Shown in pieces: positions 1 to 64,000 of a stretch of DNA of 64,000 bases. This DNA is from an uncultured Eubacteriales bacterium (GTDB taxonomy: Bacteria; Bacillota; Clostridia; Christensenellales; Aristaeellaceae): positions 1 through 64,000 of the forward strand of contig OMZY01000005.1 in NCBI GenBank assembly GCA_900315675.1, given 5' to 3'. The first letter of the stretch is position 1, and each line of letters begins with the position of its first letter. Under the pieces are notes generated by a model. The model was given only the letters and a program-made list of their open reading frames with translations, was not told the DNA's origin and did not search any database. A program made the position numbers and the translations under genes.

Positions 1-112
1 GCTGACGCCTGCATGGACGATCTGTTACCAGTGCTAAAGCACTGACAGATCAGTCTGAAGCACTGACGCCTGCATGGGCGATCTGTTACCAGCGCTGAAG
101 CGCTGACAGATC
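1..112. repeat. Two bulged-hairpin repeats (TAC-bulge family)
   Basis: Two imperfect hairpins occur in tandem. Copy 1 (19-51) has outer stem GATCTGT/ACAGATC, a 3-nt TAC bulge on the 5' side (26-28), inner stem CAGTGC/GCACTG and loop TAAA. Copy 2 (80-112) has the same outer stem and bulge, inner stem CAGCGC/GCGCTG and loop TGAA. The T-A to C-G change in the inner stem is compensated on both arms. Related copies lie at 4125-4158, 4255-4283, 4293-4324 and 47800-47832. Confidence 0.75.
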
Positions 113-394
113 TGCCTTAAGCGTGGATGCTTCCTCAACAATTATTACTTCAGGAGATGCGCGGAACGGTGGGCAAGGCCCAAATTCAGAATTCAGAATT
201 AAGAATTAAGAATTAGATTGGTTTCTTTACAAAAGGAGTTCCTTTGGGCAGAAGGTTTAGATCCCCGGAGGAGATTCCTCCACTGCGGTCGGAATGACAC
301 ACTAAACACTCTGGTGTTCCGGAAAGCAATGAGCAGATTTTGGCGGGGAGCGAAGGACGGTTCCTTTCGTTCTCAGCAAAAGGAGATGCGCTGG
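113..394. repeat. Intergenic repeat mosaic upstream of the first gene
   Basis: Contains a small GGGC/GCCC hairpin (172-182), a heptad tract of AATTCAG/AATTAAG units (183-217), a module reading GAAGGTTTAGATC near 251-263 followed by CCGGAGGAGA, and a GGAATGACAC...GGTGTTCCGG module (about 291-320). The last module and the following ~75 bp are repeated almost exactly before the next gene. No clear promoter was recognised. Confidence 0.6.
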
Positions 395-2482
395 ATGAAG
401 ATGAAAAGGCTGATGGGTGTGCTGATGGCCTGTGCGCTGCTGGCGATGGTGCTTTGCTGCCCGGCCGGTCCGGCCCGGGCGGAGGAGGCGGATCCGAAGG
501 AGACGCTGGAAGACAGTCCGCTTGCCTCCTTCGACTGCTGGCAGGCACGGAACGGGAACGTGGTGTTTGCCCTGCCCGGGATTCCGAAGGCCTGCCTGCA
601 CGAAGAGGATTGGGATACCTACTGGAAGGACAGCAGCGTCGTATGGGGCACCTGCGTCCAGGACGGGATGGAGTACCAGCTGCGCCGGGCGGACATCGGA
701 CCGTGGATCGAGGACCTGATTGCAACCTATCCGGAGGATGATCCGGCGAATCTGCGGTATAACGCGCTGTACGGCTATGCCAGCATGCAGATCACCAGCC
801 ATGATGGATCGACAGGGCAGCCGGCGGTCAATCCGGAAACGGAGATGATGCTCTTTTCCTATACCTATCCGGATACGCCGGGCGTGGACTACGCGGCCAA
901 GGCCTACCTGGACGGCACGCAGGCGACGGTGCTGTATATGGGACAGTGCGAACACCTGGAGGAGGCGCAGAAGCGCTTCACGAAGCTGACGGCGGAGGAA
1001 GCGGCGGCCCGGACGGAAGACAACCCTTACTGGCTGCATTTCCACGGCAAGCCCGTGACCTTCCCGCGGACGCCCTGCATCTATGAAAAGGACGGGTGCG
1101 CCGACGTGTTCTGCCTCGCGGACGATCTGACCCGGATCATCGCCAGCTATGTCAATGTGGGCCTGGTCCTCAGCGGGGACGATCCGGCGGAGGTGGAGCC
1201 GCTCCTGAAGCAGGACGCCCAGGACCGGATCGACAGCATCGTCGGCGGAACGATCCTGGAAGGGTCCGTTTCCGGGGATGAATCGGAATGGCGGTATGAC
1301 TTTACCTTTATGCAGCCCAACTCCCTGAACGAAACCTATCCCGATACCTTCCGGTGGCGGGGCGTGACCTTTATCGGGGAAAACGGCATCTGGACCCTGG
1401 CCTGCAACGATACGGAAACCGGCAGGGCGTTCATCGGGAGCCTGGGAGAGATCACGGACGCAACGGTCTCGCCGCGGTACCGGCTGACTAACAGCACCCT
1501 GGAGGCGCCGCCCCGGAAACGGGACGGGGCGCCGGCAACCCTGGGCCAGTTCGTGAAGGACCTGACGGCCCTGCTGCGGGCCAATGAGGACAGCGAATGG
1601 TTTGACGAGGAGTTTGTCAACGTCGGGGACGCGGTGCACAGCGACGGGAAATGGGTGCGCCCGGTGATGTTCCAGGCGCTGGATCTCATGGCGCTGCTGT
1701 ATGTGTCCTCGGACGCGGAGGATGCGGCCGTGAACGAAATCCGCGTCCTGGTCGGCGGGGATTATGAAGAAGAGGTTGCAGACATCCTGGGGTCCCTGTG
1801 CATCGAGGCGGCGGAGGGAAAGACGGACCAGGTGCTGAAGCAGCTGCGGAAAGAAGGAAAGCGCAGGACAGGCGGAAACTTCCGGTGGAAGGGCGAGCGC
1901 TATGAAGCTGAAAAGAGCCTGCCTTCAGGCGGGACGCCTTTTTACGGGATGACGGTCAGGACGCTGAATCCGGCGGAGCAGAAGCCTGTGCCGGAAGCGC
2001 CGGACGGCTCCAATCTCTTCGCCGTGCCCGCGGGAAGCGTCAAACAGTTCCGGGACCGGTGGTACCGGCTGAACTGGAATGTGTTCAGCGGAAATTATAC
2101 GCTGTACCATATGGACGGGGACGCGATGGAGGCGGAGGACGGCACGGTGTCGTATGTTTCCTCCTTCGGCAACAAGTGCGCCGTCGGGCTTTCCGCGGAA
2201 TCCGGGGACCCGCAGGCGGGCATTGTCCGGGCCAAGGTTTTCGGCCTGAACGGGGACGTGGAGGAGGTCTGCGCGGGCGGCCTCCTGGCGCTGGCGTGCG
2301 TGACGGGAATGCCGGATGAACAGTTCTGGCTGATGCTGATGATGCTCGGCGAATATCCGGACTGGGAGGACCTGGCGCAGCTGGATCCCATCGTTGGCTG
2401 GAACGGCAAGCAGCTGGTGCTGAGCGAGGAAGAATTTGACGGAAAGATGATCCCCGCCGCCTATATACTGGACGAGGAATAG
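395..2482 (+). CDS. Secreted protein of unknown function, 695 aa
   Basis: The start at 395 is chosen because AGGAG (381-385) lies 9 nt upstream and the protein then opens with a canonical signal peptide (MKMKRL, hydrophobic core, cleavage probably after ARA, about residue 29). A longer in-frame extension back to 218 runs through repeat DNA and is unlikely to be coding. The mature part is acidic, has few cysteines and shows no family I recognise; there are no further membrane segments. It is followed by a strong hairpin (2483-2515). The next gene shares the same leader and signal peptide coding start, so the two probably derive from a duplicated expression cassette, but their mature parts are different proteins. 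Confidence 0.75.
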   Translation: MKMKRLMGVLMACALLAMVLCCPAGPARAEEADPKETLEDSPLASFDCWQARNGNVVFALPGIPKACLHEEDWDTYWKDSSVVWGTCVQDGMEYQLRRADIGPWIEDLIATYPEDDPANLRYNALYGYASMQITSHDGSTGQPAVNPETEMMLFSYTYPDTPGVDYAAKAYLDGTQATVLYMGQCEHLEEAQKRFTKLTAEEAAARTEDNPYWLHFHGKPVTFPRTPCIYEKDGCADVFCLADDLTRIIASYVNVGLVLSGDDPAEVEPLLKQDAQDRIDSIVGGTILEGSVSGDESEWRYDFTFMQPNSLNETYPDTFRWRGVTFIGENGIWTLACNDTETGRAFIGSLGEITDATVSPRYRLTNSTLEAPPRKRDGAPATLGQFVKDLTALLRANEDSEWFDEEFVNVGDAVHSDGKWVRPVMFQALDLMALLYVSSDAEDAAVNEIRVLVGGDYEEEVADILGSLCIEAAEGKTDQVLKQLRKEGKRRTGGNFRWKGERYEAEKSLPSGGTPFYGMTVRTLNPAEQKPVPEAPDGSNLFAVPAGSVKQFRDRWYRLNWNVFSGNYTLYHMDGDAMEAEDGTVSYVSSFGNKCAVGLSAESGDPQAGIVRAKVFGLNGDVEEVCAGGLLALACVTGMPDEQFWLMLMMLGEYPDWEDLAQLDPIVGWNGKQLVLSEEEFDGKMIPAAYILDEE

Positions 2483-2515
2483 GGCAGAACGGAGGAAATA
2501 ATCCTCCGTTCTGCC
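2483..2515 (+). terminator. Hairpin after the first gene
   Basis: Perfect 14-bp stem GGCAGAACGGAGGA / TCCTCCGTTCTGCC with loop AATAA, starting at the stop codon. There is no T tract; heptad repeats (AATTAAC, AATGAAC; 2516-2549) follow. It could be a terminator or a 3'-end stabiliser. Confidence 0.5.
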
Positions 2516-2569
2516 AATTAACAATGAACAATGAACAATGAACAATGAGTTTGTCGGCCGCCGGGAATG

Positions 2570-2672
2570 ATAGTGACACACTAAACACTCTGGTGTTCCG
2601 GATAACAATAAGCAGATTTTGGCGGGGAGCGAAGGACGGTTCCTTTCGTTCTCGGAAAAGGAGATGCGCGGG
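2570..2672 (+). repeat. Duplicated leader (second copy of 291-394)
   Basis: From GACACACTAAACACTC through the Shine-Dalgarno and the first codons of the downstream gene, this segment matches the leader of the first gene with only scattered differences. A shorter copy of the 5' half recurs at 4388-4440. Confidence 0.8.
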
Positions 2673-4088
2673 ATGAAGATGAAAAGGCTGCTGAGTGTGC
2701 TTCTGGCCTGCATGCTGCTGGCGGCGGCATTGTATGTGCCCGCTGCTTACGCGGGGGATCCGTCCACCAACCTGACCGTGGCGGTCAAAGGGAAGGGCGT
2801 GCAGGTGTATTCCTCTTCCGGCGGCAGGAAAGCGTCGGGAATGCTGTATAACGGCTATAAGAACTGGGCTTATCCTGCGGATAAAGGTGACCGGTACGAG
2901 GTGGACCTGACAGAGGAATACATCGGGTATCTCGACGTGGACCAGGCGGAGGAACTGCTTCCGGAGAGGTTTTACAAACTGGGCAGGGGAGACGAATACA
3001 GGGAAGTCTGCCAGTCCATGGCCTGCGGCGCCTTTGAGGCGGAGGTGAGCGCGGAGGAAACGCAGGTGTACCTGACGCCGGAGGGAAAGAAGACCTCCAT
3101 GACCTGCTATCAGGGAACGCGGACGGTGGTCTGGGGAGAGTTCGGGGACCGGTATTATGTGGATGACTACGGCATTACCGGGTTTATTGACAAAAAGCAC
3201 CTGGCAAAGGTCGGGGACTATAGCTTCTGGGACGTGCATGAAGCCCGCCGTGAAGAGGGGTATGAGGAACGCTTTGAGGAAAAGACCGTGTTTACGGACG
3301 GCGGGCATATCTATCTGAAGAACTACGGATATTATTTCCTGGAAGACGGCGATAAGGTCCGCGTCCGGGCTTACACCGGAAACGGACTGGCCCAGCTTTA
3401 CAGAAACGGTTATGTGGAAGCCCGGTTCCTGGATCCGGAAGGGGATCACAGCACAAACAATGTCTATGCCGTGGTGAAGACGAGCAGCCCGCTCAACCGC
3501 CTGCGGGTAGATCCGGGGGTCGATTACTTAAGAACGAAGAAACTCTGCTCCGGCGTGCGGGTGGAGGTACTGGACGAGGATGAAAAAACTGCGGAAATCT
3601 ATCTGTGCGGGACGGGCCGGGATACCTGGGATATCAAGGTGCAGGGAACGGTCAAAAAGGAGTATCTTGCCTTCGGGGACGAGGAAGAGAAAGTGAAAAA
3701 CGGCTGCACCCGGGTGACCCTGACGGAGGATTATAAAGAGTTTATTTTTTCTCTGCCCGCCGGTACCGTGGTGACAGTGGTCGGGTGTGAGGAGGCTGCC
3801 GAGGCAGGGGGGCCGAACCGGCTCCTGGTGATGACTGAGGACGGTGAACTGCTGGAGCTGATTGACGGAAAGGGAATCCTGGAGCCCATTGATCCGACGG
3901 TTTATCAGGCGAAGGCAACCTCCAATGTGGTTTTCCGGGAAAAGCCGGATAAGGACGGCGAGAAGATCCGGACGATTGTCAAGGGAACCAAGGTGGAAGT
4001 GCTCCTGCGCGGGGAAGGCTGGACCATGATCCGGTACGACAAAAAGACCGGCTACGTCATGAGCAGGTATCTGAAGTTTATGGAGTGA
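2673..4088 (+). CDS. Secreted SH3-like domain protein, 471 aa
   Basis: The start at 2673 follows AAAAGGAG (2656-2663) and gives a signal peptide with cleavage probably after AYA (about residue 28). The last ~60 residues read as a bacterial SH3 (SH3_3) domain: variable N terminus, 'FREKPDKDGEKI', 'VKGTKVEVLLRGEGWTMI', ending in 'GYVMSRYLKF'. Three weaker SH3-like segments with the same strand pattern occur earlier (about residues 30-90, 125-185 and 275-345). The role is probably binding to cell wall or other extracellular material; this is inferred from domain type only. It shares its leader and signal-peptide start with the preceding gene. Confidence 0.8.
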   Translation: MKMKRLLSVLLACMLLAAALYVPAAYAGDPSTNLTVAVKGKGVQVYSSSGGRKASGMLYNGYKNWAYPADKGDRYEVDLTEEYIGYLDVDQAEELLPERFYKLGRGDEYREVCQSMACGAFEAEVSAEETQVYLTPEGKKTSMTCYQGTRTVVWGEFGDRYYVDDYGITGFIDKKHLAKVGDYSFWDVHEARREEGYEERFEEKTVFTDGGHIYLKNYGYYFLEDGDKVRVRAYTGNGLAQLYRNGYVEARFLDPEGDHSTNNVYAVVKTSSPLNRLRVDPGVDYLRTKKLCSGVRVEVLDEDEKTAEIYLCGTGRDTWDIKVQGTVKKEYLAFGDEEEKVKNGCTRVTLTEDYKEFIFSLPAGTVVTVVGCEEAAEAGGPNRLLVMTEDGELLELIDGKGILEPIDPTVYQAKATSNVVFREKPDKDGEKIRTIVKGTKVEVLLRGEGWTMIRYDKKTGYVMSRYLKFME

Positions 4089-4182
4089 ACGGTGGGCGGA
4101 GCCCAAATTCAGAATTCTGCGATCGCCGTTACCAAAGTGCCCTTGGCACTTTGACGGCTGTAGCATGGGAAGCATTAGCCAC

Positions 4183-4266
4183 GAATGGCTCGGCGTTACC
4201 AGTGAATGGCTCGGCGTTACCAGTGAATGGCTCGGCGTTACCAGCGAATGGCTCGGCGTTACCAGC
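4183..4266 (+). repeat. 21-bp tandem repeat, four units
   Basis: Units start at 4183, 4204, 4225 and 4246; the first reads GAATGGCTCGGCGTTACCAG followed by T. The last two units end in C instead of T. The fourth unit runs into the 5' arm of the bulged hairpin at 4255-4283, so the tandem repeat is an amplified half of that hairpin. Confidence 0.85.
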
Positions 4267-4508
4267 GCTGAAGCGCTGACGCCTGCATGGACGATCTGTT
4301 ACCAGTGCTAAAGCACTGACAGATGACAGATCTGTCTATAGCGTGGATGCTTCCTCAACAATTCAGAATTATCGTCCTTCGGACGGAATGACACACTAAA
4401 CACTATGGTGTTCCGGATAACAATAAGCAGATTTTGCCGGGGAACGGAAGAAACAGCCTTCCGTTCTCTTTCATTTTGCCCAGATTTGCCATCTTGCTTT
4501 TTCTCCAA

Positions 4509-4567
4509 AAGCACAATATAATTGTGCTTGCAACGGAAGAATGAACTGAAAACACATTATTAATGTG
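4509..4567. promoter_or_regulatory. Two palindromes upstream of the HExxH/HTH gene
   Basis: AAGCACAAT-ATA-ATTGTGCTT (4509-4529) and CACATTA-T-TAATGTG (4553-4567) lie 32-90 nt before the start codon. Both are perfect and share a GCACA/TGTGC-type end. They are plausible binding sites for the HTH protein encoded downstream (inference). Confidence 0.5.
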
Positions 4568-4598
4568 CTTTTTATCCGGAGGAAAGGAGACGGGAAAG

Positions 4599-6593
4599 AT
4601 GAATCAGGCGCTGATGGAGTACGCGGACTGGGCGGCAGAGGAAACGGCCGCGGCGGAGGATCCGGTGGCGGAAATGCTGCGCGCCCGGAAGGATGAGGCG
4701 GACTGCGCCCTGAAGACCTGGCTGGTGCCGGTGGCGGACGATATCCGCGTCTGCATCCGGGATAAGTTCTTTCCCCGGATCCTGCAGGAGATGAACCTGC
4801 GCCTGGTCAACGGGGACCTGAGCGCGCTGCTGGGGCTGCCGGTGGTGTCGGAGAAGATTGCCCTGAACAACCTGGAAATGGGGAACATCACCTGCTGGCG
4901 GCTGAACCGGACGGACTTCCTGGCGGACGTGGACCTGGACGCGGACCTGACGGTGGAAAAGGAAGGGCGGGACGTTTCCGCCCGCTTCCGCCTGTGCCTG
5001 TCCCTGTGGTTCACCACGGAGGAGGGCTTCGACTTTGAGGTGCAGGAAATGCACCGGGCGGAGGACCGGCCGGACCGCAGCTTCTGGAAGCTGGACCGGT
5101 TCCTGGTGCCCGTGCTGCGGGAGGACGAGATTGAGGCCGGGGCGGACCGGCTGTGGGAGAACTGCCTGCCGGGGAAGAAGGAGCCGCAGGAGCGGGACGC
5201 CAGGGAGCTGGCGGAGAAGCTGGGCCTTCAGATTATGGAACTGCGGCTCAGCTGCCAGAACCGGACCCGCAGCATCCTCTTTTTCCGGGAGGGGAGCGTG
5301 CAGACCCAGGAGGAGAAGGCCGCGGGGGAAACGGAGTTCCCCCTGCCCGTTACCCGCCTGATCCCGGCGAACACGATTGTCATCAACACGGCAGCCCGGT
5401 CGGAATGCCGGGAGCTGGATATCCTGCATGAATGCATCCATTATGAATGGCACCTGCTGTTCTACCGCCTGCAGAAGCTGATGAGCACCAACCCGGCGGA
5501 GATCCGCTACCGGACGGTGCGCAATTCCGTGGGCCGGCCCGCCAGCGATCCCATCCGCTTTATGGAGCACCAGGCCCGGTGCGGCAGCATCGCCCTGCTC
5601 CTGCCCCAGGGCCGGGTCCGGCCCCGGGCCTGGCGGCTGTTCCAGCAGGCCAGCGCGAATCCCGCGGTCAACAATTACCAGAACCATCCCGGCTTCCGCT
5701 GGGACCGGGTGATCCGCTCCCTGGCGGAGGAGTACCGGGTGCCCCGCACCACCCTGCGCCGCCGCCTGGTCCAGATGGGGCACCAGGCCGCCCGGGGTGC
5801 CGTGAACTATGTGGACGGGAAATACATCACGCCCTTCGCCTTTTCCGAGGATCATTCCGCCCAGGGGCAGGCGACCCTGGTCATCGGGCGAAAGGCGCTG
5901 GCAGACCTGTACCACCGCAGCGGGGAGTTCCGGCAGCTCATGAGCCGGGGAGACTTCGTCTACGCCGACGGCCATGTGTGCGTGAACGATCCCCAGTTTC
6001 TCCGCCCCACGGAGGAGGGCGCCTGCCTGACGCCCTGGGCCAACGCCCACGCGGACGCCTGCTGCCTGCGGTTTGAGAAGGTGTGGCTGCAGGAGAACGA
6101 GGAGTCGGTCTGGCTCTTCGGCACCCTGAACAGCAGCGAGGATTATATCCGGGAGTATGACCGCTTCCTGGACCGGCGGCTGAGCCTGACCGCGAGGGAG
6201 CGGCTGGCCCGGCGCAACCGGCTCATGGCTTCCATGCCCGGCGGTTTTCCGGAGGCCCTGGTGTACCTGATGGAAAACCGGGACGAGGGCGCGGTGACGG
6301 TGGAGAAGCTGGCGGCCCTGGCCCAGGTTTCCGCCCGGACCATCTACCGCTACCGGGACAGCCGGAACAGCAGCTATAACGCGGACACGGTGGTGGCGCT
6401 GTGCATCGCCCTGCACCTGCCGCCCTGGCTTTCCCGCCTGATGCTGGACAAAGCCGGCTTTGCCGTAAAGAGCTACGGTCCCCGGGGCTACTACGGGGAG
6501 ATCCTGGACTGCTGCTTCATGGACACCATCCCCGAGGTGCAGGAATACCTGCGCTCCGCCGGGTACCCGGAACTGCGGCTGCAGGAAAGCTGA
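4599..6593 (+). CDS. Large ImmA/IrrE-like metallopeptidase with C-terminal HTH, 664 aa
   Basis: The start at 4599 follows GGAAAGGAG (4581-4589). A zinc-peptidase motif HECIH occurs at residues 277-281 in the context 'ELDILHECIHYEW', which resembles ImmA/IrrE-type proteases. The C terminus (about residues 560-625) has a helix-turn-helix pattern, 'LAALAQVSARTIYRYRDS', followed by a helical stretch typical of XRE-like regulators. The N-terminal 270 residues are not recognised. There is no signal peptide or membrane segment, so it is probably cytoplasmic. At 664 aa it is more than twice the usual ImmA length. It may be a self-contained sensor/repressor; the palindromes at 4509-4567 are candidate sites. 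It ends in a strong terminator. Confidence 0.7.
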   Translation: MNQALMEYADWAAEETAAAEDPVAEMLRARKDEADCALKTWLVPVADDIRVCIRDKFFPRILQEMNLRLVNGDLSALLGLPVVSEKIALNNLEMGNITCWRLNRTDFLADVDLDADLTVEKEGRDVSARFRLCLSLWFTTEEGFDFEVQEMHRAEDRPDRSFWKLDRFLVPVLREDEIEAGADRLWENCLPGKKEPQERDARELAEKLGLQIMELRLSCQNRTRSILFFREGSVQTQEEKAAGETEFPLPVTRLIPANTIVINTAARSECRELDILHECIHYEWHLLFYRLQKLMSTNPAEIRYRTVRNSVGRPASDPIRFMEHQARCGSIALLLPQGRVRPRAWRLFQQASANPAVNNYQNHPGFRWDRVIRSLAEEYRVPRTTLRRRLVQMGHQAARGAVNYVDGKYITPFAFSEDHSAQGQATLVIGRKALADLYHRSGEFRQLMSRGDFVYADGHVCVNDPQFLRPTEEGACLTPWANAHADACCLRFEKVWLQENEESVWLFGTLNSSEDYIREYDRFLDRRLSLTARERLARRNRLMASMPGGFPEALVYLMENRDEGAVTVEKLAALAQVSARTIYRYRDSRNSSYNADTVVALCIALHLPPWLSRLMLDKAGFAVKSYGPRGYYGEILDCCFMDTIPEVQEYLRSAGYPELRLQES

Positions 6594-6624
6594 AAACCCG
6601 GCGGAACATTCCGCCGGGTTTAAG
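6594..6624 (+). terminator. Rho-independent terminator
   Basis: AAACCCGGCGG-AACATT-CCGCCGGGTTT begins right after the stop codon. The same sequence, plus the last codons of the gene (GGAAAGC), is copied exactly at 7420-7456. Confidence 0.85.
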
Positions 6625-6670
6625 GTAGGAGGTAGGAAGTAGGGAATTGTCCCACCGTTCTCATAATTCA

Positions 6671-6718
6671 ATGAATTTCCGCAATTGAGAAATATAGCGG
6701 CATTACATTGAAATTCAT
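6671..6718. promoter_or_regulatory. Inverted repeat upstream of abiEi
   Basis: Arms ATGAATTTC (6671-6679) and GAAATTCAT (6710-6718) flank an A/T-rich segment just upstream of the antitoxin start at 6770. AbiEi proteins are known to repress their own promoter by binding inverted repeats, so this is a likely operator. Confidence 0.5.
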
Positions 6719-6769
6719 AACCGTTTATGATACCCTATTCCTGTACAAGCCAGGAAGGGGGACGGGAGT

Positions 6770-7357
6770 ATGAATAGAAACAATCCGCTATCTCCAGACC
6801 AGCGTTTTTATTCGATTGACGATCTCCAAAAACTCGGACTTTCTTACTATAGAATCAACAAAATGGTAGAGCAGCACCTTCTTTCCAAAATGAATAAAAA
6901 AATGTATGAGAATGCTGCTTATTCCGGCGATGAATCAGATTACGCCGCAGCGATGGCCTATGCTCCAAAGGGTGTGATCTGTATGATGTCTGCGGCGCGA
7001 TTTTACGGCCTGACAAACTATCTTCCGGACACTGTGGATATAGCCATAGAAAGAAACATGAAGGTTTCAACTCTTCCGGAATGGCCCCGGCTTCATTTCT
7101 GGTATTTCCCGCAGGGACGTTATGAAGCCGGAATCGTCACGGTGCAGGATGAAGGGGGTGAATTCAGAATATACGATATCGAAAAGACTGTTGCGGATAT
7201 CCTTTATTATCGCAACAAGATTGGAATTGAAGAGACCAGGGAAATCCTGAAGAACTATCTTTCAAAGGCAGACAGGAACCTGCCTGCTCTTCAGAGATAT
7301 GCGGAAAAACTTGGCTGCGGGAAAATCCTGGGAACATATCTGGAGGTGCTTCTGTGA
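6770..7357 (+). CDS. abiEi: AbiEi-type antitoxin / transcriptional regulator, 195 aa
   Basis: The start at 6770 follows GGAAGGGGG (6752-6760). The protein has the type IV antitoxin layout: N-terminal winged-helix domain ('FYSIDDLQKLGLSYYRINKMVEQHLL') and a C-terminal AbiEi_1 region ('VICMMSAARFYGLTNYLPDTVDIAI', then 'FRIYDIEKTVADILYYRNKIGIEE'). The family represses its own operon and neutralises the AbiEii nucleotidyltransferase. The codon and base composition is more A/T-rich than its neighbours, suggesting transfer. Its stop overlaps a GTG that opens the remnant of the toxin gene, so the antitoxin is now orphaned. Confidence 0.85.
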   Translation: MNRNNPLSPDQRFYSIDDLQKLGLSYYRINKMVEQHLLSKMNKKMYENAAYSGDESDYAAAMAYAPKGVICMMSAARFYGLTNYLPDTVDIAIERNMKVSTLPEWPRLHFWYFPQGRYEAGIVTVQDEGGEFRIYDIEKTVADILYYRNKIGIEETREILKNYLSKADRNLPALQRYAEKLGCGKILGTYLEVLL

Positions 7358-7428
7358 ACAGTGTTGCATCAATTAAAGACAGACTGAAGAACAAAAGGAA
7401 CCGTCCCTCCGTTCTCCAGGAAAGCTGA
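7354..7428 (+). pseudogene. Truncated AbiEii toxin stub
   Basis: A GTG at 7354 overlaps the abiEi stop (GTGA) and the first codons read VNSVASIKDRLKN, the normal opening of AbiEii toxins. After about 14 codons the sequence passes into repeat DNA (AAAAGGAACCGTCCCTCCG) and then a copy of the terminator and last codons of the gene ending at 6593. Everything catalytic (nucleotidyltransferase motifs) is gone; the frame closes at 7428 after 24 codons. Confidence 0.8.
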
Positions 7429-7458
7429 AAACCCGGCGGAACATTCCGCCGGGTTTTC
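7429..7458. terminator. Second copy of the CCCGGCGG terminator
   Basis: AAACCCGGCGG / CCGCCGGGTTT hairpin identical to 6594-6621, with T run at the 3' end on the plus strand. It can also serve the minus-strand SGNH gene ending at 7478. Confidence 0.8.
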
Positions 7459-7477
7459 AGACAGACTGAGAAGCTTT

Positions 7478-8422
7478 TCAGAAGCCGAGCTTCCGGATGG
7501 CTTCCACCAGGTTGCGGCCGTAGACCTCGGCACCCAGGCAGTTGGGGTGGAGGTTGTCCAGGAAGTATTCCGGCAGGTGGGGTACCAGGGTGAAGCCGTC
7601 CACGATCTTCACATTGGGATAGCGGCCGGCGATTTTCTTCACGTTCTCGCAGAAGCGGGACAGGGTGGGGAAGCCGTCCGGCACGTCTCCGCGCCACAGG
7701 GGCGTGACGCACAGGACCGGGATCTCCGTTCCGTACAGGCCGATGAGGGTCTCCCAGTATTCCTCCACGTCCTGCATGGTTTCGCAGCCGAACTGGTTGG
7801 TGCCCAGGGCTACGATGATCTTGTCCGGAGTGTAGCCCGGCATTTTCAGCAGGGACTTTTTATCATAGACGTATCCGCCGATGCCCTGGTTGATGATGTC
7901 GTAGTTCAGCAGGCGGTTGGCCACGCTGACGTAGGTCTGGGCGGAGCGGAGGGGCCCGTAGCCCTGGGTGATGGAATCCCCGAGCCAGAGGACCTTCTCA
8001 TTCTTCTTCGCGGGGGTTACGTCGCCGTCAATGGTGAAGTTCCGGATCAGGATCGTGGCGTCCGCGGGGAGGTAGAGGACAACCTCCTTTTCCCCTTCCG
8101 GCAGCTGCCAGTCCAGCTTCCCTTCCTCGGGCAGGTCCTTCACGTAGCGGATCTCCGTGATCTGCCCGTTCAGCGACAGCTCAAAGGAGTCCTGGGAGCC
8201 GGTCCAGATGAAGCGGTATTCAAAGGACAGGCTCTGCGCCATGGTGGTGAACTCCAGGGTTTTCGCCGTGGTGGCCATGCACCGGTCATACCAGAAATCG
8301 AAGGCGGTGCTGAAATAGGCCATCTGCTCGTCCGTATACTGAAAGGCCTGCAGCCAGCCGCCCTCTGTTTCCTTAAAGGAATAGGCCCCGAAGTAAATAC
8401 TTTGCAGCTCTTTGTTGGTCAT
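7478..8422 (-). CDS. SGNH/GDSL hydrolase (carbohydrate esterase type), 314 aa
   Basis: Two-domain layout: an N-terminal beta-sandwich-like region (about 1-135) and an SGNH hydrolase domain (about 140-314). All SGNH blocks are visible: GDSIT with the nucleophile Ser150, 'NQGIGGYVYD' with the block II glycine, GTNQ (block III Asn), and D289-N-L-H292 (block V catalytic Asp/His). The family deacetylates or de-esterifies polysaccharides and other substrates. No signal peptide is seen, so it probably acts on imported substrates. The start at 8422 has AGGAGC about 8 nt upstream on the minus strand. Divergent or convergent neighbours are separated by repeats, so it is likely a single-gene unit. Confidence 0.88.
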   Translation of the reverse strand: MTNKELQSIYFGAYSFKETEGGWLQAFQYTDEQMAYFSTAFDFWYDRCMATTAKTLEFTTMAQSLSFEYRFIWTGSQDSFELSLNGQITEIRYVKDLPEEGKLDWQLPEGEKEVVLYLPADATILIRNFTIDGDVTPAKKNEKVLWLGDSITQGYGPLRSAQTYVSVANRLLNYDIINQGIGGYVYDKKSLLKMPGYTPDKIIVALGTNQFGCETMQDVEEYWETLIGLYGTEIPVLCVTPLWRGDVPDGFPTLSRFCENVKKIAGRYPNVKIVDGFTLVPHLPEYFLDNLHPNCLGAEVYGRNLVEAIRKLGF

Positions 8423-8863
8423 ATAAGTGCTCCTCTTTTGTCAGCGTTTTGGGACAGTATAACGTAACGGGAGGAAGAGTACAAGGAAGGGGAGCAAGGA
8501 ATAAGGAATGATGAATACAATTCATAATTCATAATGATCCGCTGCGGCGGGGGAGATAGTGGGCAAAGCCCAAATGCAGAATTAAGAATGCAGAATGCAG
8601 AATTATTGCGGCTGCGGCCGCGAAGGAGATTTCTCCGCGCAGAATCCTTCGGATTCTTTGGTCGAAATGACACATGGAGGCGATGGTGTTCCTAACGCGA
8701 AGTTGACAGAAGGGACGGGATAAATGTCAAACTTCGCATGACATTACCCCCGTCCCCCTTGTCAACTTCCCGCATTGCGCGGTGGGTGTTTGGCTGTAGA
8801 AGATCATTGTGCATTATGCATTGTGCATTGTGCATTGCAGCATGGGGATTCTCCCCGTGCTGC
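8423..8863. repeat. Intergenic repeat mosaic
   Basis: Holds heptad tracts (8519-8539 and 8572-8606, with a GGGCAAAGCCC hairpin just before the second), a GAAATGACAC...GGTGTTCC module (8663-8692), a REP-like palindrome (8701-8772) and a tail with TGCATTG repeats near 8812-8840. No gene seen. Confidence 0.65.
8701..8772. repeat. REP-like palindrome, GTTGACA/TGTCAAC family
   Basis: Arms AGTTGACAGAAGGGACGGG and CCGTCCCCCTTGTCAACTT fold onto each other, with an inner palindrome around TGTCAAACTTCGCATGACA. Other copies: 10131-10202, 12581-12658, 27589-27668, 30506-30538 (half), 36371-36447 and 42309-42412. Confidence 0.85.
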
Positions 8864-9943
8864 TCAGTTTCTTCTCCGGTCGATGCCGGCGGTGCGGTAG
8901 TATTCGGCCTTGGCGGCGTACATGCCTTCGTCGGATTCCTTCAGCATTTCGCTGATGGACTTCTGGTGGTTCTCCGAGAAGCTGTAGCCGATGGCGCAGC
9001 TGTACGGCGTTTCGGCCACGTTCTTTTTGATGCGGTCGATCAGTTGGAGCACGTCCTCCTCGGTGCCGTGGCGGCAGATGATGAGGAACTCGTCCCCGCC
9101 GACACGGTAGACGGACTGGCGGGACTTGGCCGCCTGCACGAAGCACAGGGCCAGGGAGACCAGCGCCTCGTCCCCGGCGGCATGGCCGTGGGTATCGTTG
9201 ATGTGCTTCAGGCCATTCATGTCAATGGACACCAGGGCGGTGATCCCCGACGGATCGATCTCCATGTCCCCGTAGCAGGCCTGGCGGTTGAGCAGGTCCG
9301 TGAGGGAATCCTTCTTGGTCAGGTTCAGCACGGAGAACAGGTAATAGGTAAACAGCCCGATGGCGATGGTGGTGCAGAAGATATGGGAATAGACGGGGCC
9401 GAAGATAAAGGGCAGGAAGACGCCGCTGCCCAGGGCAAAGGCGAAATAGGCGATGGGGATCAGCTCAATGGACTGCTTGTTGCTGCGCTTGTACAGGGCG
9501 TAGACCAGCACGGAACCGTAGGTGCCCGGCACGATGAAGGGGAGCAGCCCCAGCGGGCCGCGGACGAAGGTGCCGTCTTCCTCAAAGCGGAAGACCCAGC
9601 CGTTCCAGATGGAAAGGAAGCAGAGTACCGCCAGGATGCAGGCGGGAATGAAAAGGGTCTTGCGCAGCTTTTTCACCAGGGTATAGAGGATCAGCGCGTC
9701 CACGAAGGGCATGGCGCTGTAGCGGACGGCGGTCAGGTACGGCCGGCCTTTCCAGACGATGCCGTGCTCGCTGAGGTAAAACTCAAAGAACACCACAACG
9801 GAAAGCAGCAGCACCGAGGCGATCAGCAGGCACATGCGGTTGGAAAAGGTTTTATCCAGGAAGGCGGTGGTCCGGAGCGAGACCAAAAAGGCCAGTGATA
9901 TCAGGATCAGTGACCAGTTCTGGATGAAATAGTCTCTTGCCAT
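8864..9943 (-). CDS. Membrane diguanylate cyclase (GGDEF), 359 aa
   Basis: An N-terminal half of about seven hydrophobic helices (roughly residues 8-200) precedes a GGDEF domain with an intact active site G282-G-D-E-F286, 'MNGLKHINDTHGHAAGDEAL' and a 'DEGMYAAK' end. It should make cyclic di-GMP at the membrane in response to an unknown signal. No RxxD inhibitory site is present five residues before GGDEF ('KSRQ' instead). The ATG at 9943 is used here; a GTG at 9949 is better placed relative to GGGGGA and may be the true start. Confidence 0.88.
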   Translation of the reverse strand: MARDYFIQNWSLILISLAFLVSLRTTAFLDKTFSNRMCLLIASVLLLSVVVFFEFYLSEHGIVWKGRPYLTAVRYSAMPFVDALILYTLVKKLRKTLFIPACILAVLCFLSIWNGWVFRFEEDGTFVRGPLGLLPFIVPGTYGSVLVYALYKRSNKQSIELIPIAYFAFALGSGVFLPFIFGPVYSHIFCTTIAIGLFTYYLFSVLNLTKKDSLTDLLNRQACYGDMEIDPSGITALVSIDMNGLKHINDTHGHAAGDEALVSLALCFVQAAKSRQSVYRVGGDEFLIICRHGTEEDVLQLIDRIKKNVAETPYSCAIGYSFSENHQKSISEMLKESDEGMYAAKAEYYRTAGIDRRRN

Positions 9944-10258
9944 TAACACGATGCCATTCCCCCGCAAAAGATGGTAGGTGAAACAGGGCCTGGGAAATCA
10001 GGTGAATGTAATTCTTTTACAAATATTGTATGTTCCTCTTTTAATTTGCATATACTATATCATACAAGTTGAAGTTTGAAAAGCATTTGTAATCGTTTTC
10101 TTTTCGTTCTTTTTCTGATTTTGGAGAACGAGTTGACAGAGGGACGGGGTAAATGTCAAACTTCGCATGACATTTACCCCGTCCCTCGTGTCAACTTTCC
10201 GCCAGGCGTGTTGGATGTTTGGCTGCAGAAGATTATTGTGAATTGTGAAAGAGAAGAA
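9944..10258. other. Promoter region plus REP-like palindrome
   Basis: The first ~120 bp are A/T-rich (TATACTATATCATAC near 10051) and probably hold the promoter of the minus-strand GGDEF gene, though I could not fix -35/-10 boxes. A REP-like palindrome follows at 10131-10202 (AGTTGACAGAGGGACGGGG / CCCCGTCCCTCGTGTCAACT). Confidence 0.55.
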
Positions 10259-10966
10259 TTATTTCTTCTCTTTCGCCTCATACGTAATGGTGACGCTGGC
10301 GCTGACGCAGATCTTCGCGGCCCGGATGACGGTGGCGGCGTCCTCGGCCTGCTCGGTGATCATGCCCTTGGCGGAGAAGTTGTTGGCGCCGCTGTCGTAG
10401 GCGTACACTCCGCTTTCGGCGATGCTGTCGATTTCCAGTTCGCCCAGACCCGCGGCTTCCGCCAGGACGTCGGCCTTGGCTTTCGCGTCCGCGACGGCGG
10501 CCTTCAGGGCTTCCGCCCGGGCGGCTGTATCGTCCTTCGCGGAGAAGGAAACGCCGTCCAGCATGTTGGCGCCGGCGCCGAAGGCCAGGTCGATCACCTC
10601 GCCCACGCGGGTCATGTCCGTCACCTTCACCGCCAGGGTGGAGGAGGCGTTGTAGCCGGTGATACGCTCCACGGAGCTGGAATAGTCATAGGCGGCGTAG
10701 AGGTTGATATAGCCGGTGCTGATATCCTCTTCGTCAATGCCGGCGGCGGTCAGCGCCTCCCGGATTTTCGCGATGACCTCGTTGGCTTCCGCCTGGGCGC
10801 TGGGCGCCTCGGCGCTGCGGACATTCACGCCCAGGGAGATGACCGCCACGTCGGCGGGGATCAGCACCTCACCGGAGCCGGTGACGGTGATCTGCGTATC
10901 CGCAAAGGCGGCGGAAAGGCCCAGGGTCAGGGCAAGAGCAAGCAAAAGAGCAGTCAGTTTACGCAT
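10259..10966 (-). CDS. SIMPL (DUF541) domain secreted protein, 235 aa
   Basis: The start at 10966 follows AGGAGGG with a clear signal peptide (MRKLTALLLALALTLGL, cleavage after AFA). The mature protein matches the SIMPL family: 'ITVTGSGEVLIPADVAVISLGV' near the N terminus, then alternating helices and strands with 'AKAKADVLAEAAG' and a C-terminal 'ICVSASVTITYE' strand. The family forms periplasmic or surface beta/alpha assemblies of poorly known role, linked to stress or channel-like oligomers. It stands alone between repeats and a divergent GGDEF gene. Confidence 0.88.
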   Translation of the reverse strand: MRKLTALLLALALTLGLSAAFADTQITVTGSGEVLIPADVAVISLGVNVRSAEAPSAQAEANEVIAKIREALTAAGIDEEDISTGYINLYAAYDYSSSVERITGYNASSTLAVKVTDMTRVGEVIDLAFGAGANMLDGVSFSAKDDTAARAEALKAAVADAKAKADVLAEAAGLGELEIDSIAESGVYAYDSGANNFSAKGMITEQAEDAATVIRAAKICVSASVTITYEAKEKK

Positions 10967-11056
10967 AGGGAATCCCTCCTTCAAAAGTGGTTTCACTCAG
11001 TATGACGATCGTTATGCCGTAAAGGTTCCCGGTTTGTACAAATAAATTTTTAAACA

Positions 11057-11086
11057 TTGACAGGCGCCTTGTCAACGGGGTAGAAT
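11057..11086 (+). promoter_or_regulatory. Promoter of the second GGDEF gene
   Basis: TTGACA (11057-11062), 18-bp spacer, TAGAAT (11081-11086). The -35 is one arm of an almost perfect palindrome TTGACA-GGCGCC-TTGTCAA (11057-11075), a possible operator. Confidence 0.55.
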
Positions 11087-11138
11087 GCAAATGGAAGAAG
11101 TTTGCAATTGTAAAAAGCTATACGGGAGGCTGAAAACC

Positions 11139-12512
11139 GTGTCGTTGAGGAAAAAAGGAGCGGGCAGAGGCGTTTCGCTGAGACGCTTCTCTATCCTGAT
11201 GCTCTTTGTTTCCCTGGTGATCATGGTGATCCTGCTGGTGACCACCTTCCGGACGGTGAATGCCTTCCACAGCCTTTCCGCGGCGACGAGCGACTATATT
11301 GAGCAGGCCGCGGCGGCGGATAACCTGATGGATGCCTCCGACTACCTGACGGAGGAGGTTCAGCGCTATACCGTGATGGGCGAGCGGCCCCACCTGGAGA
11401 ACTATTTCCGGGAGGCGGAGGAGGACCGCAGGCGGGAGCAGGCCCTGGCGGTCATGTTCCGCAACGCGCCCAACTCCCCGGCGCTGACCCAGCTGCAGAC
11501 GGCCATGCAGGAGTCCGTGGACCTGATGAACCGGGAATACTACGCCATGCGCCTGGTGCTGGAAGCCAGCGGGGATCAGGATATCCCGGAAGCCATCCGG
11601 GCGGTGGAACTGACGGAAGAAGACCGGGCGCTGAGCCCGGAGGAGAAGAACGCCAAGGCCCGGCTGCTGATGCACGATTCCGACTATTACGCCCAGAAGA
11701 GCCGCATCCGCGCGGACATGCAGGAGTGCGTGGACACCCTGACGGAAAACACCCACCAGGTGCGGCAGAACATGGAAAACCGCATGGGCCGGTGCCTGAC
11801 CTGGATGATCATCCTGATCGTGGTGCAGAGCGTCTGCGTGTTCAAGTTCCTGCTGCTGACCAACCGCCTGGGCGTGCGGCCGCTGCTGAACGCGGTGAAC
11901 CATATCCGCCGGGACGAGCAGCTGCCTGTGACCGGCGCGCAGGAATTCCGCTACCTGGCGGATACCTACAACAAGATGTACCATACCTATAAGAAGAACA
12001 TCGAAAGCCTGAGCTTCAAGGCCTCCCATGACGGGCTGACCGGGGTTTACAACCGGGCGGGATATGAGCTGATCCGGGAAAGCGTGGATCTGGCCACCAC
12101 GGCCCTTTTGATCCTGGACGTCAACTTCTTCAAGGAGATCAACGACACCTCCGGCCACGAGACCGGCGACGAGGCCCTGAAGAAGGTGGGCCGGGTGCTG
12201 ACGGACAACTTCCGCTCCGTGGACTATATCTGCCGCATCGGCGGGGACGAGTTCACGGTGTTCATGGTCAACCTGAAGGACAAGCCGGAGGAACTGATCC
12301 GGCGGAAGGTGGAGCAGATCAACGAAGCCCTGGCGGATACCTCGGACGGATCCCCGGCGGTGAGCATGAGCGTGGGCATCGCCGTGGGCGACGGGGAGGC
12401 GGACTCCCAGGAGCTGTTCCGCCGCGCGGACACCGCCCTGTACTACGTGAAGGAAAACGGCCGCAACGGCTGCTGCTTCTACGAAAAGGGAATGAAGATA
12501 AAAGACAGATGA
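11139..12512 (+). CDS. Membrane diguanylate cyclase (GGDEF) with extracytoplasmic sensor, 457 aa
   Basis: GTG at 11139 lies 9 nt after GGGAGG (11124-11129). Layout: basic N terminus, membrane helix (about 17-40), helical extracytoplasmic region (about 40-215), second membrane helix (about 220-240), linker, then a GGDEF domain with G368-G-D-E-F372. An RxxD inhibitory site (RSVD) sits exactly five residues before GGDEF, so product inhibition by c-di-GMP is expected, unlike the GGDEF protein at 8864-9943. The extracytoplasmic part is a helical-bundle type with no recognised ligand. Confidence 0.88.
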   Translation: MSLRKKGAGRGVSLRRFSILMLFVSLVIMVILLVTTFRTVNAFHSLSAATSDYIEQAAAADNLMDASDYLTEEVQRYTVMGERPHLENYFREAEEDRRREQALAVMFRNAPNSPALTQLQTAMQESVDLMNREYYAMRLVLEASGDQDIPEAIRAVELTEEDRALSPEEKNAKARLLMHDSDYYAQKSRIRADMQECVDTLTENTHQVRQNMENRMGRCLTWMIILIVVQSVCVFKFLLLTNRLGVRPLLNAVNHIRRDEQLPVTGAQEFRYLADTYNKMYHTYKKNIESLSFKASHDGLTGVYNRAGYELIRESVDLATTALLILDVNFFKEINDTSGHETGDEALKKVGRVLTDNFRSVDYICRIGGDEFTVFMVNLKDKPEELIRRKVEQINEALADTSDGSPAVSMSVGIAVGDGEADSQELFRRADTALYYVKENGRNGCCFYEKGMKIKDR

Positions 12513-12534
12513 CAGAGTCATCTGTCTTTTATCA
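12496..12534 (+). terminator. Terminator overlapping the stop of the GGDEF gene
   Basis: Perfect stem GATAAAAGACAGATGAC / GTCATCTGTCTTTTATC (12497-12513 / 12517-12533), loop AGA. The stop codon lies inside the 5' arm. Confidence 0.75.
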
Positions 12535-13069
12535 ATGAACAATTCATAATTCATAATGAACGTTTCATTCGCTGCGGAGAGCGGGAAGATGACAGAGGGA
12601 CGGGGTTAAAGTCAAACTTCGCATGACATTAACCCCGTCCCTCATGTCAACTTCCCGCCAGGCGTTTGGGTGCATGGAGTTAGTGGTAGTGGAGAAAACG
12701 GAGAGCAGGAACGTGACGGAAGGGACAGACTTACGGTCACAGCCTGACGGCCGTGACGGATAAATCTGTCCCGCAGTCACGTTCCTGCATTGCGTGGTGA
12801 GTGTTGGAGAATGGAAGGAGAACGAAAGGAACCGTCCCTCCGTTCTCCTGGGGACAGTCCCCAGTGTCCATTTTGCTGCGGCGGGTGACATCGGTTGGCA
12901 AATTTTGGTTACATGGGGCAGTGGTCATGTCACCGTGAAAAAATGAAGTAACTTTTCTTTTCACAGCAGGAAACGGCAAGGTAACAAATGTGACCAAATC
13001 ACAGAGAAAACAGAACAGTCAAAATACAGGCAAAACCTTATGTGCAAACGGTTGCAAGGTTTCTGCCTA
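12513..13069. repeat. Intergenic repeat mosaic
   Basis: Contains heptads (12534-12560), REP-like palindrome 12581-12658 (GTTGACA family), a second-family palindrome 12705-12788 with 13-bp arms GCAGGAACGTGAC / GTCACGTTCCTGC, an element GGAGAACGAAAGGAACCG...CGTTCTCC (about 12817-12848), and CTGGGGACAGTCCCCAG (12848-12864). The remaining ~200 bp are unique and A/T-richer, with no gene recognised. Confidence 0.7.
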
Positions 13070-13130
13070 TTGACGGGGCACGGCAGGACGGTTACAATAT
13101 ACGCATTGGTGAATGTATATACAGTAACCA
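13070..13130 (+). promoter_or_regulatory. Promoter with flanking inverted repeat
   Basis: TTGACG (13070-13075), 17-bp spacer, TACAAT (13093-13098). An imperfect inverted repeat GGTTACAATATAC ... GTATATACAGTAACC spans the -10 and start region, a possible operator for an unknown regulator. Confidence 0.6.
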
Positions 13131-13159
13131 ATTTGTCTCGGAAGGAGAAAGAACCCCCC

Positions 13160-14254
13160 ATGTTTCTGCATAAGTCACGTAACCTGTTTTTGTTTACCCT
13201 GGTCCTGTGCCTGCTGGCGGGATGCCTGTGCGCCTTCGCGGAGGAGGCCGGACTGCCGGAATCCCCTGCGATCCGGACGGCTGAGAATGCCGAGATTGAC
13301 ACGGATTGCAGCGAGCTTTCCTCCTGCAGCGTCACGTTCCGGAACACCCGCGCCTACACGCCGGAGGATTTCAACACGGCGAAAGTGGTGGAGAAGCGTT
13401 ATGAGCCCTGGGGGGACGGCGCCGGCCAGGATGTATATGAATACCGGTACGCGGATGACGCCCTGCTTTCAGTGACAAGCGACACAAGCCTGTGTTACGG
13501 AAACAGGGACGCGGACCGTTACAGCCAGCTGCTGACCTACCTTGACAACGCTGATATTGAACCGGACCAGGCAGTCGGAGAACCTTATCCGCTGGAAGAC
13601 GCGCAGGCACGCTGCGAGAAGCTGTTCCGCAGCCTGCATCTGTGCGGGCTGAGCCTGGACAGTGCGGTGCCGCTTTCCGCGGAATACATCCGCAATCTGA
13701 CGGAGGACATGAGCACCTTTTACGGGGGAGCGGGGAAGCTGGACACCTTCAGGGAATTCCCGGAGGAAATCGGCGGCTGGTACCTGACCTACCGGCAGGA
13801 GCTGAACGGCCTGAAATCCGCCGGGCAACCGCAGGTGAAGGTGGTGCTGACGGAGAATGAAACCGCGCTGCTGGAGCTGAATCAGGTCATCGACCACGTG
13901 AATGACGAATATGAAATGGCAGTCGGGGTTACATGGGTGGACGCCATGAGGCTTTTCTCCGCGAACCACTGCGAGAAGACCATTGCGGACGAGCACTACA
14001 GCGAGTCCTTTGAGATCAGCCGGATCAACCTGACCTACACGTATGATTTCCCGGGCGGGGCGGGCGTGTGCCCGCTGGACGCGCGGACCTATCCCTGCTG
14101 GTATATTGAAGGGCACAGGGAGGTAACGCTGACGGAAGGGGAAAATGTGAAGCAGGCGGGGACCCGGGTGGTTCCGTTCAGGGAGATCTACAGGATAACG
14201 GACGGGAAAAGGGTAATGTTGGCGAAGGCGAAGACAAGTATGAATGAAGAATGA
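13160..14254 (+). CDS. Secreted or lipoprotein of unknown function, 364 aa
   Basis: The start at 13160 follows GGAAGGAG (13140-13147) and a clear promoter. The N terminus has a hydrophobic core ending 'LLAGCLCAFAEE': LAGC is a usable lipobox, but cleavage after AFA by signal peptidase I is also possible. The rest is soluble, mixed alpha/beta, with no motif I recognise; 'TYPCWYIEGHREVTL' near the C terminus resembles the strand pairs of some lipoprotein repeats. A terminator follows. Function unknown. Confidence 0.75.
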   Translation: MFLHKSRNLFLFTLVLCLLAGCLCAFAEEAGLPESPAIRTAENAEIDTDCSELSSCSVTFRNTRAYTPEDFNTAKVVEKRYEPWGDGAGQDVYEYRYADDALLSVTSDTSLCYGNRDADRYSQLLTYLDNADIEPDQAVGEPYPLEDAQARCEKLFRSLHLCGLSLDSAVPLSAEYIRNLTEDMSTFYGGAGKLDTFREFPEEIGGWYLTYRQELNGLKSAGQPQVKVVLTENETALLELNQVIDHVNDEYEMAVGVTWVDAMRLFSANHCEKTIADEHYSESFEISRINLTYTYDFPGGAGVCPLDARTYPCWYIEGHREVTLTEGENVKQAGTRVVPFREIYRITDGKRVMLAKAKTSMNEE

Positions 14255-14281
14255 AAAATGAAGAATGAAGAATTATGAGTG

Positions 14282-14312
14282 ATAAAATGCGGCTGACGGC
14301 CGCATTTTATTG
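14282..14312 (+). terminator. Rho-independent terminator
   Basis: ATAAAATGCGGC / GCCGCATTTTAT stem, loop TGACG, 28 bp after the stop codon of the 13160 gene; a heptad tract (AATGAAG units, 14243-14277) lies between. Confidence 0.8.
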
Positions 14313-14326
14313 TATGGATGCAGAAA

Positions 14327-14435
14327 ATGAATTATTGCCTGCGGCAATATGAATTATTGAGCCGCAAGCGACTCAATATGAATTATCGTCTTCGACGATA
14401 TGAATTATTCGCCTGCGGCGAATGTGAGAGTTAGT
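14327..14435 (+). repeat. Four-hairpin array 1
   Basis: Four perfect or nearly perfect hairpins separated by the invariant 7-mer ATGAATT: ATTGCC-TGC-GGCAAT (14334-14348), a longer ATTGAG...CTCAAT (14356-14377), ATCGTC-TTC-GACGAT (14385-14399), ATTCGCC-TGC-GGCGAAT (14407-14423). The array closes with GTGAGAGTTAG. Sister arrays with different stems lie at 36234-36341 and 41010-41116. Confidence 0.9.
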
Positions 14436-14594
14436 TGAGGCTGCGGAAACGAGAAGTTGACAGAGGGAGAATGGGCGCAGCCCAAATGAATAATTAACAA
14501 TTAACAATGCACAATTAACCGCTGCGGCGGGGAGAGGAGAACGAGATTTCCCCGCAACCTCAATCGTCGCTTCTTTTCCGCAATCTCAATGGTC

Positions 14595-14682
14595 GCAACT
14601 CCACACTGTGGAGGTTGCTCCCTTTCGATTGACCTCACCCCTGACGGAATTTCAGCCACTGGCTGCCCTCAGGGGTTCGCCC
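14595..14682. repeat. Two-hairpin element, copy 1
   Basis: Hairpin 1: GCAAC/GTTGC closing CTCCACA-C-TGTGGAG. Hairpin 2: outer CCCCTGA/TCAGGGG (14638-14644/14669-14675), linker AATTTC, inner CAGCC-ACT-GGCTG (14653-14665), followed by TTCGCCC. Other copies: within 31891-32046, 32191-32295, 42179-42282 and 47854-47958. Confidence 0.85.
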
Positions 14683-14884
14683 TGGAGCGCGCTCGCTGCT
14701 TGTTTCGGTAAGGATTCGCGCGCGCACCGCGGGCGGAATTCCCGCCTCGCGCACCGCGCACGACAGGACTCCGCTTCATTTCGGCTGCGCCGACAGCGCA
14801 CTGCGCTGACATTCAGCTCGCTCCCCACGCGGCCGCCAGCGGCCTTGGTCAGGATGACACCTGGAGGCGATGGTGTTCCGATAA

Positions 14885-14959
14885 GGGGAACGCTGGGGAC
14901 AGTCCCCATCGTTCCCTGAAGGAAAAGGGGAACGACAGGGACAGTCCCCATCGTTCCCC
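14885..14959. repeat. Tandem GGGGACAGTCCCC palindromes
   Basis: Two units of GGGGAACG...GGGACAGTCCC...CGTTCCC (14885-14915 and 14927-14959). A related core is at 12848-12864. Such sequences resemble REP elements mobilised by RAYT (Y1) transposases, but no such gene is in the window. Confidence 0.75.
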
Positions 14960-15231
14960 GCTTGGGTGCGTGGAGGCTGTGGCAGTGGAGGCGATGGTGA
15001 TCCTCTCCCTGCCTGCTTTGACAGTAAATGGCAGGAAATGATATCATAAATAGGTTAAAGTTGTATGTTTGAAGCCGTATTTTACAAGGGATGAAGGCGA
15101 ATTTTGGGGATATGGTCGGATTGAATACAAAATACAGAGGAAAAACAATGCAAAAGGTTCATTTTCACGTCATAAAACGTTCATTAAAACGTCTATATAT
15201 TATGGGTATGCATTTTACGGAGGGAAGAAGA

Positions 15232-16566
15232 ATGAGGAAACGCACATGCATGCTGTGGGCCGGGGTGATCCTCGCCATCCTGCTGCTGCTCGTTGGCGGC
15301 GCGGCGATGGCGGAAGAGAACCAGATCGCGGCGACATCCACGGACCTGGAGCCGGAACCGGTGCCGGATTTCGTGGTGGAAGGCGACGTGCTGACGGCCT
15401 GCAACAGCGAGGCATATATCGTGAGCGTCCCTGCCGGAGTCCGGGTCATCGGACCGAACGCGTTCCGCGGCAAGCAGAAGCTGCAGAGCGTGGTGATCCC
15501 GGATTCCGTGGAAGTGATAAGCGCCGGCGCCTTTGCGGAATGTACGAAACTGAAGCTGGTCATCCTGGGGGAAAACTCCAAGCTGAAAGAAATAGGAAGC
15601 AAAGCCTTCCTGAACTGTAAGAAACTGAGTATCGACTTTGTCCCGGAAGGGATCAGCGTGGCGGCGGACGCCTTTGAAGGCGTGGCGGCGGCGGAACCTA
15701 CGCCTACGCCCACACCGACGCCGACGGAAACGCCGACGCCCACCCCCGCCCCCACGGATACGGACCAGCCGGCGGACGTGACGCCGACCCCGGCGCCGGA
15801 AACGCCTACGCCTACGCCGGTGCCGGACCCCGAACCGGACCACGATCCGCCCACGGACGAGCCGGAACCGGAACCCGAACCAGAACCCGAACCGGAACCT
15901 GAACCCGGCCCCGGCGGTGGCGGCGGCGGAGGATTCCCCGGCGGCGGATCCTCCGGGCCCCGGATTCCCCACAACAAGAACCGGCAGCCTGTGGGACCGG
16001 ACTATGACCTGCTGGACCTGAAGGAACTGGAGAAACAGCAGGAGACGGTGATGAATCGGCTGACGCTGGGAAAGGAAACCCTGGCGCTGAGCCTGAACCG
16101 GCCGGAAGGCGCGGAAGCCGGAGACGGCTTCACGGTGACCGGAATGGACTGGAAAAAGGCGGAAGGGCAGGAGCAGATCGACACCCTGATCCTCACCGCG
16201 GCAGACAGTGAAGACGGGAAGCAGAATACCTGGAGTGTGAACGGCGAGGTGTTCCGCAAGATGAACAAGAGCGGCATCGAACACCTGGTGCTCCGCAGCG
16301 GAGACCAGATCGCCGTGATGGAAACGGAAGGCTTCCTGGCCGGATGGAGTTACGACGAGATGAAGAGCCGCGGGACAGCGAACCGGCGGTTTGAATACGA
16401 AATCGGCATGAACGGGGATTCCCCGGCAGCCTGGAAGGTCAGCGTGGAGGGACAAACCTACGAACTGACCACGGACGACCACGCGGGCATCTTTATGACG
16501 GGAGTATACAGCGGCCCTGCCGAGGCGCTGGACGAACCATATGACCAACTGTTTGCCACAAAGTGA
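15232..16566 (+). CDS. Secreted LRR_5 (BspA-like) protein with PT/EP-rich linker, 444 aa
   Basis: The start at 15232 follows GGAGGG (15220-15225) and gives a signal peptide ending at AMA (about residue 26). Residues ~45-135 are BspA-type leucine-rich repeats ('VPAGVRVIGPNAFRGKQKLQ', 'PDSVEVISAGAFAECTKLK', 'LKEIGSKAFLNCKKL'). A Thr-Pro repeat linker (about 150-205), an Asp/Glu-Pro stretch (about 205-242) and a Gly-rich block lead to a C-terminal globular domain (about 280-444) of unknown type. Likely an extracellular binding protein and first gene of the operon to 27476; 15 bp separate it from the next gene. Confidence 0.85.
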   Translation: MRKRTCMLWAGVILAILLLLVGGAAMAEENQIAATSTDLEPEPVPDFVVEGDVLTACNSEAYIVSVPAGVRVIGPNAFRGKQKLQSVVIPDSVEVISAGAFAECTKLKLVILGENSKLKEIGSKAFLNCKKLSIDFVPEGISVAADAFEGVAAAEPTPTPTPTPTETPTPTPAPTDTDQPADVTPTPAPETPTPTPVPDPEPDHDPPTDEPEPEPEPEPEPEPEPGPGGGGGGGFPGGGSSGPRIPHNKNRQPVGPDYDLLDLKELEKQQETVMNRLTLGKETLALSLNRPEGAEAGDGFTVTGMDWKKAEGQEQIDTLILTAADSEDGKQNTWSVNGEVFRKMNKSGIEHLVLRSGDQIAVMETEGFLAGWSYDEMKSRGTANRRFEYEIGMNGDSPAAWKVSVEGQTYELTTDDHAGIFMTGVYSGPAEALDEPYDQLFATK

Positions 16567-16581
16567 AAGGAGTAGACACGG

Positions 16582-17703
16582 ATGAAAAAGTTATTCGCGA
16601 TGCTGATGGTCCTGGCCCTGGTGCTGGGCAGCGCGGCAATGGCCGAGGAGCTGTCCTATGACGGACAGGTGGTTGCAGGAGAAACCGTTCCGGTTGCCGC
16701 TCCTTTCGGCGGACGGATGGGTGAAGTGAAACTGCGGGCCGGTGATCCGGTGGCCGCGGGCGATACCCTGGCGGAAATCAAAACAACCCTGAACTACGCG
16801 CCGGTGGAAGGCACCGTGACCGGCCTGTACGTGGCGGAAGGCGATTCCGTGGCGGACGTGAAGACCCGCTACGGCGCGGTGATGTACATCGAGCCCACCC
16901 GGAAATACAAGGTGGAGGCGACCAGCGAGAAAGCCTTCAACAGCAGTGAGAACTACTTTATCCACCTGGGCGAGCGGGTGTACCTGACCTGCGCCTCCGA
17001 CGGAACCCACGAGGGCACCGGCGTGGTGACCGCCCTGACGGAAACCGGCTACACGGTGGAAGTGACCGGCGGGGAGTTCTACCTGACAGAGAAGGTATAT
17101 ATTTACCGCAATGAGAAGCGGACCAAGGAAAGCCGCATCGGCACGGGCAAGGTGAAGCGCAGCGACCCGGTGAAGGTGGAAACCCAGGGCGAGGGCGGCA
17201 GCGTGCTGAAGCTGCACGTGGCCAACGGCGACTTCGTGGAACGCGGCGAGCTGCTCTTTGAAACCGTGGACGGCATCCTGGACGGCTACTACGCCCCGGA
17301 CAACACGATCAAGAGCCCGGTGGACGGCGTGGTCTACTCCGTGGACAAGAAGCCCGGAGAAACCGCAGCCAAGGGAGACACCCTGATGCAGCTGATCCCC
17401 TCCAAGAGCTTCCAGGTGGAGTTCGACGTACAGGAGGCGGACCTGTTCCTGCTGAAGGTGGGCCAGCCCGTGACCATGGAGCTGTACTGGGACAACGCGG
17501 CGGAGAAGACCTACAAGGGCGAGATCGTTGCCATCTCCCACATGAACGTGGAACCGGCGGCGAACGCGGAGCAGACATCCACCAAAAAGATATACAAGGC
17601 CTACGCTTCCTTTGAAGCGGACGACCGCATCCGCCTGGGCATGAGCATGCAGATCTACCTGACGGACAATACGGAAGATAAGACGGAGGAACCTGAGGAA
17701 TGA
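16582..17703 (+). CDS. Membrane-fusion/HlyD-like adaptor with signal peptide, 373 aa
   Basis: AAAGGAG precedes ATG 16582. A signal peptide (cleavage after AMA) is followed by lipoyl/biotinyl-type segments: 'VAGETVPVAAPFGGRMGEVKLRAGDPVAAGDTLAEI', 'APVEGTVTGLYVAEGDSV', and later 'SPVDGVVYSVDKKPGETAAKGDTLMQL', then a beta-barrel region ('VGQPVTMELYW...YKGEIVAIS'). This is the fold of periplasmic adaptors of tripartite exporters. No long coiled coil is present. In a Gram-positive it probably bridges membrane components on the cell surface. It overlaps the next gene by ATGA (17700-17703), so translation is coupled. Confidence 0.8.
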   Translation: MKKLFAMLMVLALVLGSAAMAEELSYDGQVVAGETVPVAAPFGGRMGEVKLRAGDPVAAGDTLAEIKTTLNYAPVEGTVTGLYVAEGDSVADVKTRYGAVMYIEPTRKYKVEATSEKAFNSSENYFIHLGERVYLTCASDGTHEGTGVVTALTETGYTVEVTGGEFYLTEKVYIYRNEKRTKESRIGTGKVKRSDPVKVETQGEGGSVLKLHVANGDFVERGELLFETVDGILDGYYAPDNTIKSPVDGVVYSVDKKPGETAAKGDTLMQLIPSKSFQVEFDVQEADLFLLKVGQPVTMELYWDNAAEKTYKGEIVAISHMNVEPAANAEQTSTKKIYKAYASFEADDRIRLGMSMQIYLTDNTEDKTEEPEE

Positions 17704-20294
17704 GAACCCTGAGCGGCAAGAAACTGATTCTGTGGGCGCTGAGCCTGATCCTTTGCATGACGGCCTGCGCGCCTGCCTTTGCCTCAACCGGAGACCGGGT
17801 GCTGCTGCACCGGTCCAACGTGGACGGAGACAGCAATTTATACATCCGGACTGCTTTCCCGTACGGAAACGGGGTATACGTGATTGCCCAGGAGAGCGGC
17901 GAGGACAAGATCCTGCGGTATGCGGACGTAAACGCGGAACCGGAGGTCTTTGTGCTGAACCAGGACAAGCTTGGCGGTGAAGACGGCGAAGACGAGGAGG
18001 ACGAGGCGGAAGACGCGGAAGAAGTGAAAGACGCCGAAGACGCGGACGACGCCGATGACGCCGGCAGCAGCGTCGACGGCCTGCTGGACGCGGCCGCCCT
18101 GCTGGGCGACACAGACGACACGGACGACGTTGACGACGCGAAAGACGCCGGAAACGCGGACGGCCTGCTGGACGGCTTCGGCCTGCTGGATGACGAAGAC
18201 AGCGGGGAAGAAGACGGAGAAGCCGGCGAAGGCTATGCATATGTGAACAACTGGTTCACCTGGAACGATGAGCTGTACGGCCTGACGATCAAGGAACAAT
18301 ACAGCAACGGGAAAAACAAGGTCGAGGTGATCCCGCAGCACGCGAAGCTGGAGAACGGCGAAGTGATCCTGGAGGAGGCCGCCGGACTGCCGGAGATGGA
18401 CCTGAGCTGCCTGATCGTGGATGAGGAAGAGTATCAGTATACAAAGGGCATCGACAAAATCCTCCCGCTGGACGGCAAGCTGGCGATGACCGTATACGGC
18501 GAAGGCGCTGAGGTGCTGGAAATCATCGACATGCAGGAAGGAACCAGCACCGAGATTGAACTCGGGGATGACTTCAGCGGCGAGATTGCCGCCGGCCCGG
18601 ACGGCAGCCTGATAGTGACGCACACGATCTGGTCGGACACCGACGGTACCACCACGGTGAAGGTCAACCGCCTGGACCTGGAAAGCCGGGAAGAGGAAAC
18701 GCTGATGGAGCTGGCCGGAATGAACGACAGCCGGATCACGCCCTGCTATGACCCGGCGAAGGACACCCTGTACTATATCCTGAACGGGGAAGTGTGGGCG
18801 GCGCCGCAGTTTGACGCGGCGCAGGCCGTGGCCGTGAACGACTGCCAGAACACCGGCAACGGCATGTACCTGATGCCGAACGGCTTTTTGCTGATCAGCA
18901 TGTATAACAGCGTGGAGCTGAAAAACACCGATCCCGCCCAGCGGGGCAGCATCAGGCTGCGGATCCGCGATCTGGGCTGGGGCAACTCCATGAGCGAGAC
19001 TATCTATGACATCAACAACACCCGGGGCGATATCTCCGTGGTGCTGCAGCAGGACTGGAACGCCAAGGTGCTGCAGGAGATGATGAACCGGGACAGCACG
19101 GTGGACATCTATGTGCTGCGGTATGACGGGAATGAATTCAGCGCGATGCGCAACCGGGACTACCTGCCGGACCTGAGCGGCAACGAAAAGATCGCCGCGA
19201 ACGTGGAGCGCATGTATCCTTACGTGCAGGACGCCCTGAAGCAGAACGGCAAGATCATCGCGATTCCCACCGGCTTCACCGGGGAAACCCTGGGCATCAA
19301 CATGCACATCTGGAAGGAAATCGGCGGCACCGAGGAGGAACTGCCGAAGACCTGGAACCAGTTCTTTGACTGGGTGGAGAAGATGCCGGAACGCCTGGAC
19401 GGCCGGGACGTATCGCTGAGCGAAAGCTATACCGACCGCGTGTACTTCCGCGCGGAGATCCTGCAGATCATGCTGAACCAGTATGAAGCATGGATGGAAA
19501 GCAAGGGAGACAACAGCTACGCCTTCGCCTCCCCGATGATGTGTGAGCTGCTGGGCCGGCTGAACAACCTGGACTATGACGCGCTGGGCATTGCCGAGCA
19601 CCAGGAGGAAGAGGACCGGGACGAGGAAGACGGCTATCTGTATAACCCGGATGAGGAAGACAAGCGGCCGCTGCTGGAGCTTTACACTTCTCCCGTGATG
19701 AACGGCGGAGGCGACTATGAACCGCTGCTGCTGGGCTTTGAGGAAGGGGCGGCGCCGGTGATCCCGGTGAGGATCTGCGCGGCGTTTGTGAATCCCTATT
19801 CCGAACATCCCCAGGAAGCCATGGAGTTCCTGGCGATGGCCATGGACAACATGGAAGTGTACTACAGCTACTCTGCTTACGCGGACAAGACCGAGCCGGT
19901 CCGGGATCCTTATTTCGAGCAGAACCGCAAGATGTACGAGAAATTTATCGAAAGACTGAAGAAGCAGATTGCCAAGGCGGAGGAAGACAGCGAAGAGAAG
20001 CAAGCACTGGAAGAATCCCTCAAGGCCGAGGAAGAGTACATCAAACAGGAAGAAGAGCACGCGTGGCTCGTCAGCGCGGAGATGATTGAAAACTACCGGA
20101 AGTGGAACGCCGGGTACAGGGTGAAGGGCTACAGCTTCTTCAACGACCTGTTCGGCGAAGATCCGAACGACGAGGACTACAACGAGTTCGAAAAGATGTT
20201 CTACAGCAACGAGGGCGCGAAAATGGATCCCGCGGAGCTGCTGGGGAAGCTGGACCAGAAGGTCCAGATGATCCGGATGGAGAGAGACTATTAA
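17700..20294 (+). CDS. Propeller-fused extracellular solute-binding protein, 864 aa
   Basis: The ATGA overlap fixes the start at 17700. The N terminus ends 'LCMTACAPAFAS': MTAC is a weak lipobox, AFA a signal peptidase I site. Residues ~25-410 look like a beta-propeller (repeating 'NEL/DGKL' blades, 'WNDELYGLTI', 'KDTLYYILNGEVWAAP'), interrupted by an Asp/Glu/Ala-rich low-complexity insert (about 95-180). Residues ~425-860 resemble a family 1 sugar-binding protein ('VLQEMMNRDSTVDIYVLR', 'LPDLSG', 'KIIAIPTGFTGETLGINMHIW', 'TWNQFFDWVEKMPE'). It is roughly twice the length of ordinary binding proteins. The next gene is its paralogue; both belong with the permeases downstream. Confidence 0.8.
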   Translation: MRTLSGKKLILWALSLILCMTACAPAFASTGDRVLLHRSNVDGDSNLYIRTAFPYGNGVYVIAQESGEDKILRYADVNAEPEVFVLNQDKLGGEDGEDEEDEAEDAEEVKDAEDADDADDAGSSVDGLLDAAALLGDTDDTDDVDDAKDAGNADGLLDGFGLLDDEDSGEEDGEAGEGYAYVNNWFTWNDELYGLTIKEQYSNGKNKVEVIPQHAKLENGEVILEEAAGLPEMDLSCLIVDEEEYQYTKGIDKILPLDGKLAMTVYGEGAEVLEIIDMQEGTSTEIELGDDFSGEIAAGPDGSLIVTHTIWSDTDGTTTVKVNRLDLESREEETLMELAGMNDSRITPCYDPAKDTLYYILNGEVWAAPQFDAAQAVAVNDCQNTGNGMYLMPNGFLLISMYNSVELKNTDPAQRGSIRLRIRDLGWGNSMSETIYDINNTRGDISVVLQQDWNAKVLQEMMNRDSTVDIYVLRYDGNEFSAMRNRDYLPDLSGNEKIAANVERMYPYVQDALKQNGKIIAIPTGFTGETLGINMHIWKEIGGTEEELPKTWNQFFDWVEKMPERLDGRDVSLSESYTDRVYFRAEILQIMLNQYEAWMESKGDNSYAFASPMMCELLGRLNNLDYDALGIAEHQEEEDRDEEDGYLYNPDEEDKRPLLELYTSPVMNGGGDYEPLLLGFEEGAAPVIPVRICAAFVNPYSEHPQEAMEFLAMAMDNMEVYYSYSAYADKTEPVRDPYFEQNRKMYEKFIERLKKQIAKAEEDSEEKQALEESLKAEEEYIKQEEEHAWLVSAEMIENYRKWNAGYRVKGYSFFNDLFGEDPNDEDYNEFEKMFYSNEGAKMDPAELLGKLDQKVQMIRMERDY

Positions 20295-20299
20295 ATAAT

Positions 20300-20333
20300 T
20301 CAGAATTCAGAATTAAGAATTAAGAATTATTGG
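20300..20333. repeat. Heptad repeat tract inside the operon
   Basis: AATTCAG, AATTCAG, AATTAAG, AATTAAG units in 7-bp register. It interrupts the operon between the two binding-protein genes. Confidence 0.8.
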
Positions 20334-20413
20334 TTACACAATTCAAGCAATGGACAATTTGAAATCTGGAAGACCCTGAGACGACCTGGAAGAGGATTTT
20401 TGCGGCAAAAAAC

Positions 20414-20446
20414 GGCGGAACCGACCCTGTTCCGCCCAAAAGGAGG
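20414..20446 (+). promoter_or_regulatory. Hairpin adjoining the Shine-Dalgarno
   Basis: GGCGGAAC-CGACCCT-GTTCCGCC (20414-20436) sits immediately before AGGAGG (20441-20446). It may tune translation or protect the 5' end of a processed mRNA for the second binding protein. Confidence 0.45.
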
Positions 20447-20454
20447 AAGAAAGA

Positions 20455-23112
20455 ATGAAGAATCAGACCCGAAAAAAGGTGATCCTTTGGCTGGCAGCCC
20501 TGGTGCTGCTTGTGACTTCCTGCGCGACGGCTTTCGCATCACCGGGGGACCGTACGATCAGGCACGCGTCCTCCGTGGACTGGAATTACAATGAAAGCAT
20601 CGATTCTGTCTTCCGGATGGGGGACGGTTTCGGCGTCATTGCTTACGAGGATGGAAAACAGAATCTCATGAAATACGCGGACACCGAGTCCGAACCTGAA
20701 AAGTATCTTCTCAGAGACAACCACTATTATGATCCGTTTGGCGAAACAGAGGAAACTGAAGAAGCACAGATGACCGGCGAGGCAGCCGAAGGGACTGAAC
20801 CGGAAGCCGGCGAACCGGCGGATGAAGCGGAAATCCAGTTTGAAGCGAAACCGGAAACCGCGGAACCGGCCGCTGAAGACGGCGCGGCGGCAGAGGAAAA
20901 GCAGGAGGACGCCGAAGCGGCGGACGGAGAACAGCCCGCGGTGGAAGGCCTGCTGAGCCTGGACGATATCGACTGGTCAGACGAAGCGCTGAACGATGAA
21001 TCGGCGCAGTCCGCCTTCCCGGAGGGAGAGTATTATCCCGCGGACGGGGAATTCCAGGAGGGATTCCAGTATGAGCACGAAACCTCCTACTATACACAGA
21101 ACTGGTTTATGTGGAACGGAGAACTCTACGGAATCGCGGTGGGGCAGGACTGGAATCCGACCACCGGAGAACAAAGCGTGGAAGGCGTCAAATTGAAGCA
21201 TTACAAGCTGGAAGACGGCAAGGCGACCGAGGAGGACGCTGACCTGCCGGAATGGGATTATGATAAAGTATCCGGCGAGGTGGAGAGCTACGGTTCCTTC
21301 TACCTGAATGACATATGCGTAGCCGGGGATACGCTGATCGGGCAGACCTGGGGAGCGGGCGGCAACGTAATCATGACGGTGGACTTGAAAACCGGAAGCT
21401 GCTCGACGATGAACATGTCAATGGATGTAAATGTCATCGCTTTTACAGCCGGGCCGGAAGGCTCTGTACTCCTGGGCATATATGACTGGAATACCCAGAA
21501 GGGTTCCATTATCCGCAAGAACCTGTCCGACGGAAAAGAAGAAACCATCAAAGAGTTTGAAAACGGTAGCCAGTCCATGGGTCTTTGCTACGACGCGGAA
21601 ACGGATACGCTGTATGTGTTCCAGAGCGGCGAACTATGGAAAGCCCCGATGGCGGACCTGACGAAGCTGGAAGCGGTCAACGACTGCCCGCTGACGGACT
21701 GCCATCTGACTGTATTGCCGAAGGGGTTTGTGCTGGCCTGGAACAGCAGCAATATCCTGCTGCGGAACACGGATCCTTCGGTCCGCGGCACCACCATGCT
21801 GCATGTGGAGGACAATACCGGCTATAACCAGACCATGTCCGAGACGGTGTTCAGCCTGAACGAGAAACGGGGAGACCTTTCCGTCGTTATCCGCCAGCAG
21901 TATGAATGGATGTCGGGAACCAACGTGCTGACGGATATGATGAACAAGGACAGCAGTACGGATATTTACGTGCTGCCGTACGAAGGAACTGATTTCAACG
22001 CGCTGAAAAAGCGCGGCTACCTGGCGGACCTGAGCGATAACGCGGAGATTGCTGATTGCGTGAACCGCATGTATCCCTATATCCAGGACGCTATGAAGCA
22101 GGACGGGAAGATCATCTGCGTCCCGGTCGGCCTGAGCGGACAGACGATGGGCTTCAATTACAAGGCCTGGTCGAAGATCGGCGGCACCGAAGAGGAACTG
22201 CCGAAGACCTGGGATGAGTTCCTGGACTGGCTGGAAAAACTGCCGGAACGCCTTGCGGGAACGGAAGTCAAACTGACCCAAGATGAGTATATGGCGGACT
22301 CCATGAGCGGAATGCTCTTCAGCAACATCGTGTATGAATATCAGATCATGAAGGACAGCAAGGGCGAAGAGCTGGTGTTCAATACCCCCCTGCTGAAAAA
22401 GCTGCTTGATCGGGTAAACAATTTTGATTTCCGGGCGCTGGGACTGAAATCCTGGACGGAAAACGACGGGGATAATACAGTTTATTACAGTGAAAACGGC
22501 GCTGTTCTCAGCCCCTACACAACGTCCCCGATGGGTCAGGAGTATGAAGGCTACGGAGAGCCCATGCCCCTGAGCCTGGAGGAGGGGGAGGACCCGATCA
22601 TTCCCGTGCAGATTTATGTCGCCTGCGTGAATCCGTTCTCCGAGCATGCCGCGGAAGCCAAGGAATTCCTGGCACTGGCCATGGATAACCTGGAGATGAT
22701 CGCCCGTTATTCCTTCTTCGCGGATCAGACAGAGCCCCTGCGTGACTTCAGCTATGAGCAGCAGAAGAAAATGTACGAGAAATACCGGGATCTTGCGGTG
22801 AAAGACGCTGAAAAGGCTGAGGAAGGCGAGGAAAAGATCCAGGCGGAAGCAATCGTGAAAAGCTGGGACGAAGATCTCGAACGGCTGGAAACGGAATCCT
22901 GGCGGCTGAGCCCGGAAAGAATTGAACGTTATCAGAAAATCCTGCCCTTCTGCAAAGTGCTGGATCACGATTTCCAGCGGGAAGTCCAGAACACGATCAC
23001 AGCACAGGACGCGCAGTTGATGGGAGGGGAAGAAGATGATAATATTAACATCGAGAACTTCCTCAACCTTATGGACCAGAAAATGCAAATGATCCGTGAT
23101 GAAGGGAAATGA
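20455..23112 (+). CDS. Propeller-fused extracellular solute-binding protein (lipoprotein), 885 aa
   Basis: ATG 20455 follows AGGAGG (20441-20446). 'LLVTSC' is a good lipobox, so it is probably lipid-anchored. As in the preceding paralogue there is an acidic/Ala-rich insert (about 95-175), a propeller-like region (about 200-440; 'NWFMWNGELYGIAVG', 'DTLYVFQSGELWKAP') and a C-terminal binding-protein domain ('DMMNKDSSTDIYVLPYEG', 'KIICVPVGLSGQTMGFNYKAW', 'TWDEFLDWLEKLPE'). The two proteins align over their whole length but the acidic inserts differ in sequence, suggesting duplication followed by drift of the insert. Confidence 0.82.
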   Translation: MKNQTRKKVILWLAALVLLVTSCATAFASPGDRTIRHASSVDWNYNESIDSVFRMGDGFGVIAYEDGKQNLMKYADTESEPEKYLLRDNHYYDPFGETEETEEAQMTGEAAEGTEPEAGEPADEAEIQFEAKPETAEPAAEDGAAAEEKQEDAEAADGEQPAVEGLLSLDDIDWSDEALNDESAQSAFPEGEYYPADGEFQEGFQYEHETSYYTQNWFMWNGELYGIAVGQDWNPTTGEQSVEGVKLKHYKLEDGKATEEDADLPEWDYDKVSGEVESYGSFYLNDICVAGDTLIGQTWGAGGNVIMTVDLKTGSCSTMNMSMDVNVIAFTAGPEGSVLLGIYDWNTQKGSIIRKNLSDGKEETIKEFENGSQSMGLCYDAETDTLYVFQSGELWKAPMADLTKLEAVNDCPLTDCHLTVLPKGFVLAWNSSNILLRNTDPSVRGTTMLHVEDNTGYNQTMSETVFSLNEKRGDLSVVIRQQYEWMSGTNVLTDMMNKDSSTDIYVLPYEGTDFNALKKRGYLADLSDNAEIADCVNRMYPYIQDAMKQDGKIICVPVGLSGQTMGFNYKAWSKIGGTEEELPKTWDEFLDWLEKLPERLAGTEVKLTQDEYMADSMSGMLFSNIVYEYQIMKDSKGEELVFNTPLLKKLLDRVNNFDFRALGLKSWTENDGDNTVYYSENGAVLSPYTTSPMGQEYEGYGEPMPLSLEEGEDPIIPVQIYVACVNPFSEHAAEAKEFLALAMDNLEMIARYSFFADQTEPLRDFSYEQQKKMYEKYRDLAVKDAEKAEEGEEKIQAEAIVKSWDEDLERLETESWRLSPERIERYQKILPFCKVLDHDFQREVQNTITAQDAQLMGGEEDDNINIENFLNLMDQKMQMIRDEGK

Positions 23113-23118
23113 TTCCTT

Positions 23119-23985
23119 TTGTATAAGAAATTTCGACTGGCGTGGCCGTTCCTGCTGCCGGGACTGGCGGGGCTGCTGATCTTCTACGGCATCCCGTTTG
23201 TGGGCGGAATCTGGTACAGCGTGACAGACGGGAAAGTTCAGAACGCGTTTGTAGGGCTGGAGAACTATATCTCCGTATGGAACAACACCATGTTCCAGAT
23301 GGGCCTGAAAAACACCATGGAGCTTTCCCTGATCTGCGCGCCGCTCCTGTTCCTGCTTTCCTTTGTGCTGGCAGCGGGACTGCACCGCATCCGTCCGGCC
23401 GGCGGGTTCTTCCGCTCCGGCGTGCTGCTGCCCTACCTGATGCCCTCCTCGGCCATCCTGCTGATCTGGCTGATCTGGTTCGATTTCCGCGGACCGGTGA
23501 ACCGCCTGCTGGTTGCGCTGGGGGGAACGCGGGTGGACTGGCTCGTCGGACCGGAAGCCCGGCTTCCGGTTATCCTGCTGTTCCTGTGGAAAAACCTGGG
23601 CTTCTGCGTGGTCATCTTTATGTCCGCACTGCAGTCCATTCCGGAATCGCTGTATGAGTATGCGACGCTGGAAGGCGCTTCCTTCATGAAGCAGACCTTC
23701 CGGATCACGCTGCCGCTGGCGATTCCTTCCGCGTTCCTGGTGGCGATCCTGTCCTTTGTGAACGCGTTCAGGATTTTCAAGGAAGTGTATTTCATTGCCG
23801 GCGCCTATCCGAACGAGCCGCTTTTGTATACGCTGCAGAACTACATGAGCAATATGTACAACCAACTGAGCTACCAGAACGTGACAACGGCCGCCTATAT
23901 CTTTGCCGTGATCGTGTTCCTGCTCTTCGGCGTGCTCTTCCTGAGCCAGCGGTCGGCGCTGAAGCGGCTGAACGGAGGCGATTGA
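23119..23985 (+). CDS. Sugar-type ABC transporter permease 1, 288 aa
   Basis: TTG start 6 bp after the previous stop, with GAAGGG upstream. Six membrane helices ('WPFLLPGLAGLLIFYGIPFVGG', and so on) and the EAA cytoplasmic loop at about residues 178-206 ('EYATLEGASFMKQTFRITLP'). Typical of the UgpA/MalF-like permease of carbohydrate importers. The operon encodes its partner permease and two binding proteins but no ATPase; a shared MsmX-type ATPase elsewhere would be needed. Confidence 0.88.
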   Translation: MYKKFRLAWPFLLPGLAGLLIFYGIPFVGGIWYSVTDGKVQNAFVGLENYISVWNNTMFQMGLKNTMELSLICAPLLFLLSFVLAAGLHRIRPAGGFFRSGVLLPYLMPSSAILLIWLIWFDFRGPVNRLLVALGGTRVDWLVGPEARLPVILLFLWKNLGFCVVIFMSALQSIPESLYEYATLEGASFMKQTFRITLPLAIPSAFLVAILSFVNAFRIFKEVYFIAGAYPNEPLLYTLQNYMSNMYNQLSYQNVTTAAYIFAVIVFLLFGVLFLSQRSALKRLNGGD

Positions 23986-23989
23986 AAAG

Positions 23990-24847
23990 ATGAGAAATCC
24001 TAAAAGCCTCCGGATCTGGCTGGCACGGATTGCCCTGACACTGTTCGCAGTGATTATCCTGCTGCCGATGGTGCAGACCTTCCTGTATTCCTTCTCCTCC
24101 ATTCCGGAGATGCAGGGACTGATGGAGCAGCGCGGCAAACGGACAGAAACCTGGATGGATCTGCACCTGTCCCCTCACCAGATTTCCCTGGGGCAGTATG
24201 AGCAGGTTCTGGTGAAGGATGACGAAATCCTGCATTTCTTCACCAACTCCGTGATCTACGCGGCGGCGATCCTGCTGGGGCAGGCGTTTGTGATCCCGGC
24301 CATGGCCTTCGGGCTGAGCAAATTCAAATTCCGCGGACGGGAAACGCTGTTCTTCATGATCGTGATGCTGATGCTGCTGCCTTTCCAGGTGACCATGGTG
24401 CCGAACGTGCTGACGCTCCGCTTTATGGGACTGCTGGAAACGGTCTGGGCAGTGATCCTGCCGATGCTGTTTGCCCCGTTCTTCATTTTCCTGCTGCGGC
24501 AGTATATGATTGCCCTGCCGGATGAGCTGCTGGAGGCCTCCTCCATAGACGGAGCCGGACCCTTCCGCTCCTTCCTGTGGATTGTGCTGCCGGTGTGCCG
24601 GCCGGTGCTGGGCGCGGCGGCGGCGCTCTCCTTCGCGGAGAGCTGGAACCTGGTGGAACAGCCGCTGACATACCTGAGCAAAAGCGAAATGCTGATGCCG
24701 CTGTCCACCCGGTTTAACCAGATGATGGCCGGCAGCCAGGGATACGAGTTTGCCGGCGCGGCGCTGTACATCCTGCCCGCATTGCTGATTTACCTGTTCT
24801 TCCAGGAGGATATCCTGGCCGGGATTCAGCTGACGGAAATGAAATAA
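23990..24847 (+). CDS. Sugar-type ABC transporter permease 2, 285 aa
   Basis: Starts 4 bp after permease 1. Six membrane helices and an EAA loop around residues 180-206 ('EASSIDGAGPFRSFLWIVLP'), as in the UgpE/MalG-like group. The periplasmic loop after helix 1 (about residues 40-75, 'IPEMQGLMEQRGKRTETWMD') is typical length. Forms the heterodimeric channel with the preceding gene product. Confidence 0.88.
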   Translation: MRNPKSLRIWLARIALTLFAVIILLPMVQTFLYSFSSIPEMQGLMEQRGKRTETWMDLHLSPHQISLGQYEQVLVKDDEILHFFTNSVIYAAAILLGQAFVIPAMAFGLSKFKFRGRETLFFMIVMLMLLPFQVTMVPNVLTLRFMGLLETVWAVILPMLFAPFFIFLLRQYMIALPDELLEASSIDGAGPFRSFLWIVLPVCRPVLGAAAALSFAESWNLVEQPLTYLSKSEMLMPLSTRFNQMMAGSQGYEFAGAALYILPALLIYLFFQEDILAGIQLTEMK

Positions 24848-24884
24848 GAGGCTAGCCTGAGCGGCGGAAAGGTCTGATAAGGAT

Positions 24885-26264
24885 ATGACACTCAAAAAAT
24901 TCGCTTTGCGGGGAATGATCGTCCTGGCGGCAGTGATTGCGCTGTGCGTGCTGTTTTCCGGTACTTTCCGGACCCTGACCACACCGAAGGTGACCCTGGA
25001 ACGCTCGAAAAACGGAAAGATGGAGTCCTCGACCGTGCTGATGGGCAAGGTGGTTTTCCCGGAAGAAGAGGAAATGAACATCCAGGTTCCGGAAGAACTG
25101 AGCCTGACTGTGCGGCGGCTGTATGTGACGCCCGGCCAGCAGATCTCCAAGGGAGACAGGATGATCGCCGCGGAGGTTACGGACGGGAACAAGAAACTGC
25201 TTGAACTGCAGGCGCAGTATGTGAAGGTCCGGGATACGCTGGACAACTGGGACCGGAAACACGGGGACATCCGGCTGACCCGCAACGAGGAAGCCTGGAT
25301 AGACGCCTATAACGCCGCCCGGGAAGCGGAAGACAAGGAGCTGGAGCTCCGGCACGCCCTGATGGCGAACCTGGGCCTGAAGAGCACGAGCGACCTGAAC
25401 GAGACCACGGTCAAAAAGTTTCTGAAAACCCTGAAGCAGAAGGCTAGCCAGCAGGCGATCATTGAGCAGTATAACAACTGGATGATGGCCAAAAACGCGA
25501 TGACGGAGGCCCAGAAGAAGCTGAAAGGCCTGGACCGGTACGCGGTGGAGGATTCGGTTTGGACCACCCTGCAGGAGAAGAACGATAAGATTAAAGAAAA
25601 GGCCGAGATCGAGGACAAGATGATGGCGATCCGGCAGCTGCAGAAACAGGTATCGGAGATTGCCGCGCCCCACGACGGCTATGTGATCGAGGTGAAGGTG
25701 CAGAAGGACGGGGTGCTGAGCAGCGGCGAGGCGGAACTGTTCCTGATCTCCCCGGAGGACAAAGGCCCCGTGCTGCGCGCGGAACTGACGGATAAGAAAA
25801 ATACCGTGCAGAAGGGCGCGGTGGTTTCCATTCCCGTTGATCAATGGATGCGCGTGGAAAGCAAAGTGACTGCCACAGGCCTGACAAAAACAGGCGTTCC
25901 CTACGCGGATATCAAAATACCGGACGACCTGAGCTACCGCGTGAGCAACCTGTTCAAGGACAGCGATGAAATCAAGATGAAAGCCACTGTCCGCGCCAAG
26001 GAAAACACCACCCTGATTCCGGTGGCCGCGGTGCGCGGCAGCGGCGAAAACCGCTATGTATTTGTCGGTGAAATGCAGCAGTCCCTGTTCGGCGATACCC
26101 GCTACAAAGTGAAAACGGTGGAGTTCAGGGTGCTGGGCGAGAATGACAAGTATGTCTCGACAGACAGCGGTGAGCTGAGCTACGATTCCAGGCCTATCCT
26201 GTATATGGAGGATCGGGAAATTCAGGAAGGCTCTGTTGTAATGGCACGTGAGGGTAAGGAGTAA
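24885..26264 (+). CDS. Membrane-anchored HlyD-like adaptor with coiled coil, 459 aa
   Basis: One N-terminal membrane helix (about 10-28). Then a beta segment ('VLMGKVVFPEEEEMNIQVPEEL', 'LYVTPGQQISKGDRMIAAEV'), a long helical/coiled-coil hairpin (about 100-255, rich in K/E/L with 'MTEAQKKLKGLDRY'), a return lipoyl half ('IAAPHDGYVIEVKVQKDGVLSSGEAELFLI') and a beta-barrel/C-terminal region ending in 'EGSVVMAREGKE'. This is the adaptor architecture of MacA-type exporters. The next gene, 6 bp downstream, is MacB-like in its extracellular part, so the two may act together. Confidence 0.8.
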   Translation: MTLKKFALRGMIVLAAVIALCVLFSGTFRTLTTPKVTLERSKNGKMESSTVLMGKVVFPEEEEMNIQVPEELSLTVRRLYVTPGQQISKGDRMIAAEVTDGNKKLLELQAQYVKVRDTLDNWDRKHGDIRLTRNEEAWIDAYNAAREAEDKELELRHALMANLGLKSTSDLNETTVKKFLKTLKQKASQQAIIEQYNNWMMAKNAMTEAQKKLKGLDRYAVEDSVWTTLQEKNDKIKEKAEIEDKMMAIRQLQKQVSEIAAPHDGYVIEVKVQKDGVLSSGEAELFLISPEDKGPVLRAELTDKKNTVQKGAVVSIPVDQWMRVESKVTATGLTKTGVPYADIKIPDDLSYRVSNLFKDSDEIKMKATVRAKENTTLIPVAAVRGSGENRYVFVGEMQQSLFGDTRYKVKTVEFRVLGENDKYVSTDSGELSYDSRPILYMEDREIQEGSVVMAREGKE

Positions 26265-26270
26265 GCAGGA

Positions 26271-27476
26271 ATGGAACGAAAATTCCGGTTTTCATTTCTA
26301 TTGCTGGCGGGTATCCTGCTGCTGGGCGCGGGTCTGATCGGCCTGACCACAGTACCGGATGTAATGCAGTATGCCTTCCTGCCGTCGTCTGTGAGCCCCA
26401 CGGAGACTGCCCTGCCGGCGGAAACGGCGGAGGAGGATGTGTCCGCAGCCGCGGAACCGGCGAAAAAGAAACCCGAAGTATCCACGACGCCCCTGCTAGA
26501 TCTGTATAAGAAAGCAGCGGAAAGCATGGGGGAGTTATTCCCCAGCCTGACAATGCACAGCGTGAAGGCCGGTGAGGCGATTTCGATTCACGATTCGGAC
26601 AAGCGGCAGGAAGGCATTTACCTGTACGCGATCGGACCGCACTGGAACGAGGTCTATTATCCCTATGTCCGGAAAGGTCGGCTCCTTGGCACCGCAGACG
26701 CGGAAGCCGCGTCCGAAGTGGTGGTGCTGGACGAAAAAACCGCTGTGAAACTGTTCCAGGATGTGAATCCTGTGGATCAGCCTGTGGCCTGGGGAGAGAA
26801 ACGGCTGGAGGTGGCGGGCGTAGCCCCGCACAGCCGCAGGCTCGGCGAGCACGGAGAATTTGCGGCCTGGGTTCCGCTGGATCTGGTGACGGACGCAGAC
26901 CTGCTGGTGCTGTCCGCGCCATCAGGTACGGGCGATATGTTCCCCGCGTTTAAAAGATACGCGGAGAACGCGATCGGCACAGGCACGGCGATCAACCTGG
27001 CACAGGAAAAATTCCGGGCGCTGATGCCGCTGCTGCTGGTCTTCGTGATTGCGGCCATCTGGTTTATGAAGCGCTGGATCCGCTGGCTGGCCGGGTATAT
27101 CCGCATCCAGGCAGAAAAGGTGAAGGCGGAAAGCAAGCGGCGCTATATTATGAAGCTTCTGCCGTATGCGGCCGGGCAGATCCTGCCGGTGATCCTGCTG
27201 ATCGCGGCGACGATCGGAGCCTGCTTCCTTGTGGCTGTGGTGGCGCTCCGGCCGATGCTGATTTTCCCGGAATGGATTCCGGAAACACTGGGTGAATATG
27301 AACCCTGGATTCAGAGATTCTGGCAGCTGGTGGGCGTGTCGGCCCAGCCGGTGACCCTGAAGACGCCGGAACTGGCGGAAGTACAGTTCTGGAGCAGCCT
27401 GGTCCTGTGGGGAACGTTTGTGGTGCTGCTGCGGGCCGCGAAGCAGACGCTGATGGGAATGTTTCGTCATCGCTGA
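26271..27476 (+). CDS. MacB_PCD-like membrane protein without an ATPase domain, 401 aa
   Basis: N-terminal membrane helix (about 7-27), an acidic/Pro linker, then an extracytoplasmic domain (about 60-235) with the MacB core signature 'YYPYVRKGRLLGTADAEAASEVVVLDEKTAVKLF' style (entry into a new state, 'VAGVAPHSRR'). Three further helices (about 247-265, 290-320, 375-395). The membrane part does not match the usual FtsX module closely, and no nucleotide-binding domain is fused or adjacent. Last gene of the operon that starts at 15232. Role unclear: possibly a mechanotransmission partner for the adaptors. Confidence 0.65.
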   Translation: MERKFRFSFLLLAGILLLGAGLIGLTTVPDVMQYAFLPSSVSPTETALPAETAEEDVSAAAEPAKKKPEVSTTPLLDLYKKAAESMGELFPSLTMHSVKAGEAISIHDSDKRQEGIYLYAIGPHWNEVYYPYVRKGRLLGTADAEAASEVVVLDEKTAVKLFQDVNPVDQPVAWGEKRLEVAGVAPHSRRLGEHGEFAAWVPLDLVTDADLLVLSAPSGTGDMFPAFKRYAENAIGTGTAINLAQEKFRALMPLLLVFVIAAIWFMKRWIRWLAGYIRIQAEKVKAESKRRYIMKLLPYAAGQILPVILLIAATIGACFLVAVVALRPMLIFPEWIPETLGEYEPWIQRFWQLVGVSAQPVTLKTPELAEVQFWSSLVLWGTFVVLLRAAKQTLMGMFRHR

Positions 27477-27756
27477 GGCGAGGACAATTCAGAATTCAGA
27501 ATTCAGAATTCATAATTCATAATTATGCTGCCTGCTGCAGGGAGTTCCTTCAGCGCGATGAGATAAGAGCAAAATACTCGTTGCGCATGGCGGGAATGTG
27601 ACAAGGGGGACGGTACCTAGTGTAATGCGAAGTGTGACATTAGGTCCGTCCCTTCTGTCATGTTCCCGTTTTCCGCATTGTTAAATAAAAAGTTTTCAAA
27701 AATCCGATATTATTTTTCTTTTTCCGGTCTAATAAGGTACAGGAGGTGAGCGAAGG
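27477..27756. repeat. Intergenic repeats before the sigma factor operon
   Basis: Heptads (27485-27526), then a variant REP palindrome (27589-27668: GCGGGAATGTGACA ... TGTCATGTTCCCG with inner TAATGCGAAGTGTGACATTA). An A/T-rich segment (27675-27740) probably holds the promoter. Confidence 0.65.
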
Positions 27757-28281
27757 ATGAGCAATGTGACGGGCCCGGACAATGCTCAGGATCGCAGCCG
27801 GAGACTGGAGGAACTGGTGGATCGGTATCAGGAACAGGTGACGCGGATGTGTTTCCTGTATCTGTGTGACAAGACAATGGCGGAAGACGCCGTGCAGGAA
27901 ACCTTCCTGAAAGTCTACCGGTCCATGGATACGTTCCGCGGCGAATCCGGTGAGAAGACCTGGATCATGAAAATCGCCATCAGAACGTGCTACGACATGA
28001 ACCACTCCGGATGGTTCCGGGTGATCAACCGGCATGTAACGCCGGACATGGTGCCGGAGGCGGCAGTTCCCTTTGAGGAGAGCGACGACGAACTGATGAA
28101 CGCCGTGGTCCGCCTGCCGATCCGGCTTCGCGAGGTGATCCTCCTGTATTACTATCAGCACCTGAATGTGAATGAAGTGGCCGAAGCGCTCGGCATCTCC
28201 CAGTCTTCCGTTTCCGGAAGGCTGAAACGGGGACGGGAAAAGCTGAAAGCGATGATGGAAGGGAGTGAGTTCGATGAGTAA
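27757..28281 (+). CDS. ECF-type sigma factor, 174 aa
   Basis: ATG 27757 follows AGGAGGTGAG (27740-27749). Region 2 ('YQEQVTRMCFLYLCDKTMAEDAVQETFLKVYRSMDTF') and region 4 ('RLPIRLREVILLYYYQHLNVNEVAEALGISQSSVSGRLKRGREKL') are both complete, separated by a short linker: the standard group 4 layout. Overlaps the next gene, its likely membrane-bound regulator. Its target promoters cannot be told from the window. Confidence 0.92.
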   Translation: MSNVTGPDNAQDRSRRLEELVDRYQEQVTRMCFLYLCDKTMAEDAVQETFLKVYRSMDTFRGESGEKTWIMKIAIRTCYDMNHSGWFRVINRHVTPDMVPEAAVPFEESDDELMNAVVRLPIRLREVILLYYYQHLNVNEVAEALGISQSSVSGRLKRGREKLKAMMEGSEFDE

Positions 28282-28990
28282 AAGATATACGAAAGACACT
28301 TTCTCTGAATCCCTTGACCGTCGGCTTTCCGGCTTCCGGGCGGACCCGTGGCTAGTCCGGCGCGTGATCGGCGCGGAAAAAGGAGAGAAACCAATGAAAA
28401 AGAAAATATCTGCCGCTACAGTGGTAATTGTGATCCTCCTGGTCCTGGCAATGGCCGGGGCTGTGGCTGCCGCAAACTGGACGGTGATCAGCCGCTTTTT
28501 CGGGACCGGCTGGTACTACAATGAAGAAGCGATCGAAGAACCGCTGATAACTGAATACGATCTGAAAACCGTGCGGGTCCAGGCTACGGAAGCTTACTGG
28601 GCGGAGGACGGGGTGTCCGTTGTGTTCAAGGTGGAATGCACCGACCCGAACTGCCTGCCGTATTATGAAGAAGGGGAACATCCGGAACAGATTGAGTATA
28701 ACGGAGAAAACGTCACCCAGGACGAACTGCGGGGAGACAAGGAACTGATCTCGTGCGAGATCTGGAACCCGGGAGGCGATTCCTGGACATGGTATGATTA
28801 CAGCGATGACGGGCTGTTTATTATCGCAACTGCCGCGCAATACAATACGGAAAGCATAAAGGCGGGAGGCACAATGAAGTTCCAGTGTTCGTGCTGGAAT
28901 CTGCAGACCGGGGAGAGTGAAGACGGCGTCATTACCGTAACGCTGCCGCCGCTGGAAATGCAGGAAGGCTATTTCTACGGAAAGGAATAA
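28274..28990 (+). CDS. Putative membrane anti-sigma partner, truncated by an in-frame stop, 238 aa
   Basis: ATG 28274 overlaps the end of the sigma gene; a GTG at 28265 is an alternative. Residues 1-40 are a cytoplasmic segment ('LDRRLSGFRADPWLVRRVIGAEKGEK'), ~46-68 a membrane helix, and the rest extracytoplasmic beta-rich sequence. No zinc-binding HxxxCxxC is present. The reading frame stops at TAA 28988-28990, but the same frame continues for a further 103 codons with coherent protein-like sequence (next entry). The original protein was probably ~342 aa. Confidence 0.75.
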   Translation: MSKRYTKDTFSESLDRRLSGFRADPWLVRRVIGAEKGEKPMKKKISAATVVIVILLVLAMAGAVAAANWTVISRFFGTGWYYNEEAIEEPLITEYDLKTVRVQATEAYWAEDGVSVVFKVECTDPNCLPYYEEGEHPEQIEYNGENVTQDELRGDKELISCEIWNPGGDSWTWYDYSDDGLFIIATAAQYNTESIKAGGTMKFQCSCWNLQTGESEDGVITVTLPPLEMQEGYFYGKE

Positions 28991-29302
28991 AGGACGATAC
29001 CGGAGGGTGACCTGTGGTTTGAGTTTGTGAACCCGAAGAGCACGGCAACGGATTACTTTGGCCAGACGTTTGAAAGCGGAATGGCCGGAGGCGGCTCCGT
29101 CTCCTGCCTGGACGTCCGGGAGGACGAACAGGGTGAAGATGAGGAGGAGTATAGTCAGCCGGCAAAGCTGGGTTCGCGCTACCGCCAGATTGATACGCTG
29201 GGCCTGAACGCCTTAAGCGATGAATATACGCTCCGGGCCTATAACTGCTGGGAGAAGAACCGGTATGAAACCGTGTCGTTCCGGGTGAAGAAGGTGAAAT
29301 AA
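28991..29302 (+). pseudogene. Severed C-terminal part of the sigma partner gene
   Basis: In the same frame as the preceding gene, directly after its TAA: 'RTIPEGDLWFEFVNPKS', 'DYFGQTFESGMAGGG', ending 'NRYETVSFRVKKVK'. No ribosome binding site or ATG fits an independent start; a GTG at 29027 lacks a Shine-Dalgarno. The beta-strand pattern continues that of the upstream part, so a nonsense mutation is the simplest reading; a sequencing error is possible. Confidence 0.7.
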
Positions 29303-29339
29303 AAAACCGCCATTCCGGCCGGAACGGGGAAGATTGCTT

Positions 29340-29377
29340 ACGGGAGAAAAGCGAAGGCTTTTCTTCCGTTTTTTTCC
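29340..29377 (+). terminator. Rho-independent terminator
   Basis: CGGGAGAAAAGC-GAAG-GCTTTTCTTCCG followed by TTTTTTT; lies 38 bp after the sigma operon. Confidence 0.85.
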
Positions 29378-29472
29378 GTACTTGTATTTTATGTATACAA
29401 TCTTTATAATGACTATGTAAGAATTCTGCCGCAAGAGCACAACCGAAAAGTAACGGAAGAGGGCGAACCTGT

Positions 29473-30336
29473 ATGAAACGCATGAAAGCGATCATCGCCG
29501 TGACGCTGGTTCTGGTCCTGCTGTGCGGGACGGCGATCGGAGAGACATGGAAGGCGGCAGAGGAAGATCTGCCCCTGTTCGAGTCGCTTTTTGAGAAGCT
29601 GGAAACGGAAGAACGGGAAAAGATCAAGGCGGATCCGGAAGAGCTGGATTATATCCTGGAGATGATCCACCTGAAGAGCGCGGAGGAATACCAGGTAGGC
29701 CGCGCCATTGTGGAACACTGGTACGGATCCGTGCGCAACGCCAATTACCGTCGGTTCGCTTACCGGGGAGAGGAAAAGGCTGTTCCGCTGGAACGGAGCG
29801 GACTGGACTTCAGCGGAAAGCATGCCTTTGTGGTGCTGGGCTACCAGCTGCAGGACGGAGAGATGACCGAGGAGCTGATAGGACGGTGCGAGGCGGCTGC
29901 CGCGGCGGCCCGGTCCTTCCCGGAATCGACGCTGATCTGCACCGGCGGCGCCACAGGCCCGAACAACTGGGAAAACCACACCGAAGCCGATAAAATGAAG
30001 ATGTTCCTGGCGCGGGACCGCCATATCGACGCGGACCGGATCCTGACGGACCCGGCTGCCATGACCACGCTGGAAAATGCGGAAAAGGTGTTCCAGGTCC
30101 TGAAGAAGGAAGACATTCATAAGATCACGCTGATCACCTCCGATTACCACCAGATGTGGGCGCAGATGCTGTTCAACGCCGTGGCGGCAATATGGAAAGC
30201 CCGGACAGGGTTTGAGGTCACCATTGTGGGCAACTATAGCAGCATTGTGCGGCCGGACGGCGTCAGGAGAAACAGCAGCGCGGGACTGGGGCAGCTGCGG
30301 ACGATGCTCAGAGAGGGAATTGAGGTTGAGCCGTAA
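29473..30336 (+). CDS. YdcF/SanA-like (DUF218) secreted or anchored protein, 287 aa
   Basis: Signal peptide MKRMKAIIAVTLVLVLLCG, cleavage near IGE. The C-terminal two thirds match DUF218: 'HAFVVLGYQLQDGEMTEELIGRCEAA', 'TLICTGGATG', 'NHTEADKMKMFLA', 'TTLENAEKVFQVLKKEDIHKITLITSDYHQMWAQMLF'. Members are linked to envelope integrity and cell-wall carrier metabolism (ElyC, SanA). The N-terminal ~85 residues are helical and family-specific. A terminator follows at 30383. Confidence 0.85.
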   Translation: MKRMKAIIAVTLVLVLLCGTAIGETWKAAEEDLPLFESLFEKLETEEREKIKADPEELDYILEMIHLKSAEEYQVGRAIVEHWYGSVRNANYRRFAYRGEEKAVPLERSGLDFSGKHAFVVLGYQLQDGEMTEELIGRCEAAAAAARSFPESTLICTGGATGPNNWENHTEADKMKMFLARDRHIDADRILTDPAAMTTLENAEKVFQVLKKEDIHKITLITSDYHQMWAQMLFNAVAAIWKARTGFEVTIVGNYSSIVRPDGVRRNSSAGLGQLRTMLREGIEVEP

Positions 30337-30382
30337 GGCTCAACAATGAAAAATGAAGAATGAAAAATGAAGAATGGCGGAG

Positions 30383-30414
30383 GAAACACTTTCCGGATGG
30401 AAAGTGTTTCTTTT
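30383..30414 (+). terminator. Rho-independent terminator
   Basis: GAAACACTTTCC-GGAT-GGAAAGTGTTTC followed by TTTT. Confidence 0.85.
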
Positions 30415-30427
30415 GAATTTATGCGGC

Positions 30428-30538
30428 CGATGGCCGTAGTAAGGGATTCCTCCATTACGGCTGCGCCTTCAGTCGGAATGACACCATGTCGTTGAGACTG
30501 CGAAGTTGACAAAAACCCCGTCCCTCTGTCAACTTAAA
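30428..30538. repeat. GGAATGACAC module and half REP palindrome
   Basis: GTAGTAAGGGATTCCTCC...GTCGGAATGACACC (30436-30484) is followed by GAAGTTGACA and CCCCGTCCCTCTGTCAACTT (30503-30535). The final bases overlap the stop codon of the minus-strand epimerase gene, so the repeat abuts or has replaced its 3' end. Confidence 0.65.
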
Positions 30539-31556
30539 TTTCTTTTTTGGCTTTTTCCAGGGCGGCGATGACGCGGTCACACCAGGCGTCGAAGTCGGGA
30601 TCCTCCTTCTGGCATTCCGGGTGGGCGAGGATATAATCCAGGGCTTTGCGGACGCCGACATGGAAGGGTACATTGGTTTTCGTATCTGGAACGGCCCGTT
30701 TCAGCTTGCGGTTGTCAAAGACGACGGAAACGGACTTGTCGCCGATGAGGCCGCCGGCAAAGTCATAGCCCATGGACTTCCCGGTTTCAGCCAGGAAGTC
30801 GGCGGAGACGTGGTAGGGAATGAGGGGCTTGTCCAGCGCATCGGCCAGGGTCTGATGGATCTGGTCCCAGGTCAGGGTTTCATCCCCGGTGATCTGGAAG
30901 GCCTCGCCGATGGCGTGGCGGTTGCCCATGAGGCCCACAAAACCCCGGGCAAAGTCCGTGTTGAAGGTGAGGGTCCACAGGGAGGAACCGTCGCCCGGGA
31001 TAATGACGGGCTTGCCCTCCATGATCCGGCGGATGACCTGCCAGGAGCCGTTGTTGCCGTGGACGGCCACGGGGACGCTGCGCTCGTCATAGGTATGGCT
31101 GGGGCGGACGATGGTGACCGGGAAGCCTTCCTCCCGGTGCTTTTGCATGAGGAATTCCTCACAGGCGATCTTGTTCCGGGAATACTCCCAGTAGGGATTC
31201 GCCAGGGTGGTGCCCTCGGTGATCACATAGCTTGCGGCCGGCTTCAGGTAAGCGGAGGCGGAGCTGATGTAGATGTACTGCCGCGTCTTACCGCGGAAGA
31301 GGCGCCAGTCCCGTTCCACCTGGTCCTTGGTGAAGCCGATGAACTCGCAGACGGTATCAAAGAACTGATCCTTCAGGATTTCCGCCACGGCCTGCTCGTC
31401 ATTGATGTCCGCGGTGATGGTGTGTACGCCCGCGGGAACGTCCGCGGCGCGCCGGCCCCGGTTCAGGAGCCAGACTTCCCAGTCTGTCTTTTCCGCCAGT
31501 CGCCGGACAATGGCCATGCTGATGGTTCCGGTTCCGCCGATGAAGAGTGCTTTCAT
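30534..31556 (-). CDS. NAD-dependent epimerase/dehydratase (extended SDR), 340 aa
   Basis: N-terminal Rossmann motif 'MKALFIGGTGTIS', 'INDEQAV' acidic position, the Ser of 'YIYISSASAY' and catalytic Tyr/Lys in 'YSRNK'. Extended SDR size and a C-terminal substrate domain. Related proteins act on nucleotide sugars or other carbohydrates; the precise substrate is not visible. Start 31556 has GGGGGTCC upstream on the minus strand. The downstream gene on the same strand (none) and the GH31 gene further on are separated by repeats, so this is probably monocistronic. Confidence 0.85.
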   Translation of the reverse strand: MKALFIGGTGTISMAIVRRLAEKTDWEVWLLNRGRRAADVPAGVHTITADINDEQAVAEILKDQFFDTVCEFIGFTKDQVERDWRLFRGKTRQYIYISSASAYLKPAASYVITEGTTLANPYWEYSRNKIACEEFLMQKHREEGFPVTIVRPSHTYDERSVPVAVHGNNGSWQVIRRIMEGKPVIIPGDGSSLWTLTFNTDFARGFVGLMGNRHAIGEAFQITGDETLTWDQIHQTLADALDKPLIPYHVSADFLAETGKSMGYDFAGGLIGDKSVSVVFDNRKLKRAVPDTKTNVPFHVGVRKALDYILAHPECQKEDPDFDAWCDRVIAALEKAKKEI

Positions 31557-31890
31557 GTTACAGGACCCCCTTATAAATAATTCAGAATTCAGAATTAAGA
31601 ATGCAGAATTAATGTGGTCTCAGGACAGATGGTGTTCCGGCTGATTGAAGGTTTACATCTCCGGAGGAGACAGTGTCATCGCTTTGCGATGACAAATGAA
31701 CAATTAACAATGAATAATGAACAATTATGTGTCCGCACCCTCAATCGTCGCCTCTCGTCCTTGGAACGGACTCGATGCTCGTTTCGGTAAGGATTCGCGC
31801 GCGCACCGCGGGCGGAATTCCCGCCTCGCGCACCGCGCACGACAGGACTCCAGGTCGCTTTTGCCTTCGGCGAATGTCCGCATCTTCAAT

Positions 31891-32046
31891 AGTCGCAACT
31901 CCCTTGCCGGGGCTGCCGCCCGTTCTCCACTGAAAACTGTCCACTGGACAGTTTTCCGGGCGTTCCGAACCCATGGAGCTTGCTCCTTTTCAGATGACCT
32001 CACCTCTGACGGAATTTCAGCCACTGGCTGCCCTCAGAGGTTCGCC
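31891..32046. repeat. Two-hairpin element, copy 2, with insertion
   Basis: Hairpin 1 keeps its ends (GTCGCAACTCC ... GGAGCTTGCTCC) but carries about 65 extra bp in the loop, including its own stem AAAACTGTCC-ACT-GGACAGTTTT (31937-31959). Hairpin 2: CCTCTGA/TCAGAGG outer, CAGCC-ACT-GGCTG inner (32012-32040). Confidence 0.8.
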
Positions 32047-32190
32047 CCACTGGGTCACCGCTTCCTTCGCTCCCCTACGGCGTAGTAAGGGATTCCTCCA
32101 CTCCACTACGTTCCGGTCGGAATGACACACTGGCCTGTGCGCTGCGGTGTTCCGGTTGGGTTCCCGAACGTGGGCGGGCGGGGAGCCTCT

Positions 32191-32295
32191 CCGCAATCTC
32201 AATAGTCGTTGCTCCACACTGTGGAGACAACTCTTTTTCGATTGACCTCACCTCTGACGAGATTTCCGCCACTGGCGGTCGTCAGAGGTTCGCCC
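32191..32295. repeat. Two-hairpin element, copy 3
   Basis: Hairpin 1 GTTG/CAAC closing CTCCACA-C-TGTGGAG; hairpin 2 CCTCTGACGA/TCGTCAGAGG (32251-32260/32279-32288) with inner CCGCC-ACT-GGCGG (32266-32278). Confidence 0.85.
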
Positions 32296-32384
32296 TTCGA
32301 CTCCACTACGTTCCGCTCAGGATGACACCTGGAGGCTGCGGGGTTCCGGTTGGGGAAAAGCAACTCATAATTGTGAATTATGAA

Positions 32385-34427
32385 TTAAACTTTCACCTTG
32401 CGGGTGAGGGAGTTGTCAGGGACCAGGGCGATCCGGGTGAGGCCGGATTCCAGGTCGGGGTTGGCGGTCCGGCCGTCGTCGCGGTAGAGCTCCAGGACGC
32501 CTTCCTTTTCGATCTGACCCAGGAGGGTGAAGGCGGTATCATCCAGCAGTTCGGAGGATTCCCCGCCGGCACAGAGCGGGACGGCGCGGTTCTTTTTCAC
32601 GAAGAGGGGGAACTCGCCCAGGGCCAGGTCGATCCAGTGGTCGCCCTTTTCCAGCGGCACCAGGTCATAATCCCTCGCGGAGCGGAAGCGGATGAGCAGC
32701 ATATCCTCCGGCAGGTAGACATACCGGCCGGCGGCGTTCTGCTCATAGACGGGGGCGATCATGCAGTCCCCGCCCAGCATCAGCTGGTCCTGGGTATGGA
32801 CCGCGCGGCGGTCGGCCGGATAATCAAAGGCCAGGGGGCGGAAGAGCATTTCATCCCGCAGGGCGGCCTTCATGAATTCACTGTAGAGGCAGGGCAGCAG
32901 GGCATAGCGCACGGAAACGGTGTCCCGCATGGTTTCCCAGATACTGAAACGGTAGATCTCCTGCTCCCGGGTATGGAGGGCGGAATGGTTGCGCATCAGG
33001 GGCGTGAAGACGCCCAGCTGCAGGAAGCGCTCCATCAGGTCCTCGGTCACGTTGCAGCCGAAGCCGCCCAGGTCGCAGCCGGTGAAGAGGAAGCCGCAGA
33101 GGTTCAGGTTCGGGAGCATCTGCAGGGCCATCTTCAGGTGGCTCCACCAGGAGAAGTTGTCTCCCTGCCAGATGCCGCCGTTGCGGTGGGCCCCGATGAA
33201 GGAGCTGCGGGAGAAGAGAAGCAGGCGCTGGTCCGGGGCAAAGCGGCGGAAGCCTTCCGCCGTGGCCCGGGTCATGCCGGCACCGTACAGGTTATGCACC
33301 CGGTCGTGACGGACGGGTTTGCCGTCTACCAGGTGGTAGAAGCGACGGTAGTCGTCCATGCTGTTGGCCATGCCGTTGAAGACATCCTTCAGCCACCAGG
33401 TGGACTCATAGTCCACGCCGCCGGCACGGATTTTATCCGCCGCGGCGAAAGCATCGGCCAGACCCTCGTCGGAATAGAAGAGGGCCGGCTCGTTCATATC
33501 GTTCCAGAAACCTTCAATGCCGGCCTCCAGCAGGGGCAGGTACAGATCGCCGAACCAGCGGCGCACATCCTCCCGCAGGAAATCCGGGAAGCAGCAGCGG
33601 CCCGGCCAGACGGCGGCGACAAAATCGCTGCCGTCCTCTTTTTTGCAGAAGCAGTCCCCGGCCTTGCCGGTATCGTAGGGGGCATAGCCCTCCTCCACCT
33701 TGATGCCCGCGTCGATGATGGGCACCAGGCGCAGATGGTCTTCCTTCATTTCCGCCTGGAACTTCTTCAGATCCGGGAAGGCCTTGGGGTTCCAGGTGAA
33801 GTTTTTGAAGTCCACCATGTAGTCAATGTCCAGGCAGACGGCGTCCAGGGGGATATGGCGCTTCCGGTGCTCATCGGCAACGGTGCGCACCTCCTCCTCG
33901 CTGGCGTAGCCCCAGCGGCTCTGGATATAGCCGAAGGCCCAGCGCGGAGGGATATAGCTGCGGCCGGTGAGGCCGCGGAAAGCCCGGGCAATGGCGGGAA
34001 GGGAATCCTCCTCGATGAGGTACAGGTCCAGGCTGCCGCTCTCGACGGTGATCACCGCCTGATCGCGGGCGGTATAGCCCAGGTCCCAGGTGATTTTGCC
34101 CGGGTCGTCCAGGTAGACGCCGAAGAGCCGCTCCGGGCTGAAGAAGACGAGGAAGTTATGGCTGCCGTAAAGGCTGGGCCGCTCCTCGGTATGGTTAAAA
34201 ACATCGCTGTTCCAGCTTTCATAGCGGTGGCCGCGCTTATCAATGCCGCGGACGCCCTGGCCCAGGCCGAAGAGCACTTCCTCCGGACGCAGGGTGAGGG
34301 AGAAGGTCAGGCTGCCGTCCTCCCCTTTGGACAGGGTGAAATAAGGCAGGGGGCCCTGCTCCGCCGGAACGGAACGGACAACGGCGTCCGTGGGCAGGGG
34401 AGTACCAAAGGTGTATTTGCGAATCAT
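32385..34427 (-). CDS. Glycoside hydrolase family 31 (alpha-glucosidase type), 680 aa
   Basis: The start at 34427 has GAGG 8 nt upstream on the minus strand; longer versions run through the intergenic region. GH31 signatures are complete: 'FWNDMNEPALF' with nucleophile Asp310 and 'GGIWQGDNFSWW' with the acid/base Asp423, plus 'PPRWAFGYIQSRWGY' at the barrel entrance and a C-terminal beta domain. No signal peptide: cytoplasmic, cleaving alpha-glucosides after import. Specificity within GH31 is not clear from sequence alone. Divergent from the MutS-like gene. Confidence 0.92.
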   Translation of the reverse strand: MIRKYTFGTPLPTDAVVRSVPAEQGPLPYFTLSKGEDGSLTFSLTLRPEEVLFGLGQGVRGIDKRGHRYESWNSDVFNHTEERPSLYGSHNFLVFFSPERLFGVYLDDPGKITWDLGYTARDQAVITVESGSLDLYLIEEDSLPAIARAFRGLTGRSYIPPRWAFGYIQSRWGYASEEEVRTVADEHRKRHIPLDAVCLDIDYMVDFKNFTWNPKAFPDLKKFQAEMKEDHLRLVPIIDAGIKVEEGYAPYDTGKAGDCFCKKEDGSDFVAAVWPGRCCFPDFLREDVRRWFGDLYLPLLEAGIEGFWNDMNEPALFYSDEGLADAFAAADKIRAGGVDYESTWWLKDVFNGMANSMDDYRRFYHLVDGKPVRHDRVHNLYGAGMTRATAEGFRRFAPDQRLLLFSRSSFIGAHRNGGIWQGDNFSWWSHLKMALQMLPNLNLCGFLFTGCDLGGFGCNVTEDLMERFLQLGVFTPLMRNHSALHTREQEIYRFSIWETMRDTVSVRYALLPCLYSEFMKAALRDEMLFRPLAFDYPADRRAVHTQDQLMLGGDCMIAPVYEQNAAGRYVYLPEDMLLIRFRSARDYDLVPLEKGDHWIDLALGEFPLFVKKNRAVPLCAGGESSELLDDTAFTLLGQIEKEGVLELYRDDGRTANPDLESGLTRIALVPDNSLTRKVKV

Positions 34428-34635
34428 TCGGGGTTCCTCACTTTTTGCTGTTTGCGAGGTTATTGTATCATGCGCGGGGAGGGGAAAACAAGCGGAGGAA
34501 TAGCCTTTCCTATTTTGCGGAATCAGCCCTTTTTGCATCCGGGATACAAGGGTATGATTACCCTGAAGAAATGCGTTGCGCTCCGGAACGGGGAAGCCGT
34601 CCGGATCGTATTGATATTGTGTGAGGTGACAATAC

Positions 34636-36237
34636 ATGTTCTTTTACCGAAAACTGAGAAAAAGACTCCGAAACGCCTACGGGAAGAAGCCGCAGGGAGA
34701 ATACTTCGACGGGGATATGAACTGGATCAGCACCTTCTATGAGGACTGCCGGAAGGACGGCCGGGATCCGTTCTACGTGGACGATATCACCTGGAACGAC
34801 CTGAACATGGACGCGGTGTACAAGCGGATCAACTGCTGCTGCTCCACCGCGGGGGAACGGCAGCTGTACTATATGCTGCGGCGGCCCATGAACCGGGAGC
34901 AGTATGAAAAACAGAGCAGCCTGATCCGGATGATGGAGCAGGAGCCGGAGAAGCGGCTGAACCTGCAGGTGATCCTGTCCCGGATCGGCATTTACCGGTC
35001 GGTATTCCTGGGCCATATCCTCCGGCCCCAGAACCCGTCCAAAAAGTGGCTGATCATCTACCTGCTGATGCTGCTGTACATGCCGGTTTCCGTGCTGTGC
35101 GTCATCCTGTTCGGTTTCAACGTGCTCTGGATGCCGCTATTGTCCATGTCGCTGAACACCTTTGTGCACCTGAAACGCAGCAAGGACTGCGAGAATGATA
35201 TCCGCGCGGTGAACTACTGCATCCTGCTGGCGGTGGGGCTGAACCGGATGAAGAAGCTGAAGGATCCGGAGCTGGACCGGCACCTGCAGGGCGCCTATGA
35301 AGAGATGAAGCCCCTGCATTTTGTGGTGCGGGGCGGCGCGGTGGTCACGGATCCGCTGATGAAAACCGAGCTGGATTACATGCTTTCGTTTTTTATGCTG
35401 GACCTGATTTATTATGAGGTCGTCCGGCACCGGCTGGCAAAATACCATGACAACTTCAGGGCCATCCAGGAGGCCGTCGGCGGAGTGGACGCGGCGATTG
35501 CCGTCGCCTCCTACCGGCAGGGACTGAAGACCGTGTGTATCCCGGAAATCGACTATGAGGCGGAGAAGCCCTACATCCACGCGGAGGGAACGGTGCATCC
35601 CCTGCTGGAGAACGCGGTTCCGAACCCGGTGGAACTGGACCGGTCCCTGCTGATCACCGGATCCAACGCCTCCGGCAAATCCACCTACCTGAAGGCGGTG
35701 ATCCTGAACGCGCTGCTGGGGCAGACGATCTGTACGGCTACCAGCACCTCCTACAGCGGCAGCCCCTTCCGGATCTATACCTCCATGGCGCTGGCGGATG
35801 ACCTGCTGTCCGGAGAAAGCTACTATATCAAGGAACTGAAGTCCCTGAAGCGGATCCTGGAGGACAGGAGCGGGGAAGGGAAGGAGTTTGTGCTGTGCGC
35901 CATTGACGAGGTGCTGCGGGGCACCAACACGGTGGAGCGGATCGCCGCTTCGGTGGAGGTGCTGAAGGCGCTGAACGAGCGGGGAATCCTCAGCATGATC
36001 GCCACGCACGACGTGGAGCTGTGCGGCCTGGCGGGAGACGGGTACGAGAAGGCCCACTTTGAGGAGCATGTGACGGATTCGGATATCGTGTTTGACTACC
36101 AGATCAAGCCCGGCGCGGCGGTGACCCGGAACGCGATCCGGCTGCTGAAGCTGATGGGGTTCGACAACGGGATCGTGGACGCGGCGCATAAGCGGGCGGA
36201 CAGGTATATGGAGACGGGAAAGTGGGAAAATGAATGA
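34636..36237 (+). CDS. MutS-family ATPase with membrane helices, 533 aa
   Basis: GAGGTGA lies 6 nt before ATG 34636. Walker A G342-S-N-A-S-G-K-S-T350, Walker B 'FVLCAIDEVLRGTNT' (D424-E425) and the following 'SMIATHDVELCGL' are typical of MutS C-terminal ATPases. Instead of mismatch-recognition domains it has an N-terminal helical region and two hydrophobic helices (about 136-180, 'WLIIYLLMLLYMPVSVLC'). Such membrane MutS proteins form a separate branch of unknown function. Its stop codon lies inside the first linker of a four-hairpin array. Confidence 0.88.
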   Translation: MFFYRKLRKRLRNAYGKKPQGEYFDGDMNWISTFYEDCRKDGRDPFYVDDITWNDLNMDAVYKRINCCCSTAGERQLYYMLRRPMNREQYEKQSSLIRMMEQEPEKRLNLQVILSRIGIYRSVFLGHILRPQNPSKKWLIIYLLMLLYMPVSVLCVILFGFNVLWMPLLSMSLNTFVHLKRSKDCENDIRAVNYCILLAVGLNRMKKLKDPELDRHLQGAYEEMKPLHFVVRGGAVVTDPLMKTELDYMLSFFMLDLIYYEVVRHRLAKYHDNFRAIQEAVGGVDAAIAVASYRQGLKTVCIPEIDYEAEKPYIHAEGTVHPLLENAVPNPVELDRSLLITGSNASGKSTYLKAVILNALLGQTICTATSTSYSGSPFRIYTSMALADDLLSGESYYIKELKSLKRILEDRSGEGKEFVLCAIDEVLRGTNTVERIAASVEVLKALNERGILSMIATHDVELCGLAGDGYEKAHFEEHVTDSDIVFDYQIKPGAAVTRNAIRLLKLMGFDNGIVDAAHKRADRYMETGKWENE

Positions 36238-36341
36238 ATTATTGCCGAAGGCAATGTGAATTATTGGGCCGCTTACGGCCCAATATGAATTATCGCCTGC
36301 GGCGATATGAATTATTCGCCTCCGGCGAATGTGAAAGTTAG
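36234..36341 (+). repeat. Four-hairpin array 2
   Basis: Linkers ATGAATT or GTGAATT separate ATTGCC-GAA-GGCAAT (36241-36255), ATTGGGCCG-CTTA-CGGCCCAAT (36263-36284), ATCGCC-TGC-GGCGAT (36292-36306) and ATTCGCC-TCC-GGCGAAT (36314-36330). Closes with GTGAAAGTTAG. The TGA stop of the upstream gene is part of the first linker. Confidence 0.9.
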
Positions 36342-36620
36342 TGTACTGATCATTAGTTTCGGTGTAGATACGGGAAGATGACAGAGGGACGGGGTTAAGG
36401 TCAAACTTCGCATGACATTAACCCCGTCCCTCGTGTCAACTTCCCGCATTGCATAGTGGGTGTTGGGCGTTACGGTGGTGGAGGCGTTGAAAAGGAACGT
36501 GACAGATGGGACAGACTAAGTATCACAGTCGTTGACCGTGACGCTTGGTCTGTCCCACTGTCACATTCCGCCAGGCGTGGTGGAGATTGGGGTTTGAGGA
36601 GAGTGGCAAACAAGTTTTAT
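36342..36620. repeat. Two REP-like palindromes
   Basis: A GTTGACA-family palindrome (36371-36447; CGGGAAGATGACAGAGGGAC ... GTCCCTCGTGTCAACTTCCCG) and a GTGAC-family palindrome (36494-36569; GGAACGTGACAGATGGGACA ... TGTCCCACTGTCACATTCC). About 60 bp of unique sequence between and after them shows nothing. Confidence 0.8.
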
Positions 36621-36657
36621 GAAAAGGACTGTCTCAGAAGAGACAGTCCTTTTTTTA
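36621..36657. terminator. Terminator of the NfeD/FloA operon
   Basis: AAAAGGACTGTCTC-AGAA-GAGACAGTCCTTTT with A and T runs on both sides; overlaps the stop codon of the minus-strand gene ending at 36655. Works in either direction. Confidence 0.85.
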
Positions 36658-37104
36658 TTTGCGTTTCAGGATCTCGCTCATGACGATGCCCTGCACGATG
36701 TCGCTGCCGTTCCATCTCAGCTGCAGGCCGGGAACCGTTGTCCCCGCTTCGGGGGAGACGGCTTCGGCCGCGGTGAGGGGAGCCATCTGCTCATCATGGC
36801 AGGGATCGTAGCCTTCGCCTGTGGCGGCGCTCATGCTGCCCTGGTAGACCGAATCATCATGCTCGGTCACGGTAATTGTGGGCTGCAGAACGGTGGGCCG
36901 ATAAAAGGAATCTTCATCAGGCTGGGGCTGGGGAGCCGGCTGAAGATCAGCCTGCTTCGGAGCGTTTGCACCGGGGCGCTGCACGGCAGGTCTTCCGCTC
37001 CGGGACGCCTGCTGCTGTTGCTGTTTTGCTGCCTTGCTGGCTTTGGCCAGAAGGCCGGCGAGGCCCCAGACAAAGACAAGGATCAGAATCGGTGCTGCGT
37101 CCAT
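36655..37104 (-). CDS. Small membrane protein at the end of the FloA operon, 149 aa
   Basis: Start taken at 37104 (MDAAPILILVFVWGLAGLLA), giving one N-terminal membrane helix (about 4-22), then a Gln/Pro-rich linker ('KQQQQQASRSGRP') and a C-terminal part with little predicted structure ending 'IVQGIVMSEILKRK'. No known family. Position after nfeD and floA suggests a partner of the flotillin assembly. The Shine-Dalgarno is weak; a start at 37140 is possible. Confidence 0.7.
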   Translation of the reverse strand: MDAAPILILVFVWGLAGLLAKASKAAKQQQQQASRSGRPAVQRPGANAPKQADLQPAPQPQPDEDSFYRPTVLQPTITVTEHDDSVYQGSMSAATGEGYDPCHDEQMAPLTAAEAVSPEAGTTVPGLQLRWNGSDIVQGIVMSEILKRK

Positions 37105-37215
37105 CGAAAGGATCACCAACCCTTCATGTTCAATGCACAATTATGAGTAACTTTTTGGGCCTGGAATGCCGGGGGACCGGCATTCCAGGTACTATTCAAT
37201 CAGATGAAATCAGGC

Positions 37216-38223
37216 TTATTTCTTTCCGCGGGGCTGCTGGTCACCGGCGGGCTGCTGGGGCGCGCTGGCCTTGGCAATGGATTCCCGCATTTCGGTATCG
37301 GCAATGGTGTTCTTCATCTGGTAGTAATCCAGGACACCCAGCTTGCCTTCACGCAGCGCGGTTGCCATAGCCTTCGGCACTTCGGCCTCGGCCTCGACCA
37401 CCTTCGCGCGCATCTCCTGCACGGAAGCCTTCATTTCCTGCTCGTGAGCCACAGCCATGGCGCGGCGCTCTTCCGCCTTCGCCTGGGCGATACGGCGGTC
37501 AGCCTCGGCCTGGTCCATCTGCAGCTGGGCACCGACGTTGCGGCCGACGTCCACGTCCGCGATATCGATGGAGAGGATTTCATAGGCGGTGCCGGCGTCC
37601 AGGCCCTTGTCCAGCACGGTACGGCTGATCAGGTCAGGATTCTCAAGCACCTGCTTGTGGGTTTCGGCAGAACCGACGGTGGTAACAATACCTTCACCGA
37701 CACGGGCGATAACGGTTTCCTCACCGGCACCGCCGACCAGGCGTTCAATGTTGGTGCGCACGGTCACACGGGCCTTGGCGCGCAGTTCGATACCGTCCTT
37801 GGCGATAGCGGCAACCACGGGGGTCTCAATGACCTTGGGGGTAACGCTCATCTGCACGGCCTGGAAAACATCACGGCCGGCCAGGTCGATGGCGCAGGCT
37901 TTTTCAAAGGCCATGTCGATGTTGGCGCGCTGAGCGGCGATCAGGGCGTTGATGACGCGGTCCACATTACCGCCGGCCAGGTAGTGGGTTTCCAGCTGGC
38001 TGATGGTCAGGTTCAGACCGGCCTTGGTGGCCTTGATCAGGGGGTAAATCAGGCGCTGGGGAACGATGCGGCGGATCCGCATACCGACGAGCGCGCTGAT
38101 CGGGACATGCACGCCGCTGGCCAGGGCGGAAATCCACAGGCCCATGGGTACGAAGTGCAGGAAGATCGCCAGGGCGATCAGGACAACCACCACGATAATC
38201 GGGATCAGGATAGCAGATTCCAT
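37216..38223 (-). CDS. floA: Flotillin-like protein FloA, 335 aa
   Basis: N-terminal hydrophobic hairpin ([20 protein letters not shown]), SPFH/PHB domain ('[24 protein letters not shown]', '[22 protein letters not shown]'), and an Ala/Glu-rich helical C terminus ('[20 protein letters not shown]'), all as in FloA (YqfA) of Bacillus. It organises membrane microdomains. Length matches the family (~330). AAGGAGC precedes the start on the minus strand. Cotranscribed with the NfeD gene just upstream. Confidence 0.95.
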
Positions 38224-38254
38224 AAAACAGAGCTCCTTTCAAACAGTAAACAAA

Positions 38255-38740
38255 TCAGTCTTTTTTGCGGATAACATAGTGATCGCCTTCCATACCGGTT
38301 ACCAGGACGGGGGTGCCTCTTTCAATGAAGGTTCCGTCGGTGGCGGCATTCAGGCGGGCGCCGTCAATCTCAATCTGGCCGGCAGGCCGCAGCGAAGTGA
38401 CCGCGACGCCCTCCATGCCGATCCAGTGATCCGGCTTGGTATTGCCGGCGGGCGTTTCCGTTTCCTTCAACACCAGCGGACTTTTGCTGAGCCGGCCGTT
38501 GAGGGCACTCCGGTAGGAAATGAAGAGCGCGATGCCGATCAACACAGCCACAGCCGCGAAGGCCAGCAGCGCCGTGCCGATGCCGAAGAGCTGCCAGCAG
38601 CAATAGATGGCGGCGAACTCCAGCAGCAGACCGCCGACGCCCGCAACGCCGAAGCCGGGCATGAAGGCTTCCAGGATAATCAGTCCGGAGCCGAGAACGA
38701 AGCCGACGATCATGATGAGATTCAACGCGAATTGATCCAT
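38255..38740 (-). CDS. NfeD family membrane protein, 161 aa
   Basis: Four hydrophobic helices in the first ~95 residues, then a C-terminal OB-fold ('WIGMEGVAVTSLRPAGQIEIDGARLNAATDGTFIERGTPVLVTGMEGDHYVI' pattern), the short NfeD form found next to flotillins. Expected to act with FloA. RBS AAAGGAGG upstream on the minus strand. First gene of the operon. Confidence 0.92.
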   Translation of the reverse strand: MDQFALNLIMIVGFVLGSGLIILEAFMPGFGVAGVGGLLLEFAAIYCCWQLFGIGTALLAFAAVAVLIGIALFISYRSALNGRLSKSPLVLKETETPAGNTKPDHWIGMEGVAVTSLRPAGQIEIDGARLNAATDGTFIERGTPVLVTGMEGDHYVIRKKD

Positions 38741-38845
38741 ACAGGTGCCTCCTTTCCTTTTATTTCGCTGACTTTATTGTATACATTCTCTGCCTGCTAT
38801 TATATGACAAAAAGTGAAAAATAGAACAGTCTATTTTTTCGTTTG

Positions 38846-39526
38846 TTACAGATTCCAGTCCGGTTCCGCCCTGCCGCAGAGGGGACAGCGGTCCTCCTGG
38901 CGCAGATCCGTGAACACATGACCGCACTCCGGACAACGGCGGCCCAGCAGGTAATCGTGAAACAGCCAGATGAGCATGTTGGCCATGTCCTCGTCCACAA
39001 AGGCCCGGTCATCCGCCAGGGTGTCCAGCCGGGAAGCCCAGACATTCCGCGGCAGGCCGAACACGGAGGCGCGGGCCTGGCGGGGACGGTTGAAGCGGAT
39101 GACGTCCACCACGGGAACGGGGCAGAGCAGGTTGCGGGCGAAGGCCTCGGCCTCCGCGGCCAGGCCGGCGTCCGGCACGCGGCCGGGAGCCAGCAGCTCC
39201 GGATAATCCCGGTAGTGGTTCATGAACAGGTGGCCCAGCTCCACGCACAGCGGAAAACGCAGGCGGTCCGGATCCGGAATGTCATCCCGCCAGACGATAC
39301 AGAAGGCGGGATAGGTCAGGGTCAGGACGGGATTCATCTGCATGCGGCCGGGAAGATCCCCGGGGAACCAGCCGGCGTTGGTCAGCACGGCGGAGTAAGG
39401 GACCACGGAGATCCCGGCGATCTGCCCCAGGGAAAGCGGATCTACCGGCAGGCGGGAAATCTGCAGGTCGCTGCAGACCGCGCAGGCATAGCGAACGGCA
39501 CGGTCAATCCGCGCTGTCAAGGCCAT
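38846..39526 (-). CDS. ImmA/IrrE-like protein with degenerate zinc motif and zinc ribbon, 226 aa
   Basis: The central helix reads 'CVELGHLFMNH': the position of the first zinc-binding His of HELGH is Val95, with E96 and H99 kept. 'AEAFARNLLCP', the later family motif, is present. The C terminus carries a zinc ribbon, CPECGH...CPLCGR (about residues 196-218). Loss of one ligand suggests a non-catalytic, binding or regulatory version. No adjacent XRE regulator or integrative element is seen. Monocistronic on the minus strand. Confidence 0.75.
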   Translation of the reverse strand: MALTARIDRAVRYACAVCSDLQISRLPVDPLSLGQIAGISVVPYSAVLTNAGWFPGDLPGRMQMNPVLTLTYPAFCIVWRDDIPDPDRLRFPLCVELGHLFMNHYRDYPELLAPGRVPDAGLAAEAEAFARNLLCPVPVVDVIRFNRPRQARASVFGLPRNVWASRLDTLADDRAFVDEDMANMLIWLFHDYLLGRRCPECGHVFTDLRQEDRCPLCGRAEPDWNL

Positions 39527-39717
39527 GAGAGGCTCCGCCTCCTCCCTGTTATTGATCGATGTCCATACCTATGACATGATACCATACGCGCGGACTTCGC
39601 ACAACCGGCGGCGATTGTTGCATATCAAGGGTTTCCATGGTATAATTCCTTTGTTTCGCATGAGCGGAACAGCAACTTTGGACATGTTTGAGTATCTGAA
39701 AGGATTGAATCATTATC

Positions 39718-41013
39718 ATGGGTCTATGGCTTGCCCTGATCCTGTGTATCGCGCTTTCGGCGTTCTTTTCCGCAACGGAAACGGCCTATTCCGCCTGTAA
39801 CCGGGTGAAACTGAAAACCGTGGACGGCCCCCGGAAGGGAAAAGCGCAGACCGCCCTCGGCCTGCTGGAAGAATATGACTCCCTGATTACAACCGTATTA
39901 ATCGGCAACAACCTGGTGAACATCGTGGGCACCGCCATCGCGACCCTGCTGTTCACCACGCGTATTTTACCCGGCCAGGAGGACCTGGCCACCACTGTTG
40001 CGTCCGTGATGATGACGGTGCTGGTGCTGTTCCTGGGCGAGGTCGGCCCCAAGACGCTGGCTAAGCAGCAGCCGGAGAAATACGCCATGGCCGTCAGCGG
40101 CGTGATCCGCGTCCTGGTGACCGTACTGCGCCCGCTGGACTGGCTGTTCGCCCTGTGGCGGAAGCTGCTGGCGAAGCTGATCAAGCCGGAGCAGGAAGAG
40201 AGCCAGATTGAAGATGAACTGATGACCATGATCGATGAAGCCCAGACCGAGGGCGACATCGAGGAGGAAGAGGGCGAACTGATCCGCTCCGCCATTGAGT
40301 TCAACGACCAGAACGCGGCGGACATCATGACGCCCCGGGTGGACGTGACCGCCCTGGAGGACAACGCGACGATTGAAGAGGCCGCGGACGCGTTCCGCGA
40401 CACCTGGTTCTCCCGGATTCCGGTCTATCACGAGGACCTGGACCATGTCATCGGTATCCTGCATGAGAAGGATTTCTACAAGATGACCCACGAGGGCGTC
40501 ACCGACATCACGAAGATCATGAAGGAACCGGTGTTCGCGCCGGCCAGCCTGTCCATCAGCAACCTGCTGAAGCTGTTCCGGACGAGCCAGACCCACCTGA
40601 TCATCCTGCTGGATGAGTACGGCGGCACCGACGGCATCGTCACCATGGAGGACGTGCTGGAAGAGCTGGTGGGCGAGATCTACGACGAGCATGACGAGGT
40701 CAGCGAGGAGGTCGTCGAACAGGAAGACGGCACCCTGATCGTGGACGGCAACATGCAGCTGCAGGAACTGCTGGAGAAGTTCGGCAAGGAAGACGACGAA
40801 TACGACGCGGATACTGTCGGCGGCTGGGCCAGCGAGATGCTGGAGAAGGTGCCGGAAGTGGGCGATACCTTTACGCTGGACGGGCATCAGTTCACCGTGA
40901 CCGAAATGGACGGCTTCCGGGTGACGAAGATGCAGGTGACGGAGGTGCCGGAAGAGGAACCGGTTGCTGAGGAAACAGAAGAAGTCGAGGAGACGGGAGA
41001 AAAGGAAGAATGA
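39718..41013 (+). CDS. CNNM/CorC-type (HlyC/CorC family) transporter, 431 aa
   Basis: N-terminal DUF21 membrane domain with four helices ('LALILCIALSAFFSATETAYSACNRVKLK'), two CBS domains (about 200-320; 'IMTPRVDVTALEDNATIEEAADAF', 'FAPASLSISNLLKLFRTSQTHL'), and a C-terminal CorC_HlyC domain ('GTLIVDGNMQLQELLEKFG', 'VGGWASEMLEKVPEVGDTF'). Family members move Mg2+ or related cations. The stop codon lies in the first linker of a four-hairpin array. An acidic tail of ~25 residues follows the CorC domain. Confidence 0.92.
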   Translation: MGLWLALILCIALSAFFSATETAYSACNRVKLKTVDGPRKGKAQTALGLLEEYDSLITTVLIGNNLVNIVGTAIATLLFTTRILPGQEDLATTVASVMMTVLVLFLGEVGPKTLAKQQPEKYAMAVSGVIRVLVTVLRPLDWLFALWRKLLAKLIKPEQEESQIEDELMTMIDEAQTEGDIEEEEGELIRSAIEFNDQNAADIMTPRVDVTALEDNATIEEAADAFRDTWFSRIPVYHEDLDHVIGILHEKDFYKMTHEGVTDITKIMKEPVFAPASLSISNLLKLFRTSQTHLIILLDEYGGTDGIVTMEDVLEELVGEIYDEHDEVSEEVVEQEDGTLIVDGNMQLQELLEKFGKEDDEYDADTVGGWASEMLEKVPEVGDTFTLDGHQFTVTEMDGFRVTKMQVTEVPEEEPVAEETEEVEETGEKEE

Positions 41014-41116
41014 ATTATTTGCCTGCGGCAAATATGAATTAAAGCCGTAAACGGCTTTATGAATTATTGATCTTCGATCAATATGAATTATCCGGCATCC
41101 GCCGGATATGAAAGTT
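41010..41116 (+). repeat. Four-hairpin array 3
   Basis: ATGAATT linkers separate ATTTGCC-TGC-GGCAAAT (41017-41033), AAAGCCGT-AA-ACGGCTTT (41041-41058), ATTGATC-TTC-GATCAAT (41066-41082) and ATCCGGC-ATCC-GCCGGAT (41090-41107). Closes with ATGAAAGTTAC. The TGA stop of the CorC-type gene is inside the first linker. Confidence 0.9.
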
Positions 41117-41127
41117 ACTTTGATAAA

Positions 41128-41165
41128 CAAACAGCGCCCTGGAGGATTCCAGGGCGCTGTTTTTC
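41128..41165. terminator. Bidirectional terminator
   Basis: ACAGCGCCCTGGA-GGAT-TCCAGGGCGCTGT (41131-41143 / 41148-41160) with AAA and TTTTT flanks. Serves the MarR gene on the minus strand and probably the CorC-type gene. Confidence 0.85.
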
Positions 41166-41730
41166 AGCATTTGATGCGGCCGCCGCGCGGGAGGGGGCGG
41201 CGCAGGGGTGCGTCGGGATCGTCACGGTCCGGATGATCCGGACGGGGGAAGTCTCCGGGCCGCGGAGGACGCGGCGGACGGGGAAAGTCTTCCGGCAGAT
41301 CCAGTGCCATGCGTTCCATATGGGTGCTGAGCTTGTCGCACAGGGCGCAGAACTGTTCCTTTTCCTCGTCAGTCAGGCAGGAGGTCATCTTGCCTGCTTC
41401 CCGGTTGCGAGCGGCTTCCATATCGGAAACGGCCTTCCGGCCCCTGTCGGACAGGTTGATCCGCTGCACGCGGCGGTCGTCCTCGTCCACGGTGCGGGTG
41501 ATGAATCCGTCCGCTTCCGCGCGGGACAGGATCTCGCTGAGGGAGGAGGGACGGACATCCAGGAATTCGCAGAGTTCCCGGGAGGATACGCCGGGGTTCT
41601 TCGCGGCGCAATCCAGCAGGCGGCCGACAGCGGGAGGGAAGGGATATTCCCGGCGCTCCGGCGGGATGCGGCGCATGGCACGGGCCAGCTTCAGGCAGGC
41701 CAGGATCACATCGGCATCACGGTTTGACAT
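41164..41730 (-). CDS. MarR family transcriptional regulator, 188 aa
   Basis: The start at 41730 is chosen because AAAGGAG lies 8 nt upstream (an ATG at 41736 is too close). Winged-helix region: 'NPGVSSRELCEFLDVRPSSLSEILSRAEADGFITRTVDEDDRRVQRINLSDRGRK' pattern, with the DDRR wing typical of MarR. The C terminus is Pro/Arg/Asp-rich ('PRPPRPPRPGDFPRPD'), unusual for the family. It is expected to bind the two palindromes in its own promoter. No divergent efflux gene is adjacent. Confidence 0.9.
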   Translation of the reverse strand: MSNRDADVILACLKLARAMRRIPPERREYPFPPAVGRLLDCAAKNPGVSSRELCEFLDVRPSSLSEILSRAEADGFITRTVDEDDRRVQRINLSDRGRKAVSDMEAARNREAGKMTSCLTDEEKEQFCALCDKLSTHMERMALDLPEDFPRPPRPPRPGDFPRPDHPDRDDPDAPLRRPLPRGGRIKC

Positions 41731-41770
41731 ATGCATCGCTCCTTTCAATGGGAGAAGGTAGGACAAAAAT

Positions 41771-41818
41771 TTCGGTACCGAACAATTAGATTATAATTCG
41801 GTACCGAAATTTTGTCAA
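41771..41818 (-). promoter_or_regulatory. MarR promoter with two operators
   Basis: On the minus strand: TTGACA (41813-41818), 17-bp spacer, TATAAT (41790-41795), a fully consensus promoter. A perfect palindrome TTCGGTACCGAA occupies the spacer (41797-41808) and a second identical copy covers the start region (41771-41782), 26 bp away. This is an autorepression layout. Confidence 0.85.
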
Positions 41819-42599
41819 GGGCAGTGTTCTCGCAAAGCGAGAACAAATTCATAATTCATAATTCATAATTAGGATTGTCTCTTTGCAGAATGTGTTCCGG
41901 ATAGGTTGAAGGTTTAGATCTCCGGAGGAGACAGTGGGCGAAGCCCAAATGCAGAATGCATAATGCAGAATGATTCGTCCTTCGGACGTAGTAAGGGACA
42001 GTGTCGTCGCTTTGCGATGACAAATGAACAATTAACAATGAATAATGAACAATTATTCCGCCTACGGCGTAGTAAGGGATTCCTCCACTCCACTACGTTC
42101 CGGTCGGAATGACACACTGTCCTGTGCGCTGCGGTGGTCCGGTTGGGTTCCCAAACGTGTGCGGGCTGGGAGGCTCTCCGCAATCTCAATAGTCGTTGCT
42201 CCGCGCTGTGGAGACAACTCCTTTTCGTTTGACCTCACCTCTGACGAAATTTCCGCCACTGGCGGTCGTCAGAGGTTCGCCCTTCGATGCCGCTGCGCTG
42301 CGCCCAGGAGTTGACAGAGGGACGGGGTATTTGTCATCTTTTCCAAAGCGAAGGATTAACTCGGAACGGCAAAAAAGTTGACAAAAACCCCGTCCCTCTG
42401 TCAACTTCCCGCAGAGCGCTTTGGGTGTTGGAGGTAAATGGTGGTGGAGGGGAAGGAGAACAGGAATGTGACGGAAGGGACAGACACTCAGTCACATTTT
42501 CTTCGAAAACAGTGACAGAGTATCTGTCCCGCGGTCACATTCCTGCATTGCGCGGCGGGATATGGAGGTTTTATCAGACGCCGGATCATTATGAATTAA
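41819..42599. repeat. Large intergenic repeat mosaic
   Basis: Order: GTTCTCGC-AAA-GCGAGAAC hairpin, heptads (41849-41872), GTGTTCCGG and GAAGGTTTAGATC-CCGGAGGAGA modules (41891-41935), GGGCGAAGCCC, heptads, CGTCC-TTC-GGACG, GTCGTCGCTTTGCGATGAC, heptads (42022-42055), GTAGTAAGGGATTCCTCC and GGAATGACACAC modules (42069-42125), two-hairpin element (42179-42282), variant REP palindrome with long loop (42309-42412), GTGAC-family palindrome (42461-42545). No gene. Confidence 0.75.
42179..42282. repeat. Two-hairpin element, copy 4
   Basis: Hairpin 1 GTTG/CAAC closing CTCCGCG-C-TGTGGAG; hairpin 2 CCTCTGACGA/TCGTCAGAGG (42238-42247/42266-42275), inner CCGCC-ACT-GGCGG (42253-42265). Confidence 0.85.
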
Positions 42600-42636
42600 G
42601 AACAAAACCAGGATCACGAGGATCCTGGTTTTGTTC
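42600..42636. terminator. Terminator of the AraC/DtxR/zinc-ribbon operon
   Basis: AACAAAACCAGGATC-ACGAG-GATCCTGGTTTTGTT; the 3' part of the last gene (stop at 42614-42616) lies inside the stem. Confidence 0.8.
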
Positions 42637-42985
42637 TCTTATATTTTTCCTTCATGGCGGTCTGGCGGCGTTTGCGGCAGTTGGGACAATAGGTGGGGTA
42701 GTGGAGGGCGTCGCTGGGGAAGGTGAAGAACTTGCCGCAGGATTTGCATTTGCGTTTGATGTCCCGGCGGGGACCTTCCCGCTGGGCCAGTTCTTTGTCC
42801 TTAGCCATTTTCTGCTTGCAGTCCTTGCAGAAGGTGGGAACAAAGCCCCAGGAAGGATCCACAGTGAAGGTTTTGCCGCACTGCTTGCAGGTTTTCTTCA
42901 GCGGAACCGGGGGTTCCGGCGCCCTGGGCGCTTCCGGTTCTTCCTCCGGACGGAGAAAGCCGCGGATTTTATCCAGCAGTTTCAT
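42614..42985 (-). CDS. Double zinc-ribbon protein, 123 aa
   Basis: Two CxxC...CxxC units: 'CKQCGKTF' with 'FCKDC', and 'CKSCGKFF' with 'YCPNC', each resembling short treble-clef zinc ribbons; Lys/Arg-rich C terminus. Six bp downstream of the DtxR-family gene, so cotranscribed with it. Function unknown; could bind nucleic acid or act as a metal-responsive accessory in this iron locus (inference). Confidence 0.8.
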   Translation of the reverse strand: MKLLDKIRGFLRPEEEPEAPRAPEPPVPLKKTCKQCGKTFTVDPSWGFVPTFCKDCKQKMAKDKELAQREGPRRDIKRKCKSCGKFFTFPSDALHYPTYCPNCRKRRQTAMKEKYKRTKPGSS

Positions 42986-42991
42986 AATCGC

Positions 42992-43351
42992 TTATTTCAG
43001 GCTGCTCCGGATGGCGTTGAAGGATTCTTCGGAAATATCGTGTTCGATCTTGCAGGCGTCCTTCCGGGCAATTTCCTCATCCACGCCGAGGGAGACAAAG
43101 AACTTCGTCAGGGTCAGGTGGCGGTCATAGGTGCGGCGGGCAATGGGATAGCCCTTATCGGTCAGGGAAATGAGGCCACCCTTTTCCATAGAGATGTAGC
43201 CGTTTTCCCGCAGCTTCTTCATGGCGACGCTGACGGAAGGCTTGGTCACGCCGAGGGATTCGGCAATATCCGTTGAACGGGCATATCCCTTTTCCTCCAG
43301 CAGGACAAGGATCTGCTCCAGATAGTCTTCCGCGGATTCATATATATTCAT
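42992..43351 (-). CDS. DtxR/MntR-family metal-dependent regulator, 119 aa
   Basis: N-terminal winged helix 'ESAEDYLEQILVLLEEKGYARSTDIAESLGVTKPSVSVAMKKLRENGYI' pattern and the dimerisation/metal domain with 'FFVSLGVDEEIARKDACKIEHDIS' (the usual C/E/H ligands). It is the short, MntR-like form with no SH3 domain. The six TTAG-N6-CTAA palindromes around it match the DtxR/IdeR half-site TTAG, so it is the best candidate regulator of the island. GGGAGGAT precedes the start. Located between the AraC gene and the zinc-ribbon gene in one operon. Confidence 0.9.
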   Translation of the reverse strand: MNIYESAEDYLEQILVLLEEKGYARSTDIAESLGVTKPSVSVAMKKLRENGYISMEKGGLISLTDKGYPIARRTYDRHLTLTKFFVSLGVDEEIARKDACKIEHDISEESFNAIRSSLK

Positions 43352-43400
43352 GGCGTCTATCCTCCCGGTGATGTGTTGTTATTTCTTATTAAAGAATGTA

Positions 43401-43787
43401 TCACATCAGGCCGGTTAAATCAATCAAATCTTTTGGCTGGCCCGTTTCCGGCTTACGCCAGTCGCTGGGCGCGACGCCGGTCATTTTCTTGAACAGGTGG
43501 GAGAAATGGGCGGAGGAAACGTACCCTACGGACGCGCCGATTTCGGACACGGAAAGATCGGTTTCGTCCAGCAGGTGTTTCGCCTTTTCACAGCGGATGG
43601 CGTTGTGGTACCAGAGCAGGGTGTGCCCGGTTTCCCGCTTGAAGACGCGGGCCAGATAGTTCCCGTTCACGAAAAGCGCCGAGGCGATCCCGGTAAGGGA
43701 GAACTTCTGTTCGCTGTGCTCCCGGATAAAGTATCCCGCCTGCTGCGCCAGGCGCTTGCCGGCGGTGGTTCTGGTTGATTCGGCCAT
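43401..43787 (-). CDS. AraC-family DNA-binding protein (HTH domain only), 128 aa
   Basis: Two AraC-type helix-turn-helix motifs: 'FSLTGIASALFVNGNYLARVFKRETG' and 'LSVSEIGASVGYVSSAHFSHLFKKMTGVAPSDWRK'. There is no N-terminal sensor domain. AAGGGAGG precedes the start. Its promoter contains a TTAG-N6-CTAA operator, so it is probably iron-regulated and autoregulatory within the operon with DtxR. Diverges from the FTR1 operon. Confidence 0.9.
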   Translation of the reverse strand: MAESTRTTAGKRLAQQAGYFIREHSEQKFSLTGIASALFVNGNYLARVFKRETGHTLLWYHNAIRCEKAKHLLDETDLSVSEIGASVGYVSSAHFSHLFKKMTGVAPSDWRKPETGQPKDLIDLTGLM

Positions 43788-43821
43788 GACGGATGCCTCC
43801 CTTGAGAATTAATGCTTACAT

Positions 43822-43850
43822 ATATTAGCATAAACTAACAAACGAATCAA
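43822..43850 (-). promoter_or_regulatory. Promoter of the AraC/DtxR operon with operator 1
   Basis: On the minus strand: TTGATT (43845-43850), 17 bp, TAATAT (43822-43827) preceded by TGC (extended -10). The palindrome TTAG-CATAAA-CTAA (43825-43838) overlaps the -10 and spacer. Confidence 0.8.
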
Positions 43851-43920
43851 ATCTTTTTTGGCTGAAGTCATTATCGAAAAATATATCTGCAAAAGGTCAA
43901 TTTCAGGCAAGCGAAAAAGA

Positions 43921-43962
43921 TTAGATTATGCTAATATACTTTCGCTGATTAGCTGATACTAA
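43921..43962 (+). promoter_or_regulatory. FTR1 operon promoter region with operators 2 and 3
   Basis: TTAG-ATTATG-CTAA (43921-43934) overlaps an extended -10 TGCTAATAT (43929-43937); TTAG-CTGATA-CTAA (43949-43962) lies at the start region, 28 bp further on. I see no strong -35. Confidence 0.8.
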
Positions 43963-43994
43963 CGGCAATAATGCGAAAGAAAGAGGACGACAGC

Positions 43995-45743
43995 ATGAGA
44001 AAAGCCCTTCGGCCCGTGTTGTGGCTGCTGCTGATATTGTCCCTGATGGTGCAGGCTCTTCCCGCCCTGGGCGAGGGAACGGCCAGCACCCGCTGGGCTG
44101 ACGCGTCAGACGAAATTGACAAATACCTGGATACCGCTTTTGAAGACTACCTGGCAGGCGACGCGGGAACCGCGTACAGCAACGTGAACGACGCCTACTT
44201 CCGGGTGTATGAAACCACCGGCTTTGAGCGCCAGACCATGAGCTACATTTCCGGCGTGCGCAAGAACGCCGTGGAGATGCAGTTCTCCGCCTGCAAAGCG
44301 GCGGTGAAAAAGGAAAACACGGATCAGGAAACGATCGTTTCCGTCCGCAGCGCCCTGTTCAAGCTGAAGGCCATGATCCGGGAGGACGGCAACAAGCTGG
44401 CCGCGCAGCAGGGCGGCGTGCAGAGCGAAAACAAGTTCTACAAAAACGGCGAGCTGGTTTCCACGGATCCCTATCCCGAGTATTCCCCCGACCCGAATGC
44501 CGCGGCCAAATACGCCAGCTGGTATGAAGCGGCGAGCCTGACCAAGGAACTGCTGGACACGGCCTACCTGGCCTACCTGGACAAGGACTTCGACGCGGCG
44601 GACGACAACCTGAACACCGCCTACTACAGCGTATACGAAGAATCCGGACTGTCCCACAAAATCTACACGGAGCTGGGCGTCAAGGACCGCCGGGAGACCG
44701 AGAAGCAGTTTACGGAACTGCGGAACCTGGTCAGCTCCGGAAATGAAAAGTACCAGAAGAACAAATACCGCACGACCAGCGACAAAACCAAGCAGGTGCT
44801 GCTGAAGAAGGCAAAGACGCTGGACGAGATGGCGGCCGCGGAAAAAGGAGCCGCGGAGGTTCCGGCTGAAGAGGCTGCCGCGGAGGTCACGGAAGAGGCG
44901 CAGAGCAGTCCGCAGTGGCTGACGTTCCTGGGCGCCTTCGGCATCATCGTCCGGGAGGGCCTGGAGGCGATCCTGGTCATCGCCGCGATCATCGCCTACC
45001 TGGTGAAGAGCGGCAACGGAAAGAGCCTGAAGAATGTTTACATCGGCGCGCTGGCCGGTATCCTGGCAAGCTTTGCCGCCGCAGCTGTGCTCTACTTCGT
45101 CAAGCAGGCGGTTGCCGGCGCCGGCATGGCGCAGGAACTGATTGAAGGCGTGACCGCCCTGATCGCCGTGTGCGTCCTGTTCTACGTTTCCAACTGGATG
45201 ATCTCCAAGGCGGAAGCGGCGGCCTGGACGGGCTACATTGACAGCAAGGTGCGCAGCGGCGTGGAAAAGCGCTCCGCCTTTACCCTGGCCTTCACTGCGT
45301 TCCTGTCCGTATTCCGTGAAGGCGCGGAAGTGGTGCTGTTCTACCAGCCGATGCTGCAGGAAGGCAACGCGGGCATGGTCTGGGCCGGCTTCGGCGCAGG
45401 CGTGGTGATCCTGGTGTTTGTCTACCTGGCCATCACCAAGCTGTCCATCAAGCTGCCGATCAAGGTGTTCTTCACAGCTACCAGCATTCTCATGGCTGTG
45501 ATGTGCGTCAGCTTCCTGGGCAGCGGCATCAAGGAGCTGGCGGAAGGCAACCTGTTCGACCTGACGCTGCGGGTGCCCGGTATTCCGGAAAACGACGTGA
45601 TCCAGATCTTCGGCATCTATCCGTACATGGAGACGCTGGTGCCGCAGCTGATTCTGGCCATCATCCTGCTGGTGACCTTCATGATTGCCCACTACCGGGG
45701 CAAACTGGCGGCCCAGCGCAAGGAACTGACGGCTGCCCATTAA
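43995..45743 (+). CDS. FTR1-family iron permease with duplicated N-terminal domain, 582 aa
   Basis: ATG 43995 follows AGAGGA. Signal peptide, then two copies of a helical domain (about 30-120 and 180-255) sharing 'DTAFEDYLAGDAGTAYSNVNDAYFRVYE' / 'DTAYLAYLDKDFDAADDNLNTAYYSVYE' type sequence, then an FTR1 membrane domain with R320-E-G-L-E324 and R441-E-G-A-E445, the iron-binding REGLE/REGxE pair. Corresponds to FetM or Cj1658-type permeases, which import Fe2+ with a P19 partner. First gene of the operon to 53961. Confidence 0.92.
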   Translation: MRKALRPVLWLLLILSLMVQALPALGEGTASTRWADASDEIDKYLDTAFEDYLAGDAGTAYSNVNDAYFRVYETTGFERQTMSYISGVRKNAVEMQFSACKAAVKKENTDQETIVSVRSALFKLKAMIREDGNKLAAQQGGVQSENKFYKNGELVSTDPYPEYSPDPNAAAKYASWYEAASLTKELLDTAYLAYLDKDFDAADDNLNTAYYSVYEESGLSHKIYTELGVKDRRETEKQFTELRNLVSSGNEKYQKNKYRTTSDKTKQVLLKKAKTLDEMAAAEKGAAEVPAEEAAAEVTEEAQSSPQWLTFLGAFGIIVREGLEAILVIAAIIAYLVKSGNGKSLKNVYIGALAGILASFAAAAVLYFVKQAVAGAGMAQELIEGVTALIAVCVLFYVSNWMISKAEAAAWTGYIDSKVRSGVEKRSAFTLAFTAFLSVFREGAEVVLFYQPMLQEGNAGMVWAGFGAGVVILVFVYLAITKLSIKLPIKVFFTATSILMAVMCVSFLGSGIKELAEGNLFDLTLRVPGIPENDVIQIFGIYPYMETLVPQLILAIILLVTFMIAHYRGKLAAQRKELTAAH

Positions 45744-45754
45744 TCAGATTTTTC

Positions 45755-45777
45755 GCGCGGTGCCCCGCGCACCGCGC
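45755..45777 (+). other. Intercistronic hairpin
   Basis: GCGCGGTGC / GCACCGCGC stem with loop CCCGC, between the FTR1 and P19 genes and without a T tract. Likely sets differential mRNA stability. Confidence 0.5.
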
Positions 45778-45841
45778 TGAAGAATACCAATATGGATATT
45801 ATTTCCAGACTCACCGATTCATTAAAGGAGGATCCCCCAAA

Positions 45842-46396
45842 ATGAAAAAACTGCTTTCTATGGTTCTGGCTGTTATGATGCTGTTCTCCCTGTCCGCCGT
45901 CGCGATGGCGGAAGACGAAGCCGGTTTCGATGAATTCGAACTGGGCGTTGAAGGCGAACAGGAAGTTGGCTTCATGACCATGGCTATGGTTTACTTCCAG
46001 CCCGTTGACATGGCTCCCGTTGACCAGGCGACCGCCAAGGAAAACACGGACCTGCACATCGAAGTGGACCTGACCGCCAACGAGAACGGCTATGCCTTCC
46101 CGGTGGACCAGTGGGTGCCCTACCTGACCATTGACTTCGTGATCCGCGACACCGAAGGCAAGGAAGTGACCTCCGGTTCCATGATGCCCATGGCGGCCTC
46201 CGACGGCCCCCACTACGGCAACAACATCAAGCTGGCTGACGGCGAGTACAGCATCACCCTGTACATCAAGAGCCCGGCCGAAAACGGCTACCTGCTGCAT
46301 GTTGACTCCGAGACCGGCGTCGACGCCAAGGACGGTTTCTGGACCGAGCCCCTGGAAGCGACCTGGACCGGCTGGAAGTTCGTCAAGCAGTGGTAA
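45842..46396 (+). CDS. P19/Tp34-like periplasmic iron protein (Fe2+ transport protein family), 184 aa
   Basis: AAAGGAGG (45824-45831) precedes ATG 45842; signal peptide with cleavage after AMA. The mature part matches the PF10634 beta-sandwich: 'QEVGFMTMAMVYFQPVDM' near the N terminus with metal-binding Met/Glu positions, 'DLHIEVDLTANENGYAFP', 'PHYGNNIKLADGEYSITLYI' with the conserved His. Works with FTR1 to bind and deliver Fe2+ (or Cu2+ as a cofactor). Followed by a strong intercistronic hairpin. Confidence 0.92.
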   Translation: MKKLLSMVLAVMMLFSLSAVAMAEDEAGFDEFELGVEGEQEVGFMTMAMVYFQPVDMAPVDQATAKENTDLHIEVDLTANENGYAFPVDQWVPYLTIDFVIRDTEGKEVTSGSMMPMAASDGPHYGNNIKLADGEYSITLYIKSPAENGYLLHVDSETGVDAKDGFWTEPLEATWTGWKFVKQW

Positions 46397-46426
46397 TCAA
46401 TCCCTGAACTGAAGACTTTGCGACAG

Positions 46427-46459
46427 CCGGCGCGGGATCCGCGGGGGATCCCGCGCCGG
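46427..46459 (+). other. Strong intercistronic hairpin
   Basis: Perfect 14-bp stem CCGGCGCGGGATCC / GGATCCCGCGCCGG, loop GCGGG, with no T tract, 12 nt before the Shine-Dalgarno of the next gene. Could lower expression of the downstream membrane genes relative to P19. Confidence 0.6.
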
Positions 46460-46484
46460 TATATTCCATCTGGAGGGTATCACT

Positions 46485-47774
46485 TTGCTGTATTATCTCT
46501 GGAGTGTTATACAGGATCTGTTCTATACCGTCACAATCACAACGCTGATGCATGCTTTCCTGGGACGGCTGTACGGCCGGACGGGACGCCGGGAACACGC
46601 CGTCGGCCTGTGGCTGGGCGTCATTGCCGGGATTGCCCTGGCTGTGGTCAAGCAGACCACCAATAAAATCATCTCCAGTCACTGGAACCATTGGACCTAC
46701 GCTTATCTGATGGCTTTCATAGTGGCATTTTTCATGTTATCCCTTTTTCAGGGCCGGAAGGAAGGAAAGAAACCGGGCGCGGGCGGGATCTGCCTGACCG
46801 TGTGCGGCGCGGCGGTTTCCGCGGGAATGATCTTCTTCCGGCTGCCGACAGTGCTGCTGTATCCCTTCAGCTTCAACACGATGGGAAACGGCTTCTTCTC
46901 GGCCTACTACATGGAGCGGCTGGGCGGCTGGGCCCTGGCGCTTCTGCTGCTGTTCGTCTATTCGCGCTTCCTGTACGGATGCGCTGTACATATCCGGAAG
47001 TCCGCTGCACCGCGGCGGATTCTCCGCGCGGGAGTGCTTCTCTACGCGGTCTACTGCCTGGGACGGTTCTTTGTCCCGTGGATCAGCCGGGCCAGGTGGC
47101 TGGGCTGGTCTGTGAAGTACACAGAGGCTGAATACGGCTGGATCGGCTCCTTCACCATGTGGACGGCCACCAACGCCATGATCTTCATCTGGGCGGCCGC
47201 GTTCCTGGCCGCACTGCTGGCACTGCTGTTCCTGCTGGAAAACACAAAGGTGACGGAACCCTATGAGCACGCAGCGCAGCTGCGCAAGCTCCGGGCGGGC
47301 AACCGGAAACGCCGCCGCCTGGCGATCGCCACGCTGGTGATGGTTCTGCTGTTTGTGCTGACGCTGACCGTGGTGAAGGCCTACGATACCCGGGAAGTGG
47401 TGCTGTCCGCGCCGGAAAGCTATACGGTGGACGGGGACCGGATCCTGATTCCCACGGAGGCTGTGAACGACGGCCACCTGCACCGGTTTGAATACACGAC
47501 GGAGAAGAATGTGACCATCCGCTGGATTGTGGTGAAGAAGCCCAATGCCGCGACCTACGGCGTCGGCTTTGACGCCTGCGAGGTGTGCGGAAACGCCGGC
47601 TATTACGAGCGGGGCAGCCAGGTGGTCTGCAAACGCTGCGACGTGGTCATGAACATCAACACCATCGGCTTCAAGGGCGGATGCAACCCGATCCCGCTGG
47701 CCTATGAGGTGGGAGAAGGGAATCTGGTGTTCAGGCTTGAGGACCTACTCGCCGGAGAAAAGGAATTCAGATAA
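46485..47774 (+). CDS. DUF2318 Fe-S membrane protein, 429 aa
   Basis: TTG 46485 lies 7 nt after GGAGGG. About eight hydrophobic helices (residues 1-300) precede an extracytoplasmic DUF2318 domain with the metal ligands C365-x2-C368, C382-x2-C385 and C400 ('DACEVCGNAGYYE', 'VVCKRCDVVMN', 'FKGGCNPI'). Homologues sit beside FTR1/P19 (Cj1660 in Campylobacter) and are thought to pass electrons for reductive iron uptake. Confidence 0.9.
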   Translation: MLYYLWSVIQDLFYTVTITTLMHAFLGRLYGRTGRREHAVGLWLGVIAGIALAVVKQTTNKIISSHWNHWTYAYLMAFIVAFFMLSLFQGRKEGKKPGAGGICLTVCGAAVSAGMIFFRLPTVLLYPFSFNTMGNGFFSAYYMERLGGWALALLLLFVYSRFLYGCAVHIRKSAAPRRILRAGVLLYAVYCLGRFFVPWISRARWLGWSVKYTEAEYGWIGSFTMWTATNAMIFIWAAAFLAALLALLFLLENTKVTEPYEHAAQLRKLRAGNRKRRRLAIATLVMVLLFVLTLTVVKAYDTREVVLSAPESYTVDGDRILIPTEAVNDGHLHRFEYTTEKNVTIRWIVVKKPNAATYGVGFDACEVCGNAGYYERGSQVVCKRCDVVMNINTIGFKGGCNPIPLAYEVGEGNLVFRLEDLLAGEKEFR

Positions 47775-48054
47775 TTAAGAATTAAGAATTCTATGATCAC
47801 CGTTACCAAAGTTCCAATGGGAACTTTGACGGCTGTAATATGGCAACTGTATTCCGCAATCTCAATGGTCGTAACTCCACACTGTGGAGCTTACTCCCTT
47901 TCGATTGATCTCAGATCTGATGAAATATCTGCCACTGGCAGTCATCAGATCTTCGTCCCAAATCAAAGATTTGGACAGTTGCTCAACAATTCAGAATTAA
48001 TACTTCATTTCTTTCAGAAATGATGGCCTTACTGTTACAGGAGGAAGACAACAA
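47775..48054. repeat. Repeat mosaic inside the iron operon
   Basis: Heptads (47773-47791), a bulged hairpin (47800-47832; CCGT/ACGG outer, TAC bulge, CAAAGTTCC/GGAACTTTG inner), the two-hairpin element copy 5 (47854-47958) and a CAAATC...GATTTG small hairpin (47960-47975), then a heptad and AGGAGG. Both structured families are therefore transcribed as part of the iron operon mRNA. Confidence 0.8.
47854..47958. repeat. Two-hairpin element, copy 5
   Basis: Hairpin 1 GTAA/TTAC closing CTCCACA-C-TGTGGAG; hairpin 2 AGATCTGATGA/TCATCAGATCT (47913-47923/47942-47952), inner CTGCC-ACT-GGCAG (47929-47941). Most divergent copy, with all stems still paired. Confidence 0.85.
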
Positions 48055-49353
48055 ATGCTATTGCGGATGATTCGCGGCGTCCTGTTCCATCAGAAGGGAA
48101 AAATGCTGCTGATCGCGTTCACGATCGCGCTGGGGGCCAGCCTGGCCACAGGCATGCTGAACGTGATGATGGACGTCGGAGACAAGGTCAACCAGGAACT
48201 GAAGAATTACGGCGCCAATATCGTGGTGAAGCCGAAGGACTCCTCCCTGCTGTCCGACATCTATGACGTGGGAGAGGGCGGCGAGGAACTGAATACCGCC
48301 TGGCTGAACGAAGGGGACCTGGGCAAGATCAAGACGATCTTCTGGGCGTTCAACATTGTGGATTTTGCCCCCTTCCTGGACACCCAGGCCGTACTGCCGG
48401 ACGGCAGCGCGGTGAAGCTGAACGGAAGCTGGTTCAACCACCACTTGTCCCTTCCCACGGGCGAGGAACTGGACGCCGGCGTGGTCGGCATGCGTTCCTG
48501 GTGGGATGTGACGGACGGACGCTGGCTGGATGAAAAGGACGAGAACGCCAACGCGGAAATCATGGCCGGTATGACGGTGGCGCAGGCCCAGGGCTGGAAA
48601 GCGGGCGACACCGTGAAGCTGCGGGGCAGCAAGGGTGAAAAGACCGTGACCGTCGCCGGCATCTATGACGCGGGCGGAGACGAGGACGAACAGATCTTCG
48701 GCACGCTGGCCCTGGTGCAGGAGCTGACCGACCGGGCGGGCAAGGTGGCTTCGGTGGAGGTTTCCGCCATCACCACGCCGGACAACGAACTGGCGCGCCG
48801 GGCGGCCCGGAATCCCGCGGCCCTGTCCGGCCGGGACTATGAAACCTGGTACTGCACGGCGTATGTGAGCGCGATCTGTTACCAGATCCAGGAAGCCATT
48901 CCCGGATCCGTGGCCGCCGCGGTCCGCAAGGTGGCGGAAGGCGAAGGCGCGATCCTGGAGAAAACCCAGCTGCTGATGATCCTGATTACGGCGCTGAGCC
49001 TGATCGGTTCCGCCCTGGGCATCAGCAACCTGGTGACAGCCAGCGTGATGGAACGGGCGAAGGAGATCGGCCTGCTGAAGGCTATCGGCGCACGGGATCA
49101 TTCCATCACGGGCGTTATCATGACGGAAATCCTGGTCACGGCGCTGATCGGCGGCGCGGCGGGATACTTTATTGGCTTCGGATTTGCCCAGCTGATCGGC
49201 CGGAGCGTGTTCGGCGCGGCAGTTGAGATGAAACCGGCGGTGGTGCCGATCGTGGCGGGCCTGGTTGCGCTGGTGACGCTGGCGGGCAGCCTGCCGGCGA
49301 TCCGGACGGTGCTCAGGCTGAAGCCGGCCGAAGTTCTTCATGGGGGTCACTAA
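48055..49353 (+). CDS. FtsX-type ABC permease 1, 432 aa
   Basis: ATG 48055 follows AGGAGG. N-terminal membrane helix, MacB-like periplasmic core ('VWDVTDGRWLDEKD', 'AQGWKAGDTVKLRGSKGEKTVTVAGIYDAGG'), then the FtsX membrane module with 'SVMERAKEIGLLKAIGARDHSITGVIMTEILV' and a final 'IRTVLRLKPAEVLHGGH'. Corresponds to Cj1661-type permeases of the P19 iron locus. Pairs with the next permease and the ATPase at 50938. Confidence 0.9.
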   Translation: MLLRMIRGVLFHQKGKMLLIAFTIALGASLATGMLNVMMDVGDKVNQELKNYGANIVVKPKDSSLLSDIYDVGEGGEELNTAWLNEGDLGKIKTIFWAFNIVDFAPFLDTQAVLPDGSAVKLNGSWFNHHLSLPTGEELDAGVVGMRSWWDVTDGRWLDEKDENANAEIMAGMTVAQAQGWKAGDTVKLRGSKGEKTVTVAGIYDAGGDEDEQIFGTLALVQELTDRAGKVASVEVSAITTPDNELARRAARNPAALSGRDYETWYCTAYVSAICYQIQEAIPGSVAAAVRKVAEGEGAILEKTQLLMILITALSLIGSALGISNLVTASVMERAKEIGLLKAIGARDHSITGVIMTEILVTALIGGAAGYFIGFGFAQLIGRSVFGAAVEMKPAVVPIVAGLVALVTLAGSLPAIRTVLRLKPAEVLHGGH

Positions 49354-49356
49354 AAA

Positions 49357-50817
49357 ATGACAAGACGCAGAATGTTCCTGAGAATGATCACCGCCTCGCT
49401 GCTCCGGCGGCGGAGCCGGATGCTGATCGCACTGCTGTCCATCGGCATCGGCGCGACGATCCTGGCAGGCCTGGTGACAATATATGTGGACGTACCCCGG
49501 CAGATGGGCGCCCAGTTCCGCTCCTTCGGCGCGAATATGCTGCTGCTTTCCGACGAGGGAAAGAGCATGACGAAGGATCAGCTGGACGGAGCCCTGGAAA
49601 AGATTGACGCGGAACAGCTGGTGGGCGCGGCGCCCTACCGCTACGTACGGGTGGACATGACCACACGGCAGCAGTCCTTTACAGCTGCGGGTACGGACTT
49701 CAGCCAGATTACAAAGACCAGCCCTTATTTCAGCGTGGACGGCCGGTATCCGGAGAATCCCCGGGAAGTGCTGGTAGGCAAGGAAATTGCCGAAACCATC
49801 GGCGTGCGGATCGGATCGGACATGGAGCTGACCTGGCAGCCGTCCGCCGGTGAGATGACCGGCGATCCGGCAGAAGACCGGAAGCCGGGCGCGGTACTGA
49901 CCGGCAGCGCGGAGGGCTGGAGCGGCGGCAAGGTTTACGTGACCGCCCGGCTGGACAATGAATCCCGGATCGCCTCCCTGACCATTGACGCGGGAACCCA
50001 GACGCCGGAGATCGGCGGGCTGGCACAGACGGACGAAGCCTTCAATGCCCAGTTTATCGGAAAGGCGCTGCCGCTGACCCTGGGCGGGGACGTGGACATG
50101 CTCAGCGGAGCCACGGTGACCTCCACGGCGGTGGTGGACGCCCTGAACACGGCCCGGAACGCAGAAAGCAGCGTGACGGCGCGGACGGTGAAATGCACGG
50201 TGTCCGGCATCCTGACCACGGGCGGCGAGGAAGAAGCCTACGTGTTCATGAGCCTGGAGGATATGACGAACCTGACGGGTGAGGACAAGGTAGACGTGGC
50301 GGAGCTGAGCGTGAGCGCCTCGGCGGAGGAACTGGAAGCCTATACGGAACAGATTTCCGCGGAGACGGAGGGCGTCAAAGCCCGACTGGTCAAGCGGGTG
50401 ACGCGGTCCGAAACGGCGGTGCTCGGCAAACTGCAGAGCCTGGTGTTCCTGGTGACCGCGGTGGTGCTGGTGCTCACGATGATCTGCGTATCCACCACGA
50501 TGATGGCGGTTGTATCGGAACGCCGGCGGGAGATCGGCCTGCGGAAGGCGCTGGGCGCCTCCGACGGCAGTATCCGGGCGGAGTTCCTGGGCGAGGGCGT
50601 GTTCCTGGGTCTGCTGGGCGGATTGCTGGGCGGCCTGCTGGGCTTTGTGTTTGCCCAGGTGGTGAGCGTGAACGTGTTCGGTTCCTCCATCACATTCCAG
50701 CCGCTGCTGCTGCCCGCGGCGGTGATCGTATCCATCGCGGTGGCGGCCCTCAGCTGCCTGCAGCCGATCAAGCGCGCAGTGGCCATTGACCCGGCAATTG
50801 TGTTAAAAGATGAATGA
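49357..50817 (+). CDS. FtsX-type ABC permease 2 with inserted FMN_bind domain, 486 aa
   Basis: The N-terminal helix and FtsX module ('VVSERRREIGLRKALGASDGSIRAEFLGEGV') are normal. Between the core segments (about residues 175-275) is an FMN_bind-type domain: 'GGKVYVTARLDNESRIASLTIDAGTQTPEIGGLAQTDEAF' pattern followed by D247-M-L-S-G-A-T-V-T255, which fits the ApbE flavinylation motif Dxx[ST]GAT-x-[ST], so Thr255 should carry FMN. This places a covalent flavin on the outer face of an ABC permease, next to a DUF2318 redox protein. No apbE is in the window. Three bp after permease 1. Confidence 0.88.
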   Translation: MTRRRMFLRMITASLLRRRSRMLIALLSIGIGATILAGLVTIYVDVPRQMGAQFRSFGANMLLLSDEGKSMTKDQLDGALEKIDAEQLVGAAPYRYVRVDMTTRQQSFTAAGTDFSQITKTSPYFSVDGRYPENPREVLVGKEIAETIGVRIGSDMELTWQPSAGEMTGDPAEDRKPGAVLTGSAEGWSGGKVYVTARLDNESRIASLTIDAGTQTPEIGGLAQTDEAFNAQFIGKALPLTLGGDVDMLSGATVTSTAVVDALNTARNAESSVTARTVKCTVSGILTTGGEEEAYVFMSLEDMTNLTGEDKVDVAELSVSASAEELEAYTEQISAETEGVKARLVKRVTRSETAVLGKLQSLVFLVTAVVLVLTMICVSTTMMAVVSERRREIGLRKALGASDGSIRAEFLGEGVFLGLLGGLLGGLLGFVFAQVVSVNVFGSSITFQPLLLPAAVIVSIAVAALSCLQPIKRAVAIDPAIVLKDE

Positions 50818-50837
50818 TATTCATCTTTTAACACAAT
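50797..50837 (+). terminator. Hairpin overlapping the stop of permease 2
   Basis: Perfect 19-bp stem ATTGTGTTAAAAGATGAAT / ATTCATCTTTTAACACAAT with a 3-nt loop. The last codons and stop of the permease are within the 5' arm. No T tract; heptads follow (50886-50921). Probably partial termination or processing within the operon. Confidence 0.55.
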
Positions 50838-50937
50838 GCACAATGATGAATGGTCAGACCTGTTTATCAGCAGGCGGTTAAAGTAATAATTCTGAATTCT
50901 TAATTCTGAATTCTGAATTAACCAAAGGAGAATGGTT

Positions 50938-51645
50938 ATGAGTCTTCTGGAATTAAAAAACATTTCCAAGATTTACGGGGACCTGAAGGCCCTGGACAAT
51001 GTGAGCATCCATGTGGATAAGGGAGAATGGGTCGCGATCATGGGACCCTCCGGTTCCGGAAAAAGCACGATGATGAACATCATCGGCTGCATGGACAAGC
51101 CGACGCTGGGCGAGGTGCTGCTGGACGGGGTGGATATCGCCCGGGAAAGCAGCAAGAAGCTGACGGATATCCGGCGGGACAAGATCGGCCTGATCTTCCA
51201 GCAGTTCCACATGGTGAACTACCTGACCGCCGTGGAAAACGTGATGGTCAGCCAGTATTACCATTCCATGCCGGACGAGCAGGAAGCCCTCGAAGCCCTG
51301 GGCCGGGTCGGCCTGCGGGAACGGGCGCACCACCTGCCCAGCCAGCTGTCCGGCGGCGAACAGCAGCGCGTCTGCGTGGCCAGGGCGCTGATCAACCATC
51401 CGGAGCTGATCCTGGCGGACGAACCCACCGGCAACCTGGATGAAGCCAACGAAAACATTGTGCTGGACCTGTTTGCCCGCCTGCACGCGGAGGGAACGAC
51501 CCTGATTGTGGTTACCCATGACCCGGAGGTGGCGGAAGCGGCTCAGCGGACCATCGTGCTGGAGCACGGCAAGGTGGCGCGGGAAGTCATCAATGAAAAC
51601 TTTGAAGCCCAGCAGAAGGAATGGGCGAAGAATCACCGGAGCTGA
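50938..51645 (+). CDS. ABC transporter ATPase (MacB/LolD type), 235 aa
   Basis: The start at 50938 is 7 nt after AAAGGAG; an ATG at 50932 is too close. Walker A 'GPSGSGKST', Q loop 'IFQQFHMVNYLTAVENV', signature 'LSGGEQQRV', Walker B 'LILADEPTGNLDE' and H-loop 'VVTHDPEVA' are intact. Partner of the two preceding FtsX permeases. Confidence 0.93.
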   Translation: MSLLELKNISKIYGDLKALDNVSIHVDKGEWVAIMGPSGSGKSTMMNIIGCMDKPTLGEVLLDGVDIARESSKKLTDIRRDKIGLIFQQFHMVNYLTAVENVMVSQYYHSMPDEQEALEALGRVGLRERAHHLPSQLSGGEQQRVCVARALINHPELILADEPTGNLDEANENIVLDLFARLHAEGTTLIVVTHDPEVAEAAQRTIVLEHGKVAREVINENFEAQQKEWAKNHRS

Positions 51646-51690
51646 GGCGGATTCTGCCCGGCAGAATGAAGGTTAACGAAAGGAAATTAT

Positions 51691-52086
51691 ATGAAGAAGA
51701 ATCTGTTTGCGATCCTGCTTATGATCTTTGCGGCGGTCATCGCCGTCGGATCCGTGACGGTGCTCGGCCCCTGCGTCCATGAGGACGGGAGCAAAGGCCC
51801 CTGCGCGGATGCGGGGAAAGCCCTGCTGATTGACGGATGCGTAATGGCGATCCTCGCGATCCTGATTACGATGGTGAACAGGCGCGGCCTCCGTATGGCG
51901 CTGTTCGCGGCCGCCCTGTGCGCCGCGGTCATCGGTATCCTGCTGCCGGGCGTGCTGATGCCCCTTTGCAAAATGGACACGATGCACTGCCGCGCGGTGA
52001 TGCAGCCCTCCATGATCATTCTTTCCGGCGCGGCGGCGGTATCGGCGCTGACCGGAATCATTACGGAACGGAGCAGGAAGGCATGA
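51691..52086 (+). CDS. DUF4418 membrane protein, 131 aa
   Basis: Four hydrophobic helices with two conserved Cys-containing loops ('LGPCVHEDGSKGPCADAGKALL' and 'MPLCKMDTMHCRAVMQPSM'), the DUF4418 pattern. Found with FtsX permeases in clostridial iron/metal operons; the Cys/Met/His-rich loops suggest metal handling (inference). Its stop overlaps the next start (ATGA). Confidence 0.85.
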   Translation: MKKNLFAILLMIFAAVIAVGSVTVLGPCVHEDGSKGPCADAGKALLIDGCVMAILAILITMVNRRGLRMALFAAALCAAVIGILLPGVLMPLCKMDTMHCRAVMQPSMIILSGAAAVSALTGIITERSRKA

Positions 52087-53288
52087 AGCGGTTTTCACCG
52101 GTGTTCCGGAACCTGACAAGGAAGCCCGGACGGACCACTGCCCTGATCCTGCTGACCGCCTTCCTGGCACTGTCGCTTTTTGCGGGCACGATGGTGGTAT
52201 CCTCCCTGCGACGGGGACTGGGCAGCATGGAGAACCGCCTGGGCGCGGACATTATCGTGGTTCCGGCGGAAGCGGAATCCAAATCCAGCCTGAAGAACAT
52301 GCTGCTGCAGGGAACCATCGGTACCTTCTATATGGACGCTTCGGCGGTGGACAAGGTGCGGGAAACGGAGGGCGTCCAGAAGGCGTCCGCCCAGGTTTTC
52401 CTTTCCTCCATGAAGGCGGACTGCTGCTCCGTGAAGGTGCAGATTATCGGCTTCGATCCGGAAAACGATTTTGTGGTGAAGCCCTGGATTGCCGAGAGCC
52501 TGAACCGGCCGCTGGGCGACATGGAGATCGTGATTGGCAACCGGGTGGCAACGGACGTGGGGGAAATCTTCCGCATCTATGACCAGCGGTGCCTGGTGGC
52601 CGCGCGGCTGGCGGCGACGGGCACGGGCCTGGATACCGCGGTGTACTGCAACATGAACACCATGCACGCGCTGCTGGAGGCGGCGGAGGAAAAAGGCATC
52701 AGCCATAAGATTGACACCGGAAACGACGCGGAAGTGGTTTCCGCCATCTATGTCCGCACCCTGCCGGGGGCGGACGTCGGCCTGGTCAACAACCGGCTGA
52801 ACGGAAAGATCCGGAAGGCGACCGCTGTCCGGACCACCGGCATGCTCACGGAAGTATCGGACAGCCTGGGCGGCGTGTCCCGGACGGTGGCGGTACTGAT
52901 CGCGGCGGTGTGGATCCTGGCGCTGGTGATCCTGTTCATCGCCTTTGCCATGATGGTGAACGAGCGGCGGCGGGAGCTGGCGGTATACCGCCTGGTGGGC
53001 ATGAGCCGGAGCATGCTGTCCGGCATGATCCTGAAGGAAACAGCCCTGTGCAGCCTCGCAGGCGCGGTCTGCGGCGTGCTGCTGGGGGCACTGGCGGTTT
53101 TCCCCTTTACTACGCTGATTGAAACCAGCCTGAAGCTGCCCTACCTGGCGCCTGGCACGGGAACGGTGGCAGCCTACGCGGCGCTGGCGATCGCGGTGAC
53201 GGTGGCGGCCGGATGCGCGGCAAGCCTGCATACGGCTTCAAAGCTGAGCCGGGTGGACCCGGGCAGCACGCTGAGGGAGGGCGCCTGA
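52083..53288 (+). CDS. FtsX-type ABC permease 3, 401 aa
   Basis: Starts in the ATGA overlap with DUF4418. N-terminal helix, MacB-like core ('GADIIVVPAEAESKSSLKNMLLQGTIGTFYMD', with a Cys pair 'KADCCSVKVQIIGFD'), then the FtsX module 'NERRRELAVYRLVGMSRSMLSGMILKETALCSL'. Pairs with the ATPase that follows after 1 bp. Belongs to a second FtsX transporter in the operon. Confidence 0.9.
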   Translation: MKRFSPVFRNLTRKPGRTTALILLTAFLALSLFAGTMVVSSLRRGLGSMENRLGADIIVVPAEAESKSSLKNMLLQGTIGTFYMDASAVDKVRETEGVQKASAQVFLSSMKADCCSVKVQIIGFDPENDFVVKPWIAESLNRPLGDMEIVIGNRVATDVGEIFRIYDQRCLVAARLAATGTGLDTAVYCNMNTMHALLEAAEEKGISHKIDTGNDAEVVSAIYVRTLPGADVGLVNNRLNGKIRKATAVRTTGMLTEVSDSLGGVSRTVAVLIAAVWILALVILFIAFAMMVNERRRELAVYRLVGMSRSMLSGMILKETALCSLAGAVCGVLLGALAVFPFTTLIETSLKLPYLAPGTGTVAAYAALAIAVTVAAGCAASLHTASKLSRVDPGSTLREGA

Positions 53289-53289
53289 G

Positions 53290-53961
53290 ATGGAACTGAG
53301 AGCGGAAAACATCTCCCGCCGGTATTTCCGGAAACGGGGAGAAGCAAACTTCTTTGAAGCGGTAAAACCGGGATCCCTGATCCTCCGGAGCGGGGAGATG
53401 ACCGTGCTGAAGGGCAGGAGCGGATCAGGCAAGACCACGCTGCTGCATATGCTGGCAGGACTGCTGCAGCCTTCGGAAGGAAGGGTGCTGCTGGGGGATA
53501 CGGACCTGTACGCGCTGGAAGACAACCAGTTATCCAGGCTGCGCAATGAAAAAATCGGTGTGATTCCCCAGGGACGCAGCGCCGTGGATACGCTGACGGT
53601 TTATGAAAATATCGTCCTGCCGGGAATACTGTATGGCGGTATGCCCCGGACGGAGGCAGCAGAAGGCTGGATGGAAGCTCTGGACATCAGCAGCCTGCGG
53701 GACGCGATGCCGGCGGAACTCTCCGGAGGCGAACTGCGCCGGATGGCTATCGCACGGACGCTGACGGCCGATCCGGCCGTGATCCTGGCGGATGAACCCA
53801 CCGGGGACCTGGACAACGAGAATACGGAAATTGTGCTGAACGCATTGAAGCAGGCGGCCAAGGCCGGCAAAGCGGTGCTGGTTGTCAGCCATGAAGATGA
53901 CGCGGAAGCTTTTGCCGACCGGGTGCTGCATATGGAGAACGGAAACCTGACGGAAAGCTGA
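53290..53961 (+). CDS. ABC transporter ATPase (second FtsX system), 223 aa
   Basis: Walker A 'GRSGSGKTT', signature 'LSGGELRRMAIARTL', Walker B 'VILADEPTGDLDNEN', H-loop 'VVSHEDDA' intact. Q loop is 'VIPQGRSAVDTLTVYENI', slightly unusual. Last gene of the FTR1 operon. Confidence 0.93.
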   Translation: MELRAENISRRYFRKRGEANFFEAVKPGSLILRSGEMTVLKGRSGSGKTTLLHMLAGLLQPSEGRVLLGDTDLYALEDNQLSRLRNEKIGVIPQGRSAVDTLTVYENIVLPGILYGGMPRTEAAEGWMEALDISSLRDAMPAELSGGELRRMAIARTLTADPAVILADEPTGDLDNENTEIVLNALKQAAKAGKAVLVVSHEDDAEAFADRVLHMENGNLTES

Positions 53962-53998
53962 CGGGAATTGCCTGTTTTTGACTGATGAATTTCACCGC

Positions 53999-54044
53999 TT
54001 GACAGATAAGCGAACAGCTGTTATTTTGTATTAGACATGACTAA
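53999..54044 (+). promoter_or_regulatory. Promoter of the DUF3793 operon with operator 4
   Basis: TTGACA (53999-54004), 17 bp, TATTTT (54022-54027); TTAG-ACATGA-CTAA (54031-54044) covers the start region. Confidence 0.8.
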
Positions 54045-54121
54045 CCTCTTCAAGCTGCTCTTCGGCTTTGGGATGTGCCGGGGAGCAGCTCCTTTTAAGC
54101 TACGAGGTTAGACTATTCTAA
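54041..54121 (+). promoter_or_regulatory. Structured leader with operator 5
   Basis: Three nested stems: CTAACCTC/GAGGTTAG (54041-54048/54104-54111), AGCTGCTC/GAGCAGCT (54053-54060/54083-54090) and CGGC/GCCG (54063-54066/54077-54080); CCTTTT follows the middle stem. A further TTAG-ACTATT-CTAA (54108-54121) lies 2 bp before the GAAGGAG Shine-Dalgarno. The ends of the outer stem are shared with operators 4 and 5. Confidence 0.6.
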
Positions 54122-54137
54122 CAGAAGGAGCGCCCCG

Positions 54138-54737
54138 ATGTCCGATGAAACCGTGATCCGCTGCTGCGCGCCCACGCTGGCCGCCATCAAAACCGGCAGC
54201 CTTTTCAACAGTCCGTTTGAAAGCCGGGAAGAGATGACCGCCAGCCTGCGGGCAATCAACAGGAGCCTGATTCCGAAGGGCGTATGCGCGCTTCCGCTGC
54301 GGTATGAGAATGGAAAAGCACTGATTTACCTTTACCGTCCGTCCATGCTGAAGGAGGATCTGAAGCATCCGGTGGCGGAGGACATCCTGAAGGACGCCGG
54401 CTATCCGGAGGGCAGTGCCGCCGGGCACATTGCCTGGCTGATCCGCCGGCTGAAGGAAGCGGAAACCTTTCCCCATGAGATCGGCCTGTTCCTCGGCTAT
54501 CCGGCAGTGGACGTGCGGGGATTCATCCGGCAGGAAGAATGCAAATGCACCGGCCTGTGGAAGGTATACGGGAGCGACCCGGACCAGGCACAGAGAACCT
54601 TTGCGCGGTGCAGGCGCTGCACAAAGGCTTACCTGCAGCGCAGAAAGGAAGGATGGGATCTGTCGAGGCTGGCAATCCGGCCGGGACAGTTTTCATACAG
54701 TGAAGCCGAAAGGCTGGAAAGGAAGGAAACCACATGA
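54138..54737 (+). CDS. DUF3793 protein, 199 aa
   Basis: GAAGGAG precedes ATG 54138. DUF3793 signatures: N-terminal 'CCAPTLAAIKTGSLF', 'LRYENGKALIYLYRPSML', 'PHEIGLFLGYPAVDVRGFI', 'CKCTGLWKVYGS' and a Cys pair 'FARCRRCTKAY'. The family is common in iron-limited clostridial loci next to flavodoxin; its biochemical role is not known to me. ATGA overlap with the flavodoxin gene. Confidence 0.9.
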   Translation: MSDETVIRCCAPTLAAIKTGSLFNSPFESREEMTASLRAINRSLIPKGVCALPLRYENGKALIYLYRPSMLKEDLKHPVAEDILKDAGYPEGSAAGHIAWLIRRLKEAETFPHEIGLFLGYPAVDVRGFIRQEECKCTGLWKVYGSDPDQAQRTFARCRRCTKAYLQRRKEGWDLSRLAIRPGQFSYSEAERLERKETT

Positions 54738-55150
54738 GTAAAATCGCGGTGATCTACTGGAGCGGCACCGGCAACACGCAGGCGATGGCCGAAGCGGTTG
54801 CGGCAGGCGCGAAGGAAGCCGGCGCGGAAGCGGATCTGCTGACCTGCGCGGACGTGAGCGACATTTCCGCCTACGACGCGGCGGCCCTGGGCTGCCCGGC
54901 CATGGGCGCGGAAGAACTGGAAGACAGCGAATTCCTGCCGATGCTGGAAAGCATTGAGCCGGCGCTGGCCGGAAAGAAGGTCGCGCTGTTCGGCTCCTAC
55001 GGCTGGGGCGACGGCGAATGGATGCGCTCCTGGGAAGCCCGCTGCGCGGACAAAGGCATTACCCTGGCTGTGACCAGCGTAATGGCGAATGAGGCTCCGG
55101 ATGACGCGGCTGTGACAGCCTGCAAGGAGCTGGGTAAAGCACTGGCATAA
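54734..55150 (+). CDS. Flavodoxin, 138 aa
   Basis: FMN phosphate-binding loop 'YWSGTGNTQAMAEAV', the 60s loop around 'GCPAMGAEELED' and 90s loop 'FGSYGWGDGEWMRSW' are classic short-chain flavodoxin motifs. Likely replaces ferredoxin under iron limitation, in keeping with its operator. Confidence 0.95.
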   Translation: MSKIAVIYWSGTGNTQAMAEAVAAGAKEAGAEADLLTCADVSDISAYDAAALGCPAMGAEELEDSEFLPMLESIEPALAGKKVALFGSYGWGDGEWMRSWEARCADKGITLAVTSVMANEAPDDAAVTACKELGKALA

Positions 55151-55170
55151 ACTGAAAGGACAGAAAGACA

Positions 55171-55887
55171 ATGAAAAAAGCGATTTCCCTGGTACTGACC
55201 CTTTGCCTGCTGATGATGACCGCCGCCTTCGGCGTGGCGGAGACCGCGGACGGTTCTGCGGAAGCCCTGGAACTGATGGAAAACGTCAAGGGCACCTACG
55301 AGCCCCTGTTCCCTGTGATCACTGCCCCGGAATATGACCAGATCTGGAAGGATCCCTGTGTGAAGGCCCTGGGTGAGGAAGCCGGAGCGGCGATGGCTGA
55401 GATGATGCAGAACTACTGCGCCGGCACGATCTACGGCCAGGAAGCCGTTGACGCCTTCGGCGACGGTTCCAACGGCATGCAGTTTGCCTGCGGGTTCATC
55501 AACGGCGTGGCCACGATCACCTTTGACGGACTGACCATCAGCGGCGCGGACGAGAGCGGCAAGACCGTGTTCAGCCATGAATACGCCTATGTCAGCAAGC
55601 TGTCCATGAGCGGTATGATGGAAGGCTACCTGTTCGAGACCGCAGACGAGGACGCGGGTGAATTCAAGTACTTCTACATGATGCCCGACACTCCCGCCAC
55701 CACCTATCACCTGGAGTTCCGCTACGGCAGCAACGCGGACGACCTGGCGAAAATGCTGGAAGGTCCCTACGCCTACTGGCTGGCAGCCGGTTTCCCGGTG
55801 GACGCGGACGCGGAAATGATCAACAAGGTCATCACCCTGTACTGCGAAGAGAACCTGACGGAAGGCCAGGAGGAAGACGCAGCCTGA
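55171..55887 (+). CDS. ZinT/YodA-like secreted metal-binding protein, 238 aa
   Basis: Signal peptide with cleavage after GVA. The mature part follows the ZinT layout: N-terminal helices ('YEPLFPVITAPEYDQIWKDPCVKALG'), a beta barrel core ('CGFINGVATITFDGLTISGADESGKTVFSHEYAYV'), and the C-terminal 'TTYHLEFRYGSNADDL...EGPYAYWLAAGFP'. The usual HxH of ZinT appears as TYH, so one metal ligand seems to be lost or replaced (my alignment by eye). Third gene in the DUF3793 operon. Confidence 0.75.
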   Translation: MKKAISLVLTLCLLMMTAAFGVAETADGSAEALELMENVKGTYEPLFPVITAPEYDQIWKDPCVKALGEEAGAAMAEMMQNYCAGTIYGQEAVDAFGDGSNGMQFACGFINGVATITFDGLTISGADESGKTVFSHEYAYVSKLSMSGMMEGYLFETADEDAGEFKYFYMMPDTPATTYHLEFRYGSNADDLAKMLEGPYAYWLAAGFPVDADAEMINKVITLYCEENLTEGQEEDAA

Positions 55888-55907
55888 GCGACAACCCATA
55901 ACGAACG

Positions 55908-55941
55908 GCGGCACGATACTTGCTGTATCGTGCCGCTTTAT
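55908..55941 (+). terminator. Rho-independent terminator
   Basis: GCGGCACGATAC-TTGCT-GTATCGTGCCGC followed by TTTATT; ends the DUF3793 operon. Confidence 0.85.
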
Positions 55942-55977
55942 TGAGAGAAAAAGAAGCGGAAACGGAGGAATGAACCA

Positions 55978-56757
55978 ATGAAGCCTGATTATAAAAACTG
56001 GATACCGAAAGGAATGGTCCGGGGATTCAACTTTGCTTTCCTGGGGCTGTGCGCTGCACTGGTGATGGCGGCACTGCTGGCAGCAGGCACGGTCCGGACT
56101 GTGCTGCTGATTGTGTTTGGCGTGCTGGCGCTGGCTTTCCTCGGGCTGTCGATCTGGTCGGTGATGATGTACCGGGCGTTTGACTACAACGGCAAACGCT
56201 GCATGTCCCGGCAGATTATCGAGGGAACGGCGGAGTATGTCAGAGTGCCCCGGGACGGAAAATGCCTGGACGTGGGCTGCGGCAGCGGCGCCCTGTCCAT
56301 CGCGGTGGCAAAGCGCAATCCGGAAGCTACGGTAACCGGAATCGACCGGTGGGGAAAGGAATACGCCTCTTTCAGCAAAAACCTGTGTGAGCAGAACGCC
56401 CGGGCGGAAGGCGTGAAAAACGTGAGCTTCCGGCAGGGAGACGCGACGCACCTGGACTTTGCGGATGAAACCTTCGACGCCGTGACCAGCAACTACGTGT
56501 ACCACAACATTCCGGGAGACCGGCAGGCCTATCTGCTGGAGACCCTGCGGACCCTGAAGAAGGGCGGAACCTTCGTGATCCACGACATCATGTCCGCTTC
56601 CAAATACGGCGACATGCATGCCTTTGTGAAGAAACTGAAGGATATGGGATATGAAAGGGCGGAGATGATCGGAACGACCAGCGGCAAGTTTATGAAGAGA
56701 AGCGAGGCGGGCTGGATGGGCCTGTCCGGTTCAGCCCTGCTGATCGGCAAAAAGTAA
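55978..56757 (+). CDS. Membrane-tethered class I methyltransferase, 259 aa
   Basis: Two N-terminal hydrophobic helices (about 17-65) precede a SAM-binding domain with 'CLDVGCGSGALSIAVAKR' (motif I), 'VTGIDRWGKEY', 'GDATHLDFADETFDAVTSNYVYHNI' and 'LKKGGTFVIHDI'. The substrate is not evident. It follows a terminator with no operator in between, so may be expressed by read-through or from its own weak promoter. ABC transporter pair follows. Confidence 0.88.
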   Translation: MKPDYKNWIPKGMVRGFNFAFLGLCAALVMAALLAAGTVRTVLLIVFGVLALAFLGLSIWSVMMYRAFDYNGKRCMSRQIIEGTAEYVRVPRDGKCLDVGCGSGALSIAVAKRNPEATVTGIDRWGKEYASFSKNLCEQNARAEGVKNVSFRQGDATHLDFADETFDAVTSNYVYHNIPGDRQAYLLETLRTLKKGGTFVIHDIMSASKYGDMHAFVKKLKDMGYERAEMIGTTSGKFMKRSEAGWMGLSGSALLIGKK

Positions 56758-56781
56758 GACGGTTCCGGAGAAGAAGAAAGC

Positions 56782-58593
56782 ATGAGTTCAAAACAAGGGA
56801 AAAAACAGAATGACGTAATGAAACTCCTGTCCTATGCGGGAAACTACCGGAAACTGACCTGGCTGGGCATGGGCCTTTCCGGCGCGGCCATGGTGCTGGG
56901 CATGGTTCCTTATTTCTGCATCTGGCTGTGCATGCGGGACCTGATCGCCGTGGCGCCGGAGTGGACCCGGGCGGCGGACATTTCCCGGTACGGCTGGCTG
57001 GCGTTCGCGGCCATGGTGGGCGGCATCCTGGTGTATTTCGCGGCGCTGATGTGCACCCATCTGGCGGCCTTCCGCACGGCGAGCAATATCCGGAAACAGG
57101 GTATGGCGCACCTGATGAAGGCGCCGCTGGGCTTCTTTGATTCCAACGCGTCCGGCCTGCTGCGCAACCGTCTGGACGGCGCGGCTGCGGAGACGGAAAC
57201 GCTGCTGGCACACAACCTGGCGGATATCGTCGGCACGATCGCCATGTTTGTATCCATGCTGGTGCTGATGTTTGTGTTCGACTGGCGCATGGGCGCCGCT
57301 TGCCTGCTGGCGGCGGTGATTTCCATCGCGGCCATGTCCGCCATGATGGGCGGCAAAAACGCGAAGATGATCGCGGATTACCAGAAGGCCCAGGATTACA
57401 TCAGCAAGGTCGGTACGGAGTACGTGCGGGGCATTCCCGTGGTGAAGATTTTCCAGCAGACGGTTTATTCCTTCAAGGCTTTCCGGCAGGCCATCGAGGA
57501 TTACAGCAGGAAGGCGGAGGAATTCTCCTGCGGCGCGTGCAGCAAACCCCAGGCCGCGAACCTGACCTTTACGGAGGCCGCGTTTGCCTTCCTGGTTCCC
57601 GCGGCGCTGCTGATTGCACCCTCGGCCCTGAAGAGCGGAAACTTCGCGGGCTTTGTGACGAACTTTGCCTTCTACGCGGTCTTCTCCGCCATTATCTCCA
57701 CGGCGCTGGCGCGGATTATGTTCATGGCCAGCGGCATGATGCAGGCCACCAACGCGCTGGCGCGGATCAACGGGGTGATGGACGCTCCCGTACTGACTTA
57801 TCCCGCCAGCCCGAAGAAGCCGAAGGATAATACCGTGGAATTCAAGGATGTGAGCTTCACCTATGACGGGGCGGAGCTGCCCGCACTGTCCCACGTCTCC
57901 TTCCGGGCGGAACCGGGACAGACGGTGGCGCTGGTGGGTCCCTCCGGCGGCGGCAAAACCACGGCCGCCAGCCTGATTCCCCGTTTCTGGGACGTGACCG
58001 GCGGCGCGGTGGAAGTCGGCGGCGTGAACGTGCGGGATATGGATCCCCATGAGCTGATGAACCAGGTGGCGTTCGTGTTCCAGAATAACCGGCTGTTCAA
58101 GGCCTCCATCCTGGAAAACGTCCGGGCGGCCCGGCCGGAAGCGACCCGGGAGGAAGTGCTGGACGCGCTTTCCGCCGCGCAGTGCGGCGATATCCTCTCC
58201 AAGCTGCCCAAGGGAATCGACACACTGCTGGGAACGGAGGGTACCTACCTTTCCGGCGGTGAACAGCAGCGCGTGGCGCTGGCCCGGGCGATTCTCAAGG
58301 ACGCGCCGATTGTGGTGCTGGATGAGGCGACAGCCTTTGCCGATCCCGAAAATGAAGTGCTGATCCAGAAGGCGTTCGCCACCCTGACCAAGGGCCGGAC
58401 GGTGATCATGATTGCCCACAGGCTCTCCACGGTAGTGAACGCGGACAAGATCATCGTGCTGAACGAGGGACAGGCCGCGGAAAGCGGCACCCATGACGAG
58501 CTGGTCAGGGCCGGCGGCCTGTATGCCCGGATGTGGGCGGACTACAACCAGGCGGCCGCATGGCGGATCACGACCGAAGGGGAGGCGAAGTGA
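56782..58593 (+). CDS. ABC transporter, fused permease-ATPase subunit A, 603 aa
   Basis: Type IV exporter-fold subunit: six-helix membrane domain (1-330) and ATPase with 'GPSGGGKTT', 'LSGGEQQRVALARA', 'VVLDEATAF'. Forms a heterodimer with the next gene. Some iron-regulated pairs of this type (YbtP/YbtQ, IrtA/IrtB) import siderophores; most others export. GTGA overlap with the next gene. Confidence 0.93.
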   Translation: MSSKQGKKQNDVMKLLSYAGNYRKLTWLGMGLSGAAMVLGMVPYFCIWLCMRDLIAVAPEWTRAADISRYGWLAFAAMVGGILVYFAALMCTHLAAFRTASNIRKQGMAHLMKAPLGFFDSNASGLLRNRLDGAAAETETLLAHNLADIVGTIAMFVSMLVLMFVFDWRMGAACLLAAVISIAAMSAMMGGKNAKMIADYQKAQDYISKVGTEYVRGIPVVKIFQQTVYSFKAFRQAIEDYSRKAEEFSCGACSKPQAANLTFTEAAFAFLVPAALLIAPSALKSGNFAGFVTNFAFYAVFSAIISTALARIMFMASGMMQATNALARINGVMDAPVLTYPASPKKPKDNTVEFKDVSFTYDGAELPALSHVSFRAEPGQTVALVGPSGGGKTTAASLIPRFWDVTGGAVEVGGVNVRDMDPHELMNQVAFVFQNNRLFKASILENVRAARPEATREEVLDALSAAQCGDILSKLPKGIDTLLGTEGTYLSGGEQQRVALARAILKDAPIVVLDEATAFADPENEVLIQKAFATLTKGRTVIMIAHRLSTVVNADKIIVLNEGQAAESGTHDELVRAGGLYARMWADYNQAAAWRITTEGEAK

Positions 58594-60338
58594 ATATGTT
58601 CTGGAAGAATGTACAGCGGAGATATGCGCTGACGGACAACGGCATCCGGAATATCAAAAAGGGAACGGCCTGGACGGTGATCGTGAACCTGATCGTGATC
58701 TCCGGCATGAGCATCCTCTATACGCTGATGTCCGGCCTGATGGATACGCTGACCAAGGGAGCCCCGCTGCCGAACGCGCTGGTGTTTACAGGCATTACGG
58801 CAGTATTCCTCCTGATTTCCTACCTGGCGCACCTGCAGCAGTACAAGGCAACCTACGGACTGGTCTACGGCGAGGTGAAAAACGCCCGGCTGGGCCTGGC
58901 GGAGCGCCTGCGCAGGCTGCCGCTTGGCTACTTCGGCAAGCGTGACCTGGCGGACCTGACGGAAACCCTGATGGGCGACGTGAACCGGCTGGAGCACGTA
59001 TGGTCCCACTGCCTGAGCTACCTTTACGGCTCCTGGATTTCCACAACGCTGATTGCCGCAGGCATGCTGATCTACAACTGGAAACTGGCGCTGGCCTGCC
59101 TGTGGGGCGTACCGGTGGCCTTTATCCTGCTCTTCGGCAGCCGGAAGGTACACAAAGCCCAGTCGGAAAACCACAAGAAGGCCGCGGTGCAGGTGGCGGA
59201 CGGCATCCAGGAGACGCTGGAGAATATCCGGGAAATCCGGGCAACCAACCGGGAGGACCGCTTCCTGGAGGAACTGAACGGAAAGATCGACCGGAGCGAG
59301 AAGGTCCAGATCAAGGGCGAACTGACCATCGGCATCTTTGTCAACCTGGCCGGCGTCATTATGCGCCTGGGCGTGGCAACCACCATCCTGACCGGCACGG
59401 GGATGATCCTTTCCGGACAGATCGATTTTATGCAGCTGTTTATGTTCCTGCTGGCCATCACCCGGGTTTACGCGCCCTTTGACCAGGCGCTGGCGCTGAT
59501 TGCGGAGATGTTTGTGTCCCAGGTGTCCGCGGGCCGGCTGCGGGAGGTGCAGGAAACCCCGACCGCGGAAGGCTCGGAAGTGTTCATGCCCAAGGGCCAC
59601 GATATCGAATTCCGCAACGTCAGCTTCGCCTATGACAACCAGGAAGTGCTCAGCGGCGTCAGCTTTACCGCCAGGGAAGGAGAGGTTACGGCGCTGGTCG
59701 GACCTTCCGGCTCCGGCAAGAGCACCTGCGCCCGGCTCGCGGCCCGGCTGTGGGACGCTGACAGGGGAGAAATCCTGGTGGGTGGCGTTGACATTGAAGG
59801 TATTGATCCGGAAGTGCTGCTGAGCGATTATTCCATGGTGTTCCAGGATGTGGTGCTGTTTGACGACACCGTGATGGAAAATATCCGGCTGGGCAAATAC
59901 GGCGCCACGGACGAAGAGGTGCTGGCGGCGGCAAAGGCGGCTAACTGCGACGAATTTGTGGACAAACTGCCCAACGGCTATGCCACGCCCATCGGTGAAA
60001 ACGGCGCCAAGCTTTCCGGCGGTGAGCGCCAGCGGATCTCCATTGCCCGGGCGCTGCTGAAGAACGCGCCGATCGTCCTGCTGGACGAGGCGACGGCTTC
60101 CCTGGATGTGGAGAACGAAACGAAGGTGCAGGGCGCCCTGTCCCGCCTGCTGACGGGGAAGACGGTGCTGGTAATTGCTCACCGGATGCGCACGGTGGAA
60201 GCCGCGGACAAGATCGTGGTGCTGGCCGACGGCAAGGTGGCCGAGGAAGGCAGCCCCGCGGAACTGCTGAAGAAGGAAGACGGACTGTTCCGCCGTATGA
60301 CCCGGCTGCAGACGGCCGGCGCGGAATGGAGCATCTGA
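58590..60338 (+). CDS. ABC transporter, fused permease-ATPase subunit B, 582 aa
   Basis: The GTG at 58590 overlaps the previous stop (GTGA); the ATG at 58596 is also possible. Earlier in-frame starts lie inside the previous gene. Membrane domain (1-320) and ATPase with 'GPSGSGKST', 'LSGGERQRISIARA', 'VLLDEATASLD' intact. Partner of the preceding gene. Both ATPase sites look complete, unlike many heterodimeric exporters. Confidence 0.93.
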   Translation: MNMFWKNVQRRYALTDNGIRNIKKGTAWTVIVNLIVISGMSILYTLMSGLMDTLTKGAPLPNALVFTGITAVFLLISYLAHLQQYKATYGLVYGEVKNARLGLAERLRRLPLGYFGKRDLADLTETLMGDVNRLEHVWSHCLSYLYGSWISTTLIAAGMLIYNWKLALACLWGVPVAFILLFGSRKVHKAQSENHKKAAVQVADGIQETLENIREIRATNREDRFLEELNGKIDRSEKVQIKGELTIGIFVNLAGVIMRLGVATTILTGTGMILSGQIDFMQLFMFLLAITRVYAPFDQALALIAEMFVSQVSAGRLREVQETPTAEGSEVFMPKGHDIEFRNVSFAYDNQEVLSGVSFTAREGEVTALVGPSGSGKSTCARLAARLWDADRGEILVGGVDIEGIDPEVLLSDYSMVFQDVVLFDDTVMENIRLGKYGATDEEVLAAAKAANCDEFVDKLPNGYATPIGENGAKLSGGERQRISIARALLKNAPIVLLDEATASLDVENETKVQGALSRLLTGKTVLVIAHRMRTVEAADKIVVLADGKVAEEGSPAELLKKEDGLFRRMTRLQTAGAEWSI

Positions 60339-60363
60339 CCGGACAGGCAAGGAGGAAAAAAGG

Positions 60364-60867
60364 ATGAACTGGCCCCGGATTATCCTGGACGGACTCACGA
60401 TGGCCCTGGTTTTCAATGCGGTGGCGCTGCTGGGCTTCCTGGTGGTGCCGCAGGCCTACAGCACCATGTTTCCCAAAGACATTAAGGAAGCCGCCGCACC
60501 CTATGTGGAAAAGAAGGACGTGCGGATCATGAAATGGATCCTGCACCCGCTCTATATCCTGCTGGTGCTCTTCTGGGGCGTCAGCGGGCGGATGGCGGGA
60601 ATGACCGGCTTCTGGCCGCTGTTCTGGGCAGGTTATGCGGAAATGACCATGGTAAGCATTACCGATTTCATCATCCTGGACTGCATCCTGCCGCAGAGGA
60701 TCACCCATATGATCAAAGGAGCGGAGGGCTGCAGGGGATGGGAACGGAAGGAATGGCTGAAAACGCTGGCCATTCCGGAACACGGACTGATGTGGACCCT
60801 GGTGATGTGCCCCCTGGCGGGACTGTTCGTGGCAGGCATCGGCCTGCTGACCGGGCTGTTCTGCTGA
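60364..60867 (+). CDS. Four-helix membrane protein of unknown function, 167 aa
   Basis: AAGGAGG precedes ATG 60364. Four hydrophobic helices (about 8-28, 55-75, 80-105, 135-165) with cytoplasmic charged loops ('MFPKDIKEAAAPYVEKKDVR'). No family recognised. Cotranscribed with the ABC pair; terminator follows. Confidence 0.8.
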   Translation: MNWPRIILDGLTMALVFNAVALLGFLVVPQAYSTMFPKDIKEAAAPYVEKKDVRIMKWILHPLYILLVLFWGVSGRMAGMTGFWPLFWAGYAEMTMVSITDFIILDCILPQRITHMIKGAEGCRGWERKEWLKTLAIPEHGLMWTLVMCPLAGLFVAGIGLLTGLFC

Positions 60868-60910
60868 CGGATTCCGAAATGCAGTAAGCACAATCCGGCA
60901 TGACCGGGAG

Positions 60911-60944
60911 GAGCGCCGCCTGTGACGGGCGGCGCCCTTTTTTT
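60911..60944 (+). terminator. Rho-independent terminator
   Basis: GCGCCGCC-TGTGAC-GGGCGGCGC followed by CC and TTTTTTT. Confidence 0.85.
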
Positions 60945-60997
60945 CTGAAATTTTCTTTTTTCTGTGCGAAAGCCCCTTCCTTTTCCCCGGAAAGAGT

Positions 60998-61028
60998 GCT
61001 ATACTCCTATATTGTTAGTTTAATCTAA
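60998..61028 (+). promoter_or_regulatory. Promoter with operator 6
   Basis: Extended -10 TGCTATACT (60997-61005; weak -35 TTCCTT at 60977). TTAG-TTTAAT-CTAA (61015-61028) covers the start region. Confidence 0.75.
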
Positions 61029-61152
61029 CGATTAAAGAATGAATCCTGCCAGCGGCAGACAATCAAGCAGGAACCGGCTGCGAACGGAAAATATAGGCAT
61101 ATATAACAAGCAGGACCGGAAAAAGAACGGAACAGAAAGAGGCACAGGAAAA

Positions 61153-61785
61153 ATGAGATACGCGGGAATGCCGGCAGGCATGTGGACGCTGTTCAGAAAT
61201 TCCTTCCGGAAAAACCTGGGCGACGTGCTGGGGTATGACCGGGAAAAGGCCGGGGAAGTTACGGAAAAGGCAAAAAAGGATTACCGGATGCTGATCCGGA
61301 GACTGCCCGAATTTGAAAAGGGAGACCGGTTCAAAATGAATATTGTGAACTGCGCCCTTTTTTCAGCTTTCTGCCTGCATATGCATCCAAAGCCGACCGT
61401 GGAACAGATGACGGAGTTTTATAACCGGTCCATGATGATTCCCGCCATGCGCTTCTTCTGCCGGCTTTCCGGCAGGAAGAAATTTACCGCAAAGGACATT
61501 GAGGGAATGAAGAAAACGGAAGCGCTTCGGGCGGCGGACCGGAATCCCTATTCCTGGAATATGATCTATATTCCATATCAGGACGGCTCCGGGTACGAGG
61601 CCAGGTTCTTCCGGTGCGGGATCTGCCGGCTGATGAAGGAACTGAACCTTTATGAATACGTTCCGGCCATGTGCAGGCTGGACTACACCATGGCGGACGC
61701 GAGCGGAGCAAGCCGGTTTGTGCGGGAATACACCCTGGCGTCCGGCGGGCCGTACTGCGACTGCGGATATAAAAAACTGAACTGA
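61153..61785 (+). CDS. ATC-hydrolase-family protein 1, 210 aa
   Basis: Start 61153 (MRYAGMPAGM); a longer frame to 61039 has no good RBS. The C-terminal half matches the L-2-amino-thiazoline-4-carboxylate hydrolase family: 'ARFFRCGICRLMKELNLYEYVPAMCRLDYTMAD' and 'YTLASGGPYCDCGYKK'. The family hydrolyses ATC ring systems in cysteine pathways but many members are uncharacterised. First gene behind operator 6. Confidence 0.85.
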   Translation: MRYAGMPAGMWTLFRNSFRKNLGDVLGYDREKAGEVTEKAKKDYRMLIRRLPEFEKGDRFKMNIVNCALFSAFCLHMHPKPTVEQMTEFYNRSMMIPAMRFFCRLSGRKKFTAKDIEGMKKTEALRAADRNPYSWNMIYIPYQDGSGYEARFFRCGICRLMKELNLYEYVPAMCRLDYTMADASGASRFVREYTLASGGPYCDCGYKKLN

Positions 61786-61797
61786 GGACGTGCTGCC

Positions 61798-62409
61798 ATG
61801 AAGAAAAAGATTTGGGACCTGTACGCGCCGATCTATAAACAGGCGATGAAGGCGGACCAGAAGATTTACAACTTTATGTACGAGCGCATCCCGCAGAAGA
61901 TCCGGGGTATGGAAGTGCTGGAGATTGCCACCGGCCCCGGGCTGCTGGCCAGGCATGTGGCGCCGGCGGCCAGGCGGATGATCGCCACGGACTATTCCGA
62001 CGGCATGATCGCCGAGGCAAAGAAAGGACCGCGGCCTGCCAACCTGGAATTTGAGGTGGCGGACGCCATGAGCCTGCCCTACGCCGACGGCAGCTTTGAC
62101 GCGGTGCTGATTGCCAACGCCCTGCACATTGTGCCGGATCCGCAGAAGGCGCTGCGGGAGATCAGCCGCGTGCTGCGGCCGGGCGGACTGCTGATTGCCC
62201 CGACGTTTGTGGAACACAAGGGAACACTGGGCAGCCGCATCTGGTCCGGCATCCTGCGGATTGCGGGAATCCGGTTTGAGCACCAGTGGTCCGCGCAGGA
62301 ATACCTGAAGTTCCTGGAGGATAACGGCTGGAAAGTGGAATTCAGCAAGGAAATGGCGGCGCGGATCGCATTGATGTACACGGAATGCCGGGAGGCGGAG
62401 AAGAAATGA
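61798..62409 (+). CDS. Class I SAM methyltransferase, 203 aa
   Basis: Motif I 'VLEIATGPGLLARHVA', 'DYSDGMIAEAKK', 'VADAMSLPYADGSFDAVLIANALHIV' and 'LRPGGLLIAPTFVEHKG' are standard Methyltransf_11 features. Soluble. In operon between two ATC-hydrolase-family genes; substrate unknown. Confidence 0.92.
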   Translation: MKKKIWDLYAPIYKQAMKADQKIYNFMYERIPQKIRGMEVLEIATGPGLLARHVAPAARRMIATDYSDGMIAEAKKGPRPANLEFEVADAMSLPYADGSFDAVLIANALHIVPDPQKALREISRVLRPGGLLIAPTFVEHKGTLGSRIWSGILRIAGIRFEHQWSAQEYLKFLEDNGWKVEFSKEMAARIALMYTECREAEKK

Positions 62410-62480
62410 AGATCACCGAGACGGGAAACAGGTCAGGAAAGACCCTGGTGCTGGACGCCATTGCGGCATGCATGCGGTAA
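62406..62480 (+). pseudogene. Short frame, possible remnant of an alpha/beta hydrolase
   Basis: An ATGA-overlapping frame encodes MKITETGNRSGKTLVLDAIAACMR (24 codons). The opening resembles the first strand of alpha/beta hydrolases ('GKTLVL'). It is too short to be a protein of that type; it may be a relic or chance. Confidence 0.2.
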
Positions 62481-62514
62481 ACCGAAACGAAATTCAGAAT
62501 GATGGAGGACAGGC

Positions 62515-63150
62515 ATGAAAGCCTATACACCGGAGAACCTGGTGAAGATCAGCCGGTATAAAAAGTTGTTCCCGACGCTGCCGGAGGAGGTCCGGCAGGA
62601 CGTTTACAGCCGGATGCTGGTGCTGCTGAAGGAAGAGGAAAAGTGGTGCGACAGGGGCAACTACAAGCATATTGCCCAGATCCTGACCACCATCGCCCTG
62701 TACGAAGTGCTGCAGATGCACGGGAAAAGCGAGCCGGAAGCCTACCGGATTATATCCGAAGCCATGTGGGGCGCCCTGACGCCGGAATCCTACCGGAAGA
62801 TGGCCCGGCGGTCCTTTTTCCTTCCGATGATGAAAAAGATCCTGTCCTTCGGATTCCGGCACGGCAGCGGCGCCGGCTGGCAATACACCTGGCACCTGGA
62901 GGAGGATCCGAAAGACCGGTTCCACTTTGAATGCCGGGAATGCGTGTACTGGCACATTTTCAGCGAGCAGAACCTGATGAAGCTGGGCGCGATGTTCTGC
63001 CATTCAGACGTGATCAACTTCGGGAAGCTGCCCTATACGGATTTCAGGAGGACGAAAACCCTCTGCCAGGGCGGGGACTGCTGCGACTTTGACTTCATCC
63101 GCCATAAAACGGACGCCGGAGACGGCTGGGAAAGGTTTGAAAGCGTCTGA
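62515..63150 (+). CDS. ATC-hydrolase-family protein 2, 211 aa
   Basis: GATGGAGG precedes ATG 62515. 'FHFECRECVYWHIFSEQNLMKLGAMFCHSDVINFG' and 'TLCQGGDCCDFDFIRH' match the family's Cys/Asp-containing C-terminal half. Differs strongly from its two neighbours. Terminator follows. Confidence 0.85.
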   Translation: MKAYTPENLVKISRYKKLFPTLPEEVRQDVYSRMLVLLKEEEKWCDRGNYKHIAQILTTIALYEVLQMHGKSEPEAYRIISEAMWGALTPESYRKMARRSFFLPMMKKILSFGFRHGSGAGWQYTWHLEEDPKDRFHFECRECVYWHIFSEQNLMKLGAMFCHSDVINFGKLPYTDFRRTKTLCQGGDCCDFDFIRHKTDAGDGWERFESV

Positions 63151-63169
63151 CCGGACAGGAAAACAGAAG

Positions 63170-63214
63170 AAAAAAACCGGCACGATCGGAAGGACCGTGC
63201 CGGTACGTTTTTTG
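63170..63214. terminator. Bidirectional terminator
   Basis: ACCGGCACG / CGTGCCGGT stem (63176-63184/63196-63204) with A run upstream and T run downstream; serves convergent genes. Confidence 0.85.
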
Positions 63215-63222
63215 CTCCGGTT

Positions 63223-63867
63223 TCACCGGGGATCTTTGATTTTGTCGGGAACCACCCAGTAATCACACATGGTTCCGCCGGAGGCCAGGGTCTGGTCCCT
63301 GTGCAGGACCGCGTGGTTGGCCTCAGTGATCAGGTAGTCCAGTTCGCAGCAGACGGGAAGGATTTCCATATATCCGTATTTCCGCGCGTAATTGTTGAGC
63401 GGGCAGTTGGTGAAATAGTAGTAAACGCCGTCCCGGTGCTTTTTCTCATCGATATTGTAATCCCAGGTTTTATCCCGGTACTGCGGGCGCTGATCCGCCC
63501 AGGCCTTCTTTTCATAGAGGCCTTTCCAGGACTGCTGCAGTTCCTCCGGATTGTTCATATCCCTTTTGCTCAGCATTTTAGTCATCATCGGGCTTTTTGC
63601 CATTTTCCGGATGACCGGCCGGAAACCGTCAGGCGTGATGGCACCGCCCGCGGCTTTCCAGACGGCCATGAGGACGAAGCACATATAGATGTTGCCGGCC
63701 ATGGGGTTGTCCGCGCCGATGTCGTCCACCTGGGTGAGCATTTCCCGGTAGACGCCGGGCGCGTTTTTCAGCGCCCGGCGGGTGATTTCCTTACCGTAGG
63801 CTTCCCGCAGCGGTTTCCGGAGGAGTACGGAGAACAGCCGCAGGTACAGCCCTTTGTATTTCATCAT
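63223..63867 (-). CDS. ATC-hydrolase-family protein 3, 214 aa
   Basis: Start at 63867 (63864 is an alternative). 'CPLNNYARKYGYMEILPVCCELDYLITEANHAVLHRDQTLASGGTMCDYW' pattern matches the C-terminal half of the family closely. Convergent with protein 2. Whether it shares the iron control is unknown: no TTAG-N6-CTAA is seen between 63868 and the end. Confidence 0.85.
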   Translation of the reverse strand: MMKYKGLYLRLFSVLLRKPLREAYGKEITRRALKNAPGVYREMLTQVDDIGADNPMAGNIYMCFVLMAVWKAAGGAITPDGFRPVIRKMAKSPMMTKMLSKRDMNNPEELQQSWKGLYEKKAWADQRPQYRDKTWDYNIDEKKHRDGVYYYFTNCPLNNYARKYGYMEILPVCCELDYLITEANHAVLHRDQTLASGGTMCDYWVVPDKIKDPR

Positions 63868-63908
63868 TTTTATCCGCCTCTTTTAACGTTGTGAAATAAC
63901 GGCCGAAA

Positions 63909-64000
63909 TCAGGCCGCGTCATCCTCAGCGGATTCTTCGCCCTGGTCCGCGCTTTCATACATGACAGAAGTCTCACCGGTTTCAACGGTCAGGGGAGCTC
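63909..64000 (-). CDS. C-terminal end of an unknown protein (partial)
   Basis: An open frame runs from the window edge to TGA at 63909-63911 on the minus strand: 'PLTVETGETSVMYESADQG', then an acidic tail. Too short to name. Consistent with a gene upstream of the ATC-hydrolase 3 gene. Confidence 0.5.
   Translation of the reverse strand, partial: APLTVETGETSVMYESADQGEESAEDDAA

Follow-up and report, generated by a model that had tools for sequence, protein, structure and literature searches.

An RnfG-like FMN_bind Domain Inserted in an FtsX-Type Permease of a P19/FTR1 Iron Cluster of an Uncultured Eubacteriales Bacterium

Introduction

The P19/FTR1 iron cluster is widespread, and its first six genes were reported in 33 of 33 diverse species; the seventh encodes a thioredoxin or an FMN-binding protein (PMC6083913). 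FMN-binding genes have been linked to 260 P19 clusters (PMC8238504). The DUF2318 protein of the system (FetA) carries the cysteine motif CxxC-x13-CxxC-x14,15-C (PMC6083913). Growth of Campylobacter under low iron requires each of fetA, fetB, fetC and fetD; the authors call the job of FetBCD unclear and suggest FetBCD together with FetA as the source of redox power for FetMP (PMC10783030). A comparable arrangement is found in Bifidobacterium breve, where sifE is an FMN_bind gene beside FtsX permeases; transposon mutants in sifE and apbE are sensitive to iron chelation (PMC5449479). The ApbE flavinylation motif is D-x-x-[S/T]-G-A-[S/T], and FMN is carried by its last residue (review PMC12052999).

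Gene Cluster

The locus lies in a 64,000-nt stretch of DNA, here called the window, and coordinates are positions in it unless another stretch is named (Table 1); G000 is the window's own genome. The features of a fetMP-fetABCD system are present, with FTR1 and P19 at the head and two FtsX permeases and an ATPase in order. As the first six genes follow the Campylobacter order, the 486-aa permease occupies the FetC position. An earlier note, made from the bare sequence, had placed this permease beside FTR1, P19 (Iron_transport) and an FtrD-like/DUF2318 protein, and all three were matched by Pfam.

Table 1. Features of the iron cluster and its surroundings in the window.
Feature	Coordinates	Strand	Basis
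DtxR/IdeR-type iron-dependent repressor, upstream of cluster	42992..43351	-	Fe_dep_repress 59.4 bits, Fe_dep_repr_C 50.5 bits
FTR1 iron permease (FetM-like), 590 aa	43971..45743	+	PF03239, 122.8 bits
P19/Iron_transport protein (FetP-like)	45842..46396	+	PF10634, 155.9 bits
DUF2318/FtrD-like membrane protein (FetA-like), start codon uncertain	46485..47774	+	PF10080, 101.9 bits
FetB-like permease without insert	48055..49353	+	Pfam FtsX and MacB_PCD
FetC-type FtsX permease with inserted FMN_bind domain, 486 aa	49357..50817	+	ORF, Pfam FtsX and FMN_bind, whole-model fold
RnfG-like FMN_bind domain, residues 176-276, inserted in extracellular part	49882..50184	+	Pfam, profile, fold
ApbE flavinylation motif D247-M-L-S-G-A-T253	50095..50115	+	sequence, conservation, published motif
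ABC ATPase (FetD-like)	50932..51645	+	ABC_tran, 119.4 bits
DUF4418 protein, accessory module	51691..52086	+	PF14387
Third FtsX-type permease, accessory module	52083..53288	+	Pfam
Second ABC ATPase, accessory module	53290..53961	+	Pfam

A separate seventh gene is absent in the window, where a DUF4418 gene comes after the ATPase gene. The module of DUF4418, FtsX permease and ATPase genes (51691-53961) follows 25 of the 32 fused clusters (those with the domain inside FetC) of the family survey given below; parts of it also flank Fet clusters of other families (L177-L182). Just past the cluster, a DUF3793 gene is followed by a flavodoxin gene (54138-55150).

Two dispersed repeats were also noticed. 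Short arrays of AATTCTG and its variants are found at 183, 20297, 27486, 31579, 41846, 47773 and 50888, the unit having 27 matches (up to two mismatches, both strands) against 0 expected; the arrays at 47773 and 50888 sit in intergenic gaps of the iron cluster. A 107-nt repeat comprises one reference copy and four others at 70-83% identity (14576-14682, 31941-32047, 32189-32295, 42176-42282 and 47852-47958), and the last of these falls within the 280 bp that separate the DUF2318 gene from the first permease.

The Inserted FMN_bind Domain

The presence of an FMN_bind domain inside the FtsX-type permease is confirmed. Pfam assigns residues 365-479 to FtsX (74.9 bits) and residues 190-266 to FMN_bind (PF04205), both above the Pfam cut-offs and the latter with 36.8 bits against a curated value of 22, which bears out the FMN_bind-like region proposed earlier for the extracellular part; an FMN_bind search across the genome returned the same place with 40.2 bits. 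The stretch of residues 165-281 is 117 aa long in the window and 114-139 aa among fused members; L043, an unfused relative, has 17 aa there. A frame or assembly artefact joining two genes is ruled out, as the same frame of 483-539 aa recurs next to the ATPase gene at 104 loci, 89 of them distinct.

The domain resembles RnfG. Its sequence profile, run against PDB sequences, matches 9eri_G, RnfG of the Rnf complex from Acetobacterium woodii, with E 3e-07. The model of the isolated domain (pLDDT 82.9, pTM 0.75) has RnfG chains as all three of its top Foldseek matches (TM-score by query 0.70, 0.66 and 0.67), the best being again 9eri_G (0.70, 2.4 Å). The domain-only search gave no match at E 0.001 or better, its best being 1.1e-3; with that E value, the prediction agrees with the FMN_bind fold that the earlier reading had expected. 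In NCBIfam the insert matches RnfG models only, all below curated cut-offs, and the whole-protein score of the permease with TIGR01947 (RnfG) is 33.9 bits against a cut-off of 102. The permease is therefore not an RnfG subunit, since the FMN_bind part alone is shared.

Within the same genome, the insert comes closest to repeats in a multi-flavin protein encoded on contig C53 (72.0-73.3 bits); next are a domain of a 722-aa frame (54.4 bits) and the RnfG portion of a fused RnfD-RnfG protein (49.2 bits). The genome's own Rnf operon is on another contig than the permease. Several unusual flavin proteins were noticed on the way. A 1134-aa protein in G000:C53:70000-84000 (L204:4561-7965, minus strand) joins several FMN_bind repeats, four of which pass alone, with a domain of cytochrome c552, the NrfA-type nitrite reductase; it is possibly a flavinylated nitrite reductase, and its gene adjoins the Rnf operon and, by eye, two cytochrome c assembly-like genes. 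RnfD and RnfG are joined in one 519-aa protein of the same contig (G000:C53, L204:10095-11654, minus strand; NQR2_RnfD_RnfE and FMN_bind). A 565-aa ORF in another stretch (L094:19443-21137, minus strand), which runs to the end of that stretch, joins an N-terminus that by eye resembles an OmpH/Skp-type chaperone to FMN_bind repeats.

The ApbE-type motif described in the earlier note is present as D-M-L-S-G-A-T at residues 247-253. All 46 fused permeases in the alignment keep D247, G251, A252 and T253, so the motif is not a product of chance, an origin ruled out also by the Pfam and RnfG-profile matches. The predicted flavin site is T253 (codon 50113-50115) and not T255, the residue named in that note, because the published motif puts FMN on its last residue; T255 is replaced by serine in 10 of the 46 proteins.

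Distribution and Origin of the Fusion

A DUF2318 match was found in 48 of 120 genomes of the family, above the cut-off in 41. Forty stretches were fetched, of which 33 yielded FetC; two that ended before FetC and five with DUF2318 in other contexts were set aside. The insert is present in 32 of the 33 FetC proteins, the exception being L043. Two of the four genomes of the window's genus in the family sample have no DUF2318 gene; the genus can thus do without the system, which counts against the functional explanation preferred below. A further set of named genomes comprised the best 80 of 540 relatives, picked by likeness to a query alignment that was itself mostly fused (33 of 34 rows); by their titles they are mostly Clostridia assembled from ruminants. 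Within these best 80, the insert is present at all 80 loci and the form D-x-x-[S/T/A]-G-A-[S/T] at 79, the exception being L145.

With L186 (see below), the family survey and the best 80 of 540 give at least 114 fused loci, 97 of them distinct. The motif is kept in its strict form, D-x-x-[S/T]-G-A-T, in 94 of the 97 distinct permeases, which upholds its conservation among orthologues; L045 and L161 have alanine at the fourth position, and the motif end is lost in L145. In the last case (L145:7072-8532, from a single metagenome assembly), an internal deletion of the fused FetC removes the end of the flavinylation motif. These three departures from the motif count against that explanation as well.

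In samples drawn beyond the family, DUF2318 matches came from 55 of 398 genomes of the phylum (E 1e-12), 36 of 391 of the class (E 1e-20) and 11 of 297 of the order (E 1e-20). Long Fet-type places, with a frame of at least 400 aa, were fetched from the phylum (14) and the class (7), together with two shorter class places and three order places, 26 stretches altogether; L183, L184, L185 and L187 were left out, having no complete FetC. L186 is fused and belongs to the window's genus. The unfused clusters number 22 including L043, with FetC proteins of 372-400 aa. A profile of the fused permease, run against the same 398 phylum genomes, found 13 other genomes at E 1e-40 or better, none with the insert; each match runs from residue 275-279 or so to 486, and in four genomes about residues 1-160 are matched as well. 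The fusion as a phylum-wide feature of such clusters is thus ruled out for this sample.

In a tree of FetB, all 34 rows labelled as fused form one clade with support 100/99; one of them, L044, bears the label though its FetC lies off the contig. L043 is sister to this clade, and the 20 other unfused rows are outside it. The L043 assembly is a metagenome-like draft, 87% complete, and the other sampled member of its genus, L048, is fused; L043 may for these reasons represent a contig that was acquired or misplaced, and not the ancestral state. Whatever its status, one insertion explains the sampled data.

ApbE and Free FMN_bind Genes

The genome encodes one ApbE above the cut-off (G000:C48:175492-176316, 294.2 bits), with an N-terminus that by eye resembles a lipobox-bearing lipoprotein; one further weak match is below the cut-off. 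With the window's genome counted in, the family survey has 33 genomes whose FetC is fused; ApbE is above the cut-off in 32 of them, so that apbE, on whose presence the earlier proposal depended, is found with the fusion. The lone miss is G079, which is 72% complete, and in G038 the match is split in two, one of the pieces containing stops. ApbE is uninformative as a specific correlate of the fusion: it is present in 110 of the 120 family genomes, and for this reason represents a necessary condition rather than a correlation.

Directly after the ATPase gene, 13 of the 22 unfused clusters carry a free FMN_bind ORF (140-233 aa), which starts -55 to +413 nt from the end of that gene. The profile of free FMN_bind proteins was built from 10 of these 13, and L177, L180 and L188 were recovered with it afterwards. 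In the other nine unfused clusters the ATPase gene has no FMN_bind neighbour, which counts against the preferred explanation. Behind one unfused Fet cluster lies a small ORF (L171:8528-8800) that by eye resembles a lipoprotein and has two CxxCH motifs, perhaps a cytochrome in the redox slot. Of 84 fused loci (71 distinct) whose downstream sequence extends for at least 3 kb, none has a free FMN_bind ORF of up to 250 aa within 3 kb; eight of them (five distinct) have an FMN_bind protein of 837-1010 aa about 2.5-2.7 kb away on the opposite strand.

Pfam FMN_bind was confirmed in nine of nine free proteins scanned. The best NCBIfam flavoprotein model is PplA in eight of the nine and RnfG in the two-domain protein of L163, all below curated cut-offs. 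A simple fusion of the neighbouring free gene is not supported, the free genes being mostly PplA-like and the insert RnfG-like, by scores below curated cut-offs, and the insert having its nearest relatives within the genome in the multi-flavin protein of contig C53. For the same reason the role was apparently taken over rather than the old gene moved, and the insert looks like a functional replacement of the free FMN_bind protein by another subtype. We infer that the free protein and the insert would do the same job.

Proposed Role of the Permease

FetC probably contains an electron carrier, flavinylated by ApbE, that serves FTR1/P19 iron uptake through a LolCDE/MacB-like complex. In favour of this are the FMN_bind score, the likeness to RnfG, the conserved motif, the single fused clade, the distribution of the free gene, the lipoprotein-like ApbE and the invariant DUF2318 cysteines, together with the iron phenotypes described for Campylobacter fet genes and for sifE and apbE of Bifidobacterium breve. 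The internal RnfG-like domain, lying outside the membrane, would stand in for the separate exported redox partner of many relatives. ApbE of the same genome would attach FMN to T253, electrons may travel by way of the flavin between FetA, the DUF2318 protein rich in cysteine, and the iron at P19/FTR1, and FetBCD could use ATP to move the extracellular domains of FetC.

The model of the full permease (pLDDT 79.5, pTM 0.49) has one helix, a large extracellular part and then further C-terminal helices. An FtsX domain and an extracellular part after the first helix are features of LolCDE/MacB-like ABC permeases (type VII ABC systems), and both are present. The pTM of this model and the Foldseek E value of the domain count against the explanation above. 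A structure search places chains of LolCDE and MacB nearest, with the haem exporter HrtBA lower in the list. Such neighbours would suit a FetBCD that acts as an ordinary exporter or extractor of haem, a chelator or a lipoprotein, its FMN_bind domain being structural and without a redox role. That FetBCD is such a transporter is highly improbable, given the conserved flavinylation motif, the absence of a free flavin gene from fused loci and the conserved iron-uptake neighbours.

The counterpart of the flavin within the cluster would be the DUF2318 protein, in which C365, C368, C382, C385 and C400, spaced as in the published cysteine motif, are invariant in 57 of 57 aligned proteins. No histidine of its transmembrane part is conserved at 85% or more, so a path through haem there is not indicated; this counts against the explanation above. 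The invariant cysteines would also fit a flavin domain without contact to iron, one that keeps the CxxC cysteines of DUF2318, or an Fe-S cluster, in one redox state. The gene slot that holds either thioredoxins or FMN-binding proteins is in line with this arrangement (PMC6083913). The thioredoxin-like proteins of Proteobacterial clusters may act in that way. Flavin domains of the FMN_bind type, however, are electron carriers that are not known as disulfide reductants; a role confined to cysteine redox state is unlikely.

If the flavin of FetC carries electrons to or from the iron site, their direction is the next question, and we lean slightly towards reduction at the iron. Authors who have treated Fet clusters and flavinylation mostly favour a supply of reducing power (PMC8238504, PMC6083913, PMC10783030). 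The reduction of ferric iron, as put forward in the earlier note, is not supported as stated. The FTR1/Ftr model in print is one of ferrous oxidation; it is ferroxidase-coupled and uses only Fe2+ (PMC11966278). Ferrous oxidation at FTR1/P19 is a serious alternative, if a less than probable one: FTR1-type permeases transport iron that is oxidised on the spot, and the FetC flavin would accept electrons from Fe2+ there and pass them to FetA or a membrane pool. Campylobacter FetE and FetF, encoded in the same gene slot, may be oxidases (PMC10783030), and the DUF2318 domain is FtrD-like in Pfam. By our own reasoning, an anaerobe would need an acceptor other than oxygen, for which a flavin is suited; the status of the host as a strict anaerobe, however, is taken from its relatives.

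The reading of FetC as a flavinylated electron carrier can be extended, on doubtful ground, to the whole complex. FetBCD might be an ATP-driven electron-delivery machine in which, with every ATP cycle, a covalently flavinylated arm of FetC swings between DUF2318/FetA and the P19/FTR1 iron site, moving electrons and not a substrate.

Comparison with Known Systems

The link between flavin proteins and P19 clusters is already in print; the present analysis adds how the domain is fused into the permease and that these clusters lack the free gene. The terms 'permease', 'ABC transporter' and 'FtsX' are absent from the main text of PMC8238504, whose supplementary P19 tables may hold such proteins as rows; 'ABC', 'permease' and 'FtsX' are absent from the main text of PMC11334425, and 'ABC' and 'permease' from that of PMC12052999. 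Among the literature matches listed, covering titles and the starts of abstracts with supplements and most subscription papers aside, the permease fusion was not found described. We know of no covalently flavinylated ABC permease, and none is among those matches; if flavinylated, FetC would be the first to our knowledge. The insertion into FetC, with the free flavin gene absent, would be natural evidence that the redox step takes place at the extracellular face of the ABC complex, and it turns the question of FetBCD into a test of one residue (T253) in one polypeptide.

RnfG, the FMN-carrying subunit of the Rnf complex, is like the inserted domain in profile, fold and ApbE motif. The domain in the window, however, is grafted into an ABC permease that stays below the RnfG whole-protein cut-offs. 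The free FMN_bind proteins of other P19 clusters share Pfam FMN_bind and a motif of the type D-x-x-[S/T/A]-G-A-T or a close variant; they are mostly PplA-like and lipoprotein-like, and separate, while the domain in the window is part of a transporter. LolCDE and MacB have the same layout, an FtsX permease in which one helix precedes a large extracellular part and C-terminal helices follow it, and the window's permease differs from them in the flavin-type domain of its extracellular part.

In the bfeUO-sifABCDE cluster of Bifidobacterium breve, which has an iron phenotype, an FTR1-family permease is accompanied by two FtsX permeases, an ATPase and an FMN_bind protein (PMC5449479); its FMN_bind protein, SifE, is separate, whereas in the window the domain is within FetC. 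The closest match in gene order is the fetMP-fetABCDEF (P19-FTR1) cluster of Campylobacter and other phyla, with the same succession of FTR1, P19, DUF2318, permease, permease and ATPase (PMC6083913). That cluster has a separate seventh gene for a thioredoxin or an FMN-binding protein, in place of which the window has FMN_bind inside FetC. The window's cluster is thus a variant, and not a typical member, of the fetMP-fetABCD system.
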